NCBI GenBank assembly: GCA_018697205.1
Contig: JABHTG010000141.1
Coordinates: 1-64,000 of the forward strand
Source of the DNA: Nitrospina sp.
GTDB lineage: Bacteria > Nitrospinota > Nitrospinia > Nitrospinales > VA-1
Direction: 5' to 3'
Length of the DNA: 64,000 nt
Numbering within the stretch: position 1 is the first letter of the stretch; every line of letters begins with the position of its first letter. A model generated the notes under the pieces. It made no database searches, was not told the DNA's origin, and worked only from the letters and a program-made list of their open reading frames with translations. Both the position numbers and the translations under genes were made by a program. Of the stretch, positions 1-64,000 are shown piece after piece.

Positions 1-418
1 CGGGGGCATTACTTGGGCAGTGTGCACCTTTAAAAACCTTTCGAGAAGCTTCGTTTGGTCCAAGAAGATAACTTTGCTGTAATTGGTGAGCTGACCAAGA
101 ATCGTGGAATCCACCACCTGAGGAAGCTGGGGTCGCATGCTCTTTTATTTTGTTCTGCAACTTATCCATCAACTGCATGAAGGTTTTGTCAAGCCGATCT
201 TGACGCCCTTCCATACCCTCCATCATTTCTTCGTAGTCTATTTGAGCTTCTAGTTTCTCCAACCAAGCTGGACGATCATGTGTTTTTTTTGCTTTGTGAT
301 CGGATGCACTATGCTCAGTTACAGCAGTAGCATTCGAGACAAGCCCAAAACTAAAAGCTAAAGTAATAACAACAAGCGCTTGAAATGACTTACAGCCTTT
401 GGTGATGCGACGTAACAT
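1..418 (-). CDS. Secreted protein, N-terminal fragment, multicopper-oxidase-like
   Basis: An open frame runs from ATG at 418 leftward off the window edge, giving 139 residues without a stop. A strong Shine-Dalgarno (AAGGGAGG) lies 7 bases upstream of the ATG. The N-terminus is a signal peptide: MLRRITKGCK is followed by a hydrophobic core and cleavage near SNATA. The mature part is charged and helical, then contains GGFHDSW, QLQQSYLLG and a closing FKGAHCPSNAP. From memory these segments resemble the start of secreted multicopper oxidases found in nitrite-oxidising bacteria, but no copper-binding motif lies within the visible part, so the family is an inference. The frame is clearly coding (signal peptide plus good SD). 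Extending the sequence leftward would settle the identity. Confidence 0.6.
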   Translation of the reverse strand, partial: MLRRITKGCKSFQALVVITLAFSFGLVSNATAVTEHSASDHKAKKTHDRPAWLEKLEAQIDYEEMMEGMEGRQDRLDKTFMQLMDKLQNKIKEHATPASSGGGFHDSWSAHQLQQSYLLGPNEASRKVFKGAHCPSNAP

Positions 419-572
419 GTTGATACCTCCCTTGGAAATTTAAACTACCAAAAATATAATCCTAAAATAAATGAATATATAAAAACGGCTAATAAAACCG
501 TACCATTCAACATAAATGTATAATTTAAACCGTGAAAACTTATCACTTTTTAGAGCATTTGCAAAGTCTAAT

Positions 573-1922
573 TTAACTTCTTTGAATTAATTCAAAGCGA
601 AATTTGTCATTATTTCTCAAAATTAGTAAATGCACTTTCGCTCCACCTAGAACTGAATCTATAATCGCTTTAAATTCAACAGGCCCTAAAACAACCCTCC
701 CGTTAATCGCCTCAATAAGATCTCCCACTTTAAGCCCCTCTTCATCAGCAACTGATCCTGAGAAAACCCTAGATACAATAATTCCTTTGCCACTGTCAAG
801 ACTTTCTACCTCTATACCTAAAGGTGAATCACCCATATCTTGAAGTGATTTATTGGAAGCTTGCTCAAGTCGTTTTTTTTGGTTTTCCAACTTAACTGTT
901 ACTATTTGCAACTTTCCGTCTCGAAGAATATCTAAATTTACCGATTGCCCAGGCGAAAAAGAGCCTATTAACCTAATCATCCTGCTCGGTGTACCAACAG
1001 CGGTACCACCTATCTTTAAAATCACATCTCCAATACGAACTCCTGCACGGTGGGCGGGATCCCCCTCGAAAACAGAGTTCACCCAAACACCCTCGCCTGC
1101 TTTTCCTTTTACTTCTTGCGCAATTTTCTCTGTTACTAATTCAATGCCAACACCCAACCAACCCCGTCGAACCTCGCCAAATTCAAGTAGTTCATCCACA
1201 ACCTTACGAACAATATTTGAGGGAATGGCAAAGCCTATACTCTGAGCATAATTTATAATAGCTGTATTAATTCCTATAATTTCGCCTCTAATATTTAGTA
1301 GCGGACCACCACTATTACCTGGATTAATAGATGCATCTGTCTGAATAAAATCTTCGTAGCGTGAGAGATTTACATTTTCTCTATTTAATCCACTGATGAT
1401 ACCGAAGGTTAGCGTATCATTAAGTCCATATGGATTTCCTACCGCAACTGCTAGTTGGCCAATCTTAAGGCTAGAAGAATCACCCAGTGTAGCCGTTGAC
1501 AGAGGTGTCTCAGATTCAATCTGAACGACGGCAAGATCAGTATCCTCGTCTGTTCCCAAAACAGTGCCAACTTTTTCATCTCCACCAAGTAAAGTTACCT
1601 TAATTTTCCCTGATCCGCGAACAACATGACCATTAGTAACAATAATTCCATTAGCACCATCAATGATTACCCCTGATCCAGCACTAGCAGGCATACCTGA
1701 ATTCTCTCCTTGCCGACGAATCGAAGGCGAGGGAGGTACATATGCTGAAAGACTCACGACCGATGGACGAACCTTATCAGCAAGGGATACTAGCGCATCT
1801 TCAAGATCCGCCAAAAGATTTGATCCGGTTGAACCAGCATGAATAGAATTAGCAAAGACAAGAATAAAAAATACTAAGGAAAGTAGCTTCAATAATGATT
1901 TTTTTTTTAACAGGTGACTCAT
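573..1922 (-). CDS. degP: Periplasmic HtrA/DegP-family serine protease
   Basis: A 449-residue Do-type protease/chaperone for damaged envelope proteins. A signal peptide occupies residues 1-30 (cleavage near IHA-GS). The trypsin-like domain shows the full triad: His99 in TNGHVV, Asp129 in DTDLAVV and Ser204 in GNSGGPL. Two PDZ domains follow, at about residues 245-335 and 360-445; the second contains GLKVGDLIEAING. Length and two-PDZ architecture match DegP/DegQ. No clear SD precedes the ATG. An 18-bp perfect palindrome at 580-597 lies in the last codons. The gene is transcribed divergently from cysH across a 249-bp gap. DegP versus DegQ cannot be resolved from sequence alone. Confidence 0.93.
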   Translation of the reverse strand: MSHLLKKKSLLKLLSLVFFILVFANSIHAGSTGSNLLADLEDALVSLADKVRPSVVSLSAYVPPSPSIRRQGENSGMPASAGSGVIIDGANGIIVTNGHVVRGSGKIKVTLLGGDEKVGTVLGTDEDTDLAVVQIESETPLSTATLGDSSSLKIGQLAVAVGNPYGLNDTLTFGIISGLNRENVNLSRYEDFIQTDASINPGNSGGPLLNIRGEIIGINTAIINYAQSIGFAIPSNIVRKVVDELLEFGEVRRGWLGVGIELVTEKIAQEVKGKAGEGVWVNSVFEGDPAHRAGVRIGDVILKIGGTAVGTPSRMIRLIGSFSPGQSVNLDILRDGKLQIVTVKLENQKKRLEQASNKSLQDMGDSPLGIEVESLDSGKGIIVSRVFSGSVADEEGLKVGDLIEAINGRVVLGPVEFKAIIDSVLGGAKVHLLILRNNDKFRFELIQRS

Positions 1923-2062
1923 TCGCAGTTTAATTAACTAGAGTTCTTAAAGGAGTAAACTACTAATAAATTTTTAAGCAAGAGTATTGAATAAATTCTA
2001 AAATGTTACTAATTCTAGCAAGAAATAATATCTTTTTAAAGATACTAGTGCGAAATATGTAT

Positions 2063-2084
2063 GACTTGGCTTAGACTTGGCTTA
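2063..2084. repeat. 11-bp perfect tandem duplication upstream of cysH
   Basis: GACTTGGCTTA occurs twice head to tail, 87 bp before the cysH start, in the divergent degP/cysH intergenic region. It could be a regulator half-site pair or a simple slippage duplication. Nothing else in the gap is recognisable. Confidence 0.6.
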
Positions 2085-2171
2085 AAATTGAAAGTGTTAC
2101 TTTAAGTGTTTAAATACTCTCAGCAATAACAATTTTCTTTCATCATTCCAAAACATAGTAAAAATAGAAAT

Positions 2172-2861
2172 ATGAATCATTATAATTTTGAATCAAAATC
2201 AGCCCAAGAGATTTTAAAGTGGAGTATAAGCGAATTTGGCCCAAAAGCAGGGCTCGCTTCAAGCTTTGGTATGGAAGACATGGTCATAATCGATGTGTTG
2301 AGCCAACTAAAAGGAGACATTACGATTTTCACATTAGATACTGGACGTTTACATGAAGAAACCTATGAGGTAATGGAGCGAGCGCGATCCAAATACGGCG
2401 TCACAATCAAAGTCTATTTCCCTAATAAAGAAGACGTGGAAAACCTACAGAGAAATAAAGGATTCTTCTCTTTCCGTGAAAGCATGGAAAATAGAAAGGA
2501 GTGCTGTTCCATTCGCAAGATAGAGCCTCTAAATCGTGCACTCTCAAACTTAGATGCCTGGATCACAGGGCTAAGGAGGGACCAAGGGCTAACGCGAGTC
2601 GATGTTGAAAAAGTTGCTATCGATGATAACCATAATTCTATACTTAAGATCAACCCATTGGCAGATTGGTCATTGAAAATGATCGAGGAGTACATAAAAA
2701 TTAATGATGTTCCTATCAACGCTTTACATAAAAAAAACTACCCAAGTATCGGCTGCGCCCCTTGCACCCGCTCGATAGAAAAAGGAGAAGACATAAGGTC
2801 GGGACGGTGGTGGTGGGAAAACCCCGAGCACAAAGAATGCGGACTCCATCCTCGATCATAA
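2172..2861 (+). CDS. cysH: Assimilatory APS/PAPS reductase, iron-sulfur type
   Basis: Reduces activated sulfate (APS or PAPS) to sulfite with thioredoxin in assimilatory sulfate reduction. The protein is 229 residues. An N-type ATP-pyrophosphatase-like fold is indicated by ASSFGMEDM (29-37) and the TLDTGRLHEET segment. Cluster-binding cysteines Cys111-Cys112 (KECCSIRK) and Cys195/Cys198 (GCAPC) are present. This 4Fe-4S signature is that of APS reductases and iron-sulfur PAPS reductases, not of the E. coli cluster-free enzyme. The catalytic cysteine is Cys223 in KECGLH near the C-terminus. No cysND or sulfite reductase genes are in the window. Confidence 0.9.
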   Translation: MNHYNFESKSAQEILKWSISEFGPKAGLASSFGMEDMVIIDVLSQLKGDITIFTLDTGRLHEETYEVMERARSKYGVTIKVYFPNKEDVENLQRNKGFFSFRESMENRKECCSIRKIEPLNRALSNLDAWITGLRRDQGLTRVDVEKVAIDDNHNSILKINPLADWSLKMIEEYIKINDVPINALHKKNYPSIGCAPCTRSIEKGEDIRSGRWWWENPEHKECGLHPRS

Positions 2862-2863
2862 AA

Positions 2864-2899
2864 ATAAAAAAAACCCGCTTTTAATACTTGGAAACGGGG
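2864..2899 (-). terminator. Rho-independent terminator of the EcfT-like gene
   Basis: Read on the minus strand, just after the stop at 2909, CCCGTTT pairs with AAAGCGGG (one bulged G) around a short loop. A run of eight T follows. Polarity fits the minus-strand gene, not cysH. Confidence 0.6.
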
Positions 2900-2908
2900 C
2901 GCAAACTA

Positions 2909-3586
2909 CTATTTTTCAATTTTACGCATCATCCGCTCAGGGTCGGACAACACTTCAACAATCCACATTACGATTGACCGAACCATTTCTTTCAAAACCC
3001 CCAAACGATTCCCCTTATACTGAATCTTTCCTTCACACCAAGAAGTTCTCATTTTTTCTTCAGCCTCAGCAAGAAGGAAAGGTAGAATCTGAAACGATAC
3101 TATCCCTACCAACATAAATTCTTTTAAAACTTTACTCTTCACAAAAAAACATATCCCTGACCCCGTAGAAAACAATTCCATAAGTGTTTGAGGTGACGTT
3201 GTCTTCACGAAGATCATAGAAACCCACACCATACATACCAACTTTGATACAGCAAAAACACTACAGTTTAGGCCCTCTTTTGTAATAGGCAGAGAAAATT
3301 CACTAAATAAATAAAGTGACACCCCTGGAGTCATAAATAAAGGAGTCACACCAAGTACCAAAAGTAAAAATTTGAGTGCCGCCAAATGTTTCCACGCATC
3401 TAAAATAAATATCCCTGAAACCAACATTCCCAGATGGCACAAAAAAAACATAAACAAAAGTACTAATCCACTCCCTATACTAGTAATAAAAATACAAGCT
3501 AAAGCTAAAAGTATTTTCGAGCCTGATCCTGCTGCGTGGAGAACAGAATTACCCGGACAATAACCATAATTTTGAATACTTGCCAT
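2909..3586 (-). CDS. EcfT/CbiQ-like energy-coupling transporter membrane protein
   Basis: The transmembrane coupling subunit of ECF-type vitamin or metal importers, here about 225 residues. The N-terminus YCPGNSVLHAA resembles the opening of CbiQ/EcfT proteins, and at least five hydrophobic segments follow. A longer frame opens at a TTG (3628), but the ATG at 3586 (MASIQNYGYCPG) matches the family start. The cytoplasmic coupling region, which usually carries an Ala-Arg-Gly motif, reads TSWCEGK here, so the helix that docks on the ATPase has diverged. No EcfA ATPase or substrate-binding subunit is adjacent. It could be a solitary or degenerate member; family assignment is moderate. Confidence 0.6.
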   Translation of the reverse strand: MASIQNYGYCPGNSVLHAAGSGSKILLALACIFITSIGSGLVLLFMFFLCHLGMLVSGIFILDAWKHLAALKFLLLVLGVTPLFMTPGVSLYLFSEFSLPITKEGLNCSVFAVSKLVCMVWVSMIFVKTTSPQTLMELFSTGSGICFFVKSKVLKEFMLVGIVSFQILPFLLAEAEEKMRTSWCEGKIQYKGNRLGVLKEMVRSIVMWIVEVLSDPERMMRKIEK

Positions 3587-3692
3587 AAACAGTAGACCCA
3601 ACTTAATATTACTAAAAAAAAATCCCAATATTGTGTATGCTAAAGTGTCGTAAGTAGAGTACGACTATAAGTCCACTTAAGCAAACTCAACA

Positions 3693-4346
3693 ATGGCCTC
3701 TAAAAACCTCATCGAAAAAACTCGCTATCATGTAGAAAAAGAGTTGGCGGGTGATAGCTCCGGTCACGATTGGTGGCATATCTATCGAGTTTGGTCTGTC
3801 GCAAAAAAAATTGCAGAAGAAGAGAATGCTGATCAAACAGTAGTGGAGCTTGCTGCCCTTCTACACGATATTGCAGATTGGAAATTCAATGATGGAGATG
3901 AATTAGCTGGACCTAAGCAAGCTGCACTATGGTTGAATAAAAATAAAGCTCCTCTAAAGCTAGTTGATGCAGTGTGTAAAATTATTTCAACTCTATCGTT
4001 CAAAGGAGCAAACGTAGCTACTCCCATGACCACAATTGAAGGCAAAATAGTTCAAGATGCAGATCGCCTAGACGCTATTGGAGCTGTAGGGATAGCACGT
4101 ACATTTGCATATGGTGGGAACAAAAACCGTTTGATATACCACCCCGATGAAGCTCCTGTCGTGCATGAAAGTTTTGAGCATTATAAAAACAATAAAGGAC
4201 ACACGATCAATCATTTCCACGAAAAACTTTTATTGCTCAAAGATCGAATGAATACACAAACTGCAAAAAAAATTGCTGAAGGTAGGCATTCCTTCATGCA
4301 AAACTACTTAAATCGCTTTTATAAGGAATGGAATGGTGACGCCTAA
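3693..4346 (+). CDS. HD-domain metal-dependent phosphohydrolase
   Basis: A 217-residue single-domain HD hydrolase of the YpgQ/YedJ kind, which act on nucleotides or related phosphates. The metal-binding set is visible: His29 in HDWWHIYRV, His58-Asp59 in LLHDIAD, and Asp122 in QDADRLDAIGA. The spacing and the AIGAVGIARTF segment are typical of this subfamily. Its last 14 bp overlap the start of the downstream sirtuin, so the two are almost certainly translated from one message. The substrate cannot be read from sequence. Coupling to a NAD-consuming enzyme suggests a nucleotide or NAD-derived metabolite, which is inference. Confidence 0.85.
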   Translation: MASKNLIEKTRYHVEKELAGDSSGHDWWHIYRVWSVAKKIAEEENADQTVVELAALLHDIADWKFNDGDELAGPKQAALWLNKNKAPLKLVDAVCKIISTLSFKGANVATPMTTIEGKIVQDADRLDAIGAVGIARTFAYGGNKNRLIYHPDEAPVVHESFEHYKNNKGHTINHFHEKLLLLKDRMNTQTAKKIAEGRHSFMQNYLNRFYKEWNGDA

Positions 4347-5154
4347 AGTTATCAAGCAAGCCGCGAAGCTAATCAATAATGCAAAACGAGTTCTATTTCT
4401 AACAAGCGCAGGAATGAGCGCAGACTCTAATATTCCAACTTTCAGGGATAAAGATGGCTACTGGAAAAATTTCCCACCGTTTAAAAAAAAAAATCTTCAA
4501 GCTCAGGATTTGGCAAGCCCCTGGGCCTTCAGAAATGAACTGGCCCATGCATGGGCCTTTTACGAATGGAGACGACAAAATGCTAGTAAAAACACACCCC
4601 ATGCTGGGTATAAGATCATAGATAAATGGATGAAAAATCACTTTGAAGATGCATTCATTCACACTACAAACACTGACGGTTACCACCTTCGATCAAAATG
4701 TCCAGCTAATCAAATAATAGAAGTGCACGGATCAATGTGGCGACTCCAATGTCTCGAAATTTGTTCGCATGATTTCTGGGATGAAGAAACTGTCCCTCTT
4801 TGCAAACTCGACCAAGAAAATATGAGAGCTTCCAACTATCCAAGCTGTCCTCAATGCCATGCAACTGCGCGCCCCCATATACTGATGTTTGGAGACATGG
4901 ATTATGTAGGTCACCCTGAACAAGAAAAAAATTTTGAACGTTTTGTAAGGGAAGAAGTTGACCTTGCCATATTAGTGGGTAGTTCCGGAGCAGTTCCTAC
5001 AAATGACTACCTTGCCCTTGAACTTAAAAATAGAGGCACAAAACTCATTAATATAAACCCAGATCAATCTGCCAACAACATTGCCCAAGCAGAGATTTTC
5101 ATTTCACTCAAAAGCAGGGATGCATTTTCTCAACTTGACGAATTAATTCCTTGA
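4333..5154 (+). CDS. SIR2-family NAD-dependent deacylase, divergent
   Basis: A 273-residue sirtuin that would remove acyl groups from lysine using NAD, or act as an ADP-ribosyltransferase. The NAD-binding loop reads TSAGMSADSNIPTFR (24-38), with Ser and Asn where most sirtuins have Gly. The usual QNID is TNTD (112-115), keeping the important Asn and Asp. The general-base His132 lies in EVHGS. Four zinc cysteines are present: Cys140, Cys144, Cys172 and Cys175. The ATG is internal to the HD gene's last codons (14-bp overlap). The altered loop may mark a distinct subfamily; catalytic residues are kept, so activity is expected. Confidence 0.85.
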   Translation: MVTPKVIKQAAKLINNAKRVLFLTSAGMSADSNIPTFRDKDGYWKNFPPFKKKNLQAQDLASPWAFRNELAHAWAFYEWRRQNASKNTPHAGYKIIDKWMKNHFEDAFIHTTNTDGYHLRSKCPANQIIEVHGSMWRLQCLEICSHDFWDEETVPLCKLDQENMRASNYPSCPQCHATARPHILMFGDMDYVGHPEQEKNFERFVREEVDLAILVGSSGAVPTNDYLALELKNRGTKLININPDQSANNIAQAEIFISLKSRDAFSQLDELIP

Positions 5155-5280
5155 TCCGTAAATTAACGAGATTCCCTAATTATTCAGTCCCAATTAAGCA
5201 TTCCTATCTAGATAAACTTATAGTATGATTTGAAAATATTTTTTTATCGCAAAAAATAATTGAAGGTTGAGAGGCTTGAG

Positions 5281-5931
5281 ATGAAAATTACTATAGCTGC
5301 GTTTGTTTTATTTTTCATGAGCAATATTCCTGTGCATGCAGGTTGTAAGAAATCGGATATCTGTTCTATGCTTGGAAAAATGAATCACTTTTCCATCTTA
5401 GATAAATGCCCTAACTCAGGTCCCCTATTAGCAGAATGCAAAAAAGTTAAATTAACCACAATGGAAGATCTCCCTCCAGGAGAATTCATTGATAACCAGG
5501 ATGGAACCATAACTGATACAGCTAATAAACTGGTGTGGATGAAGAAAGGCGAACGCGACAAAGAAGGTAATCTTAATAAGGTCAAACTCAAAATAGCTAA
5601 AAAGTTAGCTACAGCTTCCAATGCTAGTGGTCGTTCTAATTGGCGCATCCCATCACTTCCTGAATTTAAAACCTTATTTTTCCCAAAACGAATTCTTAAT
5701 GCCGGGGGGAAAAAAGCTTGGATAAATCCGATCTTTGACGATGGGGTTGGTCACTATTACTGGACAAGTACCACCTGCGCCGAAATTTCTGTAATCACAG
5801 ATAGATACCAAAAAAAAACTTGCCAGCAAGGGGAGTCTGCAGCGTGGTTAGTACATTTCAATATCAATGCAATATTTTGGCACCACAAGAGCGAAGATTA
5901 TCATGTCTGGCTTGTAGCAGACATGGAATAA
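5281..5931 (+). CDS. Secreted DUF1566 (Lcl-type) domain protein
   Basis: About 216 residues. The frame is open from a TTG at 5260, but the ATG at 5281 begins a clean signal peptide (MKITIAAFVLFF, cleavage near VHA-GC) and follows GAGGCTTGAG. The mature protein has the DUF1566 pattern: DNQDGTITDTANKLVWMKK near residue 80, WRIPSLPEFKTLF near 125, YYWTSTTCA near 160 and a closing VWLVADME. The family is common in deltaproteobacteria and relatives. It is often extracellular and its biochemical role is unknown. Several cysteines in the N-terminal 50 residues could form disulfides. It stands alone between gaps of 126 and 282 bp, and neither gap shows a recognisable element. Confidence 0.8.
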   Translation: MKITIAAFVLFFMSNIPVHAGCKKSDICSMLGKMNHFSILDKCPNSGPLLAECKKVKLTTMEDLPPGEFIDNQDGTITDTANKLVWMKKGERDKEGNLNKVKLKIAKKLATASNASGRSNWRIPSLPEFKTLFFPKRILNAGGKKAWINPIFDDGVGHYYWTSTTCAEISVITDRYQKKTCQQGESAAWLVHFNINAIFWHHKSEDYHVWLVADME

Positions 5932-6213
5932 TCTAAATACGTGATAGTATCTCTTACACATTATATTTTTCTAAAAAATATCTTCTTTAAATATCAGTTC
6001 AAACTAACCACGACTAAATCTAGATCGCCATTTCTAGCTCAAAAAACAATCATACTCTAATCTAACAAAGTTTCTACTTTTAGAAACAGAGATACCTCAT
6101 TCACATAATAGTATTATTTTAAAATCTAAAATTGATCTTTTATAATTTATGCCACGATAAACTAACAGCACTTCTAGAGATATATTAAAAAATTATAGAA
6201 AGGAAATTTAAAA

Positions 6214-6444
6214 ATGATATTAGATGGTGAAATCACTGAAATCGCAAATCCACCCAATAAAGCTGATCGTTTCAAGAATGTTACTATTTGGGTTTCAACA
6301 ACAGAAGAACATGCGGAGCTAACTTTCCCGGTTGATGATTTTCAAAAACTAGACCTTAATGAGGGTGACAAAATTACAATCAAGATCGAGAAAAAATTTG
6401 ATATAGATGCTATGGCACAAGATCTTTTCAAAGGAAAGTTTTAA
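6214..6444 (+). CDS. Small hypothetical protein, probably all-beta
   Basis: 76 residues, starting at ATG after a good Shine-Dalgarno (GAAAGGAA, 8 bases upstream). I do not recognise a family. The sequence alternates short predicted beta strands (ILDGEITEIA, VTIWVSTT, AELTFPVDD, DKITIKIE) and ends in an amphipathic helix (IDAMAQDLFKGKF). This looks like a small barrel of the OB, Mop or TOBE shape, but that is a visual impression only. It lies alone, 109 bp before thiL. Confidence 0.65.
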   Translation: MILDGEITEIANPPNKADRFKNVTIWVSTTEEHAELTFPVDDFQKLDLNEGDKITIKIEKKFDIDAMAQDLFKGKF

Positions 6445-6553
6445 CGATCAACAAAAAAACCAATATTACTGTCAAGTTACTTTAAGGTTGTTTAATTTTT
6501 TTTAATTTATTTGCCATGAGGTTCTCAGTGATTTTTCTAAAGACTTTACCCGC

Positions 6554-7588
6554 ATGAAAAAAGCAACTGACTTGAATCATTTGAACGAGTTTAAGCTTAT
6601 AGAGCGTATTCGTTCTAGACTCAACACCAATTCACCTAGAGTGAAAAAAGGAATAGGTGATGACTGTGCTATTTTCTCAACACTCCCAAATAAAATACAG
6701 CTTATATCTACAGACGCCCTCATCGAATCAATTCATTTTGATTTAAAAACAATCTCTCCAAAACAGTTGGGGGGTAAAGCTATGGCTGCAAACATAAGTG
6801 ATATTGCGGCAATGGGAGGGACCCCCTACCTGGCAGTTATTTCCCTAGGTCTCCCCACATCAACTTCTATAAATTTTATAGATAAGCTTTATCTTGGGCT
6901 ACAAACAATATGCAATTCATATAGAATTAAATTAGCAGGAGGCGATACTGTAACTTCTCCAAAGCAATTATTCATAAACATATGTGTTTTAGGTGAAGCT
7001 TCTAAAAATAGAGTATTTTGTAGAGAAGGCGCAAAACCAGGCGATCAGATTTTTGTTACAGGCAACCCGGGAGATTCTGCTATGGGTCTTAGGATTCTAA
7101 TGAAAAAAAACAAGAATTTAATTTCTACAAATCACAAAAATATTTTAATAAAAAAACATTTGGAACCAACCCCCAGGATAAAAGAATCAAGACTTCTGGC
7201 AAAATCAAAACTAAAAGTTACATCAATGATTGATGTGAGTGACGGACTTACTCAAGATTTGGGGCACCTTTGCACCAAAGATAAGCTTGGAGCAAATTTA
7301 TACGAGGATAAACTTCCTATTTCTAATGCATTAAATAGCGCTTGTATGCAAAAAATACATACTTCAACTAAATGGGTTCTTCAAGGTGGTGAGGATTATG
7401 AATTATTATTTACAATAAAGCCCGAAGATGTTAAAAAACTAAAGAGTTTGTTTTTAAAGGCTGATACCGTAATATCACATATCGGGGAAATCACTAGGCA
7501 CCCAAACAAAATAACCCTAATAAAGAGGAATGGAAATAGAGTTTCTCTTAAACCGGAAACGGGATTCAATCACTTCAAGCGAAAGTAG
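6554..7588 (+). CDS. thiL: Thiamine-monophosphate kinase
   Basis: Phosphorylates thiamine monophosphate to thiamine diphosphate with ATP, the last step of cofactor synthesis. The 344-residue protein has the PurM/AIRS-type fold: GIGDDCAIF near residue 37 (metal and nucleotide contact), MAANISDIAAMGG near 78, KLAGGDT near 118, FVTGNPGDS near 162 and DVSDGLTQDLGH near 225. The closing QGGEDYELLFTI is the family's C-terminal signature. No SD is visible before the ATG. No thiamine riboswitch or other thi genes adjoin it. Confidence 0.93.
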   Translation: MKKATDLNHLNEFKLIERIRSRLNTNSPRVKKGIGDDCAIFSTLPNKIQLISTDALIESIHFDLKTISPKQLGGKAMAANISDIAAMGGTPYLAVISLGLPTSTSINFIDKLYLGLQTICNSYRIKLAGGDTVTSPKQLFINICVLGEASKNRVFCREGAKPGDQIFVTGNPGDSAMGLRILMKKNKNLISTNHKNILIKKHLEPTPRIKESRLLAKSKLKVTSMIDVSDGLTQDLGHLCTKDKLGANLYEDKLPISNALNSACMQKIHTSTKWVLQGGEDYELLFTIKPEDVKKLKSLFLKADTVISHIGEITRHPNKITLIKRNGNRVSLKPETGFNHFKRK

Positions 7589-7687
7589 TGGGGTTGAGCT
7601 TGTTTCCTAAATTAATATTTACCCTCCAGATAATTCTTAATAACTTAGCTTCAACTGCACCGGCAACATTAGGAGCCGAATAACACC

Positions 7688-8986
7688 TTGGACGAATCTA
7701 TATTACTTCATATCCTTATTTTAACAGTACTACTTATTTTATCTGCTTTCTTCTCGGCATGTGAAGCAGCATTTTTCTCTCTTACATCGATCCAGTTAAA
7801 GGAATTAAAAGAAACAAAAGGTCGATGGGGACTAGTCGCAAACAATCTCATTGAAAAGCCCAGAGAACTGCTTATAACAATTTATATTGGAAACGAGCTA
7901 GTCAATATCAGCGTATCAGTTATAACAACCTCTATATTTATAACTACATTTGGTAATATTGGTGTAGGTATCGCTATAGGAGTAGGAACTTTTCTTTTGC
8001 TTGTTTTTGGAGAAATCATTCCAAAAACACTTTCTCTACAATTCCCCCAAACTTATGCCGTTGTAGCTGCATATCCTCTCAAACTTTTTGCTTCAATAGT
8101 TCAACCCATACAATTACTACTCACATCACTTGCTGAAAAGTTTATATCTTTTATTGGTTTTACGTTTAGCAAAGATAAAAAAACCGCAATAACAGACGAT
8201 GAATTTCGCACAATGGTTCAAGTAGGAGAAGGAGAAGGTGTGATTGACTCAGAGGAAAGCGAGCTTATACATAATGTTATAAAGTTTGGAGAAACAACAG
8301 CAGCAGAAGTCATGACGCCTAAAATAGATATGTTCACATTATCAATCGACGACAAACTTGAAGATATCTTACCGCGTATTATTGAAAATTTTTATGCCCG
8401 CGTTCCCGTTTTGGATAATGATGGCGAAACCTTTGTTGGTATTTTATTCACCAAAGATTTAAATAAATTAAAACACTTGCCACCTGAGAAATTTAGCCTT
8501 AAAAGCGTCTTACGTCCTTTTCTATCAATTCCTCAAACAAAAAAAATCAAGGAACTCCTCCAAGAGTTTAAAAAAAGAAAGCGCCATATGGCTGCAGTTC
8601 TCGATGAGTACGGCACTATCAGTGGGTTAATAACGTTAGAGGATATTTTAGAAGAATTAGTTGGTGAAATTGATAGTGAAATGCGCCTTGAAGAAAATCC
8701 TTTAACTCAAGTTAGTACAAATAACTTTCGCCTTTTAGCTACCTACCCTGTTAGTGAGTTTAATGAATATTTCGGAACTCAACTTCCCAAAGAGGAGTTC
8801 GACACAGTTGGTGGTTTTGTATTTGGCCTTTTTGGCAGAATACCTCGCTCAGGAGAAGCAATTGCCTATGAAAACTTAAAATTCATGGTTGAAAAAATGA
8901 AGGGAGCTCGAATACTAAATCTTCACCTTACTGTTATATATTCGGTTACGAACGGTAACAAAGAAGATGTGGAGGAAAAAAAATAG
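7688..8986 (+). CDS. CorC/HlyC-family CNNM-type membrane transporter (first copy)
   Basis: A 432-residue DUF21/CBS/CorC_HlyC protein; the family is linked to magnesium and cobalt efflux or membrane ion homeostasis. The start is a TTG at 7688 preceded by AGGAG 12 bases upstream. The N-terminal DUF21 domain (about 1-190) has four hydrophobic segments and the FGEIIPKTLS motif. Two CBS motifs follow (about 205-330, containing VLDEYGTISGLITLEDILEE). The C-terminal CorC_HlyC domain (about 345-425) contains FDTVGGFVFGLFGRIP. Its stop overlaps the next gene's GTG by one base, so the paralogues are translationally coupled and may form a heteromer. Confidence 0.88.
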   Translation: MDESILLHILILTVLLILSAFFSACEAAFFSLTSIQLKELKETKGRWGLVANNLIEKPRELLITIYIGNELVNISVSVITTSIFITTFGNIGVGIAIGVGTFLLLVFGEIIPKTLSLQFPQTYAVVAAYPLKLFASIVQPIQLLLTSLAEKFISFIGFTFSKDKKTAITDDEFRTMVQVGEGEGVIDSEESELIHNVIKFGETTAAEVMTPKIDMFTLSIDDKLEDILPRIIENFYARVPVLDNDGETFVGILFTKDLNKLKHLPPEKFSLKSVLRPFLSIPQTKKIKELLQEFKKRKRHMAAVLDEYGTISGLITLEDILEELVGEIDSEMRLEENPLTQVSTNNFRLLATYPVSEFNEYFGTQLPKEEFDTVGGFVFGLFGRIPRSGEAIAYENLKFMVEKMKGARILNLHLTVIYSVTNGNKEDVEEKK

Positions 8987-10257
8987 TGGACCTTTCAACA
9001 ACCTTAATCTTGATCGGTGTCTTCATTCTCGTTGAAGCTTTTTTCTCAGGATCAGAGATTGGGATGATTGCTATCAACCGAATTAAAATGAAGCAACAAG
9101 CTGATGAAGGAAATCAATCAGCACAAATTGTTCTTAATTTACTAAACTCACCTGAAAAATTATTCGCCACAACTTCACTGGGAACTAATTTATCTGTTGT
9201 TTCTAGCACTTCTATTTTTACAGCATACATGGTAACGCATATGGGGAAGCAAGGTGAACTTTTGGCTATGATCATTCTTTCTCCTATCATTTTATTTGGA
9301 GGAGAAATTGTTCCAAAAATGATCTTACAAAACCGCGCTGATTCGATTATGCCAATTTTTATCAGACCACTTAATATGAGCCTAATGATTCTCTCTCCAA
9401 TCATAAATTTTTTTACAAGCATATCAAACTTTATCACCAACAAGATGATTCGATTACCTCCAGAAGATAAAAAGTCATTCAGTCGCGATCAAATTATACA
9501 GGTTCTCAGTTTAGACTCTCAGACAATAGAACTCGATGCGACAGAGCGAACTATGATCCACAAAATTTTTAACTTTGGTGAAATTACTGTCGAGCAATGT
9601 ATGGTACCACTAGTTCAGCTTATAGCTATTAGAGATGACTCAACCTTAGCTGAGGCACACCAACTTGCAGTGGACACTGGCTTTTCAAGGTTTCCAATCT
9701 TTCACGAAAGAATGCATAATATCATAGGGGTTCTTAATACTTTCGACTTATTAAATGAGTCCATAGATGACTCACCCTTAACACATCTTATTCGACCGGC
9801 ACATTATATTCCTTCAAATAAAAAAATTGATGATCTACTTAAAGAGTTGCAAAAAAGAGGATTGCATATGGGGGTGGTCGTAGACGAATACGGTGGGTGT
9901 ATTGGGCTAACTACAGTAGAAGACTTACTAGAAGAAATTGTAGGAGAAATAGAAGATGAGTACGACAAACCTGAACAAAAATTCCAAGCATACCCAGGAG
10001 GTGGTTACATTATCGATGGAGAAATGGAAATAGACGCCATCAATGAAATAATCAGACTGAATCTACCAACAGGAGACTACGAAACTCTCGCCGGATTAAT
10101 TTTAAACCGCTTGGAAACAATCCCACAAACTGGCGAACAAATCACAGTCGAAGATGTTCGACTCACAGTGAAAGAAACAAGTCGGCGAAAAATTCAATCC
10201 ATCATCGCAATAAAAGTAACACATGAAAATCCAGCAACACCACCAAGAATTGATTAA
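8986..10257 (+). CDS. CorC/HlyC-family CNNM-type membrane transporter (second copy)
   Basis: A 423-residue paralogue of the preceding gene with the same DUF21-CBS-CBS-CorC_HlyC order. The start is GTG, sharing one base with the upstream TAG and led by GGAGG eight bases away. FGGEIVPKMIL marks DUF21, VVDEYGGCIGLTTVEDLLEE the second CBS motif, and YETLAGLILNRLETIPQTGE the C-terminal domain. Divergence between the copies is high outside these motifs, so the duplication is old. It converges with the TerB/DnaJ gene, leaving only nine bases between the stops. Confidence 0.88.
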   Translation: MDLSTTLILIGVFILVEAFFSGSEIGMIAINRIKMKQQADEGNQSAQIVLNLLNSPEKLFATTSLGTNLSVVSSTSIFTAYMVTHMGKQGELLAMIILSPIILFGGEIVPKMILQNRADSIMPIFIRPLNMSLMILSPIINFFTSISNFITNKMIRLPPEDKKSFSRDQIIQVLSLDSQTIELDATERTMIHKIFNFGEITVEQCMVPLVQLIAIRDDSTLAEAHQLAVDTGFSRFPIFHERMHNIIGVLNTFDLLNESIDDSPLTHLIRPAHYIPSNKKIDDLLKELQKRGLHMGVVVDEYGGCIGLTTVEDLLEEIVGEIEDEYDKPEQKFQAYPGGGYIIDGEMEIDAINEIIRLNLPTGDYETLAGLILNRLETIPQTGEQITVEDVRLTVKETSRRKIQSIIAIKVTHENPATPPRID

Positions 10258-10266
10258 CAAAATAAA

Positions 10267-10992
10267 CTATATAATACCCCTTTCATTCTCTAATTCTTTA
10301 TAGGCTTCCATAATCTCTAAAAATTTAAGGTGCGCTTTCTGTGCCTCATCTTCTCCTAGGTGTGCTGTTTTATCAGGATGGTAGGCCATGACCATTTGAT
10401 GGTATGCTTTTTTAACTTCTGCATTGGATGAATTGGGGGACACCCCAAATAAAGTGTAGGGTGTTTTCAAAGCAATAAGGTAGTATTTTTTACGAATTAA
10501 ATCATGTTGCTCATATGACAAACTTAAAAGTTTTGATAACGAGTTTAACTCATTCTGAACTACCTCAGTTAATTGACCCTCAGATAAAGCTACTCGGTAT
10601 GCTAGTGCAAGCAATAGTGAAGTATAATGATCATTGCAAGCTTTACAATATTGTCTGACAATTGGATCTAAATCCGGGTTCACCTTCTGTGTTTGATCAA
10701 CAACATTATCAATGAAATTTAGTTCTTTTATCGAATAATTAAGATTTTTTTGAAAAAAAAATTTAATCGCCGTTCGCGCTTGAGGTTTGACGGTTCCTCT
10801 GACCATGGAAATTTTTGTCATTACAACCGCAATGCACGTAACAAAAACTCCTTGATCGATAAGCCCTGGAAGTGATTTTTGAATCTTACTCTGGAGTTTC
10901 TTGGTTAAAATATGCTGCAAAGCGCCACCTATAACAGCACCCATTGGCCCACCCCGCAAAAACCCCATCCCCGCACCAACAATCCAAGACAT
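10267..10992 (-). CDS. TerB-like plus DnaJ-domain co-chaperone (DjlA-like)
   Basis: 241 residues. The N-terminal segment MGFLRGGPMGAVIGGALQHIL is glycine-rich and hydrophobic, like the membrane anchor of DjlA. A central helical TerB-like domain spans about residues 60-165 and contains a CKAC pair. The C-terminal J domain (about 175-241) carries the essential HPD in MAYHPDKTAHLG, so it should stimulate an Hsp70 ATPase. The layout matches DjlA, a DnaK co-chaperone of the inner membrane. No dnaK is nearby. Confidence 0.85.
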   Translation of the reverse strand: MSWIVGAGMGFLRGGPMGAVIGGALQHILTKKLQSKIQKSLPGLIDQGVFVTCIAVVMTKISMVRGTVKPQARTAIKFFFQKNLNYSIKELNFIDNVVDQTQKVNPDLDPIVRQYCKACNDHYTSLLLALAYRVALSEGQLTEVVQNELNSLSKLLSLSYEQHDLIRKKYYLIALKTPYTLFGVSPNSSNAEVKKAYHQMVMAYHPDKTAHLGEDEAQKAHLKFLEIMEAYKELENERGII

Positions 10993-11198
10993 TTAATACA
11001 ACCTCTTTATTAAGAAATGAAACGGAATATACCCAAAAACCTCCTCAATATTTATTATAAAACTTAGTAGCGATAATAGAAGAAGAGTGAAATAATTTTA
11101 GCACTAGCATTAGCACTAAAACTTCAGCTATAGGTATCTATGATAACAAGAGTTATCATCTAATAATATTAATTTAACCAACCCTAAAGGAAATCTAT

Positions 11199-11486
11199 AT
11201 GATTAAACATATTGTAATGTTCAAACTAAAAGATAAAAATAAAGAAAACATCGAAAAAGTCGTTAGTGCACTCAAAACTCTCGAAGCAAGTATCGATGTG
11301 TTGCGCTCTGCAGAAATTGGAGTAAATTTCACTGAGTCGGAGAGAAGCTACGACATAGTACTTACAACGGAATTTGATAACCTTGATGGTTTTAATGCGT
11401 ACGGACCTCACCCCGAACATGCTCCCGTTATAGAAATAGTCCGTTCACTGTGTTCCGGATCAGTTGTTGTTGACTATCGGGTATAA
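11199..11486 (+). CDS. Dabb (stress-responsive alpha/beta barrel) domain protein
   Basis: 95 residues. MIKHIVMFKLKD at the start and FNAYGPHPEHAPVIEIVR near residue 68 are characteristic of the Dabb family, dimeric ferredoxin-like barrels found in stress proteins and some cyclases. A good SD (AAAGGAAA) precedes the ATG. It stands alone between non-coding stretches of 206 and 332 bp. Its substrate is unknown. Confidence 0.85.
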   Translation: MIKHIVMFKLKDKNKENIEKVVSALKTLEASIDVLRSAEIGVNFTESERSYDIVLTTEFDNLDGFNAYGPHPEHAPVIEIVRSLCSGSVVVDYRV

Positions 11487-11818
11487 ATCCTGCTACCAAT
11501 AAACTGAGACAAAGGTTAATAAATTACCAGGGCAAAAAATTAACTTCAAACATTCATCCCAAACTCTCGATCAACAAAATAATCTCTTGAAATTCAATAT
11601 TTAAAGTGGTACCTTCTCCGCAATTTTAAAGTATTGCCAAAATAAAAAAATAAGTAGCAAAAAAATTAAGCGGGAAGTCATAAATGCTTAACTCTAACGT
11701 AAAATCATATTTTTTATCACATTTACATTAGACATTCTAACGTTAAAGGAATTTTAATACACAATACCCCGTGAAGACGACAAAAACACCAAGACACAAA
11801 TTATGAGGAGATATTAGA
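11487..11818. other. 332-bp non-coding stretch before the Lys-rich DksA gene
   Basis: AT-rich, with no convincing ORF. TCTAACGT appears twice (near 11692 and 11737) about 45 bp apart and could be an operator pair. A strong SD (GAGGAG) sits 8 bases before the ATG at 11819. An 11-codon GTG frame at 11771 ends in the SD region, but I see no SD for it and do not call it. Confidence 0.4.
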
Positions 11819-12616
11819 ATGCCTACAAAAAAAAAGTCCTCTAAAACAAAAGGACCCAACAAAAAAAAAGTCTCTAAAAAAATGCAGAAAAAGACTGCCA
11901 AAAAGAAAACCACATCCAAAGCCAAGGTTCAAAAAAGCACTAAAACAAAGATAAAGAAAAAAGCAAAAACAAAGACAAAAGCAAAGACAAAAACAAAGAC
12001 AAAAACAAAGACAAAGATAAAGACAAAGATAAAGAAAAAAACAAAAACAAAGACAAAAGTAAAGACAAAAACAAAGACCAAAACAAAGACAAAAACAAAG
12101 ACAAAAGCAAAGACAAAAGCAAAGACAAAAGCAAAGACAAAAGCAAAGACAAAAGCAAAGACAAAAGCAAAGACAAAAGCAAAGACAAAAGCAAAGCTTA
12201 AATCAAAAGTAAAAGCAAAAGCGAAGACTGAAAGCCCTCAACCCAAGATTGTCAAACCAAAAAAAATAAAACTGGATACTGCGACAATCAAAATCAGACA
12301 ACAATTGGTAATCAATCAACAGGAGTTACTCAATATTATTCAATCAAGTCACTCTGCAGAACGGAATACAGCCGAATCAAATTTCAGCAATGAAATCGAC
12401 ATGGCATCTAGTTTGGAAGGAAGAGAAATGATGTTCCAACTCACAAGCCGGGACAGAAACGAGTTAAAAATGATACAAGAAGCAATTTACAAAATCGATC
12501 ATGGAACCTACGGAATTTGCGAGAGTTGCTCAAAGGGGATAAGCTCAAAGCGATTAAAAATCTTACCTTTGTCCTCCCTATGCATTGAATGTAAAGAAGC
12601 TATGGAACAAATTTAA
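11819..12616 (+). CDS. DksA/TraR zinc-finger protein with long Lys/Ala/Thr repeat tail
   Basis: 265 residues. Residues 1-145 are almost entirely Lys, Thr and Ala, in KT then KAKT periodicity, like histone H1 or bacterial histone-like tails. Residues 155-265 are DksA/TraR-like: a coiled-coil segment with NEIDMA in place of the DxxDxA tip, then a zinc finger Cys234-X2-Cys237-X17-Cys255-X2-Cys258. DksA acts in the RNA polymerase secondary channel. The basic tail would also bind DNA or RNA, so it may be a nucleoid-associated regulator (inference). The first Asp of the tip is Asn, so it may not work like classical DksA. The SD GAGGAG is 8 bases upstream. Confidence 0.85.
   Translation: MPTKKKSSKTKGPNKKKVSKKMQKKTAKKKTTSKAKVQKSTKTKIKKKAKTKTKAKTKTKTKTKTKIKTKIKKKTKTKTKVKTKTKTKTKTKTKTKAKTKAKTKAKTKAKTKAKTKAKTKAKTKAKLKSKVKAKAKTESPQPKIVKPKKIKLDTATIKIRQQLVINQQELLNIIQSSHSAERNTAESNFSNEIDMASSLEGREMMFQLTSRDRNELKMIQEAIYKIDHGTYGICESCSKGISSKRLKILPLSSLCIECKEAMEQI
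12101..12196 (+). repeat. 12-bp minisatellite, eight perfect copies
   Basis: ACAAAAGCAAAG repeats eight times without a mismatch, encoding TKAK units. It is preceded from about 11940 by degenerate six-base ACAAAG-type variants. The tract stays in frame, so copy-number change would lengthen or shorten the basic tail by four residues. The coding strand has almost no T across roughly 190 bp, a strong strand asymmetry. Confidence 0.95.
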
Positions 12617-12632
12617 GGAATTAGTTAGGGCC

Positions 12633-15188
12633 CTATTTACCGTGACATTTTTTAAATTTTTTTCCACTCCCACAATGGCAAGGATCATTTCGGCCTACTT
12701 TTTTATCATCTCGCCGAATCGTTGATGGTTTGATCTCTTCTGAATTGGTTCCTCGATGCTCTACTATCTTTTTTGACTGATTTTGTTCAGCAGAAAGCTC
12801 GGTACCTTCTTCAATTTGAACTTTGAATAGATACTCAGTAACACCTTCACGAATCTGATGCATCATTTTACTGAACATATCAAACCCTTCTTTCTTATAC
12901 TCTGTTAAAGGATTTTTCTGTGCATAACCGCGTAATCCAACTCCGTCCTTCAAATGATCCATTCCAAGCAAATGATCTTTCCACAAATTGTCAACAACTT
13001 GAAGCATGATCATTTTCTCTAGTTGCCGCATCATATCGGGATCAATTCCACGTTCCTTTGCTGCGTAGCAGTCTTGAATAGAATTCATAATGGCATTATG
13101 AAGTTGGTCTCGATCACAGGTTTCTAGTTCAATGCTTTTTGTGCTTGCAATCTCAAGGACCCCTTCTTTTTTTTCAACTAAAACGGAAAATTGTCGCATC
13201 ATATAATCATTTAGGCCTTGAATATCCCATTCCTCTGGGTATATTTTTTCGGGTGCGATATCATCTAAAACCGCACCTACCAATTCTTCGGCCATCTCCA
13301 TAAGCATTTCTCTATGATCTATATTTTTCAGGATCTCCCTTCGCAACCCATAAAATATCTCTCGCTGCTTATTCATTACATCATCATATTCAAGAAGGTG
13401 CTTTCGAATATCAAAGTTGTGGGCTTCAACTTTTTTCTGAGCATTAGCCACGGCTTTACTTACCATTGGATGTTCTATAGGTTGGCCGTTTTCCATACCA
13501 AGTTTTTCCATAATCCCTGAAATCTTTTCCGAACCAAAAATTCTCATTAAGTCGTCTTCGAGCGACAGGTAAAAACGTGACGATCCTGGATCACCCTGCC
13601 TTCCAGACCGTCCTCTCAACTGGTTATCAATCCGACGACTTTCGTGTCGTTCTGTACCTGTAATATGCAATCCCCCTAATTCAGCTACCCCTTCACCTAA
13701 AACTATATCCGTACCCCGACCAGCCATATTAGTTGCAATGGTAACCCCTTTTTTTTGCCCAGCTTGGGATATAATTTCGGCTTCCTTTTCGTGCTGTTTT
13801 GCATTTAGAACATTATGCTTAATACCATATTTTTTTAGTTGGTGGCTTAACTGCTCGGACTTTTCTATTGATATTGTACCTACAAGCACTGGTTGTCCTG
13901 ATTCGTTACAGTCACGTATTTCTTCAATAAGTGCATCAAACTTTTCTTTTTCTGTTCGGTAGATCAGATCAGAAGAGTCATAACGAACCATTTCTTTGTT
14001 AGTCGGTGCAACAATAACCTCAAGTTTATAAATCGAGTTAAACTCTTCTGCTTCGGTATCGGCTGTGCCTGTCATTCCAGAAAGCTTATCGTACATACGA
14101 AAATAATTTTGAAAAGTAATGCTAGCTAATGTCTGATTTTCATTTTCAATATTGACACCTTCTTTAGCCTCCAAAGCTTGATGAAGCCCATCACTATATC
14201 TCCGTCCCGGCATCATTCTACCGGTAAATTCATCGATAATTACTACCTCTCCGTTATCCACCACATAGTCAACTTCATTTTTAAATAAAGCATGTGCCTT
14301 AAGTGCTTGCTGAATACAGTGTAGAGTCTCTATATTCTGAGGATCATAAAGGTTTTCAATACTAAGAAGTTTTTCAACCGTCTCAATTCCTTTATCGTTT
14401 AATGCGGCAGTTTTAGATTTTTCTTCAACCTGATAATCTCTTTCTTTACGTAATTTAGGAATAACCTTACAGGCTTCGCTATATTTTAGTGTAGACTCCT
14501 CAGCCGGACCAGAAATAATCAGTGGTGTTCTTGCTTCATCGATAAGAATTGAATCAACTTCATCGACGATGGCAAAGTTTAATTCTCTCTGGACAAACTG
14601 TTCAAAAGAAAACTTCATGTTATCTCGAAGATAATCAAATCCAAATTCATTATTTGTTCCATAAGTAACATCGCAGCTATAGGCTTGTTTTCTTTCCTCC
14701 TCAGGCATATCGTGGTAGACACGCCCTACCGTAAGACCTAAGAACTGATAAATCTCTCCCATCCACTCGCTATCCCTTTTAGCCAGGTAGTCATTAACAG
14801 TAACAACATGAGAACCTTTACCACTTAGAGAGTTGAGATAAACTGGAAGAGTTGCAGCAAGCGTCTTTCCTTCTCCTGTTTTCATCTCAGCTATTTTTCC
14901 TTCGTGCAAAATTATTCCACCAATCAATTGAGCATCAAAGTGACGCATTTTAAGCGTTCGAATTCCAACTTCCCTTACTACTGCAAAAGCCTCTGGCAGG
15001 ATATCGTCAAGGGTGGCACCTTTTATTAGCTTCTCTCTAAACTCCTCAGTTTTGGCAAGAAGTTGATCGTTACTTAGATTATTAATAGAGTTTTCGAGAA
15101 GGTTTATCTGATCAACTATGATCTGTATTCTCTTAATCTCTCGACCATTTCTTGTGCCAAAAAATTTTTTTAATAAACCAAGTACCAT
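12633..15188 (-). CDS. secA: Protein translocase ATPase SecA
   Basis: An 851-residue motor that drives preproteins through SecYEG. Nucleotide-binding domain 1 has [15 protein letters not shown] near residue 100 and the DEAD-type [16 protein letters not shown] near 210. The preprotein cross-linking domain follows. Nucleotide-binding domain 2 has NMAGRGTDI near 490 and [13 protein letters not shown]. The C-terminus carries the zinc-binding SEC-C tail [19 protein letters not shown], which binds SecB or ribosomes. Length is normal for a compact SecA. An M23 peptidase gene lies just upstream on the same strand. Confidence 0.98.
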
Positions 15189-15394
15189 GACTATCTTTAT
15201 CCTCTAACTATTAAATTAATCTACCATAACTAAATGATGCACTAACTAATGCTAATGCAATCAAAAGCACAAAGAAAATATCATCGATCAGAAATTACTT
15301 TATTTAATCGGTACAAGCGACTATTTTATATTCGTTTGATTATGATGACTGGGCTTAAAATCGGGGGGGTATGGAGTCAGCTATCCATCAACAT

Positions 15395-16324
15395 CTAATC
15401 TTCCAAGATATAGTTTTTCGGATTCGTGGGAACACCATTTACAAGTACTTCATAATGAAGATGAGGACCTGTACTCCTTCCTGTACTACCTACCAACGCG
15501 ATGATTTGTCCCCTTTTTACCCTGCTTCCAATCTTGACCAGGTTTTTTGAATTATGACCATAACGTGTAAGGACACCATAACCATGATCAATTTCTACCA
15601 ATTTTCCGTAACCGCGCTCACGCCCCGCTACCGATACCATTCCATCGGCGGTCGCACGAATAGCCGACCCCGCACGTGAACCAATATCCCAGCCTTCATG
15701 TTTTTCTCGAAGTCCTGTAAAGGGTGACTTACGATATCCAAAACCTGAGGTAACCCATCCTCTTGTTGGCCAAATCGATGGTGTAGACTGAAGAAATGAC
15801 TTCTGATTCTTAAAAAATTGATCCAATTCCTGAAAACTCACAGTTTTAATTTTAGCCTGTATAGTTAAATGACCTAGGTTATTAGACAACTTATTTGCTA
15901 ATTCTTTAGCCTCATATTCCAACGACGTCTCTAGGCTACTCGACGACAAACCATAAGATCCACCCACACCCAATTCTTTCACACTACTCTGAGGGGAGTT
16001 CTCTAAAGCGGTAATCACTCGTAGCTTTTCTTCAAACCTCCCTAGGCGAGCCATATCAGATTCAAAGTTCTTTACTTGCACAGCTATCTTCTCAGCTTCA
16101 ATTTTTCGTATCTTAGATTCTCGACGGAGCTCAGTGAGCTCAACCTCATCTCCTGCTAAATGATAATATTTCTGAGAAAAAAAGATGAGTGAAGAAACAA
16201 TACTCAACAAAACAGCTAAAGCTGAATACCCGCCAATACGGAACCAGCGCTTTGAAACACAAAACCTCTTGGGAGATGCTGTCGCTCCTTGGAAAAATAC
16301 AACTGAATAATCCTCCTCTTCCAC
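15395..16324 (-). CDS. M23-family murein endopeptidase, membrane-anchored
   Basis: About 309 residues. The frame opens at a TTG (16330), but GTG at 16324 has GGAG eight bases upstream and is the better start. A single transmembrane helix (about 33-53, YSALAVLLSIVSSLIFF) is followed by a periplasmic coiled coil (about 60-115). The C-terminal LytM/M23 domain contains HEGWD (zinc His and Asp) and HLHYE (HxH). All zinc ligands are present, so it should cleave peptidoglycan cross-links during growth or division. The architecture resembles MepM-like enzymes. It precedes secA with a 206-bp gap holding nothing recognisable. Confidence 0.9.
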   Translation of the reverse strand: MEEEDYSVVFFQGATASPKRFCVSKRWFRIGGYSALAVLLSIVSSLIFFSQKYYHLAGDEVELTELRRESKIRKIEAEKIAVQVKNFESDMARLGRFEEKLRVITALENSPQSSVKELGVGGSYGLSSSSLETSLEYEAKELANKLSNNLGHLTIQAKIKTVSFQELDQFFKNQKSFLQSTPSIWPTRGWVTSGFGYRKSPFTGLREKHEGWDIGSRAGSAIRATADGMVSVAGRERGYGKLVEIDHGYGVLTRYGHNSKNLVKIGSRVKRGQIIALVGSTGRSTGPHLHYEVLVNGVPTNPKNYILED

Positions 16325-16450
16325 GCACAATACTCCAAATTAAATGTTAAACAAAACAACAAGTTAATCCTATATATATCCATACCATCTGTCAACATTA
16401 AATGCTTATATCTTAAGGATTTTTACCGTAAATCAGACATCCACAAACAA

Positions 16451-17368
16451 TCATTGAAGATCTTTTATTCTTTCTTTTGCTTGAATGTGCAAAGGATTAA
16501 GAATCAAAACTCGATTAAAGTATTTTTGAGCATTTTGGTTATCTCCTTTTTCTTCATGTAAAAGCCCAAGACTAAAGTATGTGGAAACCAACCCAGCCTG
16601 GTGATTGATTTTTTTATAAACTCCCTCGATTTCAATCCATTTCAAAATAGCCTGTTCCAAATAGCCGTCATTATATAACTTAAAACTAGCTTGACGCAGA
16701 TGCCTGCCAACTGCCAAGCCATAGCCTTTAATCCGTTCTGAGTCACCTTCCTCTAAATATAAATTATAATCTGCAACAATCAATTCAGGATTTCCCATTT
16801 TTTTATATATTGCTTGCAGGTTACGGAAAAACATAGGTTCTTTTGGGTTTACTCTAATTGCTTCATGAACTAGATTCACCGCCTGAGCATATGAGTTTTG
16901 GGTTAGAAGCACCACACCCAAATTATTTAAGGCTAAAGCATTTTCAACATTCAATTCTAATGCCCGATTAAATAGATCCTCTGCCTTTTTTAAATTCTTC
17001 TCTAAATAAAAAATATAGCCTACCCCATATAAAGCATGGCTTGAATCAGGTTTACTCACTAAATAACTCTCGATCCAAGATTTGGCATTATCAAGCTTAT
17101 TCATCGCGTTATAAGCTCGAATCAAGCCTCGAAAAGCGTACCCACCACCCTCTTCTTTGGCAATCAAAGATTTGTATAACAGGAGAGCCTCTTCATTAAG
17201 AGCTTGCATAAGCAAAAAATCTCCTCTCTGAATAGGCGATAGTGAAGATAAATTAAAATGGTCTTGAGATTGCGAATGGACTAATAACGGAAAAGATAAG
17301 CATAATCCAAGCATAATCCATAAAAAGCCTCGCTTGAAACGCCCATGATTAAAAAAGGTATCCATCAT
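16451..17368 (-). CDS. Secreted tetratricopeptide-repeat protein
   Basis: 305 residues with an N-terminal signal peptide (GFLWIMLGLCLSFPLLVHSQS). About six TPR motifs follow, for example ALYGVGYIFYLEKNLKKAEDLFNRAL and ALALNNLGVVLL, and a final pair near 250-300. TPR arrays scaffold protein complexes; partners are not evident. The ATG overlaps the dnaB stop as ATGA, so it is translationally coupled to the replicative helicase gene. That coupling probably reflects operon packing rather than shared function. Confidence 0.85.
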   Translation of the reverse strand: MMDTFFNHGRFKRGFLWIMLGLCLSFPLLVHSQSQDHFNLSSLSPIQRGDFLLMQALNEEALLLYKSLIAKEEGGGYAFRGLIRAYNAMNKLDNAKSWIESYLVSKPDSSHALYGVGYIFYLEKNLKKAEDLFNRALELNVENALALNNLGVVLLTQNSYAQAVNLVHEAIRVNPKEPMFFRNLQAIYKKMGNPELIVADYNLYLEEGDSERIKGYGLAVGRHLRQASFKLYNDGYLEQAILKWIEIEGVYKKINHQAGLVSTYFSLGLLHEEKGDNQNAQKYFNRVLILNPLHIQAKERIKDLQ

Positions 17369-18750
17369 TCGGTAGGAAATACATTCTCCTCTTTAAGTGA
17401 TTCATCATCTTCTGGGGCAAGGTTATAAAATCGTGTATATTGAGTTTCGAACTGCAACCTCACATCTCCAATAGGACCATTTCTTTGCTTACGAATTAGA
17501 ATTTCTGCTACCCCAGCATCAGGCGTATCTGAATTATATACCTCATCACGGTAAATAAAAGCCACCACATCTGCATCCTGCTCTATTGAACCCGACTCGC
17601 GCAAATCAGAAAGCATAGGCCGCTTATCAGTACGACCTTCAACAGCCCGGCTTAACTGAGATAGTGCCACTATTGGCACATTAATCTCTTTTGCCAAGCT
17701 TTTAAGACCTCGAGATATTTCAGAAACTTCTAGCTGGCGACTTTCGGTTTTTCCTCGACTCTGCATAAGTTGAAGATAATCAATAATAATAAGCCCTAAT
17801 GGTTCTTCTGCAGCAAGCCGTCTGGACCTAGCCCGCACATCCAATAATGATAAGGCTCCAGAATCATCAATAAACATCTTTGCATTAGCAAGCTTTTCAC
17901 CCGCGCTAGATAATCTAGGCCAATCGCTGCTCGCCAAATAACCAGTTCGAAGCTTACTTGAATTAACCCTTGCTTCCGCACAAAGCATACGCATTCCAAG
18001 TTGCCCCTTAGACATTTCCAAGCTAAACATTGCTGTAGCAATATTCGCATGCAAACTTGCATAGCGAGCAATATCCAAAGCAAAGCTAGTTTTTCCCATA
18101 CTCGGTCGAGCTGCAATAATTATTAAGTCAGAAGGCTGAAGCCCAGATGTCTTATTATCAAAATCAGAAAAACCAGTAGGAACCCCTGTTACCATACCAG
18201 GTTGATCAATAAGTTTTTCTATTGATTTGAAGTTTTCCTTAACAACTTCATTCAATGAGTAGAAACTACGCCGAGTTCTCTTTTCAGAAATCTCAAATAT
18301 TGATTTTTCTGCCGAATCAAGTATCTCTTCAGCACCATCAGACTCATTGTAACTATTCGTGACTATTTCCGTTGCAGTAGTAATAAGGTCTCTCAATATT
18401 TTTTTATCACGAATAATTTTAGCGTGATGAGTTACTGCGGTGGCAGTTGGAACAAAATCTTCTAACTGACTAAGGTAGTTGATTCCTCCAGCGGGTTCGA
18501 GTTCATTGTTTTGTCGCATGCAATCTGCCAAACTAAGCATGTCAATAGGTTGACTGACTTCAAACAAGGCTCGCATATTTCGAAATATTTTTTGGTGGGA
18601 GGCCTTATAGAAATCATCTTCACTTAAGATTTCTAATGCCTTGGACAAAGCGTCTTCGGCTTTGAAGCAAGCACCTATAACACTCTGCTCTGCTTCCAGA
18701 TTATAAGGAGGAAGCTTGTCCAATGAAATTTGGCTAAGGGCTTGGGCCAT
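17365..18750 (-). CDS. dnaB: Replicative DNA helicase DnaB
   Basis: A 461-residue hexameric 5'-3' helicase of the replication fork. The N-terminal domain (about 14-115) starts PPYNLEAEQSVIGACF. The RecA-like C-terminal domain (about 180-445) has Walker A ARPSMGKTS, Walker B GLIIIDYLQLM, and the arginine-finger region SRAVEGRTDKRPMLSDLRESG. No intein interrupts the P-loop or DYLQLM sites where DnaB inteins often sit. The gene lies 30 bp downstream of rplI, the frequent rpsF-rpsR-rplI-dnaB arrangement. Confidence 0.98.
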   Translation of the reverse strand: MAQALSQISLDKLPPYNLEAEQSVIGACFKAEDALSKALEILSEDDFYKASHQKIFRNMRALFEVSQPIDMLSLADCMRQNNELEPAGGINYLSQLEDFVPTATAVTHHAKIIRDKKILRDLITTATEIVTNSYNESDGAEEILDSAEKSIFEISEKRTRRSFYSLNEVVKENFKSIEKLIDQPGMVTGVPTGFSDFDNKTSGLQPSDLIIIAARPSMGKTSFALDIARYASLHANIATAMFSLEMSKGQLGMRMLCAEARVNSSKLRTGYLASSDWPRLSSAGEKLANAKMFIDDSGALSLLDVRARSRRLAAEEPLGLIIIDYLQLMQSRGKTESRQLEVSEISRGLKSLAKEINVPIVALSQLSRAVEGRTDKRPMLSDLRESGSIEQDADVVAFIYRDEVYNSDTPDAGVAEILIRKQRNGPIGDVRLQFETQYTRFYNLAPEDDESLKEENVFPTE

Positions 18751-18780
18751 ATTCCGGACCTTTTGATAAAGATGAAATAA

Positions 18781-19275
18781 CTAAGAAGGGGTTTCTTCTT
18801 TAGGTGGCTCCGAAGACTCTTTCGATTTGACCTCCTCTTGCACTACCGAAACTTTTACTGCAACTGTAACATCAGGGTGAAGCTTAACTGACACATCAAA
18901 ATCACCCAAAGATTTAATCGGTTCTTTAAGCTGCAACTTCCGACGATCTAACTCTATTCCATTACTCCTTAAACTTTCAGAAATATCTTGAGTAGTCACA
19001 GATCCAAAAATTTTCCCATTATCACCCGTTTTTTTCTTGAATATACAAAGGGCTTTCTTAATCTCTAAAGCTTGAGCCTCGGCAACTATTTTAATCTTTT
19101 TAAGACGACCCTGGACAATGCTTTTCTGGTGATTAAACTGCTTCAGATTCTTGGGTGTCGCTTCAATAGCATGACCATTAGGAATCAGAAAATTTTTTCC
19201 GTATCCAGTTTTAACCTCAACCTCATCACCACAACTCCCTAAACCATGAACATCTTCCTTAAGCAGCAATTTCAT
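18781..19275 (-). CDS. rplI: Ribosomal protein bL9
   Basis: 164 residues. The N-terminal RNA-binding domain has the family signature: MKLLLKEDVHGLGSCGDEVE, then GYGKNFLIPNGHAIEAT. A connecting helix leads to the C-terminal domain (LKEPIKSLGDFDVSVKLHPDV). The tail, after about residue 150, is extended and charged (KSKESSEPPKEETPS). It sits in the rpsF operon between DUF2232 and dnaB. Confidence 0.97.
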   Translation of the reverse strand: MKLLLKEDVHGLGSCGDEVEVKTGYGKNFLIPNGHAIEATPKNLKQFNHQKSIVQGRLKKIKIVAEAQALEIKKALCIFKKKTGDNGKIFGSVTTQDISESLRSNGIELDRRKLQLKEPIKSLGDFDVSVKLHPDVTVAVKVSVVQEEVKSKESSEPPKEETPS

Positions 19276-19343
19276 AATTCCAATTTTCTCCCTCTAATTT
19301 TATACCTAACCTTGTGATTTTATTCTTAAAAATGAAACCATTT

Positions 19344-20297
19344 TTACTTCTCAGTTTTAACCCCTAATACTCTAACTTTTCTCAGGTCCATCCATGAATC
19401 GAATACGCCTAGTCCTATAGATGCTCCAACTAATAGAGGTTGAAGGAGGATAACAAAAAAAATAAGAACCCAAAAAAATACTGGTACACTTCTAGACTCT
19501 AAGAAAAAAATAGTAATTGCCAACCCTTGAAAAAAATAGGCTACTAAAGTGATTAAAAGAAAGTTTAGCCCAATAGTACCAAGAATATTATTAGTTAACA
19601 AAAAGACCGTACTTGAGCCAATCAAAACCCATATCACTTGGTCTGGAACAGTCCAACCAGAAAACCGTTCATGGCAAAATATATCCTCACTGCCAACACG
19701 TCTCCACAGAAACCTAGTAGAGTAAAAGTTAATCAATGCAGTTATAAACGTCCCCAAAGCGATGAATGAGGGATAAGCCTGCACTAATGAATCTGATGCC
19801 TTACCAGAAAAATCCTGTAACACCTTTAACTCTTCAGACTTATCACCCATTGTCTTAAGAGTTTCTATTGACTGAGCGAAGTGCCCATCAATCTGCTTTT
19901 TGAAAAACTCGAGAGGTGTAGACTCTCGGTCGGAAAATACAAAAAGCAATAAAGCAATTGAGAGCATTGCTGAAACCAATGCGCTAAATAAAATACACCT
20001 ATCAAATGAAAGTCTAAAGCGAATGGTCTCAGCCATAACACCCGCTAAAACACCATACTCTGTAAAAAATAAAATTGCTTGTTTCGGCCCAACCAAAATA
20101 AACAATACCATGAATACCATGGTTAAAAAAACCAAGCCTACTCGACGCCCAAAACGAACATAAACAAAAGTCAAAGGAACCGGGATTAAAACCCCAAGCA
20201 TCAAGGAAAGTCCTGGCACCAACATAACCACAAACAAAAAAACTAAAAAGACTGCTATCAAAAGCAGCGCCTTCTCAGCTTTTGGTGCTCCAGTCAC
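19344..20297 (-). CDS. DUF2232 (YybS-like) multispanning membrane protein
   Basis: 317 residues with about eight hydrophobic segments; a long soluble loop spans about residues 130-175. Proteins of this family (YybS, DUF2232) lie between rpsR and rplI in Firmicutes and deltaproteobacteria, exactly as here. Their function is unknown; a resemblance to ECF substrate-binding proteins has been suggested for relatives. Its start is only four bases from the rpsR stop, so it is co-translated with ribosomal genes. Confidence 0.75.
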   Translation of the reverse strand: MTGAPKAEKALLLIAVFLVFLFVVMLVPGLSLMLGVLIPVPLTFVYVRFGRRVGLVFLTMVFMVLFILVGPKQAILFFTEYGVLAGVMAETIRFRLSFDRCILFSALVSAMLSIALLLFVFSDRESTPLEFFKKQIDGHFAQSIETLKTMGDKSEELKVLQDFSGKASDSLVQAYPSFIALGTFITALINFYSTRFLWRRVGSEDIFCHERFSGWTVPDQVIWVLIGSSTVFLLTNNILGTIGLNFLLITLVAYFFQGLAITIFFLESRSVPVFFWVLIFFVILLQPLLVGASIGLGVFDSWMDLRKVRVLGVKTEK

Positions 20298-20301
20298 AAG
20301 G

Positions 20302-20562
20302 TCAGTGTGCCTCTGAAAACGGAAGCAAAGCTATACATCTGGCTCTCTTGATCGCTGTAGTTACTGCACGTTGATGCTTAGCACAGTTACCTGAAATCCT
20401 AGAAGGGATAATTTTCCCTCGTTCAGAAATAAGTGGTTTAAGACTTTTAATATCGTAAAAAATAATACTGCTCACTTTATCCGCACAAAACCGGCAAATT
20501 TTTTGAGTGAAAGTTTTTTTTCTAGTACTTTTAGATACTTTATTTCTGGTCTTTCTAGCCAT
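20302..20562 (-). CDS. rpsR: Ribosomal protein bS18
   Basis: 86 residues. [14 protein letters not shown] near residue 20 and the core [35 protein letters not shown] (spread over 41-76) are diagnostic of bS18. It binds next to bS6 on the 30S platform. The CxxC pair plus a later Cys indicates a zinc-binding form. A basic N-terminal extension ([16 protein letters not shown]) precedes the domain. Confidence 0.97.
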
Positions 20563-20590
20563 TTCAAATCCTAAATCTTAAAGGTTAATT

Positions 20591-20998
20591 TTAAAAAGGA
20601 ATATCGTCTCCACCGGATACCGGAGTCTGCCCCGTTGGCAGATCTGTCCCTGTACCCCCTGAACCAGGGTTACCAGGGGAACCAAGAAACTGAACTGAGT
20701 TAGCAACTACTTCCAGTTTATTCCTTTTCTGCCCGTCACTTTCCCATGTTGAGAACTTGAGGTACCCTTCAACAAATGCAGGCCTCCCTTTACTAAGATA
20801 TTCAGCACAGTTTTCTCCCTGCTTACCCCAAACGGTTATATCAACATAACAAACGTCATCTTTCCACTCATCTCCCTGTTTGAACTTACGGTTAACAGCA
20901 AGACCAAAATTTGCGACAGCAGATCCATTAGCTATGAACCTTAACTCTGGATCACGCGTCAAGTTTCCCATCAGCATTACTTTATTAAAACTCGCCAT
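20591..20998 (-). CDS. ssb: Single-stranded DNA-binding protein
   Basis: 135 residues. The OB fold occupies about residues 1-105, starting MASFNKVMLMGNLTRDPELR, with WGKQGENCAEYLSKG in the DNA-binding face. A short Gly/Pro linker leads to the acidic tip DDIPF, which recruits replication and repair partners. It lies between rpsF and rpsR, the common bacterial order. Confidence 0.97.
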   Translation of the reverse strand: MASFNKVMLMGNLTRDPELRFIANGSAVANFGLAVNRKFKQGDEWKDDVCYVDITVWGKQGENCAEYLSKGRPAFVEGYLKFSTWESDGQKRNKLEVVANSVQFLGSPGNPGSGGTGTDLPTGQTPVSGGDDIPF

Positions 20999-21076
20999 AA
21001 TTAAAAATACTCTATATTAAAATCGATCAATTAAATTCTGTTAAAAATTTTCAAGATCACAACTTACCTATTCACG

Positions 21077-21424
21077 CTAGCCTTTTTTCTCCTCAACCTC
21101 TGCTTCATATACACTTTCCATAGCAGCTTTAAGTTCTTTATCAGTCAACTTAATTACGAGGGATTTAAGAATAAGAGCATATAACTTATAATCTGCCTCA
21201 AGGTCTGGGAGTTTTATACTCTCACACGTATGATAAACATTTAGATAATAACCAAATCGGCTCTTATCGATCCGATAGGCTAAGCGCTTCTTACCCCACT
21301 TCTCAACTTTTAGAATGGAACCGTTGTATTTAGAAAGAAACTCGGTTATTTTCTCAATTACTTGATCAACTTGGGCTTCATCCAAGTCAGATTTAACAAT
21401 AAGGACACTCTGGTAGGATCTCAA
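21077..21424 (-). CDS. rpsF: Ribosomal protein bS6
   Basis: 115 residues from the preferred start. The frame is open from a TTG at 21448, but a perfect AGGAGG lies 5 bases before a second TTG at 21424, which gives RSYQSVLIVKSDLDEAQV, the normal bS6 N-terminus. Conserved KWGKKRLAYRIDK and YYLNVYH confirm the family. bS6 pairs with bS18 in the 30S platform. An acidic tail (EAEVEEKKG) ends the protein. It is first gene of the rpsF-ssb-rpsR-DUF2232-rplI-dnaB block. Confidence 0.95.
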   Translation of the reverse strand: MRSYQSVLIVKSDLDEAQVDQVIEKITEFLSKYNGSILKVEKWGKKRLAYRIDKSRFGYYLNVYHTCESIKLPDLEADYKLYALILKSLVIKLTDKELKAAMESVYEAEVEEKKG

Positions 21425-21452
21425 GGCTTCCTCCTCATGGGTTTTCAATATA

Positions 21453-21477
21453 GCCTCAGAAATTAAAATGCTGAGGC
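21453..21477 (-). promoter_or_regulatory. Hairpin in the rpsF leader
   Basis: GCCTCAG and CTGAGGC pair perfectly around an 11-base AT-rich loop about 30 bases before the rpsF start. rpsF leaders in many bacteria carry a bS6:bS18-binding structure used for autoregulation. I do not see its conserved CCG bulge, so this is only a candidate. It could also be an unrelated stem. Confidence 0.4.
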
Positions 21478-21577
21478 GAGGGGATAAAATAGACTGGTTA
21501 TAATCGCATAGGCCTAAACCAAAATCAAGTTAATTTAATTAAGGCTAGATCAAACAAAACAATACACTGTTCACGCA

Positions 21578-22747
21578 ATGCCAAAAAACATGTCTATTTT
21601 TTCTGATCAAAATAAAAAAAAATATTACATAACGATAGTTCTATTTATACTCGTTTGCAATTCCATAGGGTGTGGATTAGAGCTTCCTTCTCCGCCACCC
21701 GATATTTTTTACAAGTACAACGAATTAAAAGTAGGGAAAGGGCCCGCACATTTAATCACCGTTGACTTGAATCTGGATGGTTTGCCAGATTTAGTTTCCG
21801 CTAATGCTAAAAATAACACATTATCCGTTCTTATAAGTAAAGGTGATGGCACCTTCAGAAAAACAATAACATTACCGGTTGGCTCTGAGCCAACAACTAT
21901 TGCCACAGGTGATATAAATGGAGATGGCATCCCAGATCTTTTTACAAATTCACGTGGTGGGGGTGAATTCATAAGCCTACTTGGCTATGGGAATGGCTCT
22001 TTTCTCAAGCTCCCGAGCACTAAAACGGGAAGAGTGCCTCTCGCTATTATTCCTGCCGACTTCAATGGTGATAAAAAACTAGACGTGGCTATAACTCTTA
22101 CCTTTGCCAAAATGGAAATATTCTTTGGATCAGGTAATGGCACCTTTAGCAAAGGGAAAACATACCTAACTGGGTCCCGGCCCTTTTCTGGAGTATCTGG
22201 AGATTTTAACAGTGATGGCAATAGCGATATCGCTTTAGCAACTAGCAGTTCAGTATCGAGTTTCATACGCCTATATATGGGAAAAAATAATGGTACATTT
22301 TCTAGCCCTATAGCTATTGCAAAAGGATTAGCTCCTTTAGCCCTAATCAAAAAGGACATGAATAATAATGGGCTACAAGATTTAATTTTCAGCTCAAGTA
22401 AAGGGGACAATATATATATGCTTTTTTCACGAGGAGATGGAACTTTTGACAAAGAAATTACTTTGTCCGGCGGAGGGGGGCCTTTTGCCCTTACAGCAGG
22501 TCACTTCAATTCAGACAGCCAAATTGATATTGCAGTCGCTAACTCTAGAAGCAGTAATTTTTCTGTGGTAATACGAACGACTAATGAATCATTCCAATAC
22601 CCTACTCGCGATTATGTGGTGGGAGGTGGCACGCCTTTAGCTATCACAAGCGGTGACTATAATAACGACAGTATGACCGATATTGCAGTTGCCAGTAACG
22701 CTAAAAACTCCATCGAAATTTATCTACAGAGAAAAATATTCAAGTAA
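21578..22747 (+). CDS. FG-GAP/VCBS-repeat lipoprotein, seven-bladed propeller
   Basis: 389 residues. A lipoprotein signal ends in NSIGC with Cys32 as the lipidated residue, then Pro-rich GLELPSPPPD. Seven repeats of about 48 residues follow, each with a calcium-binding Asp loop (for example DLNLDGLPD, DINGDGIPD, DFNSDGNSD, DYNNDSMTD) and a strand ending in GDGTF or GNGSF. Seven repeats fit a closed beta-propeller. Such surface lipoproteins bind carbohydrates or proteins; a target is not evident. It is divergent from the rpsF operon and converges with the next gene. Confidence 0.88.
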   Translation: MPKNMSIFSDQNKKKYYITIVLFILVCNSIGCGLELPSPPPDIFYKYNELKVGKGPAHLITVDLNLDGLPDLVSANAKNNTLSVLISKGDGTFRKTITLPVGSEPTTIATGDINGDGIPDLFTNSRGGGEFISLLGYGNGSFLKLPSTKTGRVPLAIIPADFNGDKKLDVAITLTFAKMEIFFGSGNGTFSKGKTYLTGSRPFSGVSGDFNSDGNSDIALATSSSVSSFIRLYMGKNNGTFSSPIAIAKGLAPLALIKKDMNNNGLQDLIFSSSKGDNIYMLFSRGDGTFDKEITLSGGGGPFALTAGHFNSDSQIDIAVANSRSSNFSVVIRTTNESFQYPTRDYVVGGGTPLAITSGDYNNDSMTDIAVASNAKNSIEIYLQRKIFK

Positions 22748-22756
22748 AAAGGGTTT

Positions 22757-24904
22757 TTAGTTTGAATGATTAAACTGTGGAACAAAGTCGAGTTTTCTCC
22801 ATTTATTAAAGTAAAAATTTATATTGCCGTCACGAGTAGGATAAATTTTTTCGTATTTTTCTGATCCGTCAGAGCGGGATTCTACAATGACAATTTTTTT
22901 ATCTAACAATTGGGTAGCCTTGTTAACATAAAGAAAAGTATAAGGCTGATCATCTGCAATTATTCGATGAAGCCGCTTTGTCATATTAATTTGCCTTTCT
23001 TTATCATACTCTTGACGAATACGAACAATAAGACGATCCACTTCTGCATTTTGATAGCCAACAAAATTAAGCTGGCGCTTTCCTGTCTGACTTGAGTGCC
23101 ATATCTGAAACAAATCCGGATCAACTCCCATGCTCCACCCAAGTACTATCGCATCAAAATTGTGAACATTCACAAAATCCTTAAGAAATACTGCCCATTC
23201 GAATATTTGAGTATTGCACTTGATGCCAATGCGACTCCATCCATTTTGAGCAATAGTAAGAATATTTTTTCTTATGGCATTACCACTATTCGTAATAAGG
23301 TTAAATTCAAACACATTACCATCCTTTTCAAGAAATCCTTCTGGGTTCTTCTCCCAACCAAATTGACGCAAAATTCTAAGTGCCTCTTCTGGATCATAAG
23401 GGATTGGTTTAATATTATGATCGTACCAGTCTGTCATCTTTGCATAAGGTCCTGTCACTCTCTCCCCTTCTCCATAAAGTACATGCTTTATAATCTCGTC
23501 AACATTAATTGCCATTCCCAATGCCCTTCGTATTTCAGGTGATCTAAAAAGCGGATTTCTTATGTTGTAACCTATGTAGGAAAAAAAATAACCCAGACTG
23601 GAGAAATTCTGATATTTATCCTCCTCCTTAAAACGTGCTATCTGATGAGGTTCAACACTATAGTTATCAACAGCACCAGCATAAAATTCCATTTCACGAG
23701 TGAGCGAATCTGGAATTACACGCATAATGTACTCTTCATATTCAGGAGGGCCTTCCCAATAGTCATCGTTTCGCTTAAGGCGGATAATTTCATCTGATTT
23801 CCATTCAGCAAACCTAAAAGGCCCGGTACCTATTGGATTTCGATTAAACTTGCTATCTCTAATAGTAAAATTTTTTGGGTCTTTACCCTTAATGGAGGCC
23901 TCTCTTCTTAAGGCTTCTTCGTTTAGAAGATGCTCCGGTAAAACTCCCATAGACCAGGAATTTATTGCCGGAGAAAATAATCGTTTATAAGTAATTCTTA
24001 CCTTATAAGGTCCATCCGCTATGGCAAATTTTATTGGTTCGTAATCGGAGCGACGAGGAGAAGCAGTTCTCAAATCCATTATCGACTGATAAGTGAATAG
24101 AACATCCCCAGAGTCAAATTCATGCCCATCATGAAAACGAACTCCACGTCTAAGATCAAAAGCTATAACCGGATTATGCTCTATTAACGGGATAATTTTA
24201 GAGAAATGGGGTTTCAAACGGTCGTATTGGCTTGGTTTTTTAGCACTGATAAAATCATCATAAGGAAATTTCTTAAAATACTCCGCCCCAACCAGCTCTA
24301 TAATTGGGCTAAAAAAGTCCTGATCAATCCGATTGAGGGTAAATTTAATTGTGTCCGGATATTTAAGAGAATAAAATACTGTATTCATACGTGAATTTGT
24401 TTTTGACATTGCAAGGGATTCACTCTTATTCAAAGTAGGTATTTGGATAGATCCTTGGGTGGCTTTACCTAAAACTATCTCAATAGACTTAATATTCTTG
24501 AGCCACTGCTCGTTTTCCTTTAATGACGATTTAATGTAATCAATCCAGTCTACAGGACTTGGGAAGCTTCTCTTTTTGTTTGTTAAAATATATCTAGGAT
24601 TCAATGCAAGAAAAACTTCCTCAGTCTGATTCCATGAAGTGGCAAGTCGAGGCCGATACTCAAGCTTGTCATCAAGCCCAATCAAACCATCAAAGACTAA
24701 GTTGTTTATTGAACTACTTGCAGTATCTGCACTAATAACGGGGTTGAGAACTTCCGCGTCCCCTGAGGAACCTTGGATGTACTTTTTGAGACGATCTGGA
24801 TTCCCCATAGCTTGCTTATCGTAGGTAGGCACCCAAAAAAAAGACTGCGCTAAAAATATTATAAGGACTAAGGGGAAATATATTAAAACTCGTTTAATAA
24901 ACAT
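22757..24904 (-). CDS. Family 5 extracellular solute-binding protein, with insertion
   Basis: About 715 residues, of the oligopeptide/nickel-binding type (SBP_bac_5). The frame opens at a TTG (24919), but ATG at 24904 gives MFIKRVLIYFPLVLIIFLA, a signal or anchor helix. LKKYIQGSSGDAEVLNPV begins the domain. The usual link between LATSW and FDLRRGVRFHDGHEFDSGDV is split here by about 165 extra residues (about 70-240). IGTGPFRFAEWK and the C-terminal QIWHSSQTGKRQLNFVGYQN are typical. No permease or ATPase genes adjoin, so the protein is an orphan binder. Confidence 0.85.
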   Translation of the reverse strand: MFIKRVLIYFPLVLIIFLAQSFFWVPTYDKQAMGNPDRLKKYIQGSSGDAEVLNPVISADTASSSINNLVFDGLIGLDDKLEYRPRLATSWNQTEEVFLALNPRYILTNKKRSFPSPVDWIDYIKSSLKENEQWLKNIKSIEIVLGKATQGSIQIPTLNKSESLAMSKTNSRMNTVFYSLKYPDTIKFTLNRIDQDFFSPIIELVGAEYFKKFPYDDFISAKKPSQYDRLKPHFSKIIPLIEHNPVIAFDLRRGVRFHDGHEFDSGDVLFTYQSIMDLRTASPRRSDYEPIKFAIADGPYKVRITYKRLFSPAINSWSMGVLPEHLLNEEALRREASIKGKDPKNFTIRDSKFNRNPIGTGPFRFAEWKSDEIIRLKRNDDYWEGPPEYEEYIMRVIPDSLTREMEFYAGAVDNYSVEPHQIARFKEEDKYQNFSSLGYFFSYIGYNIRNPLFRSPEIRRALGMAINVDEIIKHVLYGEGERVTGPYAKMTDWYDHNIKPIPYDPEEALRILRQFGWEKNPEGFLEKDGNVFEFNLITNSGNAIRKNILTIAQNGWSRIGIKCNTQIFEWAVFLKDFVNVHNFDAIVLGWSMGVDPDLFQIWHSSQTGKRQLNFVGYQNAEVDRLIVRIRQEYDKERQINMTKRLHRIIADDQPYTFLYVNKATQLLDKKIVIVESRSDGSEKYEKIYPTRDGNINFYFNKWRKLDFVPQFNHSN

Positions 24905-25229
24905 AACTAACCATATCAAACTGAAAAAAAAGAGACCAATTGAATAACAATATAAAAGCTTAAGTAAACAACTACCCCAAAACAGGATTTACATAAAAAA
25001 ATAATTGACAAGCGTTGACAATTCAGATATTTCTCTTGACTTAGGGAAAAATTATTTATATATCTCTCCTTAACGTATATCTTTACCAATGTTAGAACAA
25101 CTTTTAAGTTTAATACCAAGTAGTTTTGATTTAACATAAAGATTATGTAAATCATAAAAAACATAAAAGCTTAATCTAACATGGTCAACATTTTCAATAT
25201 TCAAACTAATAAAAAATAAGGAAACGAAC
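24905..25229. other. 325-bp non-coding stretch before ferredoxin
   Basis: Very AT-rich. TTGACAA occurs twice, ten bases apart, at about 25007 and 25017, and could be a -35 box in two registers. An 82-codon minus-strand frame here is low-complexity Ile/Leu/Phe and is not convincing. AAGGAAACG precedes the ferredoxin ATG. Confidence 0.35.
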
Positions 25230-25556
25230 ATGTCAACTCTCATCACTGACGAATGTATTAATTGCGGCGTCTGCGAGCCAGAATGTCCAAACGGCGCTAT
25301 TTCTGAAGGTGAAGACTTCTACGAAATAGATGCAGAACTTTGCACAGAATGCGTGGGGTTTCATGGTGAAGAAGCCTGCCAGGAAGTTTGCCCTGTAGAC
25401 TGCTGCATACCTGACGAAGACAATAAAGAATCTGAAGAGGAACTTTTGGAAAAGGCAAAAGCGATCCATACAGATCAGGAGTTCCCAGCGTTAGCTGAGC
25501 TAACAGCTGAAACCTCGTTATTTCATAATCCTAACCGTAAAAACGCTAATCTGTGA
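25230..25556 (+). CDS. YfhL-type 2[4Fe-4S] ferredoxin
   Basis: 108 residues. The first cluster motif is CINCGVCEPECP near residues 10-21, the second CTECVGFHGEEACQEVCP near 39-57. The insert between the second and third cysteines of cluster II is characteristic of the YfhL/Allochromatium-type ferredoxins with very low potential. An acidic C-terminal extension (EDNKESEEELLEKA onward) is longer than in YfhL. A strong terminator follows directly, so this is a monocistronic electron carrier; partner enzymes are unknown. Confidence 0.92.
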   Translation: MSTLITDECINCGVCEPECPNGAISEGEDFYEIDAELCTECVGFHGEEACQEVCPVDCCIPDEDNKESEEELLEKAKAIHTDQEFPALAELTAETSLFHNPNRKNANL

Positions 25557-25570
25557 TCGAGTAAAATCAT

Positions 25571-25617
25571 AAAAAAGCTGCTCGCATAATTCACTTAGAT
25601 GTACGAGCAGCTTTTTT
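25571..25617 (+). terminator. Strong Rho-independent terminator of ferredoxin
   Basis: AAAAAAGCTGCTCG pairs with CGAGCAGCTTTTTT over 13-14 bp around an 18-base loop, ending in a T-run. It is symmetric enough to act in both directions, but no minus-strand gene ends here. Confidence 0.92.
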
Positions 25618-25681
25618 ATGATAGATGCAGATTAAATAACTTAGATTTAGGTCTAATAAAAAATTTCTACCTAATGATTCC

Positions 25682-25707
25682 TTGACAAAGTATAGAAAAT
25701 CTATAAT
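25682..25707 (+). promoter_or_regulatory. Candidate promoter for initiator tRNA
   Basis: TTGACA at 25682 and TATAAT at 25702 are both perfect hexamers, but the spacer is 14 rather than 17 bases. The tRNA starts 53 bases downstream of the -10 box. Confidence 0.5.
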
Positions 25708-25759
25708 CTCTGTCCCATTTGTTAGGCTGATAGAGTCATATTTTAATTTTAAAAATCGA

Positions 25760-25834
<75 letters not shown>

Positions 25835-25836
<2 letters not shown>

Positions 25837-25882
25837 ATAAAATAAAGAATCAACTAATAGTTGTTGATTCTTTATTTTATTG
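25835..25882 (+). terminator. 20-bp perfect inverted repeat overlapping the tRNA 3' end
   Basis: The arm at 25835-25854 is an exact reverse complement of 25863-25882 with an 8-base loop. Its first two bases are the CA of the tRNA's CCA. The 3' arm is T-rich. It most likely terminates transcription or guides 3' processing, although the stem is A:T-rich and lacks a separate T-run. Confidence 0.65.
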
Positions 25883-25989
25883 AAACTCACCTTATCTACC
25901 AGTTGAACCGAATTATGTTTGGTATTAGAAAAACATTTTATGCTATATTTCCGATAGCATAAGAAAAACTTTATATTTCATTTAAGAAT

Positions 25990-26361
25990 ATGGCCAATAA
26001 TCAAGAACAGACTTTTTTAGGGAAAGATGCCTCGTTCAAAGGCGAATTGAGCTTTGAAGGTACCCTGTGCATCGATGGTGCATTCGAAGGACAGATAAAC
26101 ACTAGTGGGACTCTCATCATTAGCGAAACCGGTGAAATAAAAGCAAACATACAAGCAGAAACAGTTATTTGTGAGGGAATGGTGAAAGGAGATATAATTG
26201 CTTCAAAAAAAGTGGAACTACGTCCCAACAGTATCATAATAGGAAATATTCAATCTCCATCTTTAAATATTGAAGTTGGCGCAAAGCTTGATGGAAAATG
26301 CGATATGTCTCACAACAAAACTGCTGAACCAAACAAGCAAAATGGCTCTAATAAACGGTAA
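25990..26361 (+). CDS. Bactofilin (polymer-forming cytoskeletal protein)
   Basis: 123 residues. The DUF583 beta-helix core spans about residues 15-105, with repeated short strands: FKGELSFEGTLCIDGAFEGQI, GTLIISETGEIKANIQAE, VICEGMVKGDIIASKKVEL and NIQSPSLNIEVGAKLDG. Bactofilins polymerise without nucleotide into filaments that shape cells or position enzymes. N- and C-terminal tails are short and charged, as usual. M23 peptidases are often bactofilin neighbours, but the one here is 10 kb away. Confidence 0.92.
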   Translation: MANNQEQTFLGKDASFKGELSFEGTLCIDGAFEGQINTSGTLIISETGEIKANIQAETVICEGMVKGDIIASKKVELRPNSIIIGNIQSPSLNIEVGAKLDGKCDMSHNKTAEPNKQNGSNKR

Positions 26362-26514
26362 ATACAAACATTTTTCTAAATTCCCATAAAACTACTTTAA
26401 GAATCCTACCTCAAAAACTCACCTTAGTATTTATTAGACCCCTTCAAAAAAAGTTGTGGGCATATTAAAAAAAACTCTACTTTTATTTTTAAAATAAGCC
26501 AAGATATCTAAGCT

Positions 26515-27030
26515 TTAGTTACTACTAATGTCCTGCTCATATTTGTATTGCAAGTCAATATATTGTGAGTTCATCTCATCGAGGTGGGTGGCCAGCGCTA
26601 ACAATAATTGTTGATGAACTTTTATTTGAGTAGGATGGTTAAGGCCATCGATTAATTTTTTAGAGATTTTCATAACTATTGCTTGCGCTGAAACAACCCG
26701 AGCAGATGAGTTTCTTTTAGCATCGGTAAGCATAGAGACTTCTCCAAAGATTGCTCCGGGGTTTAAGTCTGTAATAAATTTTTCGGCTTCATTCTTTAAG
26801 GACACGCTACCTTCCTTAACATTAATTGTACCTAATCTATACAAACCAATCCTCCCATGGATAATCAAAAATAATGTGTCACCATGAGCACCCTGTTGGA
26901 AAATAAGCTCGCCCTTATCATACTTCTCAAAACATTCTGCCCTATTTACAAGTTTCTGCCTTTCAACCTCACTAAACCCTAAAAAAAATGGGACTTTGTT
27001 AATAAAAGCTGTAATACTATCCTCCGCCAT
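26515..27030 (-). CDS. Cyclic-nucleotide-binding domain protein
   Basis: 171 residues, essentially one Crp/cNMP-binding domain: FLGFSEVERQKLVNRAE, then YDKGELIFQQGAHGDTLFLIIHGRIGLY, and the phosphate-binding cassette PGAIFGEVSMLTDAKRNSSARV. The Gly-Glu and Arg of the cassette are present, so nucleotide binding is plausible. There is no helix-turn-helix, so it is not a Crp-type transcription factor. The C-terminal 35 residues are helical. Related stand-alone proteins serve as regulatory subunits; no partner is adjacent. Confidence 0.85.
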   Translation of the reverse strand: MAEDSITAFINKVPFFLGFSEVERQKLVNRAECFEKYDKGELIFQQGAHGDTLFLIIHGRIGLYRLGTINVKEGSVSLKNEAEKFITDLNPGAIFGEVSMLTDAKRNSSARVVSAQAIVMKISKKLIDGLNHPTQIKVHQQLLLALATHLDEMNSQYIDLQYKYEQDISSN

Positions 27031-27291
27031 AATTATTCTCCTGTGGAAATACGGGTAGAAAAGCTAAAAAACAGACTCAATACACAGTCCTAAATGGTGA
27101 TATTTAATTAGTAATCAACCTATCTGATTTACCTGATTAATACCAGCTTTTAACTTCTTTGACTCCGTAATATTCAAAAAAGCAGTTTTTTATTTCTTAG
27201 AATAAAGATTTCTTGAATTTGGCCGTTATAGTAGTGTTAACCCTTTAATCTTTGTTCTTTATATACAAAAATTACCTATAGTTTGCTGAAA

Positions 27292-27948
27292 ATGAAGCCC
27301 AAAAATTATACCCCAAGACTAAAATATATTTTTTGCAAAATTTTAGCTTTTTCCGTCGCTTTTCTTTTACTGGCACTTCCAACGTATGCCTCTAATCAGC
27401 CAGGGCCGTATTTCACTTTAACGGGATCGATAGATAGTTTTGAAGATATGGCATTAACCAATATCAGCACCACTATGTCTGGAGTGCGGCCAGACATGGG
27501 AAGAGAGACAGGACTGGGATTCAACCACTCCATAGGGTATAAATTTAGAAATTCGTTTAGCACGGAACTAGAATTTTCCTATAAAGGTGCGGACTTTAAG
27601 CCTGGTTCAGAAAATTCCGAAGGTATAGATGGCGATATGAGCACTAAATCCTTTCTAGTCAACGGACTTTACTCTTTTAATATCAGGGAATTTTATACTC
27701 CCTACATTGGATATGGAGTTGGTGTTGCGAGTCATGAAGCAAACGTAAAAGGCCTTCCTGAAAAGGGCCGCGGCACACTAGCCTATCAGTTTAAAATGGG
27801 AGTCGATGTGGAATACTCTAGAAAATTATCACTGCTACTGGGGTACCGATATTTTGCTACAGATAACCCTGCTTTCATCGGGCTTTTTACCGCAGAATCC
27901 GCGTCACACAGTATTGAAGCAGGAGTAAAGATACATTTTTCAAATTAG
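27292..27948 (+). CDS. Outer-membrane beta-barrel protein (OmpA/OmpW-like fold)
   Basis: About 218 residues. The frame opens at a TTG (27283), but ATG at 27292 begins the signal peptide KPKNYTPRLKYIFCKILAFSVAFLLL with cleavage near TYA-SN. The mature part alternates amphipathic strands (GLGFNHSIGYKFRNSFSTELEFSYKG, TPYIGYGVGVASH, LLLGYRYF) and ends in VKIHF plus Ser-Asn, close to an outer-membrane C-terminal signature. It resembles eight-stranded opacity/OmpA-type barrels. Function is not inferable. Confidence 0.8.
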   Translation: MKPKNYTPRLKYIFCKILAFSVAFLLLALPTYASNQPGPYFTLTGSIDSFEDMALTNISTTMSGVRPDMGRETGLGFNHSIGYKFRNSFSTELEFSYKGADFKPGSENSEGIDGDMSTKSFLVNGLYSFNIREFYTPYIGYGVGVASHEANVKGLPEKGRGTLAYQFKMGVDVEYSRKLSLLLGYRYFATDNPAFIGLFTAESASHSIEAGVKIHFSN

Positions 27949-28176
27949 TTTTTAATAAAAAAAATTCGGTATCCTCTCATTAGGTTTTATTCAATAATAA
28001 ATCAATCGTAGATAAAAAAACGTCCCACATATCCCTCAAAGCACCCACAAATTTAAATATTCTAAAGGCACTTGCAATATCAGCAAATGTTTGCGATATA
28101 CTATTTTCTCAGTTAGAATCCAATAAATTAACAAATTTTTTATTTTTTTCAAAAGACGTTAAACTAAGGAGAAGAA

Positions 28177-28455
28177 ATGTCCTCTGCATCTGCGCGCCAT
28201 ATTTTAGTAAATACTGAAGAAGAATGTCTTAAGTTGAAAAAAGAAATTGAAGGAGGTACAGACTTCTCCGACTCTGCAAAAAAGCACTCGAAGTGTCCCT
28301 CAGGTGCTGAAGGCGGTAGTTTAGGGGAGTTTCATCCAGGTCAAATGGTACCTGAATTTGATAAGGTTGTTTTTAATGAAGAGGTAGGAAAGGTTCACGG
28401 TCCTGTAAAAACTCAATTCGGATATCATCTAATAGAAATCACAAGTAGAACCTGA
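28177..28455 (+). CDS. Parvulin-type peptidyl-prolyl isomerase, cytoplasmic
   Basis: 92 residues: a bare parvulin domain without signal peptide, like E. coli PpiC. ASARHILVNTEEEC, FSDSAKKHSKCPSGAEGGSLGEF, MVPEFDKVVF and GPVKTQFGYHLIEI cover the catalytic pocket, including both His residues. AAGGAGAAG lies 6 bases before the ATG. It catalyses cis/trans isomerisation of X-Pro bonds. Confidence 0.95.
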   Translation: MSSASARHILVNTEEECLKLKKEIEGGTDFSDSAKKHSKCPSGAEGGSLGEFHPGQMVPEFDKVVFNEEVGKVHGPVKTQFGYHLIEITSRT

Positions 28456-28498
28456 TATCCCCAAAAATCGATACATTTTATCTTTAAAAATTCTTAGC

Positions 28499-28630
28499 GT
28501 GACCAAACAACAAGATACATCTAAAAAAAGAAAAGAAAATCCTGTTTTCACGATTTGGGTACATGCTGGTTACACCGTCCTGATAATTTCTATGATCTCA
28601 TGGATGATTTATATTGAACTTACAATATAA
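28499..28630 (+). CDS. Possible 43-residue single-pass membrane protein
   Basis: A GTG-started frame with a basic N-terminus (TKQQDTSKKRKENP) followed by one transmembrane helix, GYTVLIISMISWMIYI. Topology would be N-in by the positive-inside rule. No SD is visible, which weakens the call. It lies between ppiC and another small membrane ORF on the same strand, in a gap otherwise without genes. Confidence 0.4.
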   Translation: MTKQQDTSKKRKENPVFTIWVHAGYTVLIISMISWMIYIELTI

Positions 28631-28682
28631 AATAAAATGAGTTTAATTATCACTCTCGAATTATTGGGGGGAAATAATACTA

Positions 28683-28838
28683 ATGAAAGAAAAAACCTCT
28701 CTCATAGATCACATCGGCAATCTTATCGGAATCGTGGTCATCGGCTTTATTCTTTTTATTTTAGTTTGGCCAATTATCGATCCAACTCCAAATAAATCTT
28801 CAACCTTAAAAGAAAACGCGCATCACCTAACAAAATAA
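28683..28838 (+). CDS. Possible 51-residue single-pass membrane protein
   Basis: ATG at 28683 follows GGGGGGAAAT by about 8 bases. The protein MKEKTSLIDHIGNLIG leads into the transmembrane segment IVVIGFILFILVWPII, then a polar tail ending HHLTK. Hydrophobicity and SD make it credible. I recognise no family. Together with the 43-residue frame it fills the 454-bp ppiC-tyrS gap. Confidence 0.5.
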   Translation: MKEKTSLIDHIGNLIGIVVIGFILFILVWPIIDPTPNKSSTLKENAHHLTK

Positions 28839-28909
28839 AGTATCAAAAGAATTTCCTTTAATAATCCACCCATTGGGCTCAAAAGAAACCACCTATTCCA
28901 AAGCTAAAT

Positions 28910-30130
28910 CTAATTATCGACAATCTTAATTTTAAACCAATTACGTTTTCCCACCTTAACAACATCTCCAGTAACAATATCTATACTTACATCAAAAGAT
29001 GAAATATTTTTGCCATTAACCGAAACGGCACCCTGCTTAAACAAACGGCGCACCTCACTACTGCTTTTAGAGCTATCAAAACACTTATTTATTAGATCAA
29101 TGGCAACCCACCTAGAAACATCTATTTCTAGTGTAGGAATATCGTCGGGAATGATTTTCTTTGAAAAGGTATTTTCAAACCACTCTCGTTCACTCTTGGC
29201 TGAGTCCCCATCGTGGTAACGTTTTATTATTTCTTCTGCAAGAAATTTTTTCCACCTCATCGGGTCGCTAGAAACTTCTTTCTCTATCAAAGAAATTTCA
29301 TTCTCAGATACCTTAGTATAAATATTAAGATAATCTACAATCAATCCGTCTGGAATTTTCATACAACGCCCAAACTTATCCCGGGAAGAATGCCCTAAAC
29401 CGATATAGTTATCCAAACTCTTACTCTGCTTAGCTTTGCCATCAATTCCTTGTGTTATTTTTGTTGTAATAATCACCTGGGGTTTCTGCCCAAACTTTTG
29501 CTGATAAAAACGCCCCAACATTTCATTGAACAACTGATCTGATCCTATTATTGTCAAATCTGACTCAAGAACGTAAGAATCATAACCCTGAAGTATAGGA
29601 TAAATCATTTCATGCAAATAAATATCTTCCTGATTCTTAATCCTCCGTTGAAACATATCACGCGAAATAAGACGTGCATGAGTTACCATAGACAATAACT
29701 TTAAAAACTCTGAAAGTTGGTACTTCGAAAACCACTCAGAGTTTCTCCTAATTTCAAGTAAGTCTGGATCGTCAAACCTAAGAACCATTTTTGCTTGTCG
29801 GATAAACTCATCAGCATTTTTATCAATCTCAGATTGAGGAATGACTGGTCTAGTATTATTTCTACCTGTTGGATCACCAATCTGAGTCGTAAAATCACCA
29901 ATCAAAAAGATCACCTTATGGCCAAGATCCTGTAACTCCCGCATCATCCATAAATTAACAGCATGCCCTATATGAAGATAAGGAGAAGTAACGTCAACAC
30001 CGTATTTAATTCGAATTTTTTTATTTGAGTCAAGCAACTCCTCAAACTCATTCAGTGAAAAAATTTCATCCGTCGTTCTAGAAAAGCTTTCCAGAAGTTG
30101 TTTTTTGATATTAGTAGCTGACATGGGCAA
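28910..30130 (-). CDS. tyrS: Tyrosyl-tRNA synthetase
   Basis: Charges tRNA-Tyr; 406 residues. The HIGH motif is YLHIGHAVNLW near residue 52. The KMSKS loop reads KQSKS within GIDGKAKQSKSLDN near 235, a tolerated variant. The anticodon-binding helical region is followed by a C-terminal S4-like domain (about 340-406: SSEVRRLFKQGAVSVNG). This belongs to the bacterial TyrRS subtype with the longer class Ic core. No T-box is seen in the 301-bp upstream gap. Confidence 0.95.
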   Translation of the reverse strand: MPMSATNIKKQLLESFSRTTDEIFSLNEFEELLDSNKKIRIKYGVDVTSPYLHIGHAVNLWMMRELQDLGHKVIFLIGDFTTQIGDPTGRNNTRPVIPQSEIDKNADEFIRQAKMVLRFDDPDLLEIRRNSEWFSKYQLSEFLKLLSMVTHARLISRDMFQRRIKNQEDIYLHEMIYPILQGYDSYVLESDLTIIGSDQLFNEMLGRFYQQKFGQKPQVIITTKITQGIDGKAKQSKSLDNYIGLGHSSRDKFGRCMKIPDGLIVDYLNIYTKVSENEISLIEKEVSSDPMRWKKFLAEEIIKRYHDGDSAKSEREWFENTFSKKIIPDDIPTLEIDVSRWVAIDLINKCFDSSKSSSEVRRLFKQGAVSVNGKNISSFDVSIDIVTGDVVKVGKRNWFKIKIVDN

Positions 30131-30431
30131 ATTCCGAATACAAGTTAAAGTGTTCTCTTATTCAAAAATTCAATAAAAGCAATAGGTTAGGCCGATTTAA
30201 AAATTAATGTGTGGAGTTTAGGGTTTTTAGAATAGAAAGTCAATTAGGGCCATATTTTATGAAAAAGACACCTAAGTTAACCTAGACATACTGTATCTTA
30301 ATAAAAAACCGTTAAAGAAAAACCATGCAAACAAGCTAAACGAAAAGATTACACGAAATAATCATACCTCCCCAGTTAAGATGATAAAGCAAGAAAGTAT
30401 CTAATATTTAAAAACTAATGGAGACCAGTTC
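30131..30431. other. 301-bp divergent intergenic stretch
   Basis: Lies between tyrS and the ABM-domain gene, transcribed away from each other, so it must hold both promoters. I see no ORF, hairpin or named element that I can defend. Confidence 0.4.
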
Positions 30432-30737
30432 ATGCCAATTTATATGACAGCCCAGTACCAAGTTCACCCAAGCCAAATTGGAAAAATCAAAGAGAGTATT
30501 CGGCTATTAGTTGAATACGTCAAAAACCATGAACCACTAACCACAATTTATATTGCTCAACAACAGATATTAAACCCATCAGTCTTCATGCATATTTTGA
30601 GATTTGAAGATGAGACGGCACTAAAAATTCACCAAAGTTCTCCAGCGTCAGCAGAGTTTGTTCAAACAGTATATCCACAAACACTAAAACCAATTGAATT
30701 CATGGAGTACAATTTAATTGCCACAATCAATCCATGA
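30432..30737 (+). CDS. ABM-type (antibiotic biosynthesis monooxygenase-like) protein
   Basis: 101 residues with a ferredoxin-like dimeric barrel pattern: MPIYMTAQYQVHPSQIGKIKESIRLLVEYV, then TIYIAQQQILNPSVFMHILRFEDETALKIHQSS. FEDETALKIHQSSPASAEF is the characteristic ABM stretch. Relatives include quinol monooxygenases and heme-degrading enzymes, but most members are uncharacterised. Its SD, GGAGACC, lies 7 bases before the ATG. Confidence 0.75.
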   Translation: MPIYMTAQYQVHPSQIGKIKESIRLLVEYVKNHEPLTTIYIAQQQILNPSVFMHILRFEDETALKIHQSSPASAEFVQTVYPQTLKPIEFMEYNLIATINP

Positions 30738-30760
30738 AGAAAATTAGAGCAAGTAGATTA

Positions 30761-31051
30761 TCAACTCAGGTCTTTCAGCATTTGTGAAAGCTCGGTCAAA
30801 CGTTTCTCCACATCAGGGGGAATATTCTCTGAGGGAGGAGAATTCTCAGTAGGAAAATAACTAGCAAGTTGATAGTGCTGGTCGAGACGGACCCAATTTT
30901 TTTCATCAGCAGATATTTCATCATCTTTTTTAAGCCTCCCATTCTTGATATCGGAAATCAACGATTGAGTTAAGACATTACGGAGAATTTTACCGGATCT
31001 TCGGATAGATACATGCTTATATAAAATCTGTGAAGTAGATATCTTGGCCAT
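30761..31051 (-). CDS. Small GYF2-like hypothetical protein
   Basis: 96 residues from ATG 31051, which has TGAGG six bases upstream (a TTG at 31063 is open but lacks an SD). The middle, LTQSLISDIKNGRLKKDDEISADEKNWVRL then HYQLASYF, follows the GYF2 pattern in which a Gly-x-Leu/Ile step, DDE and a Trp precede a closing helix. The C-terminal part is Pro/Ser-rich with a short helix. It is 36 bp downstream of lgt and probably the last gene of the ileS-lspA-lgt unit. Function unknown. Confidence 0.65.
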   Translation of the reverse strand: MAKISTSQILYKHVSIRRSGKILRNVLTQSLISDIKNGRLKKDDEISADEKNWVRLDQHYQLASYFPTENSPPSENIPPDVEKRLTELSQMLKDLS

Positions 31052-31087
31052 AAAAAACCTCAATGAGCCTATGCCGAATGATTTGTA

Positions 31088-31864
31088 CTAGGAAGGATAG
31101 ATTCTTGATTTTTTTCGATAAAGCATCAACAACATAAATACAGACAAAATAAAAATAAAGACTCCAACAAACTGCGATGTCGAAAAAACTTGTTCAATTG
31201 GAAATCCCCTGTCATCACCTCGGAAGTATTCAATCAAAAATCTACCAATTGAATAAAGAATACCATAAGACCAGAGTATCTGCCCATCAAATAGTTTTCT
31301 CTTACTTAACCACATTAAAAAAATAAAAATAAATAACGCGTTTAGAGAGAGGTATATTTGAGCAGGATGTAAAGAAACTTCTAAGGGAGCTAATGAACGA
31401 GAGTCCGTAAAAGTAACCCCCCAAGTGGCATCGGTTTTCTTGCCATAACAGCAACCAGCAAAAAGGCATCCCCATCTTCCTATTGACTGCCCGAGCGCGA
31501 TCGAAGGAGCAAGGAGATCTGCTGTTTTCCATAAAGGCATTTGATGACGTTGTAAATACCACAAAGATGTTAGAACACCTAAAATCAAACCCCCATAAAA
31601 AACCAATCCACCTTTCCAAAACTTAAAAACCTCTAAAGGGTCATTTAAAAAATATCGGTACTCAACAATGACATAAAGTAAACGAGCTCCAACTAGAGCT
31701 GACACCATGACATAAAAACAAAGGTCTAAAATTTTTTGAGGATCTAGTCCTTCCTCCTTTGCTCTTGAGGAAGCGAAAAGAATGGCAACCAAAAATCCAG
31801 TAGCTACCAGCAAACCATATGTAAAAATTTTTAAAAAACCAAATTCAAGTAGGATGGGATACAT
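31088..31864 (-). CDS. lgt: Prolipoprotein diacylglyceryl transferase
   Basis: Transfers diacylglycerol from phosphatidylglycerol to the lipobox cysteine of prelipoproteins at the inner membrane. 258 residues with about seven transmembrane helices. The Lgt signature appears as GQSIGRWGCLFAGCCYGK near residue 127, and a second active-site region as SIGRFLIEYFRGDDRG near 208. It lies 42 bp after lspA, so both lipoprotein-processing enzymes come from one unit. Client lipoproteins in this window are the FG-GAP protein and the cytochrome c. Confidence 0.95.
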   Translation of the reverse strand: MYPILLEFGFLKIFTYGLLVATGFLVAILFASSRAKEEGLDPQKILDLCFYVMVSALVGARLLYVIVEYRYFLNDPLEVFKFWKGGLVFYGGLILGVLTSLWYLQRHQMPLWKTADLLAPSIALGQSIGRWGCLFAGCCYGKKTDATWGVTFTDSRSLAPLEVSLHPAQIYLSLNALFIFIFLMWLSKRKLFDGQILWSYGILYSIGRFLIEYFRGDDRGFPIEQVFSTSQFVGVFIFILSVFMLLMLYRKKSRIYPS

Positions 31865-31906
31865 AAGCTTTGAAGTAATTACAATAGACTAGCAAAAAAA
31901 CTGGCC

Positions 31907-32422
31907 CTACAAAGGTTCATTCGGTTGATTTGATATCTTCGTATTAATTGGATAACCAAAAAACAAATCATACATCATAAAACTAACACCCGTTGTGATA
32001 CAAGAATCAGCCACATTAAAGGCTGGCCAATGAAATCCTTCATAAAAAAAATCTAAAAAATCAATCACTTCCTTATATAAAATTCGGTCAATAAGATTCC
32101 CTATTGCTCCACTAAAAATTAAAATTAATCCGACTCTAACAGCTCGCTTATTTTCAGGTGATTGGTGAAAAATAATAAGGATAGCAGCGATTGCCACTAT
32201 TGAGATTACGATAAAAAACAAAGCCTTATATTCGGACTCGTGTCTAGCAAACAAACCAAATGCGACACCAGGATTCCGAATATGAGTAATGTTAAAAAAT
32301 CCTTCAACAACGGAAATAGAGTAATGAATTGGAATGTGGAGAGTAACCCAAAATTTAGTAACTTGATCCAGAATGATCAAAAAATTGGAAATCAAAAAAA
32401 GTTGTATATATTTATTTCTCAA
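31907..32422 (-). CDS. lspA: Lipoprotein signal peptidase (signal peptidase II)
   Basis: Cleaves lipidated prelipoproteins. 171 residues with four transmembrane helices. The catalytic aspartates are visible in GAIGNLIDRI and FNVADSCI, the two conserved aspartyl motifs of the family. It follows ileS by six bases, a widespread bacterial linkage. The C-terminal tail (NTKISNQPNEPL) is polar and slightly extended. Confidence 0.96.
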   Translation of the reverse strand: MRNKYIQLFLISNFLIILDQVTKFWVTLHIPIHYSISVVEGFFNITHIRNPGVAFGLFARHESEYKALFFIVISIVAIAAILIIFHQSPENKRAVRVGLILIFSGAIGNLIDRILYKEVIDFLDFFYEGFHWPAFNVADSCITTGVSFMMYDLFFGYPINTKISNQPNEPL

Positions 32423-32428
32423 GATAAT

Positions 32429-35230
32429 TCACACCTTTTCTAGCTCTAGGTTTTTGATGCACCGAAGACAGATTGTTGTATGTTCTCCTTTGCCACTGCT
32501 ACTTTCCTCAAAATAATTCCAACAGCGCTCGCACTTATCTCCACCCATACGACTAACCCTAATCTGCAAACCTTCTATTTTTTCACTAGAATAAATCCCA
32601 CTATCTCCGTCTAAGACAGAAACCACATTAACAGAGGACACAATAAAAATAAATTTTAAATCTGAAAAATCATCACCCAACATAGAACTAACATCTTTTG
32701 GCAATACTAAATTCACTTGCGCATCCAATGAGTGGCCAATCACTTTTTCACTACGACACAATTCTAGTGCTTTGCTTACTTCACTCTTCAATTCAGTCAA
32801 CATATTCCATTTACAAATAAATTCTTCATCAACTGAAGTGTCAATCGAATCTGCAAATGAATTCATATGAATACTTTTATCATTTGATTGAGAAAAAGCA
32901 GACCAAACTTCTTCAGCAGTAAAACTAAGTATCGGCGCCATCAAGTGAGTCATTCCATTCAAAAGTTCATATAAAACCGTCTGACCTGACCTTCGCTCCT
33001 TCGAGTTCTTTGGGTAGGTGTATAATCTGTCTTTTAAAATATCCAGATAAAAAGCACTGAGGTCAACAACACAAAAGTTATAAAAACTATGGTAGAAAAC
33101 ATGAAATTCATAACTCTCAAAAGCTTTTAGAATTTTATCATTCAATAATTTAAATCGATGGAGAATATACTTATCTATTTCGAGAAGGTTATCAATAGAA
33201 ACTGAATCTGACCGTAAATCAAAGTCATATAAATTTCCTAAAAAATATCGAAAAGTATTCCTAATTTTTCGATAAGCTTCTGTTAAACGTTTTAATATTT
33301 CTTGAGAAACACGAATATCTTCCCGGTAATTCTCAGACGCCACCCAAAGTCTTAGAATTTCTGCGCCATACTGGTCAATAATTTTTTGTGGAGCAATAAC
33401 ATTACCTGCAGATTTCGACATCTTTTTTCCTTTTCCATCAACAACATACCCATGAGTGAGTGCCGATTTATAAGGAGCTTTCCCTCTTGTTCCTATAGAT
33501 TCTAATAAAGAACTATGAAACCACCCTCGGTGCTGATCACTTCCCTCAAGATATAGGTTTGCTGGCCAATCCAAGCTAGAATTGTTTTCAAGGACAGCTG
33601 CATGACTAACCCCCGAATCGAACCAAACATCTAGAATATCGTTAGTTTTAAAGAACTCTTTGCCCCCACAAGGACAAATAGTACCTTCTGGAAGTAACTC
33701 TATGGAATCTTTTTCAAACCAAAAATCAGCTCCATTTTTTTTTACAAGATCGACAATATGAGAAAACACTTTCGGCGATCGCAACATCTCATTGCAAGAG
33801 ACACAATTAAACAAAGTAATTGGAACCCCCCACGCCCTTTGACGAGAAATACACCAGTCGGGTCGATTCTCGACCATGTTAAAAATCCTATCTTCACCCC
33901 AACGAGGAATCCATTCTATTTCTCGGATAGCCTTTAAAGCTTTATCGCGCAAACCATTGGTGTCCATTGATATAAACCACTGACTTGTTGCTCGAAATAT
34001 AATAGGTTGGTGACATCGCCAGCAATGTGGATAAGAATGATTTACCTTGTTGTCGTGAACCAAGTATCCGCTATCTCTAAGCTTTTCCACAATCAACGGA
34101 TTGGCTTTTCTTACAAAAAGACCTCCAAAGTCTGAGACTTCAGGTTTAAATACTCCCCCATCATCAACCGGGTTATATGTTTCGAGGTTATATTTCTGCC
34201 CAACAATATAGTCCTCTTGCCCGTGACCGGGAGCAGTATGGACACATCCCGTACCTTGTTCTAAAGTAACATGCTCACCAAGAACAACACGCGAGTCACG
34301 GTCAATAAATGGATGTCTACAAATGACTTCCTCTAATTTTTTTCCCAAGCAACTACCAAGCACTTTATGCTTTTTGATATCCCACTCCAAAATTAGCTTC
34401 GATAAAAGTTCTTCTGCAACCACATAAACTTCCCCCTCTATCTCTACCGCTGAATAGTGAAAGTTAGGATGAAGGCATATTGCGAGATTTGCAGGCAATG
34501 TCCATGGTGTGGTGGTCCATATAACAAAACTGACTTTTGCTGGGTTGATATCACCTAACTGTCCGTTTAATCCAGACTTAACGGGAAACTTGACATAAAC
34601 TGTTGGGGATTGGTGATCTGCATATTCAACCTCTGCTTCCGCCAAGGCAGTACGACATGAGGTGCACCAATGAACAGGCTTTAAGCCATTAAAAACAGCC
34701 CCATTCATTGCAAACTTTGCCAACTCACCTACAATCGCAGCTTCGTATGAATAAGACATGGTAAGGTAAGGATTTTCCCAGTCAGCAAACACTCCTAACC
34801 GTTTAAACTCTTCTGCCTGTATAGCAACAAACTTACCCGCATATTCGCGACACAATTTTCGAATTTCTGATTTTGAAGGAGTCTTCTTTTTTTCCCTTTG
34901 TTCCTTAGTTACTTGATGTTCAATGGGAAGGCCATGACAATCCCACCCAGGAATGAAAGTCGCGTCATACCCTTGCATGGTCATAAAACGAACTATAAAA
35001 TCTTTGAGAATTTTATTGAGAGCATGTCCCATATGAATATGCCCATTGGCATAAGGGGGACCATCGTGAAAAACAAATTTAGGCTTTCCTTTAAATTTTT
35101 TTCGGATAGAAGCATAGACACCACTCTTTTCCCATTGAGCAAGAATTTCTGGTTCTCTTTTAACCAGATTGGCTTTCATCGGAAAATCTGTCTGAGGTAA
35201 ATTAAGTGTTTCTTTATAGTCTATAGTCAT
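32429..35230 (-). CDS. ileS: Isoleucyl-tRNA synthetase
   Basis: 933 residues. HIGH motif as NGHIHMGHALNK near residue 63; KMSKS in GKGKKMSKSAGN near 600. The CP1 editing domain with LTTPW-type WTTTPWTLPANLA is present near 237. The C-terminus has the zinc-binding CERCWNYF and CLRC pairs. Presence of this domain and the eubacterial sequence pattern mark the mupirocin-sensitive IleS1 type (inference from family knowledge). Start ATG lies 4 bp after the trpS stop. Confidence 0.97.
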   Translation of the reverse strand: MTIDYKETLNLPQTDFPMKANLVKREPEILAQWEKSGVYASIRKKFKGKPKFVFHDGPPYANGHIHMGHALNKILKDFIVRFMTMQGYDATFIPGWDCHGLPIEHQVTKEQREKKKTPSKSEIRKLCREYAGKFVAIQAEEFKRLGVFADWENPYLTMSYSYEAAIVGELAKFAMNGAVFNGLKPVHWCTSCRTALAEAEVEYADHQSPTVYVKFPVKSGLNGQLGDINPAKVSFVIWTTTPWTLPANLAICLHPNFHYSAVEIEGEVYVVAEELLSKLILEWDIKKHKVLGSCLGKKLEEVICRHPFIDRDSRVVLGEHVTLEQGTGCVHTAPGHGQEDYIVGQKYNLETYNPVDDGGVFKPEVSDFGGLFVRKANPLIVEKLRDSGYLVHDNKVNHSYPHCWRCHQPIIFRATSQWFISMDTNGLRDKALKAIREIEWIPRWGEDRIFNMVENRPDWCISRQRAWGVPITLFNCVSCNEMLRSPKVFSHIVDLVKKNGADFWFEKDSIELLPEGTICPCGGKEFFKTNDILDVWFDSGVSHAAVLENNSSLDWPANLYLEGSDQHRGWFHSSLLESIGTRGKAPYKSALTHGYVVDGKGKKMSKSAGNVIAPQKIIDQYGAEILRLWVASENYREDIRVSQEILKRLTEAYRKIRNTFRYFLGNLYDFDLRSDSVSIDNLLEIDKYILHRFKLLNDKILKAFESYEFHVFYHSFYNFCVVDLSAFYLDILKDRLYTYPKNSKERRSGQTVLYELLNGMTHLMAPILSFTAEEVWSAFSQSNDKSIHMNSFADSIDTSVDEEFICKWNMLTELKSEVSKALELCRSEKVIGHSLDAQVNLVLPKDVSSMLGDDFSDLKFIFIVSSVNVVSVLDGDSGIYSSEKIEGLQIRVSRMGGDKCERCWNYFEESSSGKGEHTTICLRCIKNLELEKV

Positions 35231-35234
35231 AAGA

Positions 35235-36224
35235 TTATATAATTTTCATAGCCGTTTTGGCCTCTAATAAAGTAGCTTGCGCTACCCTCCTTGCCTTTTC
35301 TGTTCCAGCACGAAGGATTTCATACACCTCTTTAGGTTTGGCAGAGACCTCTTTTCTCTTTTCCATTTTTGGAAGCATCGATTCTAATAAATTATCTGCC
35401 AGCTTTATTTTACAGTCACCGCAACCGATTTCTGCTCTCTTACAAGCAGCAATAATTTCATTCTGCTCTTCTATCGGAGAATAAATTTTATGCATAGGAA
35501 ATAAATTACATGCATCTGGGTCTCCTGGATCATCTCGCCTTCCACGTGCTGGGTCAGTAAGCATACCTTTAACCTTTTTTATAATATCTTTTGCTGAGTC
35601 AGAAAGAAAAATAGCATTATTATAACTCTTACTCATTTTTCGGCCATCAATCCCATTGAGTTTCGGAACATCTGAAATCTTTGCCTCCGGTTCAACAAAC
35701 ACCTTTTTTTTATATAACTTATTAAAGCGGCGAATGATCTCTCGTGAAAGTTCCAAGTGGGGTACTTGATCAATTCCTACTGGAACTGCGTTTGCTTTAT
35801 AAAGGACGATATCAGCAGTTTGCAAAACAGGGTAACCTAAAAATCCATAAGAACTCATATCTACACTTTTAACTTCATCCTGTTTTTCTTTATAGGTCGG
35901 ATTACGTTCAAGCCAAGGTACTGGTACCATCATTGAAAGAATAAGGTGTAGTTCAGAGTGTTCGGGAATTTCAGATTGCACAAACAAAGTACATTTTTCC
36001 GGATCCAACCCCGAGCTCAACCAGTCAACAGCTACTTCAAAGGAATATTTTTTCAGAAGTTGAGGATTTTCGTACAAAGTTGTCAGTGAGTGTAAGTCAG
36101 CAATAAAGAAAAAACAGTCAAAGTCATCCTGCATGGCGATCCAGTTTTTCAGTGCACCATGATAATTCCCTAAATGTAACTGGCCCGAAGGCTGCATACC
36201 ACTTAATATTCTTTTACCTGCCAT
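35235..36224 (-). CDS. trpS: Tryptophanyl-tRNA synthetase
   Basis: 329 residues. The HIGH-like motif is LHLGNYHGAL with SGMQPSGQ just before it; KMSKS is in DGRKMSKSYNN near residue 194. The C-terminal helix bundle ends RAGTEKARRVAQATL. It lies immediately upstream of ileS (4-bp gap) and 11 bp downstream of the M50 protease, so the order M50-trpS-ileS-lspA-lgt probably forms one transcript. Confidence 0.97.
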   Translation of the reverse strand: MAGKRILSGMQPSGQLHLGNYHGALKNWIAMQDDFDCFFFIADLHSLTTLYENPQLLKKYSFEVAVDWLSSGLDPEKCTLFVQSEIPEHSELHLILSMMVPVPWLERNPTYKEKQDEVKSVDMSSYGFLGYPVLQTADIVLYKANAVPVGIDQVPHLELSREIIRRFNKLYKKKVFVEPEAKISDVPKLNGIDGRKMSKSYNNAIFLSDSAKDIIKKVKGMLTDPARGRRDDPGDPDACNLFPMHKIYSPIEEQNEIIAACKRAEIGCGDCKIKLADNLLESMLPKMEKRKEVSAKPKEVYEILRAGTEKARRVAQATLLEAKTAMKII

Positions 36225-36235
36225 ATGTATTTTTA

Positions 36236-36922
36236 TTACCCTCTAATTGTAAAAAAAATAAACATGAGCACTTGGCTTAACTCAGAAAAAGCATCCTGCG
36301 AAAGAAACTGAACCACATACATAATTGGCCCCCATAACACAGATCCGATAATTCCTGTATTTGCAAAAAAGTCCATCAAAAAAATTCCAATGAGAAGAAA
36401 ACCCCCGAATCGATCCAAGTCACCTAGTCGAGCAGCTACGTTACTAGGGACTAAACCTTTTATCACACTTGAACCATCCAAAGGAAATACTGGCAATAAA
36501 TTAAAAATCGCCAACGCCACATTCACATATACCCCAAAACTAAACAGGGTAAATAAAATTGCATTATCGTAAGGCCCTATAATGCGGATGAAAAAACTGA
36601 AGATTACCGCCAGTGCTAGGTTCGATAATGGACCGGCAATAGCGACATACATCATATCTCTTCTAGGCTGATTAAAATTTTTAGGATTAACAGGTACAGG
36701 CTTAGCCCACCCAAATCCCACAAAACAAAAAAATAAAGTACCCATTAAGTCTAAATGCTTAAATGGATTAAATGTAAGACGGCCCAAAAACTTTGCCGTG
36801 TTGTCGCCTAATAAAAAAGCTACCTTCCCGTGGGAATATTCATGCACCGTAAGCGAAAAAAATATAACTGGGATCATTAATACCAATAGCTGTGGCTTAT
36901 TCAAAAAAATACCCCGGGTCAA
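36236..36922 (-). CDS. Site-2 protease-family (M50) membrane peptidase
   Basis: 228 residues, about six transmembrane helices. The zinc site is HEYSH near residue 27 (HExxH form) with the third ligand in PVFPLDGSSV near 143. The start is a TTG at 36922; no better ATG exists before the first helix. Short stand-alone M50 proteases of this kind (YwhC-like) often precede trpS. The substrate is not known. All catalytic residues are present. Confidence 0.9.
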   Translation of the reverse strand: MTRGIFLNKPQLLVLMIPVIFFSLTVHEYSHGKVAFLLGDNTAKFLGRLTFNPFKHLDLMGTLFFCFVGFGWAKPVPVNPKNFNQPRRDMMYVAIAGPLSNLALAVIFSFFIRIIGPYDNAILFTLFSFGVYVNVALAIFNLLPVFPLDGSSVIKGLVPSNVAARLGDLDRFGGFLLIGIFLMDFFANTGIIGSVLWGPIMYVVQFLSQDAFSELSQVLMFIFFTIRG

Positions 36923-37113
36923 GTGGCTAAAAAAGTACCTTAATCACCTCAAAAATCTTTAAGTTTTTTAGGCCTTAATTTAAAAATGAATACCTATGAT
37001 CCTTGACGCTAAAAAGGATGAGGTGGGAAACGGCAATTCGACCAAGTTTTTAGCATTAAACACATCTACATATTATCTTAAAAAAACTCAAATTCCCAAT
37101 TTTATAGGCCCAC

Positions 37114-37854
37114 TTATTCTGTTGATCGAGTCTTAGCATATTTTAGATAGGTATAAAACATCATAGAAATAGCCAAAAACATACCAAGAAATCCCTCTCG
37201 AAACCCCTGTTTAAGGAGGTAAATTTTTATAAACGCCCAAACGGGTCTTAAATAAATGTGGGTCCAATTAGCTTCCCAGTTCAGTCGCTTCTTTTCCTCT
37301 GCGTAAAGAGATGAATATAGATTCTGACGATCAATATAATCCCGCATTCCATCAAAGGAATAATGAAAAATAGCTTGATTCACAACACCTCCTTTTTCGC
37401 TAGAGATTAACTTTTCATGCACTAAAGATTCAGAAAAAGAGACCAAATCTCTGTCATAAAGCCTAGATATCAAGTCTGGATACCAACCTGCATAACGCAC
37501 CCAGCGATTAGCAATAAAATTTTTTCTAGGAAATCGGTAAAATGAAAATTCTGGTTGACTAGACAATAACTTTTGAATCTCTGCTGCACATTCAGAAGAA
37601 ATTACTTCATCCGCATCAATATTTAATACCCATCTATTAGTTGCCTTTGAAGCACAAAGGTTTTTTTGCATCCCATAACCTAACCAAATCTCTTGAAAAA
37701 CCTTATCAGTAAATTCCCGACATATCTCCACAGTCCGATCAGTACTAAATGTATCAACGACCACAATTTCATCAGCCCATAGGATACTTTTTAGACAACG
37801 CTCAATATTTTTTTCTTCATTTTTGGTAATTATAGTAACTGAAACCTTGTTCAT
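37114..37854 (-). CDS. Family 2 glycosyltransferase, WaaE/KdtX-like
   Basis: 246 residues from ATG 37854, which has AGGT seven bases upstream; a TTG frame opens 13 codons earlier without SD. GT-A fold: VSVTIITKNEEKNIERCL at the start, DTFSTDRT for nucleotide contact, and NIDADEV as the DxD-like motif near residue 85. RFPRKNFIANRWVRYAGWYPD and the C-terminal amphipathic or membrane helices (about 200-235) match lipopolysaccharide core transferases of the WaaE type. It is a single gene; no other LPS genes are nearby. Confidence 0.85.
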   Translation of the reverse strand: MNKVSVTIITKNEEKNIERCLKSILWADEIVVVDTFSTDRTVEICREFTDKVFQEIWLGYGMQKNLCASKATNRWVLNIDADEVISSECAAEIQKLLSSQPEFSFYRFPRKNFIANRWVRYAGWYPDLISRLYDRDLVSFSESLVHEKLISSEKGGVVNQAIFHYSFDGMRDYIDRQNLYSSLYAEEKKRLNWEANWTHIYLRPVWAFIKIYLLKQGFREGFLGMFLAISMMFYTYLKYAKTRSTE

Positions 37855-38019
37855 AAAGTTACCTAATATCAGATAATAAAACTCCCAATTCAAGACCAGC
37901 CTATTAACATAGTTGGTGATGCTATTAGACTCTCTAACTAAGGCGACCGGATTATAGCACTTTACTTGCTAGTTAACTCTAAGTGATTAATTTTTTTGGT
38001 TTTTTTTTAAATATGATAG

Positions 38020-38089
38020 TATAATCTGGCCTTATTTAGGGTCGAGAACAGGGATCTCTCGGCATTTATTTTTTTGCCAATTCGACCAA
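38020..38089 (+). promoter_or_regulatory. TATAAT box and folded 5' leader of the repeat protein
   Basis: TATAAT at 38020 predicts transcription from about 38032. Between 38040 and 38087 the RNA can form a closing stem (GGTCGA with TCGACC), an inner stem (GAGA with TCTC) and a third stem (GGCA with TGCC around a U-rich loop). The fold ends two bases before the ATG, and no SD is visible, so the structure itself may govern translation. Confidence 0.45.
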
Positions 38090-39778
38090 ATGGAAACTAT
38101 CATTGAAAAAATTATAGGCGTTATTGAAACTGTCTGGTTTGAGCTTGCTTCTATCCTGAACCTGGAAGAGGTGGGAGCCTTCGACTCTCTTCAACCTTTT
38201 TTAGCTAATATTTTGTCCGACCCCCTTCATCTCGGATTAACTTTGGCTATTTTAATGGGCATTCCATACACTATTCACAAAATTAAAAGCGCCTATAGAG
38301 ATAAGGAAAAACGACTGGATGCTTTGATGCAAGAACTGGCTGAAGAAGATATCGCGGATAGCAAACCCTCATTCCAAAATCAAAGCATGGGAAGCCCTAA
38401 GTTTAATCAATCTATAGACAAATTAGATGAAGAAGAATATGGTAATGAATTCGAATCACCAAGCTCAGAGAAAGCAATTATCACACCAGACAACATCAAC
38501 AAAACTCCGCAGGAAATATTTAAAAATCGAATGATTTCAGACAATGATTTCGGTTGGGAAAGTAGTCCCGATGAATGGGATGAACTTTATGATTATATTT
38601 CCAAACCATTCCAAATAGATAAGCCTAAACAAGAAAGTGAATCGACAACGGCTCCTAAACAAAAAGATGTGTCGACAACGGTTCCTAAAGAGTCAAGAAA
38701 ATCAGAGATCGCCCCAGAAAACCTTAGTCAAACACCGCAGGAAATATTTAAGAATCGAAGAATTTCTGACGACGATTTTGGCTGGGAAACTAGTGTAGAA
38801 GAGTGGAATGAACTTTATGATTACATTTCTAAACCATTCCAAGTAGATAAACCAAAGGATGATTCATCGGGTGAGAAAGTTTCTCCTGAGTCAAAAGAAG
38901 AGGTCTCTACTGAACCTTCACCAAAAGTGGCACTAACTGAAAATATTAATCAGGAAACAGAAGTGCCATCAAACATTGGCGTTGATGATCTTGTCGAGCA
39001 AATTATAGAAAAAGTTGTTTCAGACAATGAAGAAACTAATAAAGAACCATCAAATATTGGTATAGAAGAGCTTGCTACCCTGATTGAAGATGAATCATCA
39101 TTAGACATTAACAAGACAACCGAGACATTAGTCCATCAGGAAGAAACAACTGCTGGTATTGACGAAGAAATTGAACCAACAACTGAAGAATCTTCAAACA
39201 TTGGTATAGAGGAACTTGCTACCCTGATTGAAGGCGAAGAGCTAGACACCTCTCAGATTAAGTCTTCTCCAGCCGATAACTCAGAAGTTGAGACTAAAGC
39301 ATCCCCTCCTGTTCGTCAACGTGTTGAGCTCACTCTCGAAGAGGTAGAACCTGAGCTCGAATCACAGCCAGCGTTACAAACTCCAATAAAAGAGGTAGAG
39401 CCTGAACTCGAATCACAACCAGCGCTACAAACTTCAATAAAGGAGGTAGCGTCTGAAATAAAAACACCTTCTGCCGGCCCATTACTTAACAGCATGTTAA
39501 ATTCTTCAGTTTCAGCAAAAACTGATGCCTTGGTCAGCAAACTTAAAACGTTTCAAAGTGAACTAGAAACTCGCTTTCAGTCATTAGAAAAGGATACGGA
39601 AGTCCCAGCAGAAACTACCTCAACCACCGAAACTCTCCGAAAAAAACAAGGTGATTATCAACCCGCTAACCTAAGCTATCAAAGCAAACGAAAGTCGGGG
39701 TCTAACAAAGAATATTTACGTCAATTAGAATCATTTATTTTTATGGCAAGACAAAAAAACAAAAAAACCGACGTATAA
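38090..39778 (+). CDS. Acidic repeat protein with N-terminal membrane helix
   Basis: 562 residues; no recognised family. A transmembrane helix at about 46-62 (LHLGLTLAILMGIPYTI) precedes a short coiled segment. Two 50-residue repeats (131-180 and 197-246) share TPQEIFKNR, ISDxDFGWE, EWxELYDYISKPFQ and DKPK. Three SNIG-type motifs follow (274, 311, 349: SNIGIEELATLIE). Two 17-residue copies of EVEPELESQPALQ lie near 400-432. The C-terminus is basic (SKRKSGSNKEYLRQLE, ending ARQKNKKTDV). The linkers are Glu/Ser/Thr-rich and disordered. It is followed 46 bp later by a MinD-like ATPase, suggesting a positional or scaffold role (inference). Confidence 0.7.
   Translation: METIIEKIIGVIETVWFELASILNLEEVGAFDSLQPFLANILSDPLHLGLTLAILMGIPYTIHKIKSAYRDKEKRLDALMQELAEEDIADSKPSFQNQSMGSPKFNQSIDKLDEEEYGNEFESPSSEKAIITPDNINKTPQEIFKNRMISDNDFGWESSPDEWDELYDYISKPFQIDKPKQESESTTAPKQKDVSTTVPKESRKSEIAPENLSQTPQEIFKNRRISDDDFGWETSVEEWNELYDYISKPFQVDKPKDDSSGEKVSPESKEEVSTEPSPKVALTENINQETEVPSNIGVDDLVEQIIEKVVSDNEETNKEPSNIGIEELATLIEDESSLDINKTTETLVHQEETTAGIDEEIEPTTEESSNIGIEELATLIEGEELDTSQIKSSPADNSEVETKASPPVRQRVELTLEEVEPELESQPALQTPIKEVEPELESQPALQTSIKEVASEIKTPSAGPLLNSMLNSSVSAKTDALVSKLKTFQSELETRFQSLEKDTEVPAETTSTTETLRKKQGDYQPANLSYQSKRKSGSNKEYLRQLESFIFMARQKNKKTDV
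39341..39442 (+). repeat. 51-bp in-frame tandem repeat
   Basis: Two 51-bp units, 39341-39391 and 39392-39442, differ at only a few positions, and a third partial unit begins at 39443. They encode the EVEPELESQPALQ repeats of the acidic protein. Confidence 0.9.
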
Positions 39779-39824
39779 CGAAATGCCTCTATCAAAATAG
39801 CATAAAGTGAAATAGCAAATAACC

Positions 39825-40799
39825 ATGGCATCGACAGTAAACATAATACCCGTAGGCGGAGGAAAAGGAGGGATTGGGAAGAGTTTAATCTCTACCAATC
39901 TTGCTGTAGGAATAGCTCTTAGCGGACAAAAGGTTGTTCTTATGGATGGTGATTTTGGAGCTTCCAATTTACATGCACTTCTTGGTATAAGCCACCCTCT
40001 ATATGGATTTCAAGATTTATTTATCAGCAATAAATCTCCAAACTCACTACTAATAGAAACAGGCATAAGTAATCTCAAATTCATAAGTAGTGCCGGTGAT
40101 AATCCTGGCAGCGCAAACATTGATTCAGAACGTGTAAAAAAAATAATTTCGTTCATCAAAAAACTTAATGTAGATACAGTTATCCTTGACCTTGGACCAG
40201 GGACAAGCTTTAACGTTCTAGATTTTTTTAATATAAGTTCTCATGGCCTCGTAATGAGTTCCCCTGAAACAACATCCGTCATGAAAACTTTCAGCTTTAT
40301 TCGCTCTGCATTATTCAGGCGAATGAGTAGAAAGCTTAAAAATATTTCCGCTCTGCAAAAACTGGTGGATCATTCCAAACCATCCAGCACAGATTTAGAA
40401 ACATATAACGTAACCACATTAAGAGAAAATGTTAAAAAAATTGACCAAACTCAAATTGAAAAGGTCGAAGAAATAATAAATGAGTTCAAGCCCGCAATCA
40501 TCATAAATCGAGTCCGTAGTAAAAAAGATTTGCTAGCGGGAGATAACCTCGTTAACTTGGTAAAAAAATATCTAGATGTCGAACTCAACTATATTGGGTA
40601 TATTGTTGAAAGTGACAAAGTTCGTGAATCAGTTGAAGATATGGTTCCATTCCTCATAAAAAATCCACAAAGCAAACCTTCTGAAAACCTTCAACAAATA
40701 ATTGGGACATTGACCAATACTGACCTTCACCTAGTGAAGGAAGATGGAAGAATTTATGTGTCAAAACAGGTTCGACTGAACTCAGGCTGGGATGCATAG
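39825..40799 (+). CDS. MinD/FlhG-like P-loop ATPase
   Basis: 324 residues. A deviant Walker A GGGKGGIGKSLISTN (residues 11-25) and switch DGDFGASNLHALLG place it in the MinD/ParA/FlhG group that forms ATP-dependent dimers on membranes. ILDLGPGTSFN is the Walker B region. An insert with many charged residues (about 175-215) distinguishes it from MinD. I see no C-terminal amphipathic membrane-targeting helix. The closest resemblance is the FlhG/YlxH branch that positions pili or flagella, but no such genes are in the window. The upstream acidic repeat protein is a likely partner. Confidence 0.85.
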   Translation: MASTVNIIPVGGGKGGIGKSLISTNLAVGIALSGQKVVLMDGDFGASNLHALLGISHPLYGFQDLFISNKSPNSLLIETGISNLKFISSAGDNPGSANIDSERVKKIISFIKKLNVDTVILDLGPGTSFNVLDFFNISSHGLVMSSPETTSVMKTFSFIRSALFRRMSRKLKNISALQKLVDHSKPSSTDLETYNVTTLRENVKKIDQTQIEKVEEIINEFKPAIIINRVRSKKDLLAGDNLVNLVKKYLDVELNYIGYIVESDKVRESVEDMVPFLIKNPQSKPSENLQQIIGTLTNTDLHLVKEDGRIYVSKQVRLNSGWDA

Positions 40800-40854
40800 A
40801 TCACAACGGCATGTAGGATAATCCTCTCTAACATCCTAACCGTAGTATTAAAAA

Positions 40855-42222
40855 ATGATAAAAAAACATCTTCAAAGTATCTTACGACTAAGCGAGTCTT
40901 ACCAATCAGAACTATATATTGTTGGTGGCACCCTAAGAGATTTGATTCTAGGTCGGCAATACTCCGACTTCGATTTTTCTCTCAAAGGGGCTTCTATTCT
41001 GGCCAAGCAATATGCACGTAACACAAAGTCTGCTCTTGTGCCATTGGATACGACACCTGGGAGAGAAACGTTCCGCGTTGTAGTTAAAAAAAATGTCCAT
41101 TTTGATTTCTCTGAACTACAAGGAAATAATATTGAATCAGATTTAAGTCGACGCGATTTTTCAATCAATGCTCTAGCAATTTTGCTCCCCAATTTTATAA
41201 AGGGAACTAAAAAGTATATTGATCCCCATAGCGGGCAAAAAGACATAAAAAATAAAGTCATTCGAGTTCTTCCCGGGTCTGCATTTACAAAAGACCCCTT
41301 AAGAATGCTTCGCGCCTTTCGCTTTATGAGCATCCTAGAATTTAAAATTGAAAGCAACACAATAAAAAAAATAAAAACTCTACACCCAAAAATCAGTCGA
41401 GTATCACCAGAGAGAATATGGAGTGAACTCAACCTGCTACTTAATACTAAAAAGGCTAGCGCTTCAATCCAAGCAATGGATAATAGCAAGTTGTTAAAAA
41501 GTCTACTTCCTGAGCTCTACAAAAACCAAGAGTTACCATTTTGTTTAAGAACACTAAACCATCTAGAAAAATTACTCTCCAACCCAAAACAAATAAGCAT
41601 TAAACCTCTCCGAGAAATAAAAAAATTACTTTTAGAAAAACCACAATTAGTAAGATTTGGATCCATGCTCTACCCATTGACCCAAAAATCTTCCATTAAA
41701 AAAAATGACAAGAATCGAAAATCAAATCAAAAAACCATACATGCCAAGATTCTTTCGGGACTATGCGCATCAAACGCAGATATTGCTTTTATTGGAGCTA
41801 TGATTTCTTGCTCGAATTTCGTTGCTAATATTGATTTGCCCATTAAAGATAATCTATCTAACCAACTTAAAATATATCAATTAATACACGAAAACGAACT
41901 GGGCCTGGTCCCTGGATTATTTCTATATCTAGCAAACCGATCTAACATGCCACTAGAAAATAAGTGGCAAGCCGATTCTAATGCAATGGCCGTAAGAAAA
42001 ATTTTAAAGTTTTATTTCCAAACTTACCTTCCCGCAAAAAGGAAAAAGCCATTTCTAAACGGAAATGACATACAGAAAGAATTGAAAATTAAGCCTAGCC
42101 CTATTATTAAGACTATTCTTTACAAGATTGAGGAGTCTCGTGTCTTAGGAATCATAATCACCCGACCAGAAGCAATTCAATTAGCAAAAAAAATAATCTC
42201 AGTAAAAAAGGATATTAATTAA
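40855..42222 (+). CDS. CCA tRNA nucleotidyltransferase / poly(A) polymerase family
   Basis: 455 residues. Class II nucleotidyltransferase head: VGGTLRDLILGRQYSDFDF (GGxxRD with the catalytic DxD), then RRDFSINALA (motif B), DPLRMLRAFRF (motif D-like) and the neck SPERIWSELNLLL. The body and tail after about 250 are Lys-rich and poorly conserved. A CCA-adding enzyme and a poly(A) polymerase share these motifs. The sole tRNA here encodes CCA, so either role (repair, A-adding or CCA-adding) is possible. Its stop overlaps the next ATG by one base. Confidence 0.85.
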   Translation: MIKKHLQSILRLSESYQSELYIVGGTLRDLILGRQYSDFDFSLKGASILAKQYARNTKSALVPLDTTPGRETFRVVVKKNVHFDFSELQGNNIESDLSRRDFSINALAILLPNFIKGTKKYIDPHSGQKDIKNKVIRVLPGSAFTKDPLRMLRAFRFMSILEFKIESNTIKKIKTLHPKISRVSPERIWSELNLLLNTKKASASIQAMDNSKLLKSLLPELYKNQELPFCLRTLNHLEKLLSNPKQISIKPLREIKKLLLEKPQLVRFGSMLYPLTQKSSIKKNDKNRKSNQKTIHAKILSGLCASNADIAFIGAMISCSNFVANIDLPIKDNLSNQLKIYQLIHENELGLVPGLFLYLANRSNMPLENKWQADSNAMAVRKILKFYFQTYLPAKRKKPFLNGNDIQKELKIKPSPIIKTILYKIEESRVLGIIITRPEAIQLAKKIISVKKDIN

Positions 42223-42878
42223 TGGCGTGTAAATACCAAACTACTGAATGGAATAACAAGAAAGTCATTTTAGGAGAGGGCTCATTAAACCCAATGGAAC
42301 CTATTAATATTTTAATAGGTTTTCACGGTGCAGGATCCACTCCAGAAAACATGCTAATCCATGGAAATAAACTTGCATTAGACAACACCTTTATGCTCTT
42401 CCCCGAAGGACCTATCGATGCTGAAGAGGGTCGTTGGAGTTGGTGGTTAGACGGCCCTAAACAAAAGGAGTCTGTTAGCAGTTTTTTAATATTTTCTTCA
42501 AGTATGATAGCTAAGGCTAAGGATTACTTAAATAACCGATTTGAAAAACTAGAAACTCGAATTTGCCTATGGGGATTCTCTCAAGGTGGAGCAGCAGCTT
42601 TGACATACACTTTATTAGGGAAACACTCTTTACACAGAGTCGCCTCAGTCTGTGGTTTTCTTCCAGAATTCTCTGAGAATGAAATAGTTCCAGACACACC
42701 TGTTTCGATTCTTGGGATTTTTGGTACTAATGATGATGTAGTTCCATCATTCCTAGCCGAGCATGCACTCGAGGAAATGAAAAATAAAGGTCACAACCCA
42801 ACGCTGAGAGAAACTTCTCAAGGTCACGAGCTTAACGCAGAAAACCTTAAAGAGTTGGGCATTTTCTTTAATTCCTAG
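42222..42878 (+). CDS. Alpha/beta-hydrolase, phospholipase/carboxylesterase type
   Basis: 218 residues of the esterase family related to YpfH and acyl-protein thioesterase. The oxyanion region is GFHGAGSTPEN; the nucleophile elbow GFSQGGAAA carries Ser in GxSxGG; acid Asp in GTNDDVV; base His in SQGHEL. All catalytic residues are present, without signal peptide. Overlap TAATG with the upstream nucleotidyltransferase gene shows translational coupling. Substrate unknown. Confidence 0.87.
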   Translation: MACKYQTTEWNNKKVILGEGSLNPMEPINILIGFHGAGSTPENMLIHGNKLALDNTFMLFPEGPIDAEEGRWSWWLDGPKQKESVSSFLIFSSSMIAKAKDYLNNRFEKLETRICLWGFSQGGAAALTYTLLGKHSLHRVASVCGFLPEFSENEIVPDTPVSILGIFGTNDDVVPSFLAEHALEEMKNKGHNPTLRETSQGHELNAENLKELGIFFNS

Positions 42879-42894
42879 GACCAAGTCTAACCAC

Positions 42895-42934
42895 AGGTTT
42901 ATATAAAATACATTAGGTTTATATAAAATACATT
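42895..42934. repeat. Perfect 20-bp tandem duplication upstream of B12 promoter
   Basis: Two identical 20-bp units (42895-42914 and 42915-42934), each containing TATAAAATA. They lie 60 bp upstream of the TTGACA box of the riboswitch transcript. Confidence 0.85.
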
Positions 42935-42994
42935 TCTTTACCCATTTTATCCGTAATGAAATAGTTAAATAGGTTTTCCAAAGTGTATTAATTA

Positions 42995-43020
42995 TTGACA
43001 AACCAAGTACTTCTGATAAT
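42995..43020 (+). promoter_or_regulatory. Candidate promoter of the B12 operon
   Basis: TTGACA at 42995 and GATAAT at 43015 with a 14-base spacer; the riboswitch begins about 30 bases downstream. The same short spacing is seen at the initiator tRNA. Confidence 0.45.
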
Positions 43021-43048
43021 GTTTAGTTAGAAAATTAAATGACTTTTA

Positions 43049-43188
43049 TTAAGTTGTAGGGAAGACGGTGTAAAACCGTCGCGGACCCGCCGCTGTAACC
43101 GGGGACGAAACCTGTACTAGCCACTGCATTTTATTTGTGGGAAGGCACAGGGAGTAGATCAATCCGGAAGCCAGAAAACCTGACTTAA
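43049..43188 (+). promoter_or_regulatory. Cobalamin riboswitch
   Basis: The conserved AdoCbl riboswitch core is readable in order: GTAGGGAAGACGGTG with AAAACCGTC, then CCGCCGCTGTAACCGGGGA, then the P7-P11 region, and the B12-box segment GGAAGCCAGAAAACCTG at 43166-43182. A closing P1 stem pairs TTAAGT near 43049 with ACTTAA near 43182. Position directly before a terminator and a btuB-type receptor supports B12-repressed transcription. Confidence 0.95.
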
Positions 43189-43231
43189 TTTATATGTTAA
43201 TCTCTTCGGGCTTCGAGAGGTGATGGGCTTC

Positions 43232-43259
43232 CCCCACTACCTAAAGAGTGGGGTTTTTT
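43232..43259 (+). terminator. Riboswitch expression-platform terminator
   Basis: CCCCACT pairs with AGTGGGG around an 8-base loop, followed by six T. It lies 44 bases after the aptamer and 79 before the receptor ATG, as expected for attenuation when B12 is bound. Confidence 0.88.
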
Positions 43260-43337
43260 ATTTCCCTCCTCCTTAATCAGGAATGTTTCCATTCCAAAGA
43301 ATTTCCGAAAAAATATTATTTAGTAAAGGAATACTTC

Positions 43338-45275
43338 ATGCACTTGAGTTATTTAGCCCTATCTTTAATCATCACCCTATTTTGTAGCTCAACTACCTTA
43401 GCAAAGGATCGCATGGATCCTATTATCGTTTCAGCAAACAAAATTAAAACTATAGATACAAAAGCAACCTATGCTTCTGAAATTTATTCTCGAGAAGATA
43501 TCGAGAAGTCCGGTGCGACAACGATTTATGACTTTTTTCAACAAAATACATCGGTTGCCATAATGCCTAGCTATGGGAACACCTTCAATCAAATGATTGA
43601 CATGCGTGGTTTTGGACTTACGGATGGCTACAAAAATGTCGCAATTACGGTCAATGGCCGTCGACTTAATAATATTGACTCGGTAGGGCAACAACTAAGT
43701 GACATTCCAATCAATAATATTGAGCGCATTGAAATCACGAAAGGAAGTGGTTCTGTGGTTCATGGAGATGGAGCTACGGGAGGATCAATCCAGATCTATA
43801 CGCGCGATACAATAGAAACAAGTATAGATACTTCCATTGGTAGTTATGGTATGCATACACAGTCTTATAGCACTGGTATTTCAGAAGGGAAGTTTATTTT
43901 ATCAGTATCAGGCGCTAATTATTCTCAAGATGGATTTTCAGATAAGGGGTTAGATGGAATTAGAGATAAGAGTGATAGTCATAATCATGGAGCTAAGCTA
44001 AAATTTTTTCCTACCGAATCTAGCGAAATATTTTTTCAAATAGATTGGGCAGACCACAACGTAAGGTATCCAAATGCTATAACTTCAAAAGAATTCGAAA
44101 GAAATCCAGGGTCTAGTTATAAAACTACGAAAGGTGTAAAAAACTATACTCTGGATACTGCAAAAAAAGAAAATTATGCCCTAGGGACAACCATTGAACT
44201 AGGGAACAACCTTGAAGCAAGTTTAACTTTTAATCATCAACAAAAAGACACCATCATAGTTGATGGTGAATTCCCAGCTGGCACACCGGATAATAAGGAG
44301 TACACTACAAATACGTTTGATAGCAGACTTAAGTATCAGAATGGACCACTAAAATTAATCACAGGTATTCAAACATGGTATGCAGAACGCCTTGGTAAGT
44401 ATGGTACTGCAGAAAAAGATAACAAAGGAGTGTATATTCAAAGCGAATACAGTACCGGCAACACAATTTTTTCTTTCGGTACGAGGGGTGAGTGGGTCCA
44501 CAACTCATTTACAACATACTCCTCTGATTTAAGTTTTATAGCTTATGATATTGGCGTTAATAAAACTTTGAATGATCGCCTCAGTATTTTTTCTAATTTA
44601 AACTATGCATTTTTAGCACCAGATGTTGATCGATGGTTTGAATTTAATGGACCATTTAATGAATTCATAGCTCCAACCAAGTCAACGACCCTTAATATCG
44701 GTGGTCACCACGTAACATCAAAAAACAAGGCTAAACTTACGCTGTATGCAATGGAATTATCAAATGAGCAATATTATAATCCCGTCACATTTGAGAACAC
44801 CAATATTGACAAATCGTTTAAATATGGACTTGAATTACAGGACAAGCACATCTTTAATAATCAATTATCCGCTCAACTCAGTTACGCATACACAGGTACA
44901 TTTATTGACTTTGAACCAACAACTGCAGAGACGCTACCCGGAGTATCTCCTCATAATATAACAATTGGCTTAGAGTACACCCCCGCATCAAACTCTAGAG
45001 CTATGCTAACGCAAAACTATCGGAGTGAATCTCTTCACTTGGAAGACTTTGGAGATGAGGGCCAAATGAAAACTAGCGCATACACATCTACTGATATTTC
45101 ATACACCCATATTTATAAAACTGAGGCAGCGAATGCTCTATTCAAGCACTCAGAGTTAACCCTAAAAATAGAAAACCTCTTTGAGCAATCTAATGGACTT
45201 TGGCTTAGAGATGATGTCATCTATCCAACTAAATTTACCAGAAATTTAATCCTTGGAGCTAAATTCAACTTTTAA
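43338..45275 (+). CDS. btuB: TonB-dependent outer-membrane B12 receptor (BtuB-like)
   Basis: 645 residues from ATG 43338, which has AAGGA 8 bases upstream; the frame is open further upstream but only through the terminator. Signal peptide MHLSYLALSLIITLFCSSTTLA; TonB box-like DPIIVSANK; plug domain (about 35-150) with MRGFGLTDGYKNVAITVNG and GSGSVVHGDGATGGSI. A 22-strand barrel follows, ending in LILGAKFNF with terminal Phe. Riboswitch control and the following BtuFDC genes point to corrinoid transport. Sequence alone would not exclude a siderophore. Confidence 0.88.
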   Translation: MHLSYLALSLIITLFCSSTTLAKDRMDPIIVSANKIKTIDTKATYASEIYSREDIEKSGATTIYDFFQQNTSVAIMPSYGNTFNQMIDMRGFGLTDGYKNVAITVNGRRLNNIDSVGQQLSDIPINNIERIEITKGSGSVVHGDGATGGSIQIYTRDTIETSIDTSIGSYGMHTQSYSTGISEGKFILSVSGANYSQDGFSDKGLDGIRDKSDSHNHGAKLKFFPTESSEIFFQIDWADHNVRYPNAITSKEFERNPGSSYKTTKGVKNYTLDTAKKENYALGTTIELGNNLEASLTFNHQQKDTIIVDGEFPAGTPDNKEYTTNTFDSRLKYQNGPLKLITGIQTWYAERLGKYGTAEKDNKGVYIQSEYSTGNTIFSFGTRGEWVHNSFTTYSSDLSFIAYDIGVNKTLNDRLSIFSNLNYAFLAPDVDRWFEFNGPFNEFIAPTKSTTLNIGGHHVTSKNKAKLTLYAMELSNEQYYNPVTFENTNIDKSFKYGLELQDKHIFNNQLSAQLSYAYTGTFIDFEPTTAETLPGVSPHNITIGLEYTPASNSRAMLTQNYRSESLHLEDFGDEGQMKTSAYTSTDISYTHIYKTEAANALFKHSELTLKIENLFEQSNGLWLRDDVIYPTKFTRNLILGAKFNF

Positions 45276-45283
45276 TAAAAAAA

Positions 45284-46216
45284 ATGCCACGAGGTTTAAT
45301 TATATTTAAAGAAAACTGTAAGAAGTTTAAAGTTTTTCACCTGATCGCTCTATTTGTTTGTTCAATATATTCTATAAATTCACACGCCTCATCACAGCGT
45401 GTGATCTCTACCTCTCCGGCAATCACGGAAATTCTCTTTGCTGTAGGCGCCGGAGATAACGTTATAGGCGTAACAGACTACTGCAATTATCCTAAAAATG
45501 CGTGTCGTCTCCCAAGTATTGGTGGACCATTAAACCCAAGCACCGAAAAATGGATTGCTTTAAAACCTGATTTAATAATACTTCAAGATGACAGCGTAGT
45601 ACTAAATAAGCACGCAAAGGTATTCAAAATACCCACTCTTGAAGTATCGGTAAATAATCTAAAAAATATTTTAACGTCCATTCAGATTATTGCTGATGCA
45701 ATGCAAAAACCTAAAGCAGGAAAACAACTGGTTGATCAAATAAAACGACAAATAGATAATTACCAAACTAACATAAGAAAGACACAACCTCGTCAAGTTT
45801 TGATGCTATTAAGTGACACGAATGATCCAAGCCGGGATCTATACGCTGTTGGTAGGAATACATTTCTCAATGAACTTTTATCTATTGCCGGTGGGAAAAA
45901 CATCCTTCCCGACACAATGGCAACCTATCCAAAAATTTCTAAAGAATTTATTCTCGCTAAATCACCTGAAATAATCATAGAAATTGGGCCCACAGCCAAT
46001 CTATCAAATGAAGAAATTCTAGTTAGAAAAAAGGCCTGGACAATATACCCTACAATACGTGCAGTAAGAAATGACCGATTATATTTTGTTGGAGCTGATT
46101 ATATTTTAATCCCTGGCCCGCGCTTACTGAACATTTTGGATATTTTGGCTCGCAATATTCATCCGGAATTATTCTCAAACTCGATAAATATAAAACAAGA
46201 AACCATATCCCAATGA
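45284..46216 (+). CDS. btuF: Periplasmic B12-binding protein (BtuF-like)
   Basis: 310 residues, starting 8 bp after btuB. Signal peptide with cleavage near SHA-SS. The class III binding-protein fold begins RVISTSPAITEILFAVGAGDNVIGVT, followed by DYCNYP and IGGPLNPSTEKWIALKPDLII, typical of BtuF/FecB. DLYAVGRNTFLNELLSIAGGKNI starts the second lobe. No bound-ligand residue can be assigned. Its stop overlaps the ATPase ATG as ATGA. Confidence 0.85.
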   Translation: MPRGLIIFKENCKKFKVFHLIALFVCSIYSINSHASSQRVISTSPAITEILFAVGAGDNVIGVTDYCNYPKNACRLPSIGGPLNPSTEKWIALKPDLIILQDDSVVLNKHAKVFKIPTLEVSVNNLKNILTSIQIIADAMQKPKAGKQLVDQIKRQIDNYQTNIRKTQPRQVLMLLSDTNDPSRDLYAVGRNTFLNELLSIAGGKNILPDTMATYPKISKEFILAKSPEIIIEIGPTANLSNEEILVRKKAWTIYPTIRAVRNDRLYFVGADYILIPGPRLLNILDILARNIHPELFSNSINIKQETISQ

Positions 46217-47004
46217 ACTCATCTCTCCTTCAAGTTCAAGATATTAATTTTTCTTATGACCAAAATTCGGTTCTTCACTCTATTTCAATGAATGTTAATT
46301 CTGGAGAATTTATAGGCGTTATAGGCCCTAATGGCTCGGGAAAGTCAACTCTCTTAAAGCTTCTAGGGGGCGTGTTTAAGCCAGATTCAGGTCAATTATA
46401 TTTTAAAGAGAAAAACTATCTAGACTACCAACGAAGACAGTTAGCGCAATCTATTACTTGGGTCCCACAGGAACACCCGATGGCATTTAATTTTAAAGTT
46501 TCGGAAATAGTTCTCATGGGACGTCACCCTTATCTCTCCGCCTTCACTTTTGAAGGAGAAGATGATATCGAAATTGCCCATGGTGCAATGGAGTCTACTC
46601 AAACTCTTCAATTCGCTCAACGAAACTTTAACGAGATTAGTGGTGGCGAAAAACAAAGGGTAGTTATCGCGGGAGCCATCGCTCAAGAACCTGAATTAAT
46701 GATTCTTGACGAACCCACCTCAGCACTAGATATCAAATATCAGATTCAAATTCTAAGCATTTTAAAAAATTTAAATGCGAATCAACAAACTACCATTGTT
46801 CTTGCGATGCACGATCTTCATCTAGCCTCAAAGTTTTGTTCTCGACTTATTCTTCTTGATGAGGGAAAAATTTTTAAGGACGGAAAAACTACTGACGTTT
46901 TACAAAAAGAACATATTGAAAAGGTTTATGGAGTAAAGGTACATGTGATTAATGACCCGAATGGAAATATCATAATTGCACCTGACAGGTTATGTACGCA
47001 ATGA
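46213..47004 (+). CDS. btuD: ABC transporter ATPase for corrinoid uptake
   Basis: 263 residues. Walker A GPNGSGKSTLL (residues 38-48), Q-loop VPQEH, signature ISGGEKQRV, Walker B LMILDEPTSALD and the switch His in AMHDLHLA. The BtuD/FecE family pairs with FecCD-type permeases. It overlaps the permease start by 13 bp. Neighbours and riboswitch define the substrate as B12 or a precursor. Confidence 0.9.
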   Translation: MNSSLLQVQDINFSYDQNSVLHSISMNVNSGEFIGVIGPNGSGKSTLLKLLGGVFKPDSGQLYFKEKNYLDYQRRQLAQSITWVPQEHPMAFNFKVSEIVLMGRHPYLSAFTFEGEDDIEIAHGAMESTQTLQFAQRNFNEISGGEKQRVVIAGAIAQEPELMILDEPTSALDIKYQIQILSILKNLNANQQTTIVLAMHDLHLASKFCSRLILLDEGKIFKDGKTTDVLQKEHIEKVYGVKVHVINDPNGNIIIAPDRLCTQ

Positions 47005-48017
47005 ATATACAAACATTTAACCTTAAACAATATATTGGAGTTATTTTTTTATTTTTTTTACTTTTTCTTGTAACTATAGCTATCACTCCATTGATTGGAT
47101 CAGTACAAATAGACTTAGAAAAGGCGTTCTCAAGAGATTTAGCATTTAACGATAACGTTGATGCAAACATATTATTTTTAGCTCGCACTCCAAGAATAAT
47201 TCTAGCAGCACTAACCGGAGCAGCACTTTCAGTAGCTGGCGCTATTCTTCAATCACTCCTTCGAAATGATCTGGCCGCTCCTTTCACTTTAGGTGTCTCA
47301 AGTGGAGCTGCATTAGGAGCAGTAATAGCAATGAGTCTAGGTTTACCTTATTCAATAGCAGGTATTCCAACTGTTCCGATTGCTTCTTTTTTAGGTTCCT
47401 TGGGAGCTATTAGCCTGGTTTTCTCTTTAGCTAGAACTCGAACTGGAGATTTTCCCACACCTATACTTTTACTTGCAGGAGTGACCGCTAATTTCTTTTT
47501 TGCAGCATTGGTTATGTTAATTCATTACCTATCAGACTTTACACAATCTTTTAGAATCGTACGCTGGTTAATGGGTGGACTTGATATTACAAGCTATAAA
47601 ACTCTTATATCAATCGCTCCTATGATTTTTATTGGATTTGGGGTTCTCATTTTTTATGGTAGAGACTTTAACGTTATAAGTACTGGAATTCAATCAGCAA
47701 TGAGCCGAGGTGTTGAGGTTATCAAGGTACAAAAAATTGGATTTATTATGGCCTCTTTACTAACTGGAGCAGTAGTTTCTTTAAGTGGACCAATCGGGTT
47801 TGTAGGTCTCATAGTACCTCATATAGTGCGCTTAATTGTCGGACCTGATTTAAGAATATTGTTACCTGCATCTATTTTTTTTGGAGCAAGTTTTCTTATT
47901 ATTTGCGACACGTTAGCTAGAACTATTATAGCTCCGACAGAAATTCCTGTCGGTATTATAACTGCTATGCTTGGCGGTCCATTTTTTGTTTGGCTATTAA
48001 AACGACCAAAGTCGTAA
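46992..48017 (+). CDS. btuC: FecCD-type permease for corrinoid uptake
   Basis: 341 residues with about nine to ten transmembrane helices. ARTPRIILAALTGAALSVAGAILQ and FTLGVSSGAALGAVIA are typical of BtuC/FecD, and GPIGFVGLIVPHIVRLIVGPD is the coupling-helix region. A second in-frame ATG three codons on (47001) is equally possible. It forms a homodimer with two copies of the ATPase in this family. Confidence 0.9.
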   Translation: MYAMNIQTFNLKQYIGVIFLFFLLFLVTIAITPLIGSVQIDLEKAFSRDLAFNDNVDANILFLARTPRIILAALTGAALSVAGAILQSLLRNDLAAPFTLGVSSGAALGAVIAMSLGLPYSIAGIPTVPIASFLGSLGAISLVFSLARTRTGDFPTPILLLAGVTANFFFAALVMLIHYLSDFTQSFRIVRWLMGGLDITSYKTLISIAPMIFIGFGVLIFYGRDFNVISTGIQSAMSRGVEVIKVQKIGFIMASLLTGAVVSLSGPIGFVGLIVPHIVRLIVGPDLRILLPASIFFGASFLIICDTLARTIIAPTEIPVGIITAMLGGPFFVWLLKRPKS

Positions 48018-48032
48018 AGAAAGGAAATTTTA

Positions 48033-48587
48033 ATGAAAAAACCAGCAAAGAGTGATCCAAAAAAAAGAAAAGGACTCATCATCGTCAATACGGGAGATGG
48101 GAAAGGAAAGTCTACAGCAAGTTTTGGATTAGCCCTTCGTGCTGGAGGAAATAAGATGAATGTCTTCATCATGCAGTTTATGAAAGGACCTTGGAAAGCT
48201 GGCGAACGGAAGGCACTAAAAGCACTATCTAAATATATTGAATATGAAGCCATGGGTGATGGATTTACCTGGGACACAAAAAATCCTGAACAAGATAAAA
48301 AAACAGCACGCGATGCATTTGAAATAGCTAAAGAAAAATTAATGAGCAATAAATACCAGATGATCATATTGGATGAAATCAACTACGTCCTTGATTACCA
48401 TTTTTTTCCGATAGATGAATTTTTAGAAACACTACGAAACAAACCTAAAGATGTACATGTGGTTTGTACAGGACGCAATGCTAACGAGAAATTAATAGAA
48501 ATGGCTGATTTAGTCACAGAGATGAAACTTGTTAAGCACCCATATGATGACCAAGGAATCCCTGCGCAAAAAGGAATAGAATTTTAA
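48033..48587 (+). CDS. cobO: Cob(I)alamin adenosyltransferase, CobO/BtuR type
   Basis: 184 residues. P-loop VNTGDGKGKSTASFGLALRA near 25, MQFMKGPWKAGE, LDEINYVLDY (Walker B-like) and VVCTGRNANEKLIEMADLVTEMK are diagnostic. It adenosylates the cobalt of imported corrinoids, producing AdoCbl, the effector of the riboswitch upstream. SD AAAGGAA lies 7 bases before the ATG. One-base overlap with tonB. Confidence 0.95.
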   Translation: MKKPAKSDPKKRKGLIIVNTGDGKGKSTASFGLALRAGGNKMNVFIMQFMKGPWKAGERKALKALSKYIEYEAMGDGFTWDTKNPEQDKKTARDAFEIAKEKLMSNKYQMIILDEINYVLDYHFFPIDEFLETLRNKPKDVHVVCTGRNANEKLIEMADLVTEMKLVKHPYDDQGIPAQKGIEF

Positions 48588-49651
48588 TGAACTTTTTCAA
48601 TACAAGCCTAAGCAATAGTCCATTGAAGGCAACATTAATATTATCAACTCTGCTGCATGCAAGTGGTTTTTATATTTTATCTGAAGTCTCATTTAATCAA
48701 GCTTCAAGGTCACCAGATACAGCGCCGATTAAAGTCACCGCTCTAATTCAAGAAAAAGGAGTAAAACCTGCGAGCATAAAATATGTCACTGAGCGGTACT
48801 CAACACAATCAAATCATTTGCATAAGTTAGTTTCAACTGAAATAAAAAAATTATATCCTGCACAGCCAATTCCAACTCAAGATATAAATATCCAAAAATA
48901 CATACAGGGTCATTTGAAAATAAGAAGTCTAACAACTCTTGATCAAATACAATTAACCTCGAGCAATAAATACTTACCTTCGCGAATAAATTCTAAAGAA
49001 TATTATAGAAATCCAATTTCAACAATAGAGCCTTATTCTTCAAAAAAAGACAACTACTCACCAAAAGATACAACTTTTTCTTCAGCACCAGCTAAAAATA
49101 TAGTTTTAACCCATAAAAAATATCTACCCAGCGCTGTTAAAATCTCAAGTAGTTCAAGTATTCATGAATATGATTTACATAGTTCAAAATCTACCCCTAT
49201 ATATAAAAATAATAATCAAAGCCTTAAATTCTTCGCTTCTGTAAGTGAAGTGTCTCGTCCTGATGGTCTTAGTGGGGAGTCTATCAATTCACCTCAAAAA
49301 ACCACTACCGAAAAAATAGCTTCCACGTTTAAAAATTTATCTTCATTAAATAAGGGCGAGTTACAGCGAGGATTTCATAGAAAAATCTGGCAAAGAGTAG
49401 CGAGTGTAAAATACTACCCAAGGATGGCACGCCAAAGAGGTTTTGAAGGCGAACCAATTGTAGCCTTCACTCTTAGCAGTAAAGGTGAATTGATTGACTT
49501 AAAGTTAATTGCAATTTCTAGTCATAAAATACTTAACGAAGCTGCTCTTGAAACAATCCGACGCGGAATCCCCTATCCATCAATCCCAAAACCTCTTAAA
49601 AAGAATTCTATTTCATTTAATCTTCCTATTTCATATGTATTGAATGAATGA
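48587..49651 (+). CDS. tonB: TonB energy-transducer protein
   Basis: 354 residues. One transmembrane helix at about 14-31 (KATLILSTLLHASGFYIL), a long Ser/Lys/Pro/Tyr-rich periplasmic linker (about 50-255), and a C-terminal TonB domain (about 265-350): VASVKYYPRMARQRGFEGEPIVAFTLSSKGELIDL and ALETIRRGIPYPSIP. YP and GxxG-type features of the domain are present. It couples the proton gradient to the receptor. exbB and exbD are not in the window and must lie elsewhere. Being in the B12 operon, it may be dedicated to BtuB. Confidence 0.9.
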   Translation: MNFFNTSLSNSPLKATLILSTLLHASGFYILSEVSFNQASRSPDTAPIKVTALIQEKGVKPASIKYVTERYSTQSNHLHKLVSTEIKKLYPAQPIPTQDINIQKYIQGHLKIRSLTTLDQIQLTSSNKYLPSRINSKEYYRNPISTIEPYSSKKDNYSPKDTTFSSAPAKNIVLTHKKYLPSAVKISSSSSIHEYDLHSSKSTPIYKNNNQSLKFFASVSEVSRPDGLSGESINSPQKTTTEKIASTFKNLSSLNKGELQRGFHRKIWQRVASVKYYPRMARQRGFEGEPIVAFTLSSKGELIDLKLIAISSHKILNEAALETIRRGIPYPSIPKPLKKNSISFNLPISYVLNE

Positions 49652-49776
49652 TGAAAAAACATAAAGCTCCTAGCATGCTAATTTTTATATTCTTTAGTTT
49701 CACAGTGTATCTGGCAAACAATGAGGTTTTGCAGTTAGATAATAATTTTAATGATAATATGACTCAGCGCAAATAA
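49648..49776 (+). CDS. Small 42-residue ORF coupled to tonB
   Basis: ATG overlaps the tonB stop as ATGA. The product MMKKHKAPSM followed by a hydrophobic LIFIFFSFTVYLA and a polar tail (ending DNMTQRK) looks like a signal peptide with a 20-residue mature part or a tiny membrane protein. I recognise no family. It ends 11 bp before the cytochrome c ATG. The four-base overlap supports translation. Confidence 0.5.
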   Translation: MMKKHKAPSMLIFIFFSFTVYLANNEVLQLDNNFNDNMTQRK

Positions 49777-49787
49777 TAGGAGTATTT

Positions 49788-50177
49788 ATGAAACAATCTC
49801 AAGCTTTGATGTTATTAACAGCAATTATTCTTTTTTTTATAAACTCCTGTGCACCGAAACCTACTAAAAAGGTTCCCATAGAGTTTGAATCTGGCCAAAA
49901 ATATTTTCATCAGGTTTGTGCCAATTGTCATGGCGTAGATGCGCTTGGTAAGAACACAAGAGCACCAGGACTGATTGACCCTGAATATCTTCCTAAAAAC
50001 TTTTCAGATGAAGACTTTTATCAGCAAATAGTTGAAGGGTCTAAAAAAATGTCCTCACAGCGCAATAAAGTATCCGATCCTGAAATCAAGGAAATCATTA
50101 AATATCTTCGTTATTCTCAAGAGATCGCCGGTCTGAGTGAAGGTGATGACGATCCAGATGAGGATGAAGAGGAGTAA
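49788..50177 (+). CDS. Cytochrome c (class I-like) lipoprotein
   Basis: 129 residues. Lipobox INSC gives lipidated Cys21. Heme motif CANCH at 44-48 and a candidate axial Met78 in GSKKMSSQ. The fold region is a single c-type domain (about 34-110, ending ISNPEIKEIIKYLR-type helix EIKEIIKYLR). The C-terminus is strikingly acidic (GDDDPDEDEEE). SD AGGAG lies 6 bases before the ATG. Position at the end of the B12 operon could be coincidental; it may shuttle electrons at the membrane surface. Confidence 0.9.
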   Translation: MKQSQALMLLTAIILFFINSCAPKPTKKVPIEFESGQKYFHQVCANCHGVDALGKNTRAPGLIDPEYLPKNFSDEDFYQQIVEGSKKMSSQRNKVSDPEIKEIIKYLRYSQEIAGLSEGDDDPDEDEEE

Positions 50178-50276
50178 AGAACGCTATCATTCTCATAAAT
50201 GTTGACAGCCATTATCTTTTTGGATAGATTAACCGGCTTCTAATCTATTTTCCCCATTTGACCAGTAACCGATTCA

Positions 50277-51533
50277 ATGGAGCAACTCAATATGCCCGAC
50301 AATGAAAATTATATTCAAAAATTATTTGCAAACCGTATTGGTGGAAATAAATTCGGTAAAGACACAAAAATATATAAGTTTGAAAAAATCAAACGTTCAA
50401 AACGCGCGGCTATGGATGAAAATCCAAACAAGGAACTCTTTGATCTAGGGGTTGGTGAACCAGATGAAATGGCTTTTCCTGAAGTGATCAAAACGTTGCA
50501 GCTAGAAGCTGAAAAACCGGAAAATAGGGGTTACACAGACAACGGTATTCAAGAGTTTAAGAGTGCCGCTGTTAATTATATGGAGAAAGTTTTTGGTGTT
50601 AAGGGCCTAGATCCTAATAAACATGTAAATCATACAATTGGCTCTAAATCGGGCCTAGCTATGTTGCCATCCATCTTTATTAATCCAGGTGATATTACCT
50701 TAATGACTGTTCCTGGCTATCCAGTTATGGGTACACACACTCAATATTTAGGTGGTGAAGTGGTTAATTTACCGCTTACAAAAAAAAATAGTTTTCTCCC
50801 TGACCTTAAATCAATTACATCAGATGTTGCTAAAAGAGCTAAGCTCCTCTACTTAAATTATCCTAATAACCCAACAGGAGCTAATGCCACCCGTAAATTT
50901 TATGAAGAAGTAGTCGACTTTGCACAAAAGAACAATGTGGTTGTAATTCAGGATGCTGCCTACGCAGCTTTAAACTTTGACGAAAATCCGACTAGCTTTC
51001 TATCAGTACCAGGGGCAATGGGAGTAGGTGTTGAACTTCACTCCCTCTCAAAGTCATATAATATGACTGGTTGGAGGATTGCATTTGTAGTTGGTAATGA
51101 GCTAATAGTAAAAGGTGTTGCTCACGTTAAAGATAATATTGATTCAGGTCAGTTTGCGGCCATTCAGAAAGCAGCAATTCACGCTCTAGAGCACCCAGAA
51201 ATCACTGAAAAAATTCTTAAAAAATATCGACGCCGGTTGACAAAATTAGTTGAAGCCTTAAACTCTTTGGGATTTGATGCAACCATTCCCGGTGGATCAT
51301 TTTTCCTATATGTAGAAGCACCCAAGGGAATAAAGGGTGGGCAGAAGTTCAAATCAGGCGAGGAATTTTCACAGTATCTTATCAAAGAAATGATGATATC
51401 AACGGTCCCTTGGGACGATGTAGGAAGTTTCACTCGTTTTTCTGCAACTTTTGCAGCTAAAGGGGTACAAGAAGAAACACGCATCATCAATGAAATTAAA
51501 AGTCGACTATCATCTGTGAATTTTGAATTTTAA
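50277..51533 (+). CDS. dapL: Class I/II aminotransferase, LL-diaminopimelate type
   Basis: 418 residues. PLP-dependent fold type I: FDLGVGEPDEMAFPEV near residue 57, YTDNGIQEFKSAA, YLNYPNNPTGA near 195, Asp in VVIQDAAYAAL, and the PLP lysine in LSKSYNMTGWRIAF near 260. The N-terminal FANRIGGNKFGKDTKIYKFEKIKRSK is typical of the DapL2-like branch, which converts tetrahydrodipicolinate directly to LL-diaminopimelate. A different amino-donor specificity is possible. Confidence 0.7.
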   Translation: MEQLNMPDNENYIQKLFANRIGGNKFGKDTKIYKFEKIKRSKRAAMDENPNKELFDLGVGEPDEMAFPEVIKTLQLEAEKPENRGYTDNGIQEFKSAAVNYMEKVFGVKGLDPNKHVNHTIGSKSGLAMLPSIFINPGDITLMTVPGYPVMGTHTQYLGGEVVNLPLTKKNSFLPDLKSITSDVAKRAKLLYLNYPNNPTGANATRKFYEEVVDFAQKNNVVVIQDAAYAALNFDENPTSFLSVPGAMGVGVELHSLSKSYNMTGWRIAFVVGNELIVKGVAHVKDNIDSGQFAAIQKAAIHALEHPEITEKILKKYRRRLTKLVEALNSLGFDATIPGGSFFLYVEAPKGIKGGQKFKSGEEFSQYLIKEMMISTVPWDDVGSFTRFSATFAAKGVQEETRIINEIKSRLSSVNFEF

Positions 51534-51647
51534 TTTAATTAGCTTACTAAAGCGTTTTAAGTTTCAATATCGGAGAGGCTTGCTATTCATAAAATAACTA
51601 CTATTTAGTCGTAAATCAAATCCTACCTTTTCAAACTATTCAGTGCA

Positions 51648-52145
51648 ATGAAACACACTGCCTACATTGCAATCGGATCAAACATTGGGAACCCATATCA
51701 AAATTGCACAGAAGCTATTCATAAAATATCAAACAATGACTCTATAAAGATTATATCCAAGTCATCCTTTTATCAAACCTCACCCGTTGGGGGTGTTGAG
51801 CAAGATTGGTTTATAAACTGCGCAATTAAAATCAACACTTCTTTAACTTCTGACAGCCTACTTTTTAACTTACTAAATATAGAGTCTGTAATGGGAAGAA
51901 TTAGGGGGGGAAAGTGGGGGCCTCGACTGATAGACCTCGATCTATTATTTTACGATAGCCTTATTTCAAACAAGAAAAAACTAACCATACCACACCCCGA
52001 AATTCAAAAACGAAATTTTGTCTTGATGCCATTATCTGACATAGCAGAAAATCTAATTCATCCCGTCTTAAAAAAAACTATTGGAGATCTTCTTAAGGAA
52101 TCAACAGATAACGCAGCAGTTAACAGGTTAGACAACACTATTTAA
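51648..52145 (+). CDS. folK: HPPK, folate pathway pyrophosphokinase
   Basis: 165 residues, 2-amino-4-hydroxy-6-hydroxymethyldihydropteridine diphosphokinase. AYIAIGSNIGNP at the start, SPVGGVEQDWFINCAIKI, and GKWGPRLIDLDLLFYD with the metal-binding Asp pair are diagnostic. The start is ATG with no clear SD. Its last 18 bp overlap the end of thiI on the opposite strand. Confidence 0.95.
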   Translation: MKHTAYIAIGSNIGNPYQNCTEAIHKISNNDSIKIISKSSFYQTSPVGGVEQDWFINCAIKINTSLTSDSLLFNLLNIESVMGRIRGGKWGPRLIDLDLLFYDSLISNKKKLTIPHPEIQKRNFVLMPLSDIAENLIHPVLKKTIGDLLKESTDNAAVNRLDNTI

Positions 52146-53324
52146 ATCGTCAAGATTAATAGTTTCTACTGCAGTTAAAGCATGAGCCATAAGCTCTTCC
52201 CATGGGAATAGTTTCTCATCTAATTCCAAGTATTTTATTTTGCTGCGTGTGGTTGGGTTTATGGGCATAAAAACCGAGCAACAATCAGGCTGCACCTCTA
52301 TACTCACATCGTAAGTACCTATTTTTTTAGCATTCAAAATAATCTCATGCTTGTTCATTCCTATTAAGGGTCGAAAAACACTCATTTGAGTTACACAAGA
52401 TACTGCCGCAAGATTTTTTAAAGTTTGAGAAGCTACTTGTCCCACCGATTCACCAGTTACTAATCCATTACAATTATTTAATTCGGCCAAAACGTGAGCG
52501 ATTCGATACATCATACGTCGATACAAGACAATTCTATTCATCTCATGGCAATTATCTCTTATTGAAACCTGAATATCTTGAAATGGAACAACAAAAAGTT
52601 TTCCCCCGCCTTGGTATCGATTTAAGATCTTTGCCAAACGCACGACTTTGTCGTAACCACCACGACCAAGAAATTTACGATTATCAAAAAAAACACTGTG
52701 AACGCGACAACCTCTAGTCATAAGTTTAAATGTGGACACAGGGCTATCAATACCACCTGATAACAAGCTTAGTACTTGCCCAGAACTGCCCACTGGCAAT
52801 CCACTAAGACCTGATACACGATTATCAAAAACTATGGTTTCTTGAGGACCAATTTCAACTTCAAGAATAAAGTCAGCATGATTGATATTAACAGTTAGCC
52901 CCTTACTAGCAAGAGCTTCCATAATTCGAGAGCCAACCTCAAAATCAAACTCTTTAGATGTAAAGGGGAAAGATTTATTAGACCGTCGGGTTCTAACACA
53001 AAACTTCAGTGCATCACTAACTTGAAACTTATCCTTAATTAGGCTGATTCCTAACTCTGCAATTTTATCAAAATCAGGTTCTATTGACCTTCCAATACTT
53101 ATAGAAGCTATTCCAGGGACAAAAGTCAATAAAGTAACGCATTTTTTGGCGCAGTCAAGATTCACACGACCAAGGATACGTCCATGAATTTTATCAATTT
53201 TAATACCTTGAAAATCCCTCAGAGCATACCTAATATTTTGAACAAGTTGGTTTTCAAAGTGCCTTCGATTTTTACCCTTAAGACCAATTTCATCGTATCG
53301 AATCAGAAGCGTTCTTATTTCCAT
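52128..53324 (-). CDS. thiI: tRNA 4-thiouridine sulfurtransferase ThiI, no rhodanese domain
   Basis: 398 residues. NFLD/THUMP region (about 60-170) then PP-loop SLLSGGIDSPV near residue 185, and VTGESVGQVASQT near 285. The family's E. coli form has a C-terminal rhodanese domain with Cys456; this one ends after the AANH domain, as in the Bacillus type, so thiamine-linked sulfur transfer by that domain is absent. CCSVFMPIN near 345 carries cysteines that could serve catalysis. It is preceded by, and overlaps by 35 bp, a cysteine desulfurase. Confidence 0.92.
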   Translation of the reverse strand: MEIRTLLIRYDEIGLKGKNRRHFENQLVQNIRYALRDFQGIKIDKIHGRILGRVNLDCAKKCVTLLTFVPGIASISIGRSIEPDFDKIAELGISLIKDKFQVSDALKFCVRTRRSNKSFPFTSKEFDFEVGSRIMEALASKGLTVNINHADFILEVEIGPQETIVFDNRVSGLSGLPVGSSGQVLSLLSGGIDSPVSTFKLMTRGCRVHSVFFDNRKFLGRGGYDKVVRLAKILNRYQGGGKLFVVPFQDIQVSIRDNCHEMNRIVLYRRMMYRIAHVLAELNNCNGLVTGESVGQVASQTLKNLAAVSCVTQMSVFRPLIGMNKHEIILNAKKIGTYDVSIEVQPDCCSVFMPINPTTRSKIKYLELDEKLFPWEELMAHALTAVETINLDDLNSVV

Positions 53325-54513
53325 TAATTTTTAGATTTTTTTTTCTAAAGGTTGAATATAAACTTTTATAGGCAATGTAAAATTCGTTAAGAAAGATATC
53401 AATATCTTTGATCTTGTTATTACCAGAAAAAGATATACGTAAGCTACATTGTGCTTCATCTTCAGACAACCCTACTCCCATTAATATTTTTGAAGGTTTT
53501 TTTGAGCTTGCGCTACAGGCACTTCCTAATCCAACAAAAATACCTTTTGATTCCAAATGATGTAACAACACTTCGCCTTCTACTGGAGGAAAACTAAAGT
53601 TTACAATAGAAGGAGATTGACGTTGTGGATCATCAGTAATTAACGAGTTGAAACGGATATTTAATTCAGGCGTACGATCATTCATCTCACACAAACCCTG
53701 AACTAATCTACTTTTAAGAAACTCATAATGTTCTTGCATTTCATCAACTCGTTCAGAAGAAAGTGAAATTGCCTTTGCCATAGCACGAATCAGTGGTACG
53801 GGTAATGTGCCTGAACGAATTCCATCCTGTTGTTGACCCCCATGAATAATAGGGGCAATAGGTAACTTTGAATCATAAATCAAAAGGCCTATACCTTTTG
53901 GCCCATGAATCTTATGAGCAGAAATTGAATAACCTGATAAACGAGGCCATATTTTTGATAAAAGCTTATAAATACCGACTGCTTGCACCCCATCCATAAA
54001 AAGTCGAGTATCTGGGGATTTTTCAATCAGAGCTTCGGAAACTAAAATGGGATCGTTTACAGTTCCTAGTTCATTATTCACGTGAGACAAGCATAAAAGC
54101 TTACAGCGATTCTCACAAAGAATGGAAATATTTTTTAGATCTAATCGCCCTTCCTTTTGATATCCAAGCATATTAAATGGATCGTTACCAAAAGAGCTAA
54201 GATATTCAATAGGCTCTCTAACACTAGGATGTTCCAATCCAAGATATGCAATTTTTTTATCAGGGAAACAGCGTCCTTTAATAAACAGATTATTTGATTC
54301 GCTCCCGCCACTAGTAAAAACAATTTTATGCGTGTCTGGAATATTTAAAGAATCTGCAATATCTTCCCTAGCTTTCTCAATTAATTTTTTTGCATCAAGT
54401 CCTATTGAATATATGGTACCAGGATTAGCAAAATCAGAATCCATAGACTCTCTGAGCACATCCATTACCTTTGAAGTTATGGGAGTGGTTGCGGCGTTAT
54501 CAAGATAAATCAT
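53290..54513 (-). CDS. Cysteine desulfurase (IscS/NifS-like)
   Basis: 407 residues. MIYLDNAATTPITSKVM at the start, VFTSGGSESNNLF, LFMDGVQAVG, and the PLP lysine in SISAHKIHGPKGIG near residue 200. The persulfide Cys lies in GSACSASSKKPS near 335. Like the dedicated B. subtilis-type NifZ partner of ThiI, it precedes thiI (35-bp overlap). A role donating persulfide for tRNA s4U is therefore likely. General iron-sulfur supply cannot be excluded. Confidence 0.9.
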   Translation of the reverse strand: MIYLDNAATTPITSKVMDVLRESMDSDFANPGTIYSIGLDAKKLIEKAREDIADSLNIPDTHKIVFTSGGSESNNLFIKGRCFPDKKIAYLGLEHPSVREPIEYLSSFGNDPFNMLGYQKEGRLDLKNISILCENRCKLLCLSHVNNELGTVNDPILVSEALIEKSPDTRLFMDGVQAVGIYKLLSKIWPRLSGYSISAHKIHGPKGIGLLIYDSKLPIAPIIHGGQQQDGIRSGTLPVPLIRAMAKAISLSSERVDEMQEHYEFLKSRLVQGLCEMNDRTPELNIRFNSLITDDPQRQSPSIVNFSFPPVEGEVLLHHLESKGIFVGLGSACSASSKKPSKILMGVGLSEDEAQCSLRISFSGNNKIKDIDIFLNEFYIAYKSLYSTFRKKNLKINGNKNASDSIR

Positions 54514-54540
54514 TATATAATGTCAACCGCGTTTGAGAAA

Positions 54541-55095
54541 TCAGCCTTTATAGGGGGCCATGAGGTCTTGGTCTACATCTAGTTGATCTAATATTCTTGC
54601 GACAACAAAATCAACAAGGTCTTCAAAGGTTTTCTGCCCCGAATAAAATCCAGGGGACGCAGGCAATATATGAGCACCTGCCTGATCAAGAGCTAATAGA
54701 TTTTTTAAATGGATAGTACTGAAGGGAGCTTCTCTAGGAACAATAATTAATTTGCGTTTTTCTTTGAGAATAACATCAGCAGCTCTCTCAACCATTGTGG
54801 TTGAAACACCTGATGCAATACGTCCTACAGTTCCCATACTAGCAGGAACCACAACCATTCCATCCGTACGAAATGAACCACTGGCAATACAGGTATTAAT
54901 TTTTGAATTTTTATAGAGAGTTACACTTTCGCCCGCAAAATAAGATGCTTTTAAACCCAGCTCAATTTTAAGGAGTTCTACTCCACGCTCAGAAATAATC
55001 AAATGTAATTCCGAAGTCTCCTTAAGCACATCAAACAATCGCTTTGCATAACAAGCACCGCTAGCCCCTGTAATGGCAATTATGAATCTTTTCAT
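54541..55095 (-). CDS. ubiX: Flavin prenyltransferase UbiX
   Basis: 184 residues. Makes prenylated FMN, the cofactor of UbiD-type decarboxylases. IAITGASGACYAKRLFDVL at the start binds the flavin; SGSFRTDGMVVVPASMGTVGRIASGVSTT and VPREAPFSTIHLKNLL are family motifs. It starts one base after tmk. No ubiD gene is in the window. Confidence 0.95.
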   Translation of the reverse strand: MKRFIIAITGASGACYAKRLFDVLKETSELHLIISERGVELLKIELGLKASYFAGESVTLYKNSKINTCIASGSFRTDGMVVVPASMGTVGRIASGVSTTMVERAADVILKEKRKLIIVPREAPFSTIHLKNLLALDQAGAHILPASPGFYSGQKTFEDLVDFVVARILDQLDVDQDLMAPYKG

Positions 55096-55096
55096 T

Positions 55097-55714
55097 TCAT
55101 AGCTCTATTAACTGATGAACATCTTCACACAATTGAGTATGTATACTATCAATTGTTCCTATACTTTTTATTTTCTTTATATTATTTCCAGCAAAAGAAT
55201 TAAATATTTTTTGGACTTGCGTAAGGTACTCTAGTTTCTCAAATGAACTCCGTGATTCACGAGAGTTTTCTATTCTGGATAAGCATTCTTCGACTGGTGC
55301 TGTAAAAATATAAACTCTATCAGGGATAGGTGCAAAATTTTCATTTTCACGAAGAATTATATCTTTATCTAACCCTAACGCTCCTTGATATGCTGCCGTG
55401 GAGTAATAATATCTATCCAAAAGAACTACCTTATTCAAATTTAATGCAGGAATGATATTATTCCTCACATCTTCTCGCCGATCTTCGATAAACCAAGAAA
55501 GCTCTTCTTCACGAGTCACACCAACTCTCCCATGAGTTAATACCTTTCTTATTTTTTGTCCCCAAATACCATCGGTCGGCTCCCTAAATCGAGCAACGGG
55601 AACTCCTATTTTATTCAAATGAGCTTCCATATTTTTGCAATGAGTACTTTTTCCTGTACCGTCTATACCCTCAAAAACAAATAACCAACCGCGTCCCGGC
55701 ACAATTTTCTCCAA
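55097..55714 (-). CDS. tmk: Thymidylate kinase
   Basis: 205 residues; phosphorylates dTMP to dTDP. P-loop FEGIDGTGKSTHCKNM near 12, the dTMP-binding FREPTDG near 43, DRYYYSTAAYQG near 98. A LID region with SRESRSS lies near 150. First gene of the tmk-ubiX-desulfurase-thiI unit. Confidence 0.95.
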   Translation of the reverse strand: MEKIVPGRGWLFVFEGIDGTGKSTHCKNMEAHLNKIGVPVARFREPTDGIWGQKIRKVLTHGRVGVTREEELSWFIEDRREDVRNNIIPALNLNKVVLLDRYYYSTAAYQGALGLDKDIILRENENFAPIPDRVYIFTAPVEECLSRIENSRESRSSFEKLEYLTQVQKIFNSFAGNNIKKIKSIGTIDSIHTQLCEDVHQLIEL

Positions 55715-55818
55715 TAAAAAAAGTTTTAAGGAAGTAATACTACCTTATTATAACTATATACTGTTGGATTTTTAAACAACGTAATTAAACAAAAGAAAGT
55801 AAGTTACTCTGTCATAGC

Positions 55819-56484
55819 CTATGAGGCGGGAGTTTTACAGCTATTTGCCATTTTATTTACTAGTTCTATATCTGGGTTCATAACTCGCAAAGGACTCAAA
55901 CAGCCATTTGTATTCAAAAAAAGGTCCCCTTTTTTGTTTACCTGAAAAACTTTGTCTCCTTTTTTGTGTTGAACCTGTGCTGTAAATCTATGACTACGAC
56001 TCTCAATAATAGTCAGCTTTACATCTTTGAGATATTTTCCTATAGCCTTCTCACCTAAGTCTTGATCACATTTTTTATCAATTCCTACTTCACTCCATAA
56101 AGCAGTACAACTTACCTGCAGCTTGTTTAATGCTGCCAAGGATATCATGTATGTTTTAGCAATATCTTTAGCTTGACTTGAGAGTTGCATCTGATAAATA
56201 CCTCCAACCAATGCCAACAAAATCAGACCTCGAATAAGCCATTTTTTAGTGGCCGACTTTCCAGCAGCAGAATCTTTAGAGCTAGTCTTTTTTTTCTTTT
56301 TTTTCTTTTTTTTAGGAGGATCTTGAGTGTCATCTTCTAAACGAACTTTCTTTTTTTTCTTTTTTTTTGGAGGGTCTTGAGAGTCGTCTTCTAGACGAAC
56401 TTTCTTTTTTTTCTTTGTTTTAGGAGGATCTTGAGTGCCGTCTTCCAGTTTTAGATTATTTTTTTTTGGTTTTTCCCGAGCCAT
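55819..56484 (-). CDS. Lys-tract membrane protein with tandem repeats
   Basis: 221 residues; no family recognised. Residues 1-67 hold three about 19-residue repeats of the form LEDDxQDPPK followed by five to nine lysines. One transmembrane helix at about 82-98 (WLIRGLILLALVGGIYQM) separates this basic cytoplasmic tail from a periplasmic domain of about 120 residues with Cys126, Cys139, Cys195 and Cys216. That domain contains AQVQHKKGDKVFQVNKKGDLFL, then LSPLRVM. The layout recalls minor pilins or TadE-like proteins only loosely. A DNA- or ribosome-binding cytoplasmic tail is conceivable (inference). Confidence 0.7.
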   Translation of the reverse strand: MAREKPKKNNLKLEDGTQDPPKTKKKKKVRLEDDSQDPPKKKKKKKVRLEDDTQDPPKKKKKKKKKTSSKDSAAGKSATKKWLIRGLILLALVGGIYQMQLSSQAKDIAKTYMISLAALNKLQVSCTALWSEVGIDKKCDQDLGEKAIGKYLKDVKLTIIESRSHRFTAQVQHKKGDKVFQVNKKGDLFLNTNGCLSPLRVMNPDIELVNKMANSCKTPAS

Positions 56485-56668
56485 TAGTAAGTCCTAATTC
56501 ATAAATATTCTTTAAATTTCCAATACTTATTTAAAAGACTTCATACCTTTCAAATAGTAATTCATATCATAATTTAGCAAAGGTTTAGGCTTAATAAAAA
56601 ATCAAAAAAGGATATTATTTTAAACTCTACCAACATCTTGTGCAATAAAATCTTTAATTATTTTTTAG

Positions 56669-57457
56669 TTATTCTTTCCATTTGGCGTTGATTGCAAGTG
56701 AACCCATTCTAATACCCCCCATACGAAGACTGGTTAAAAGATCCAATGATGGAAGAAAAAATAATCCACGAGATATTGGAGAATGTGTTACGCTTTCGGA
56801 AAAATCTTCTAGCCTTTTTGGGTTATTACTAAAGGTAATAGCATATTGACCTGACTCTGAATCTACTTGACATGGAAAACTATACTGTGGAAGTTTGCAA
56901 GAAAGCCTATTATCCGTCTTAAATTTTTGAGTCATTACAAAGCTACTCTGGACCGTGTCTAGGTTTCCTGAGTTATTCAAGAGCACTTCTTCTTTTTTGC
57001 TAGAAATATCGGAATGTGAGCCTCCCTCTAAAACTTGCTCTTCGATTAGATTGCCACTTGGGCCAAACAATTCTTTAATTTTATCGGCAAGAATTAGATT
57101 AAACTCCTCACTTTTAGAAGAAAAGTATAAAAACATATCACCATCAGTAGCTGGTACTTCTACATCATTTATATCTATTTCATCAAGAGAATGAAAACCA
57201 CCGCGAACTGGAGCATCGGGTGTAATCAAAATCCAAACCATAGGACCAAAACCAACAACAGCGCTAACTTCACTACTCTTGATTTTATTTTTAGGCCGAT
57301 CATTAAAAAAATTTGCCTCTAATTCACAGGCCATGCTAGGAGTCTGCGCCCCAATTCGTACGATATTCATCGCAATGAGTGGCAAACTATCAAAATTATA
57401 TATTTGTATCAGAGTGTGTTGTTTTGGGACAGTAAAAATACCTTGTTGAGGTTTCAA
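56669..57457 (-). CDS. DyP-peroxidase-like protein lacking heme-ligand segment
   Basis: 262 residues. Several stretches align by eye with DyP-type peroxidases: QQGIF at the start, VVGFGPMVW near 67, VPATDGDMFLYFSSKSEEFNLILADKI near 101, SSFVMTQKF near 171, YAITFSNNPKRLEDF near 205 and RGLFFLPSLDLLTSL near 230. Between them the GFxDG catalytic motif and the region with the proximal heme His are absent, replaced by short Ser/Asn-rich sequence. It is therefore probably not a heme peroxidase. It starts 68 bp after urtE and may share its transcript. Confidence 0.65.
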   Translation of the reverse strand: MKPQQGIFTVPKQHTLIQIYNFDSLPLIAMNIVRIGAQTPSMACELEANFFNDRPKNKIKSSEVSAVVGFGPMVWILITPDAPVRGGFHSLDEIDINDVEVPATDGDMFLYFSSKSEEFNLILADKIKELFGPSGNLIEEQVLEGGSHSDISSKKEEVLLNNSGNLDTVQSSFVMTQKFKTDNRLSCKLPQYSFPCQVDSESGQYAITFSNNPKRLEDFSESVTHSPISRGLFFLPSLDLLTSLRMGGIRMGSLAINAKWKE

Positions 57458-57524
57458 TAGAAATTCCTCTAAAAAAAATCAATAAACAGTAAAACCACAA
57501 AAACAAAAATCGCGAAGCTATCCT

Positions 57525-58220
57525 TTATACCTTTAAATATTGATCGATAACTTCTTCTCCAAGGTTTTCCATTTTATCAGCCGCAACATTTCTCCCTTTA
57601 TCAAGAATATAAAACTGTTGAGCAACTCGCCGTGCAAAGGGAAGCTTTTGTTCAACTAAAAGTATTGTCATTCCCCTCTCTTGATTAAGGCGAATAATGA
57701 TATCCCCTATTTCGTGCACAATATTTGGCTGAATGCCTTCTGTAGGTTCATCTAGAATTAATAATTTTGGATTAATCGATAACGCCCTGCCAATTGCCAA
57801 TTGCTGCTGTTGCCCTCCAGAAAGATCTCCGCCACGACGATGAAGCATCTGCTTTAAAACAGGGAAAATTTCAAATATAAACTCAGGAATCACACGCAAC
57901 CCATCCGCGCGAGCGAGTAGCCCTACTTGAAGGTTTTCCTCAACACTAAGTTGAGTAAAAATTTCTCTACCCTGAGGAACATAACCAATTCCTTTATATG
58001 CCCTAACATCAGCAGACTTTTTGGTAAGATCGTAATCATTATATATAATAGAAGCTGATGAGGTTGGTAACAATCCCATAATAGACTTCAAGAGCGTCGT
58101 CTTACCAACTCCATTTCTTCCCATCAAACAGGTACAGGATCCAGCCAAAACATTCAAGTCAACATCCCAAAGTGTGTGGCTTTCCCCATAAAACTGGTTT
58201 AGCTTTTCAACCTTTAACAA
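57525..58220 (-). CDS. urtE: Urea ABC transporter ATPase UrtE
   Basis: 231 residues. Walker A GRNGVGKTTLLKSIMG, Q-loop YVPQGREIF, signature LSGGQQQQLAIGRAL, Walker B LLILDEPTEGIQPNIV. The start MLKVEKLNQFYGESHTLWD is typical of UrtE/LivF. It is the fifth gene of urtABCDE, four bases after urtD, and imports urea from dilute solution together with UrtD. Confidence 0.96.
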   Translation of the reverse strand: MLKVEKLNQFYGESHTLWDVDLNVLAGSCTCLMGRNGVGKTTLLKSIMGLLPTSSASIIYNDYDLTKKSADVRAYKGIGYVPQGREIFTQLSVEENLQVGLLARADGLRVIPEFIFEIFPVLKQMLHRRGGDLSGGQQQQLAIGRALSINPKLLILDEPTEGIQPNIVHEIGDIIIRLNQERGMTILLVEQKLPFARRVAQQFYILDKGRNVAADKMENLGEEVIDQYLKV

Positions 58221-58224
58221 AGTA

Positions 58225-59010
58225 TCAACTCCCTAAATAAACTTCGACTACCTTTGGATTATTTTGTACGTCTTCCATTGTCCCCTCTGCAAGGACGTGT
58301 CCTTCGTGCAAAACTGTAACCCTATTTGCTATAGAACGAATGAAATCCATTTCATGTTCAACAACGACTACGGAATGCTTCCCAGCCAAGGAGCTTAAAA
58401 GCTCGGCAGTCTGTTCGGTTTCTTGATGTGTCATCCCAGCCACCGGCTCATCAATTAATAGTACTCTGGGATCTTGTACTAATAGCATTCCTATTTCAAG
58501 CCATTGCGTTTGTCCATGAGCTAGTAGACCAGCACATATATTTTTTTGTTCAGCCAAGCCAATAGTCTCCAAAGCAGTTTCAATTGTTACTTTTTGATCT
58601 GCGTTTAAACGTTTTAATAGCGATGTCCAAATATCCTTGTCTGCGTGAAGCGCTAACTCTAAATTCTCGAATACCGTGTGATTTTTAAATACTGTCGGCT
58701 TTTGAAACTTTCGTCCAATACCAGCGTGTGCAATTTCATACTCCGTCATTTTGGTTAGATCCATAGACTGACCAAAGAAAACCGTCCCTTCATCCGGTCG
58801 CGTTTTTCCGGTGATCACATCCATCATAGTAGTTTTCCCTGCTCCGTTTGGGCCTATGATGCAACGAAGCTCCCCATCGTCAATATATAAATTAAGAGCA
58901 TTTAAAGCCTTAAATCCATCAAAGCTAACGGTGACATTCTCTATATATAAAATACAACCATGCCTTGTATCAACCGTGCTCTCTTTCGTTTGATTATCTT
59001 CGCTATCCAT
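58225..59010 (-). CDS. urtD: Urea ABC transporter ATPase UrtD
   Basis: About 261 residues from ATG 59010, which has AGGG nine bases upstream and overlaps the urtC stop by eight bases; a GTG- or ATG-initiated form up to 17 residues longer is possible. Walker A GPNGAGKTTMMDVI, the LivG-type K-FQKPTVFKNHTVFENLELAL segment, signature AHGQTQWLEIGM (the UrtD form, replacing LSGGQ), Walker B VLLIDEPVAGMT. Confidence 0.94.
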   Translation of the reverse strand: MDSEDNQTKESTVDTRHGCILYIENVTVSFDGFKALNALNLYIDDGELRCIIGPNGAGKTTMMDVITGKTRPDEGTVFFGQSMDLTKMTEYEIAHAGIGRKFQKPTVFKNHTVFENLELALHADKDIWTSLLKRLNADQKVTIETALETIGLAEQKNICAGLLAHGQTQWLEIGMLLVQDPRVLLIDEPVAGMTHQETEQTAELLSSLAGKHSVVVVEHEMDFIRSIANRVTVLHEGHVLAEGTMEDVQNNPKVVEVYLGS

Positions 59011-60115
59011 TTGTAACATCCCTATTATTGCTCTTTGAAGTATAGCGATCAAAAATACCAATAAATCCTTTAGGTAAAAATAAAGTAACCACTATGAAAA
59101 GAACTCCTAAAAAATAAAGCCAATAATCTGGGGCAGCAACAGTAAACCAGCTTTTTGCCACATTGACTAATCCTGCACCTAGGAGCGCTCCAACTAATGT
59201 TCCCCGACCACCAACGGCTACCCATATTGCCATTTCAATTGAGTTTGCGGGTTGCATTTCACTTGGATTGATTATACCCACTTGTGGCACATAGAGTGCA
59301 CCAGCTAAACCACACAAAAATGCAGAAATAGTCCAAATAAAAAGTTTGTAATTCAAAGTATTGTAACCGGAAAACATCACTCTATTTTCAACATCTCGAA
59401 CCGCTATAAGAACTCGGCCTAACTTTGACTTTATGATATAACGAGAAAGGACATAACTAAAAAACAACATTAAAGCTGTAATCACAAACAAACTCATTTT
59501 TGTAGAAGGTTCTTGTAAAGAATATCCCAAAATTCTCTTAAAATCGGTAAGCCCGTTATTACCTCCAAAACCCGTATTATTTCGAAAAAACAAAAGCATT
59601 AAAGCGTATGTCATCGCCTGAGTAATGATTGCAAAATAAACTCCCTTAATACGTGAACGAAAAGCAAAGTAACCAAAAATAAATGCAAATAATCCAGGTA
59701 ATAAGAAAATAATTAATAAAGTAAAAGAAAAATAATCAAAACCATACCAATACCACGGTAGCTCCTTCCAATCGAGAAATACCATAAAATCAGGCAAGTC
59801 ACTTTTGTAAACTCCTTCTTTACCAATACTCCTCATCAAATACATGCCCATTGCATAGCCGCCAATGGAAAAAAAAACTCCATGTCCCAAACTCAAAATA
59901 CCTGTATACCCCCAAATCAAATCAACAGCCAAAGCAACTATGGCGTAACATAAATACTTTCCAAGAAGCGGAAACATATAATCGGGAATATGAAATAAAG
60001 ATTCTTCTGAAATAAATATATTTAAAATTGGAAGTATAATAATGGCAGTAAACAATAGTCCAAAGGTAAGCAACCAACTTCGAAACGAATGTAATTCTGC
60101 GATTTGTTTTATCAT
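59003..60115 (-). CDS. urtC: Urea ABC transporter permease UrtC
   Basis: 370 residues, LivM-like, with about nine transmembrane helices. LIWGYTGILSLGHGVFFSIGGYAMGMYLM near residue 70 and FGGNNGLTDFKRILG near 185 are UrtC features. SEMQPANSIEMAIWVAVGGRGTLVGALLGA is the conserved coupling loop. It starts 11 bases after urtB. Confidence 0.95.
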   Translation of the reverse strand: MIKQIAELHSFRSWLLTFGLLFTAIIILPILNIFISEESLFHIPDYMFPLLGKYLCYAIVALAVDLIWGYTGILSLGHGVFFSIGGYAMGMYLMRSIGKEGVYKSDLPDFMVFLDWKELPWYWYGFDYFSFTLLIIFLLPGLFAFIFGYFAFRSRIKGVYFAIITQAMTYALMLLFFRNNTGFGGNNGLTDFKRILGYSLQEPSTKMSLFVITALMLFFSYVLSRYIIKSKLGRVLIAVRDVENRVMFSGYNTLNYKLFIWTISAFLCGLAGALYVPQVGIINPSEMQPANSIEMAIWVAVGGRGTLVGALLGAGLVNVAKSWFTVAAPDYWLYFLGVLFIVVTLFLPKGFIGIFDRYTSKSNNRDVTNG

Positions 60116-60126
60116 CTAATCAGTAC

Positions 60127-61812
60127 TCAATTATCGACAGAGCGCCCCTTAAGAGCAAATAAGCCTTGCGGTCGCTTTTGAATTAAAGCGATAATAATAA
60201 CCAAAACTATTATTTTTCCCAGTACGGCCCCAGAAATAGGCTCTAAAAATTTATTAACAACACCGATTCCAAGAGCACCTACAACTGTACCTGCAATTTT
60301 ACCCACACCACCTAAAACAACGACCATAAAAGAGTCCACGATATACATGCGTCCCAGTTCTGGTCCCACATTTCCTATCTGAGAAAGGGCGAGTCCGCCA
60401 AGACCGGCCACACCAGATCCCAATCCAAAAGTCCACATATCAACTTTATTAGTTGATATTCCCATGCAAGCAGCCATCTCTCTGTTTTGAGTTACCGCTC
60501 GAACTTGAAGTCCAAGAGATGTTTTCTGTAATAGTGCCCAAATAGCTGTCACTACAAAAACTACGAATATAATAATCACAATTCTACTGTAAGGAAAAAC
60601 AACTCCATTAAAAACTTCAACACCACCCGAGAGGTAGAAAGGGTTGGCCACCTCTACATTTTGAGCGCCGAAAGTTAGTCTCACAGTTTGAATCAAAACT
60701 AAACTTATTCCCCATGTAGCAAGAAGTGTTTCCAATGGCCGACCATAAAGATGTCTTATAACAACTCGCTCTAAAATAATACCTACAATTGCGCTAGCTA
60801 AAAAGGAAACGGGTATAGCAATAATTAAATACCAATCAAAATAACTGGGTAAATAATCTACAAATAAATTTTGGACAAGAAATGTTGCATAAGCGCCAAT
60901 CATCAACATTTCACCATGAGCCATGTTAATAACGCCCATAAGTCCAAACGTAATAGCCAAACCCAAGGCCGCAAGGAGTAATATACTACCAAGACTTAAT
61001 CCATAAAATAAATTTGCTATTTGATCAACAAATCCCTGCCGCTGCTTAATGGAATTGATTGCCTTGGCAGCTCTATCACGAATTTCTGAATCCTCTTCAA
61101 GAAAATCACCTTTATTATTTTTTTTCAATAATCCTTCAAGAATAGTGTAAAAATTATTACTTCCAAATTTTTTAATAGTATTTATCGATTCAATACGTTT
61201 AATTCTGTCTTTACTTTCTATATTTATTTTTGCTAGAACCAATAAAAGAGTCTCTTTCACATCATTGTTTTTTTCTTTTTTTAGTGAGTCTTCAACTATA
61301 TCCAGAACTGAACTCGAAGAACGCTTTAACAACTCTTGCGCCGCTTTTAATCGAACATTAGGTTCCTCGGAGCTCAACTTTAGCTTTGCAATTGCCGTAG
61401 CCAAATATCTTCTAACAGTGTTATTAATTCTTGGTTTTCTAAGTGTTAAAGTTTTTATATTTAACTTTTCTCCTGTAAGAGCATCAGCAGCTTGGTCCTC
61501 CGACTCATTTAAAATGACAAGGTTTCCCTTATCCGTAACAGCCAGACGTTTATTCTTAAGAGCACTTAAAGCCGGTAGTGCTTTAGAGTTTCCAAGTTCG
61601 CCCAATTTTTTTACTGCTATTTTAATCTTGGAACGACTCTTATTTCCTAAGTCATTCAATAACGACTCAAAGTCATTCGCTTCAACAATTGATATGGAAG
61701 ATACGAAATAAGCGATAACAAAAAACAACCCAATTGGTCGTATCAAAAATTTAAAAGCTCTAAAAGTTTCAATAGAACAAATAGATTTAATTAGGGAAAG
61801 GTGTTTGGCCAT
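60127..61812 (-). CDS. urtB: Urea ABC transporter permease UrtB with periplasmic extension
   Basis: 561 residues. A signal-like helix (about 20-42) is followed by a helical, HEAT-like extension (about 45-265), then the LivH-type permease domain (about 270-555) with eight helices. MGVINMAHGEMLMIGAYATF and GRMYIVDSFMVVVLGGVGKIAGTVVGA are family motifs. Cyanobacterial UrtB proteins lack the extension, whereas proteobacterial ones have it, so the long form is not unusual. The hairpin at 61841 precedes the gene. Confidence 0.95.
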   Translation of the reverse strand: MAKHLSLIKSICSIETFRAFKFLIRPIGLFFVIAYFVSSISIVEANDFESLLNDLGNKSRSKIKIAVKKLGELGNSKALPALSALKNKRLAVTDKGNLVILNESEDQAADALTGEKLNIKTLTLRKPRINNTVRRYLATAIAKLKLSSEEPNVRLKAAQELLKRSSSSVLDIVEDSLKKEKNNDVKETLLLVLAKINIESKDRIKRIESINTIKKFGSNNFYTILEGLLKKNNKGDFLEEDSEIRDRAAKAINSIKQRQGFVDQIANLFYGLSLGSILLLAALGLAITFGLMGVINMAHGEMLMIGAYATFLVQNLFVDYLPSYFDWYLIIAIPVSFLASAIVGIILERVVIRHLYGRPLETLLATWGISLVLIQTVRLTFGAQNVEVANPFYLSGGVEVFNGVVFPYSRIVIIIFVVFVVTAIWALLQKTSLGLQVRAVTQNREMAACMGISTNKVDMWTFGLGSGVAGLGGLALSQIGNVGPELGRMYIVDSFMVVVLGGVGKIAGTVVGALGIGVVNKFLEPISGAVLGKIIVLVIIIALIQKRPQGLFALKGRSVDN

Positions 61813-61840
61813 TAACTAAAGTCTTTCTATAAACAAAGAA

Positions 61841-61867
61841 ATTCCATTCACTTAAAGTGAATGGAAT
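61841..61867. promoter_or_regulatory. Intercistronic hairpin between urtA and urtB
   Basis: ATTCCATTCACTT and AAGTGAATGGAAT are exact reverse complements, 13 bp around one base; the physical loop would be slightly larger. T-runs are weak on both sides. It lies 85 bases after the urtA stop and 29 before urtB, where it could attenuate readthrough or protect urtA mRNA. Confidence 0.75.
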
Positions 61868-61951
61868 TTTTATCAAAGCTCTCCGGACAGAGAGTACGAA
61901 CCAATTTTATAGGAAACTAATACCGATCTGCCGGAGGAGAAACCCGAAAAA

Positions 61952-63265
61952 TCAGAATTTAGCCTTGGTACAATTACCACACACCCAAGGATAAGTCCAA
62001 TCGGCTACTTTTTTAGCACTTTCAGGGATAAAGGGACTCCATGCTTGTGCTCGAATAGGTCCATCTGTTTTCCAGACTACATCAAATTGTCCATTTTCCT
62101 GGATCTCACCAATAACTACAGGTTTATGTAAATGATGATTCTTTGCATCCATTGTAATTTTAAAACCAGAAGGAGATTGTACCGTTTGACCACCTATTGC
62201 CTGTCTCACTGCATCTATATCCGTGGTACCCGCTTGTTCGACTGCCTGAGCCCACATCTTTATTCCTATGTAAGTCGCTTCCATTGGATCATTGGTCACA
62301 CGCTTAGAACCACCCGGCAACTTATTTTTCTTAACATAAGCATTCCATTTTTTAATGAATGCTTTATTTTCTGGGGTCTTAACAGACATAAAATAATTCC
62401 AGGCTGCCAAGTGTCCTACTAACGGTTTGGTATCAATACCACGCAATTCTTCTTCACCTACAGAAAATGCAACAACCGGAATGTCTTCCGCCTTTAGCCC
62501 CTGATTTCCAAGTTCCTTATAAAAAGGGACATTCGAGTCGCCATTTATTGTGGAAACGACCGCGGTTGGTTTACCAGCAGCAAATTTTTTAATATCTGCA
62601 ACTATCGTTTGGTAATCACTATGACCAAACGGAGTATACGTTTCCATAATATCTTTTTTCGCTACACCCTTAGATTTCAAGAAGTAGTTAAGAATCTTAT
62701 TAGTCGTACGTGGATATACATAGTCAGTCCCTAAAAGAACCCACCTTTTAGCACCACCACCATCTTCGCTCATTAAATATTCTACCGCAGGAATGGCTTG
62801 CTGATTTGGAGCAGCGCCAGTGTAAAAAACATTATAAGAAGATTCCTCGCCTTCATACTGAACCGGATAAAAAAGTAATCCATTTAATTCTTCAAAAACC
62901 GGAAGAACTGACTTTCTAGATACAGAGGTCCAACAACCAAATGTAACAGCAACTTTCTGCTTTTGAATTAACTCCCTAGCTTTTTCAGCAAATAAAGGCC
63001 AATCAGAAGCAGGATCAACGACAACTGGCTCTAATTTTTTCCCGAGCAATCCACCTTTATTATTGATCTCTTCAATGGCCATTAAAGCGACATCTTTTAA
63101 TGATGTTTCACTAATTGCCATCGTACCGGAAAGCGAATGTAAAACTCCTACCTTTATTGTATCTGCTGCATGAGCGACACCGCTAGTAACAAAAAAAACA
63201 ACGGCAAGAAGAAAAAACTTTAAACTAAAAAATGGAGCTTTTTGTTTTGGTTCTAAATAATTCAT
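61952..63265 (-). CDS. urtA: Urea-binding periplasmic protein UrtA
   Basis: 437 residues. Signal peptide with cleavage near AHA-AD. The mature start ADTIKVGVLHSLSGTMAISETSLKDVALMA and the segment FGCWTSVSRKSVLPVFEELNGLLFYPVQYEGEESS are strongly characteristic of UrtA rather than amide or branched-chain-amino-acid binders. WTYPWVCGNC ends the protein. SD AAGGA precedes the ATG. Transcription is predicted from a sigma-54 promoter at 63339-63354. Confidence 0.97.
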   Translation of the reverse strand: MNYLEPKQKAPFFSLKFFLLAVVFFVTSGVAHAADTIKVGVLHSLSGTMAISETSLKDVALMAIEEINNKGGLLGKKLEPVVVDPASDWPLFAEKARELIQKQKVAVTFGCWTSVSRKSVLPVFEELNGLLFYPVQYEGEESSYNVFYTGAAPNQQAIPAVEYLMSEDGGGAKRWVLLGTDYVYPRTTNKILNYFLKSKGVAKKDIMETYTPFGHSDYQTIVADIKKFAAGKPTAVVSTINGDSNVPFYKELGNQGLKAEDIPVVAFSVGEEELRGIDTKPLVGHLAAWNYFMSVKTPENKAFIKKWNAYVKKNKLPGGSKRVTNDPMEATYIGIKMWAQAVEQAGTTDIDAVRQAIGGQTVQSPSGFKITMDAKNHHLHKPVVIGEIQENGQFDVVWKTDGPIRAQAWSPFIPESAKKVADWTYPWVCGNCTKAKF

Positions 63266-63338
63266 CTTTCTAGCATCCTTTCAAAGCCAAATTAATAATT
63301 ATGTTTTTTAACTTAAGCCCTACATAACTATTCTAGTG

Positions 63339-63354
63339 AGCAATTCCGATGCCA
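63339..63354 (-). promoter_or_regulatory. Sigma-54 promoter of the urt operon
   Basis: On the minus strand TGGCATCGGAATTGCT matches the -24/-12 consensus (TGGCAC-N5-TTGCT spacing) with GG and GC exactly ten bases apart. It predicts a start near 63328 and a leader of about 63 bases before urtA. Further upstream, near 63452-63473, AGCATTA and TAGTGCT form an imperfect inverted repeat that might bind an NtrC-type activator. The rest of the 411-bp gap shows only the downstream porin terminator. Confidence 0.75.
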
Positions 63355-63618
63355 AAAAAAAATTAAGACAAAAACCTTTAAAAAACATTGCCTTGTAAAG
63401 TTATATTAAAAAAGCATTCTCAATTTTGCTCTAAAATTAAGCATTAAACTGGCATAGTGCTATTTTTTGATACTTCTTATAAATATTATTTATATAAAGG
63501 CAAAGGGGGGAAAATAAAAAAATCGATTAAGAGGATCGACCTATTAATTTTAAAATTAAAGTTGAGGAGTCACAGCTAAGTTTCGACTTCATAATAAAAA
63601 AAAAGTCTTGTGATAAAA

Positions 63619-63648
63619 AAAAGGAAAGGCTATAAAGCCTTTCCTTTT
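63619..63648 (-). terminator. Rho-independent terminator of the porin gene
   Basis: AAAAGGAAAGGC and GCCTTTCCTTTT form a 12-bp stem around a 6-base loop. On the minus strand the stem is followed by a run of T, just after the porin stop at 63677. Confidence 0.92.
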
Positions 63649-63676
63649 CCTAAGCAAGTCTAATCTTAATTTAAAA

Positions 63677-64000
63677 CTATAACTGAAACTGCATAGCCAA
63701 CATAGCTGTATTTTTGTCAACCGTATTATCATGATCTGTATCAACGTACCAAAGTGCTGTTATTTTGGCATTAAAACCATCAATCACATAATTCAAACCG
63801 GCTTCTGTTCGATCTTTAGTTCCTCTACTACCAGAAGCGTTTGTTTGATCTCTATCATAACTCTGGTACCTAAAATAAGGCTGAAGCTGACCTTGTATGC
63901 CACCAATCGAAGTTTTATCGGGCATTAAGTAACTTGCTAAAATCAGGTAAGAATCACCCTGAAGCAAGTTAGTTGTATAATCACCAGTATGACCACTCTT
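63677..64000 (-). CDS. Outer-membrane porin, C-terminal fragment
   Basis: The frame runs in from the right edge (about 107 residues visible). It alternates amphipathic strands: GDSYLILASYLMP, LQPYFRYQSYDRD, TEAGLNYVIDGFNAKITALWYVD and a final MLAMQFQL ending in Leu. Features match the end of a 16-strand porin of the OprP/phosphate-selective type, with aromatic girdles and a short acidic turn (DTDHDNTVDKNT). Which porin family cannot be decided without the remaining part. Next to a urea importer it could be a general small-solute porin (inference). Confidence 0.75.
   Translation of the reverse strand, partial: KSGHTGDYTTNLLQGDSYLILASYLMPDKTSIGGIQGQLQPYFRYQSYDRDQTNASGSRGTKDRTEAGLNYVIDGFNAKITALWYVDTDHDNTVDKNTAMLAMQFQL

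Follow-up and report, generated by a model that had tools for sequence, protein, structure and literature searches.

Fusion of a DksA-type protein to a histone-like part has been described in Streptomyces coelicolor, whose DdbA (SCO2075) combines a histone H1-like domain with DksA and is reported to be a nucleoid-associated protein, with effects of its deletion on how the chromosome is compacted and how spores resist stress (PMC11942623). Lysine-rich segments are also described in proteins with other cores: the C-terminal domain of HupB is reported as indispensable for nucleoid association (PMC5676037), lysine repeats as conferring processivity on actinobacterial TopA (PMC7398561), and the Lys-rich tail of AlgP as needed for granule spacing (PMC9239181). 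These three resemble the protein studied here in being DNA-linked and carrying long Lys-rich repeat tails, but their core domains are unrelated to it and their tails are C-terminal.

For the core itself, two solved proteins serve as references. The Nitrospina-group protein shares with Escherichia coli DksA the fold (Z 13.0), the four Cys, D74, A76, and R91 but lacks D71 and most residues of ppGpp site 2, whereas E. coli DksA lacks the lysine tail. Pseudomonas aeruginosa DksA2 (4ijj) is both the closest solved fold and the best PDB sequence match; it differs in having Asp at position 71, in lacking two of the four Cys, and in showing no lysine tail in a solved chain of 129-136 residues.

Bacteria of the Nitrospina group oxidise nitrite in the sea. 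The fusion analyzed here comes from a Nitrospinaceae MAG (2.48 Mb in 148 contigs, 85% complete, 5.8% contaminated), where it lies in a stretch of 64,000 nucleotides, hereafter the window. A literature search for lysine-tailed DksA or for DksA in Nitrospina returned nothing on this protein. By analogy with DdbA, which is described as being of the same kind, the fusion architecture is nevertheless less new than a preliminary description of the locus had implied.

The fusion gene and its repeat tail

The gene (11819..12616, + strand) starts with ATG and encodes 265 amino acids plus a stop codon, with a ribosome-binding-site-like AGGAG, read directly from the sequence, at 11806..11810 (+), 8 bases 5' of the start. 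It is a real, conserved, and functional-looking fusion; of the 64 genomes from the order, 54 contain an orthologous open reading frame. Upstream lies a gene for a Dabb stress-responsive A/B barrel protein recognized by Pfam (11199..11486, +), and downstream, in convergent orientation, an open reading frame (12633..15188, −) that we take from its sequence to be SecA; both neighbors are conserved, as detailed below. In a scan for promoters, their number did not exceed the mean of shuffled sequences. A terminator scan yielded 2 terminator-like sites where 0.9 ± 0.9 were expected; both lie inside the gene, on the minus strand.

Residues 1-155 (11819..12283, +) form the Lys-rich N-terminal tail, which contains 73 K, 34 T, 15 A, 1 D, and 1 E, and is predicted to be disordered from its low model pLDDT. 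The tail had been described as about 145 residues of nearly pure Lys, Thr, and Ala. A long tail is indeed there, although it is some 10 residues longer than that, and near purity holds for its middle 92 residues (43-134, with K, T, or A at 85 positions) but not for the tail as a whole (122/155). The tail DNA contains a period-12 minisatellite of 20.3 copies (11960..12196, +) with a tandem-repeat score of 320, whereas shuffling the codon order of this tail 200 times never gave more than 179. Within the array, at coordinates read from the sequence (12098..12193, +), exactly eight perfect and consecutive copies of AAGACAAAAGCA encode Lys-Thr-Lys-Ala (KTKA x8), just as first counted. A search with the tail in its own genome found no other copies, returning the tail itself and a frame-shifted match of the same DNA.

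Two further genes of the window carry coding repeats. In a 221-aa protein (55819-56484, −), 18-residue units of the form VRLEDDTQDPPKKKKKKK are encoded by an N-terminal minisatellite (array 56293-56445, period 54, 2.8 copies), and an apparent single membrane helix comes after them; a 562-aa protein (38090-39778, +) contains a 51-base repeat coding 17-residue units EVEPELESQPALQTPIK (array 39339-39457, 2.3 copies).

The DksA-like core, its tip, and ppGpp site 2

The remaining residues, 156-265 (12284..12613, +), make up a DksA-like core of coiled coil, zinc finger, and C-terminal helix, for which Pfam, the PDB sequence search, the structural model, and its fold matches all agree, bearing out the zinc-finger domain proposed at the outset. 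The Pfam family zf-dskA_traR (PF01258) matches at 33.9 bits against a cut-off of 24.9, and the C4 finger (12518..12592, +) is formed by Cys 234, 237, 255, and 258. The narrower NCBIfam DksA models match below their cut-offs (75.1 versus 105 for NF033459, 70.2 versus 115.5 for TIGR02420, and 42.4 versus 289 for PRK10778), placing the protein outside the DksA equivalog class while leaving it in the superfamily.

An AlphaFold2 model built from 30 aligned sequences (pTM 0.44) shows the core as a pair of long helices, the finger, and a final helix, for which pLDDT is mostly 85-94 but 65-68 in the tip region (residues 181-200), and leaves tail residues 1-140 featureless at block-mean pLDDT of 45-52. 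The model has the coiled-coil plus zinc-finger fold of the DksA/TraR superfamily: its best fold match is DksA2 (4ijj_A, Z 13.4, 1.8 Å over 113 residues, 30% identity), followed by E. coli DksA (1tjl_A, Z 13.0; 5vsw_M, from the RNA polymerase/ppGpp complex, Z 12.8) and by 7khi_M, likewise from an RNA polymerase complex (Z 12.4), all above the first unrelated helical protein at Z 10.3, and Foldseek matched DksA at E values of 3.7e-6 to 2.8e-5. Since the alignment to 1tjl starts at E. coli residue 33, corresponding to model residue 152, the tail stands where E. coli DksA has its N-terminal region. That region is described as part of the domain that stays out of the channel, close to the rim helices (PMC4370453).

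The coiled-coil tip carries the motif NEIDMA (12389..12406, +). In a gapless alignment of the window core with E. coli DksA (1tjl), D71 corresponds to Asn while D74 and A76 are kept, in agreement with the earlier remark that the first Asp of the DksA tip is missing. This is a fixed property of the order: all 54 orthologues contain FSNEID[LM]ASSLE, so that the tip reads N-x-x-D-x-A instead of D-x-x-D-x-A throughout, and position 71 is Asn in 54/54 but Asp in the four outgroup proteins. D74, A76, R91, and the four Cys are likewise invariant across the 54. In E. coli, R91 and D74 are reported to be needed for RNA polymerase binding or regulation, and the D71N/D74N double change to leave polymerase bound but initiation unregulated (PMC10746185, PMC6488371); the absence of Asp71 from every orthologue, set beside the phenotype of this double change, suggests that regulatory output may differ from that of DksA.

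The residues to which a role in ppGpp site 2 is assigned, L95, K98, R129, and K139 (PMC7676912), are mostly missing. They are kept in 0/54, 2/54, 1/54, and 7/54 orthologues, respectively, whereas R91 is kept in 54/54; among the 52 replacements of K98, one is Arg. The window protein has E, M, L, and K at the four positions and thus retains one of them. With most of the site gone, the protein probably acts independently of ppGpp bound there. L95, K98, and R129 are also absent from the four tail-less or f6 outgroup proteins, so the loss of site 2 is not linked to the tail.

The preliminary description had suggested looking elsewhere in the genome for a ppGpp synthetase and a canonical DksA. A full-length RelA/SpoT is encoded (753.8 bits), as are two further DksA-family proteins, both below the NCBIfam DksA cut-offs: one on another contig (C68, locus L001) has the tip D-I-A-D-G-A and hence the D-x-x-D-x-A pattern, and the other (C73, locus L003) lacks such a tip. 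The genome also gives four matches to HU/IHF-type genes.

Distribution and origin of the tailed form

Mapping the core onto the phylum at an orthologue threshold of E ≤ 1e-17, we found matches in 58 of 77 genomes, 54 of 64 inside the order (Nitrospinales) and 4 of 13 outside it; one locus per genome was examined for each of the 54. The closest named relatives of the window protein are in Nitrospinaceae/Nitrospina, with 82-86% identity over the core (L034-L037). The Lys-rich tail is present in 54/54 orthologues, with no frame break at any of the 54 loci. At this threshold no orthologue was found in ten genomes of the order (G002, G003, G005, G015, G018, G035, G047, G050, G067, and G068), whose completeness is 59-86% except for G015, a small genome of 1.6 Mb from the same family that is 91% complete. 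The gene may therefore be dispensable, and G015 suggests that loss of the tailed orthologue is possible. In the assembly that contains locus L020, a second, partial copy of the core was also seen (L082, G028:C30; an 83-aa frame at a contig end), which may be a strain mixture or an assembly duplicate.

The neighborhood is conserved as well. A convergent downstream secA is found at 53 of the 54 loci; at the remaining one, L020, just 8 bases of contig follow the coding frame. The Dabb gene lies upstream at 47 of the 49 loci that are uncut by a contig end within the tail and is absent at L028 and L030. Outside the order, two of the three loci of outgroup f8 (L080 and L092) also face secA, without a tail, and are for that reason very likely true orthologues. 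The single f6 protein, L081, has a Lys-rich tail and no secA neighbor within its 8 kb, and joins f8 in the tree (98/93) on a long branch. A tail in f6 but not in f8 implies either that it was gained once and lost in f8 or that it was gained twice within the class.

The part order, an N-terminal Lys-rich H1-like part followed by a C-terminal DksA-like part, is shared with DdbA as described. DdbA differs in belonging to another phylum, and the Nitrospinota form is set apart by its N-x-x-D-x-A tip and its fixed secA neighborhood. As stand-ins for DdbA we surveyed one actinomycete order, where 30 loci came from 30 of 38 genomes; 7 were dropped because the zinc-finger pattern did not fit. Within the best 50 residues ahead of the core, Lys content reaches at least 20% in 13 of the 23 kept and at least 28% in 8. 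These K-tailed proteins, which do not include SCO2075 itself, lack the D-x-x-D-x-A tip in the stretches compared.

A 48-row tree was built from chosen sequences that included 19 of the 54 order proteins and 11 of the 23 actinomycete proteins, with L055 dropped because its pattern did not fit and SCO2075 absent. All 19 representatives of Nitrospinota cluster together (97/93), apart from a cluster of the 11 K-tailed actinomycete proteins (94/93). The Nitrospinota cluster is joined by f8 and f6 in a 23-row branch (94/93), several rows being on long branches. We read this branching pattern of the chosen rows as a probable separate origin of the tail fusion in Nitrospinota.

Evolution and possible role of the tail

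Tail length is far from constant, constancy in many genomes being the result that would have spoken against a tail changed by slippage. The 48 unbroken tails range from 106 to 209 aa (median 129.5), with a Lys fraction of 0.29-0.47 and a net charge of +36 to +83; because the start of each tail was assigned as an in-frame ATG, GTG, or TTG with Lys-rich sequence after it, these lengths hold to within some residues. Lys accounts for 40% of the residues when these tails are pooled, and aromatic residues are nearly absent. Tandem arrays scoring at least 60 were detected in 27 of the 48 tails and in none of the other 21, with periods of 12 to 144 and units that differ between lineages of the order. 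All 27 detected arrays have periods divisible by three, which is weak evidence by itself, since codon-structured composition favors such periods. A closer view is given by L084 and L085, whose core proteins are identical (305 of 330 core bases the same), while their tails of 127 and 119 aa are separated by in-frame gaps of 18 and 6 bases. These in-frame changes, observed with one genome per species, support the proposal that slippage changes tail length between species.

The remaining six tails are broken, by a contig end in L006, L007, L014, L025, and L083 and by a run of N in L090. Breaks are more frequent in the tail (6/54) than in flanks of equal length (1/102; Fisher p 0.007), so the repeats disturb assembly and exact lengths are uncertain. 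An assembly error in the repeat tract, raised earlier as a concern, is therefore pertinent to length, though not to the existence of the tail, which the single-contig genomes G008, G009, and G037 carry at 117, 167, and 121 aa. The tail could still be a neutral low-complexity expansion or an artefact without function, as its lineage-specific repeat units (periods 12-144) and the assembly breaks would allow. Its presence in all orthologues, the three single-contig genomes included, without a frame break speaks against this, and so does its substitution pattern. In 14 of 14 close pairs, which we picked ourselves and which share species, Lys is retained at 0.77-1.00 against 0.28-0.73 for other tail residues, in alignments that favor Lys on Lys, and the pattern is unchanged in pairs with at most 8 gaps. 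Tail dN/dS is 0.09-0.42 in the 12 computable pairs, compared with 0-0.24 for the core in 13, some silent sites being near saturation. Following these counts we set neutral expansion aside as scarcely credible.

The preferential retention of Lys in every pair suggests that selection on the tail seems to hold charge rather than sequence or length. We also considered whether DNA composition drives the Lys content and rejected it: the Lys fraction does not change significantly with flank GC over its range of 0.35-0.58, although the correlation is negative in sign (rho −0.21, p 0.12, n 54), and Lys codon choice does not follow GC either.

From a predicted disordered polycation under apparent selection for Lys, binding of the tail to nucleic acid is likely, as had been proposed. 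We infer that the protein would bind RNA polymerase and DNA and have an effect on transcription. The reading we favor, at slightly better than even confidence, is that of a DksA-superfamily secondary-channel factor whose N-terminal segment has been replaced by a long disordered polycation that holds the factor near nucleic acid. The coiled coil would enter the secondary channel of RNA polymerase and bring D74 and A76 near the active site, while the tail would leave from the globular end, outside the channel, and bind nearby nucleic acid by charge and not by sequence. Its most likely target would be DNA, either nucleoid DNA or that close to a polymerase engaged in transcription. The factor would in this way be concentrated at transcription sites and stay longer on the complex. 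As the tail would need no more than net charge and flexibility, its length could drift when repeats slip in frame.

RNA, ribosomes, and other acidic partners would also be bound by a polycation of this kind. The tail might mainly bind RNA, in the nascent transcript or on ribosomes, and couple the factor to elongation or translation with no special role for DNA; composition (40% Lys, hardly any aromatics in the pooled tails) reads the same for RNA as for DNA, and DksA acts on elongation as well as initiation. The described precedents for Lys-rich tails, HupB, TopA, AlgP, and DdbA, however, concern DNA, and we regard a mainly RNA-binding tail as unlikely, if worth keeping in mind.

AlgP points to another ligand, as its 154-residue KPAA-repeat tail is reported to associate with polyphosphate granules (PMC9239181), and a tail of this kind would tie starvation storage to transcription. 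The units of the tail in the window are KTKA rather than KPAA. Two polyphosphate-making enzymes were sought in 41 family genomes, including G000 and 20 that are at least 90% complete. PPK1 (TIGR03705) turned up in 0 of 41 and PPK2 (PF03976) in 0 of 41 above cut-off, with one weak match below it in G033; both searches were positive in control genomes. The lack of a PPK above cut-off counts against a granule role, which we set aside after these searches as very improbable.

The tail might instead be a regulatory part and not a tether, with Lys modification such as acetylation, or acidic partners, gating the binding of the core to polymerase. Deletion of 18 N-terminal residues is reported to raise the activity of E. 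coli DksA, whose N-terminal region participates in a conformational switch (PMC4370453), and acetylation has been discussed for the lysine tails of TopA (PMC7398561). Nothing in the window bears on modification, and a specific modification site should be conserved, whereas an effect of charge would lead one to expect a tail that keeps its composition but not its sequence, as seen here. A regulatory tail of this kind seems to us a decidedly poor prospect, though a better one than granule binding.

A more specific version of the tethered factor joins the tail to the altered core. The protein would be a chromatin-tethered DksA independent of site 2, in which alarmone-gated recruitment has been replaced by constant electrostatic recruitment through the polylysine tail, with tail length free to slip and the tip retuned by the fixed Asn71. 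We offer this combination tentatively and consider it, as a whole, rather doubtful.

If the tethered reading and the separate origins are true, actinomycetes and this order each acquired a fusion of a histone-like tail with a DksA-type factor, making at least two such events. Keeping secondary-channel factors close to nucleic acid would then seem to be of general use. The order itself provides a natural series in which the length and sequence of the tail vary while its charge is held, making a rule of charge, not sequence, directly testable, and the Asn71 tip offers a natural comparison with the E. coli mutants.

Follow-up and report, generated by a model that had tools for sequence, protein, structure and literature searches.

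Organization of the locus

The window analysed here, a 64,000-nucleotide stretch of DNA from a Nitrospina sp. contig, contains two adjoining genes on the forward strand (Table 1). The first encodes a protein of 562 residues, hereafter called the partner, and the second, separated from it by 46 bp, encodes a MinD/FlhG-class ATPase of 324 residues. Since homologues of both are conserved in four families of the order, sequence comparison identifies the two open reading frames as real genes. The same pair had been described in a first-pass annotation of the window, whose start at 38020 takes in approximately 70 bp of leader before the partner ORF (38090).

The region upstream of the pair contains an intergenic block, ACTCTAAGTGATTA-A-TTTTTTTGG (ACTCTAAGTGATTAATTTTTTTGG), that is nearly invariant in the 8 aligned loci of the genus, while the adjoining sequence drifts. 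It is probably a part of the promoter region of the pair; a TATAAT-like box is located at about 38020–38025. The block has one exact match in the whole genome and none other within 3 mismatches; such a single copy suggests a promoter or operator specific to this gene and not a regulon site. A hairpin in the 5′ leader received no support (z-score −0.07).

Table 1. Features of the partner–ATPase locus (positions refer to the window).
Feature	Positions	Strand	Basis
Conserved intergenic block 5′ of the pair	37976–37999	+	Aligned in 8 loci of the genus
Partner gene, 562 aa	38090–39778	+	ORF; homologues directly 5′ of the ATPase gene in 49 further genomes of the order
Partner N-terminal region, residues 1–80: predicted helix, TM segment (~46–65), basic juxtamembrane stretch HKIKSAYRDKEKR	38090–38329	+	Hydropathy, positive-inside rule, conservation peak
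Module copy 1, residues 132–177, genus-restricted	38483–38620	+	Repeat and homologue comparison
Module copy 2, residues 208–253	38711–38848	+	Repeat and homologue comparison
Conserved coil, residues 481–500, LVSKLKTFQSELETRFQSLE	39530–39589	+	Conservation peak across the order
Conserved C-terminal end EYLRQLESFIFMARQK with basic tail; proposed ATPase-docking peptide	39689–39766	+	Profile A1; docking inferred
MinD/FlhG-class ATPase gene, 324 aa	39825–40799	+	ORF, Pfam, motifs

Architecture and conservation of the partner protein

The partner possesses, in this order, an N-terminal amphipathic segment, one transmembrane (TM) segment, an acidic tether, a coil and a conserved C-terminal end. Its single strong hydrophobic segment (approximately residues 46–65) is followed by an acidic low-complexity tail, in agreement with the first-pass description of a membrane-anchored, acidic and disordered protein, the disorder being judged by composition. 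In 47 homologues with a strong TM segment the tether has a mean net charge of −0.19 per residue, and the last 12 residues of the partner form a basic end (mean net charge +2). Positive-inside charge favours a cytoplasmic C-terminus in 42 of 47 homologues, suggesting an N-out/C-in topology. Complete homologues range from approximately 246 to 752 residues; one of them (L065) possesses an additional N-terminal hydrophobic, signal-like segment, and in a single genome (L114) the C-terminal motif is present twice in tandem. No Pfam or NCBIfam model matches the partner.

To evaluate conservation, the window protein and 49 homologues were aligned. The mean frequency of the top residue peaks in residues 1–80 (0.40–0.48), in the coil at 481–500 (0.52) and in the end at 541–560 (0.59), where the conserved stretch lies within residues 541–556 and has the consensus YxxLLESFIFxxxQKK. 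The first-pass annotation had instead considered a 50-residue module, FGWE...KPFQ, as the defining feature of the protein. Both copies of the module are indeed present, with 34 of 46 core residues identical, and correspond in DNA to a 158-nt direct repeat (79% identity, spacing 228); three SNIG motifs (residues ~294, 321 and 369, two of them within a 73-nt DNA repeat) and a 51-nt tandem duplication are also found in the gene. However, most columns of the module score 0.17–0.23 in the same alignment, among the less conserved in the family, and among the upstream proteins read the two-copy module was encountered, besides the window, only in G051 and G053, which belong to the same genus. A different segment, AIxDLQxEMExTIxxLTxQ, recurs in other lineages, where one or two copies are present. 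Judging by these conservation patterns, the core of the partner is the N-terminal helix with the TM segment, the coil at 481–500 and the C-terminal end at 541–556, not the FGWE module. Assignment of the module to a known domain was dropped, as it has no match in Pfam, NCBIfam or PDB.

A loose tryptophan/acidic pattern occurs 19 times, compared with 5.2 in shuffled sequences. An internal motif of this kind acting as a universal docking repeat was rejected, as about half of the homologues have no tryptophan in the tether. In the homologues compared, the acidity and layout of the tether are retained while its inner repeats turn over, and the same turnover with acidity and layout kept has been described for HubP (PMC12918733).

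HubP/FimV proteins resemble the partner in other respects as well, combining a short periplasmic part and one TM segment with a cytoplasmic region that is long, acidic and unstructured and varies in both length and repeat content. They also possess a periplasmic LysM-like domain and a C-terminal FimV/TPR domain (PMC12918733), whereas neither domain gave a Pfam match in the partner or 16 family members; in addition, the partner has a dedicated ATPase encoded alongside. The partner may be a landmark or cargo scaffold, as put forward in the first-pass annotation.

The ATPase belongs to the ParA/MinD class

The second gene encodes a protein with a deviant Walker A motif (GGGKGGIGKS) followed by DGDFGASN and DLGPG. 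Core motif residues are conserved in 49 aligned sequences from the order, and the motifs for ATP-dependent dimerisation are intact. The Pfam models ParA (52 bits) and CbiA (47 bits) both score above cut-off, and the best relatives of solved structure are FlhG, FleN and MinD. The presence of the signature lysine and of the switch I and II motifs places the protein in the ParA/MinD (A/D) class, as first annotated.

Three more specific identities were considered and rejected. FlhG shares the ATPase class and provides the best-scoring solved structures; however, the same genome encodes a separate flhG (G000:C47) in a flagellar cluster fliR-flhB-flhA-flhF-flhG, true FlhG is only 22–24% identical to the window ATPase, whose gene lies beside a CCA transferase gene rather than in the flagellar cluster, and in a phylogenetic tree the sequences of the order form their own clade apart from FlhG, with some inner branches unsettled. 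The N-terminal DQAxxLR enhancer helix, a feature of FlhG/FleN (PMC12826062), was found in none of 59 ATPase-family sequences; it is recognisable as NQAxxLK in the true FlhG of G000 and G048, though not matched in that of G010. A canonical MinD acting with MinC is contradicted by a TIGR01968 equivalog score of 76.9 (cut-off 212.9) and by the lack of MinC in all 77 genomes of the phylum. Finally, a BY-kinase of the CapB/Wzc type is excluded by a TIGR01007 (eps_fam) score of 52.1 against a cut-off of 108, by the absence of an ExxRxxR motif and by the presence of one tyrosine in the last 40 residues, with no tyrosine cluster.

FlhG and MinD carry a C-terminal amphipathic helix for membrane targeting; in the ATPase of the window, no amphipathic basic helix was recognised among the 30 C-terminal residues. 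Its strongest basic amphipathic stretch is internal (residues 161–180) and may serve membrane or nucleoid binding. An AlphaFold model of the ATPase, built from only two sequences, had a mean pLDDT of 35 and was discarded. The same genome also encodes a 440-aa ParA-like protein with an HKGGVGK motif (G000:C121; L177:136–1458), located approximately 2 kb from the chromosomal ParA gene.

Conservation of the gene pair across the order

The ATPase was used as the query in 77 genomes of the phylum, most of them incomplete bins; 64 belong to the order of the window. It was found in 50 of these 64, distributed over four families, and more distant relatives occur outside the order. A contig scan of a public genome set yielded a single relative, from a Nitrospina metagenome bin. 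In all 50 ATPase-bearing genomes of the order a partner-type gene with a TM segment and an acidic region lies directly 5′ on the same strand (in 3 of the 50 a contig end truncates the 5′ part of the partner), so the linkage anticipated in the first-pass annotation holds in each of these genomes. The gaps mostly range from −4 to 69 bp, and most members of family f4 show an ATGA overlap of the start and stop codons. The flanks are themselves syntenic in many genomes, with ileS, trpS, an M50 protease gene and usually a family 2 glycosyltransferase (GT2) gene upstream and CCA transferase and esterase genes downstream; adjacency alone is therefore only moderate evidence within the order. In the stretches read around the pair, no gene for a cargo shows consistent linkage.

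Co-occurrence was followed with profile A1, built from the last ~27 residues of the partner. Of the 50 genomes with the ATPase, 49 have a single gene matched by it, which in every case immediately precedes the ATPase gene; the sole genome missed, G011, has a diverged C-terminal end. None of the 14 genomes of the order without the ATPase was matched, though several of them are cut by contig ends and hence little informative. Two additional weak matches (E 0.01–0.03) lie within frames some 25 codons long. G026, which is 96% complete, has neither gene between its intact GT2 and CCA transferase genes or anywhere else; G023 represents a possible second loss, its contig ending before the site. In G026 (L171) the site of the pair is filled by a GT4-like glycosyltransferase gene (12170–13099), as recognised by eye.

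Two genomes of a single genus (g8), G056 and G057, retain the partner at its usual site with no ATPase match anywhere in either genome, and the dependence of the partner on the ATPase is not absolute. The C-terminal end is masked in G057 (L099); because the G056 partner (L098) keeps a recognisable, partly conserved end, LLESYFLANKQNKNE, without an ATPase, this end may have another ligand. The next gene 3′ of the partner in G056 resembles asparagine synthetase and is followed by glycosyltransferase and methyltransferase genes.

The pair is real and old. The comparisons establish its conserved adjacency and co-occurrence with a single joint loss, the layout of the domains, the integrity of the ATPase motifs and the difference from FlhG. 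We consider it very likely that the two genes form a functional pair. The data suggest a previously undescribed two-protein system, specific to the Nitrospina order as far as the genomes of the phylum were searched.

The distribution of the pair bears on two functions that could be proposed for it. It might represent a second FlhG-like regulator operating with a HubP-like landmark in flagellar or pilus placement: its best solved relatives are FlhG/FleN, HubP with the same order of TM segment and acidic cytoplasmic region recruits FlhG, ParA1 and ParC (PMC12918733, PMC11620751), and most of these genomes have FlhA. However, the near-complete genomes G050 and G031, in which FlhA was not detected, retain the pair, whereas G026 has FlhA and no pair; considered together with the canonical flagellar cluster elsewhere in the genome, the low identity to FlhG and the lack of its enhancer helix, this renders such a role improbable. 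Placement of the division site in lieu of the missing Min system could be envisaged by analogy with PomXYZ of Myxococcus, which shows that FtsZ can be positioned by a ParA/MinD ATPase and its dedicated activators (PMC7993993), and would fit a phylum without MinC. But the pair is dispensable, being missing from the near-complete same-family genome G026, with the ATPase missing from two others, and no ftsZ or other division gene was seen near it; we regard this function as improbable to the same degree.

Proposed mechanism

We hypothesize that the two proteins constitute an A/D-ATPase/partner cassette with a spatial role, the ATPase being docked at the C-terminus of a membrane tether; taken as a whole, the chances of this proposal are about balanced. 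The partner would cross the membrane once, exposing a short N-terminus to the periplasm and a long, acidic and disordered tether to the cytoplasm; the conserved C-terminal end of this tether would bind the ATP-bound ATPase dimer. The ATPase, in which no typical terminal membrane-targeting helix was recognised, would thereby be brought to the inner membrane, while the N-terminal segment and the TM segment, perhaps with the coil, would set the place of the complex in the envelope. The pair probably recruits the ATPase to a particular envelope site. The role that we consider most likely is spatial: the pair would mark or position a structure associated with the envelope, in cells without MinC that already possess a separate FlhG and ParA. 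A function as a spatial organiser follows from the class of the ATPase and appears plausible, if slightly short of an even chance.

Docking by the C-terminal end of the partner is the element on which we rely with somewhat greater confidence, considering it probable by sequence and analogy. It is proposed because the free cytoplasmic end, namely the C-terminus given that the N-terminus is predicted to lie outside or in the membrane, is conserved and basic, and because there is a precedent in CapA, the C-terminal 30–50 residues of which activate the P-loop ATPase CapB, with a terminal or penultimate phenylalanine at the nucleotide (PMC3795738). Partners of A/D ATPases are reported to be very diverse and to act by a basic disordered terminal peptide (PMC10241942). 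However, this peptide is normally N-terminal in known systems (PMC10241942), which speaks by analogy against the C-terminal docking proposed here; McdB, for example, binds McdA through its N-terminal 20 residues (PMC12204374). MinD/MinE, McdA/McdB and PomZ/PomX likewise combine a MinD-class ATPase with a fast-evolving, largely disordered partner bearing a short conserved terminal peptide. The present pair differs from them in that the partner is anchored in the membrane by its N-terminal end and its conserved, basic-ended peptide is C-terminal, in a phylum without MinC.

Alternatively, the C-terminal end could bind a cargo, with the ATPase contacting the coil at 481–500 or the basic juxtamembrane stretch. 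The partly conserved end of the G056 partner is consistent with this arrangement, as is the division of tasks in McdB, where, besides the McdA-binding N-terminus, there is a C-terminal tryptophan required for the carboxysome (PMC11321042). Still, the presence of the end follows that of the ATPase from genome to genome, and an invariant end in a sister family (see below) precedes the ATPase despite an N-terminal half belonging to a different protein. We find the cargo-binding arrangement rather unlikely.

The Nitrospina group comprises important marine nitrite oxidisers, and a literature search for its cell organisation found nothing. Many ParA/MinD ATPases are orphans, with partners too variable to be recognised (PMC10241942). 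The pair provides one orphan ATPase subfamily with a partner and a precise candidate docking peptide.

Relatives outside the order and a possible link to polysaccharide export

The closest relatives of the ATPase outside the order (family f9, 38–41% identity) are encoded directly after a membrane protein gene. In the two f9 loci with the 5′ part visible, this gene encodes a Wzc-type co-polymerase with Wzz, GNVR and kinase domains and is preceded by a polysaccharide-export gene. Wzc-type proteins of the sister families (L082, L083, L084 and L096) carry extra membrane segments and a charged tail past the kinase domain, the tail being acidic in f9. In three genera the f9 tails are very different in length and sequence, and all end in the same twelve residues, QIKEWEKLLLID. 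In family f6 the ATPase also follows a Wzc protein with extra membrane segments, the lysine-rich tail of which ends in DDWDSFLNPKA. These comparisons suggest that this branch of ATPases is constantly accompanied by a membrane anchor with a tether and a conserved end, while the N-terminal half varies. The f9 proteins resemble the partner of the order in layout, with a different N-terminal half and the ATPase constant.

The chief rival to a spatial role is derived from these loci. In this alternative the membrane-recruited ATPase would control the synthesis of a polysaccharide or another envelope polymer by a CapA/CapB- or Wzc-like switch. The partner would act as a transmembrane modulator, with its C-terminal end setting off ATP turnover. 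CapA/CapB and Wzc would share with the pair a membrane modulator with a cytoplasmic C-terminal peptide acting on a P-loop ATPase, and the C-terminal peptide of CapA that activates CapB has a terminal or penultimate phenylalanine (PMC3795738); ATPase relatives in two sister families adjoin Wzc proteins with an added TM part and a charged tail, and a divergent GT2 gene flanks the pair in three of four families. On the other hand, in the stretches read within the order neither a Wzc nor an export gene is linked to the pair, and the GT2 gene stays in place in G026, where the pair was lost. Unlike these systems, the partner has no Wzz domain and the ATPase is of MinD-type sequence, with the low eps_fam score and the missing ExxRxxR motif and tyrosine cluster noted above. 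We therefore regard the polymer switch as unlikely, though clearly less so than the flagellar and division-site functions.

Returning to the spatial cassette, we tentatively propose, giving it a somewhat lower chance than the cassette itself, that it exemplifies a class of A/D-ATPase systems with reversed layout, comprising a membrane anchor, a tether that is acidic, disordered and free to vary in length, and a C-terminal docking peptide for the neighbouring ATPase. The tether and peptide would be portable, occurring by themselves in the Nitrospina order and as an addition to the polysaccharide co-polymerase Wzc in the sister family, so that one type of ATPase could be attached to different envelope machines. 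If the tether module is portable between a stand-alone anchor and Wzc, it would link envelope polymer export to the logic of A/D ATPases.

Further neighbours of ATPase relatives were recorded in four loci. In two f9 loci (L085 and L086) the ATPase relative comes after MotB-type genes and extends into a fused coiled-coil tail, several hundred residues long, in which Glu, Lys and Arg are abundant. In L087 and L095, which represent a further branch of the ATPase family, the next gene encodes a DnaJ-like protein with a helix-turn-helix-like C-terminal part, judged RodZ-like by eye.
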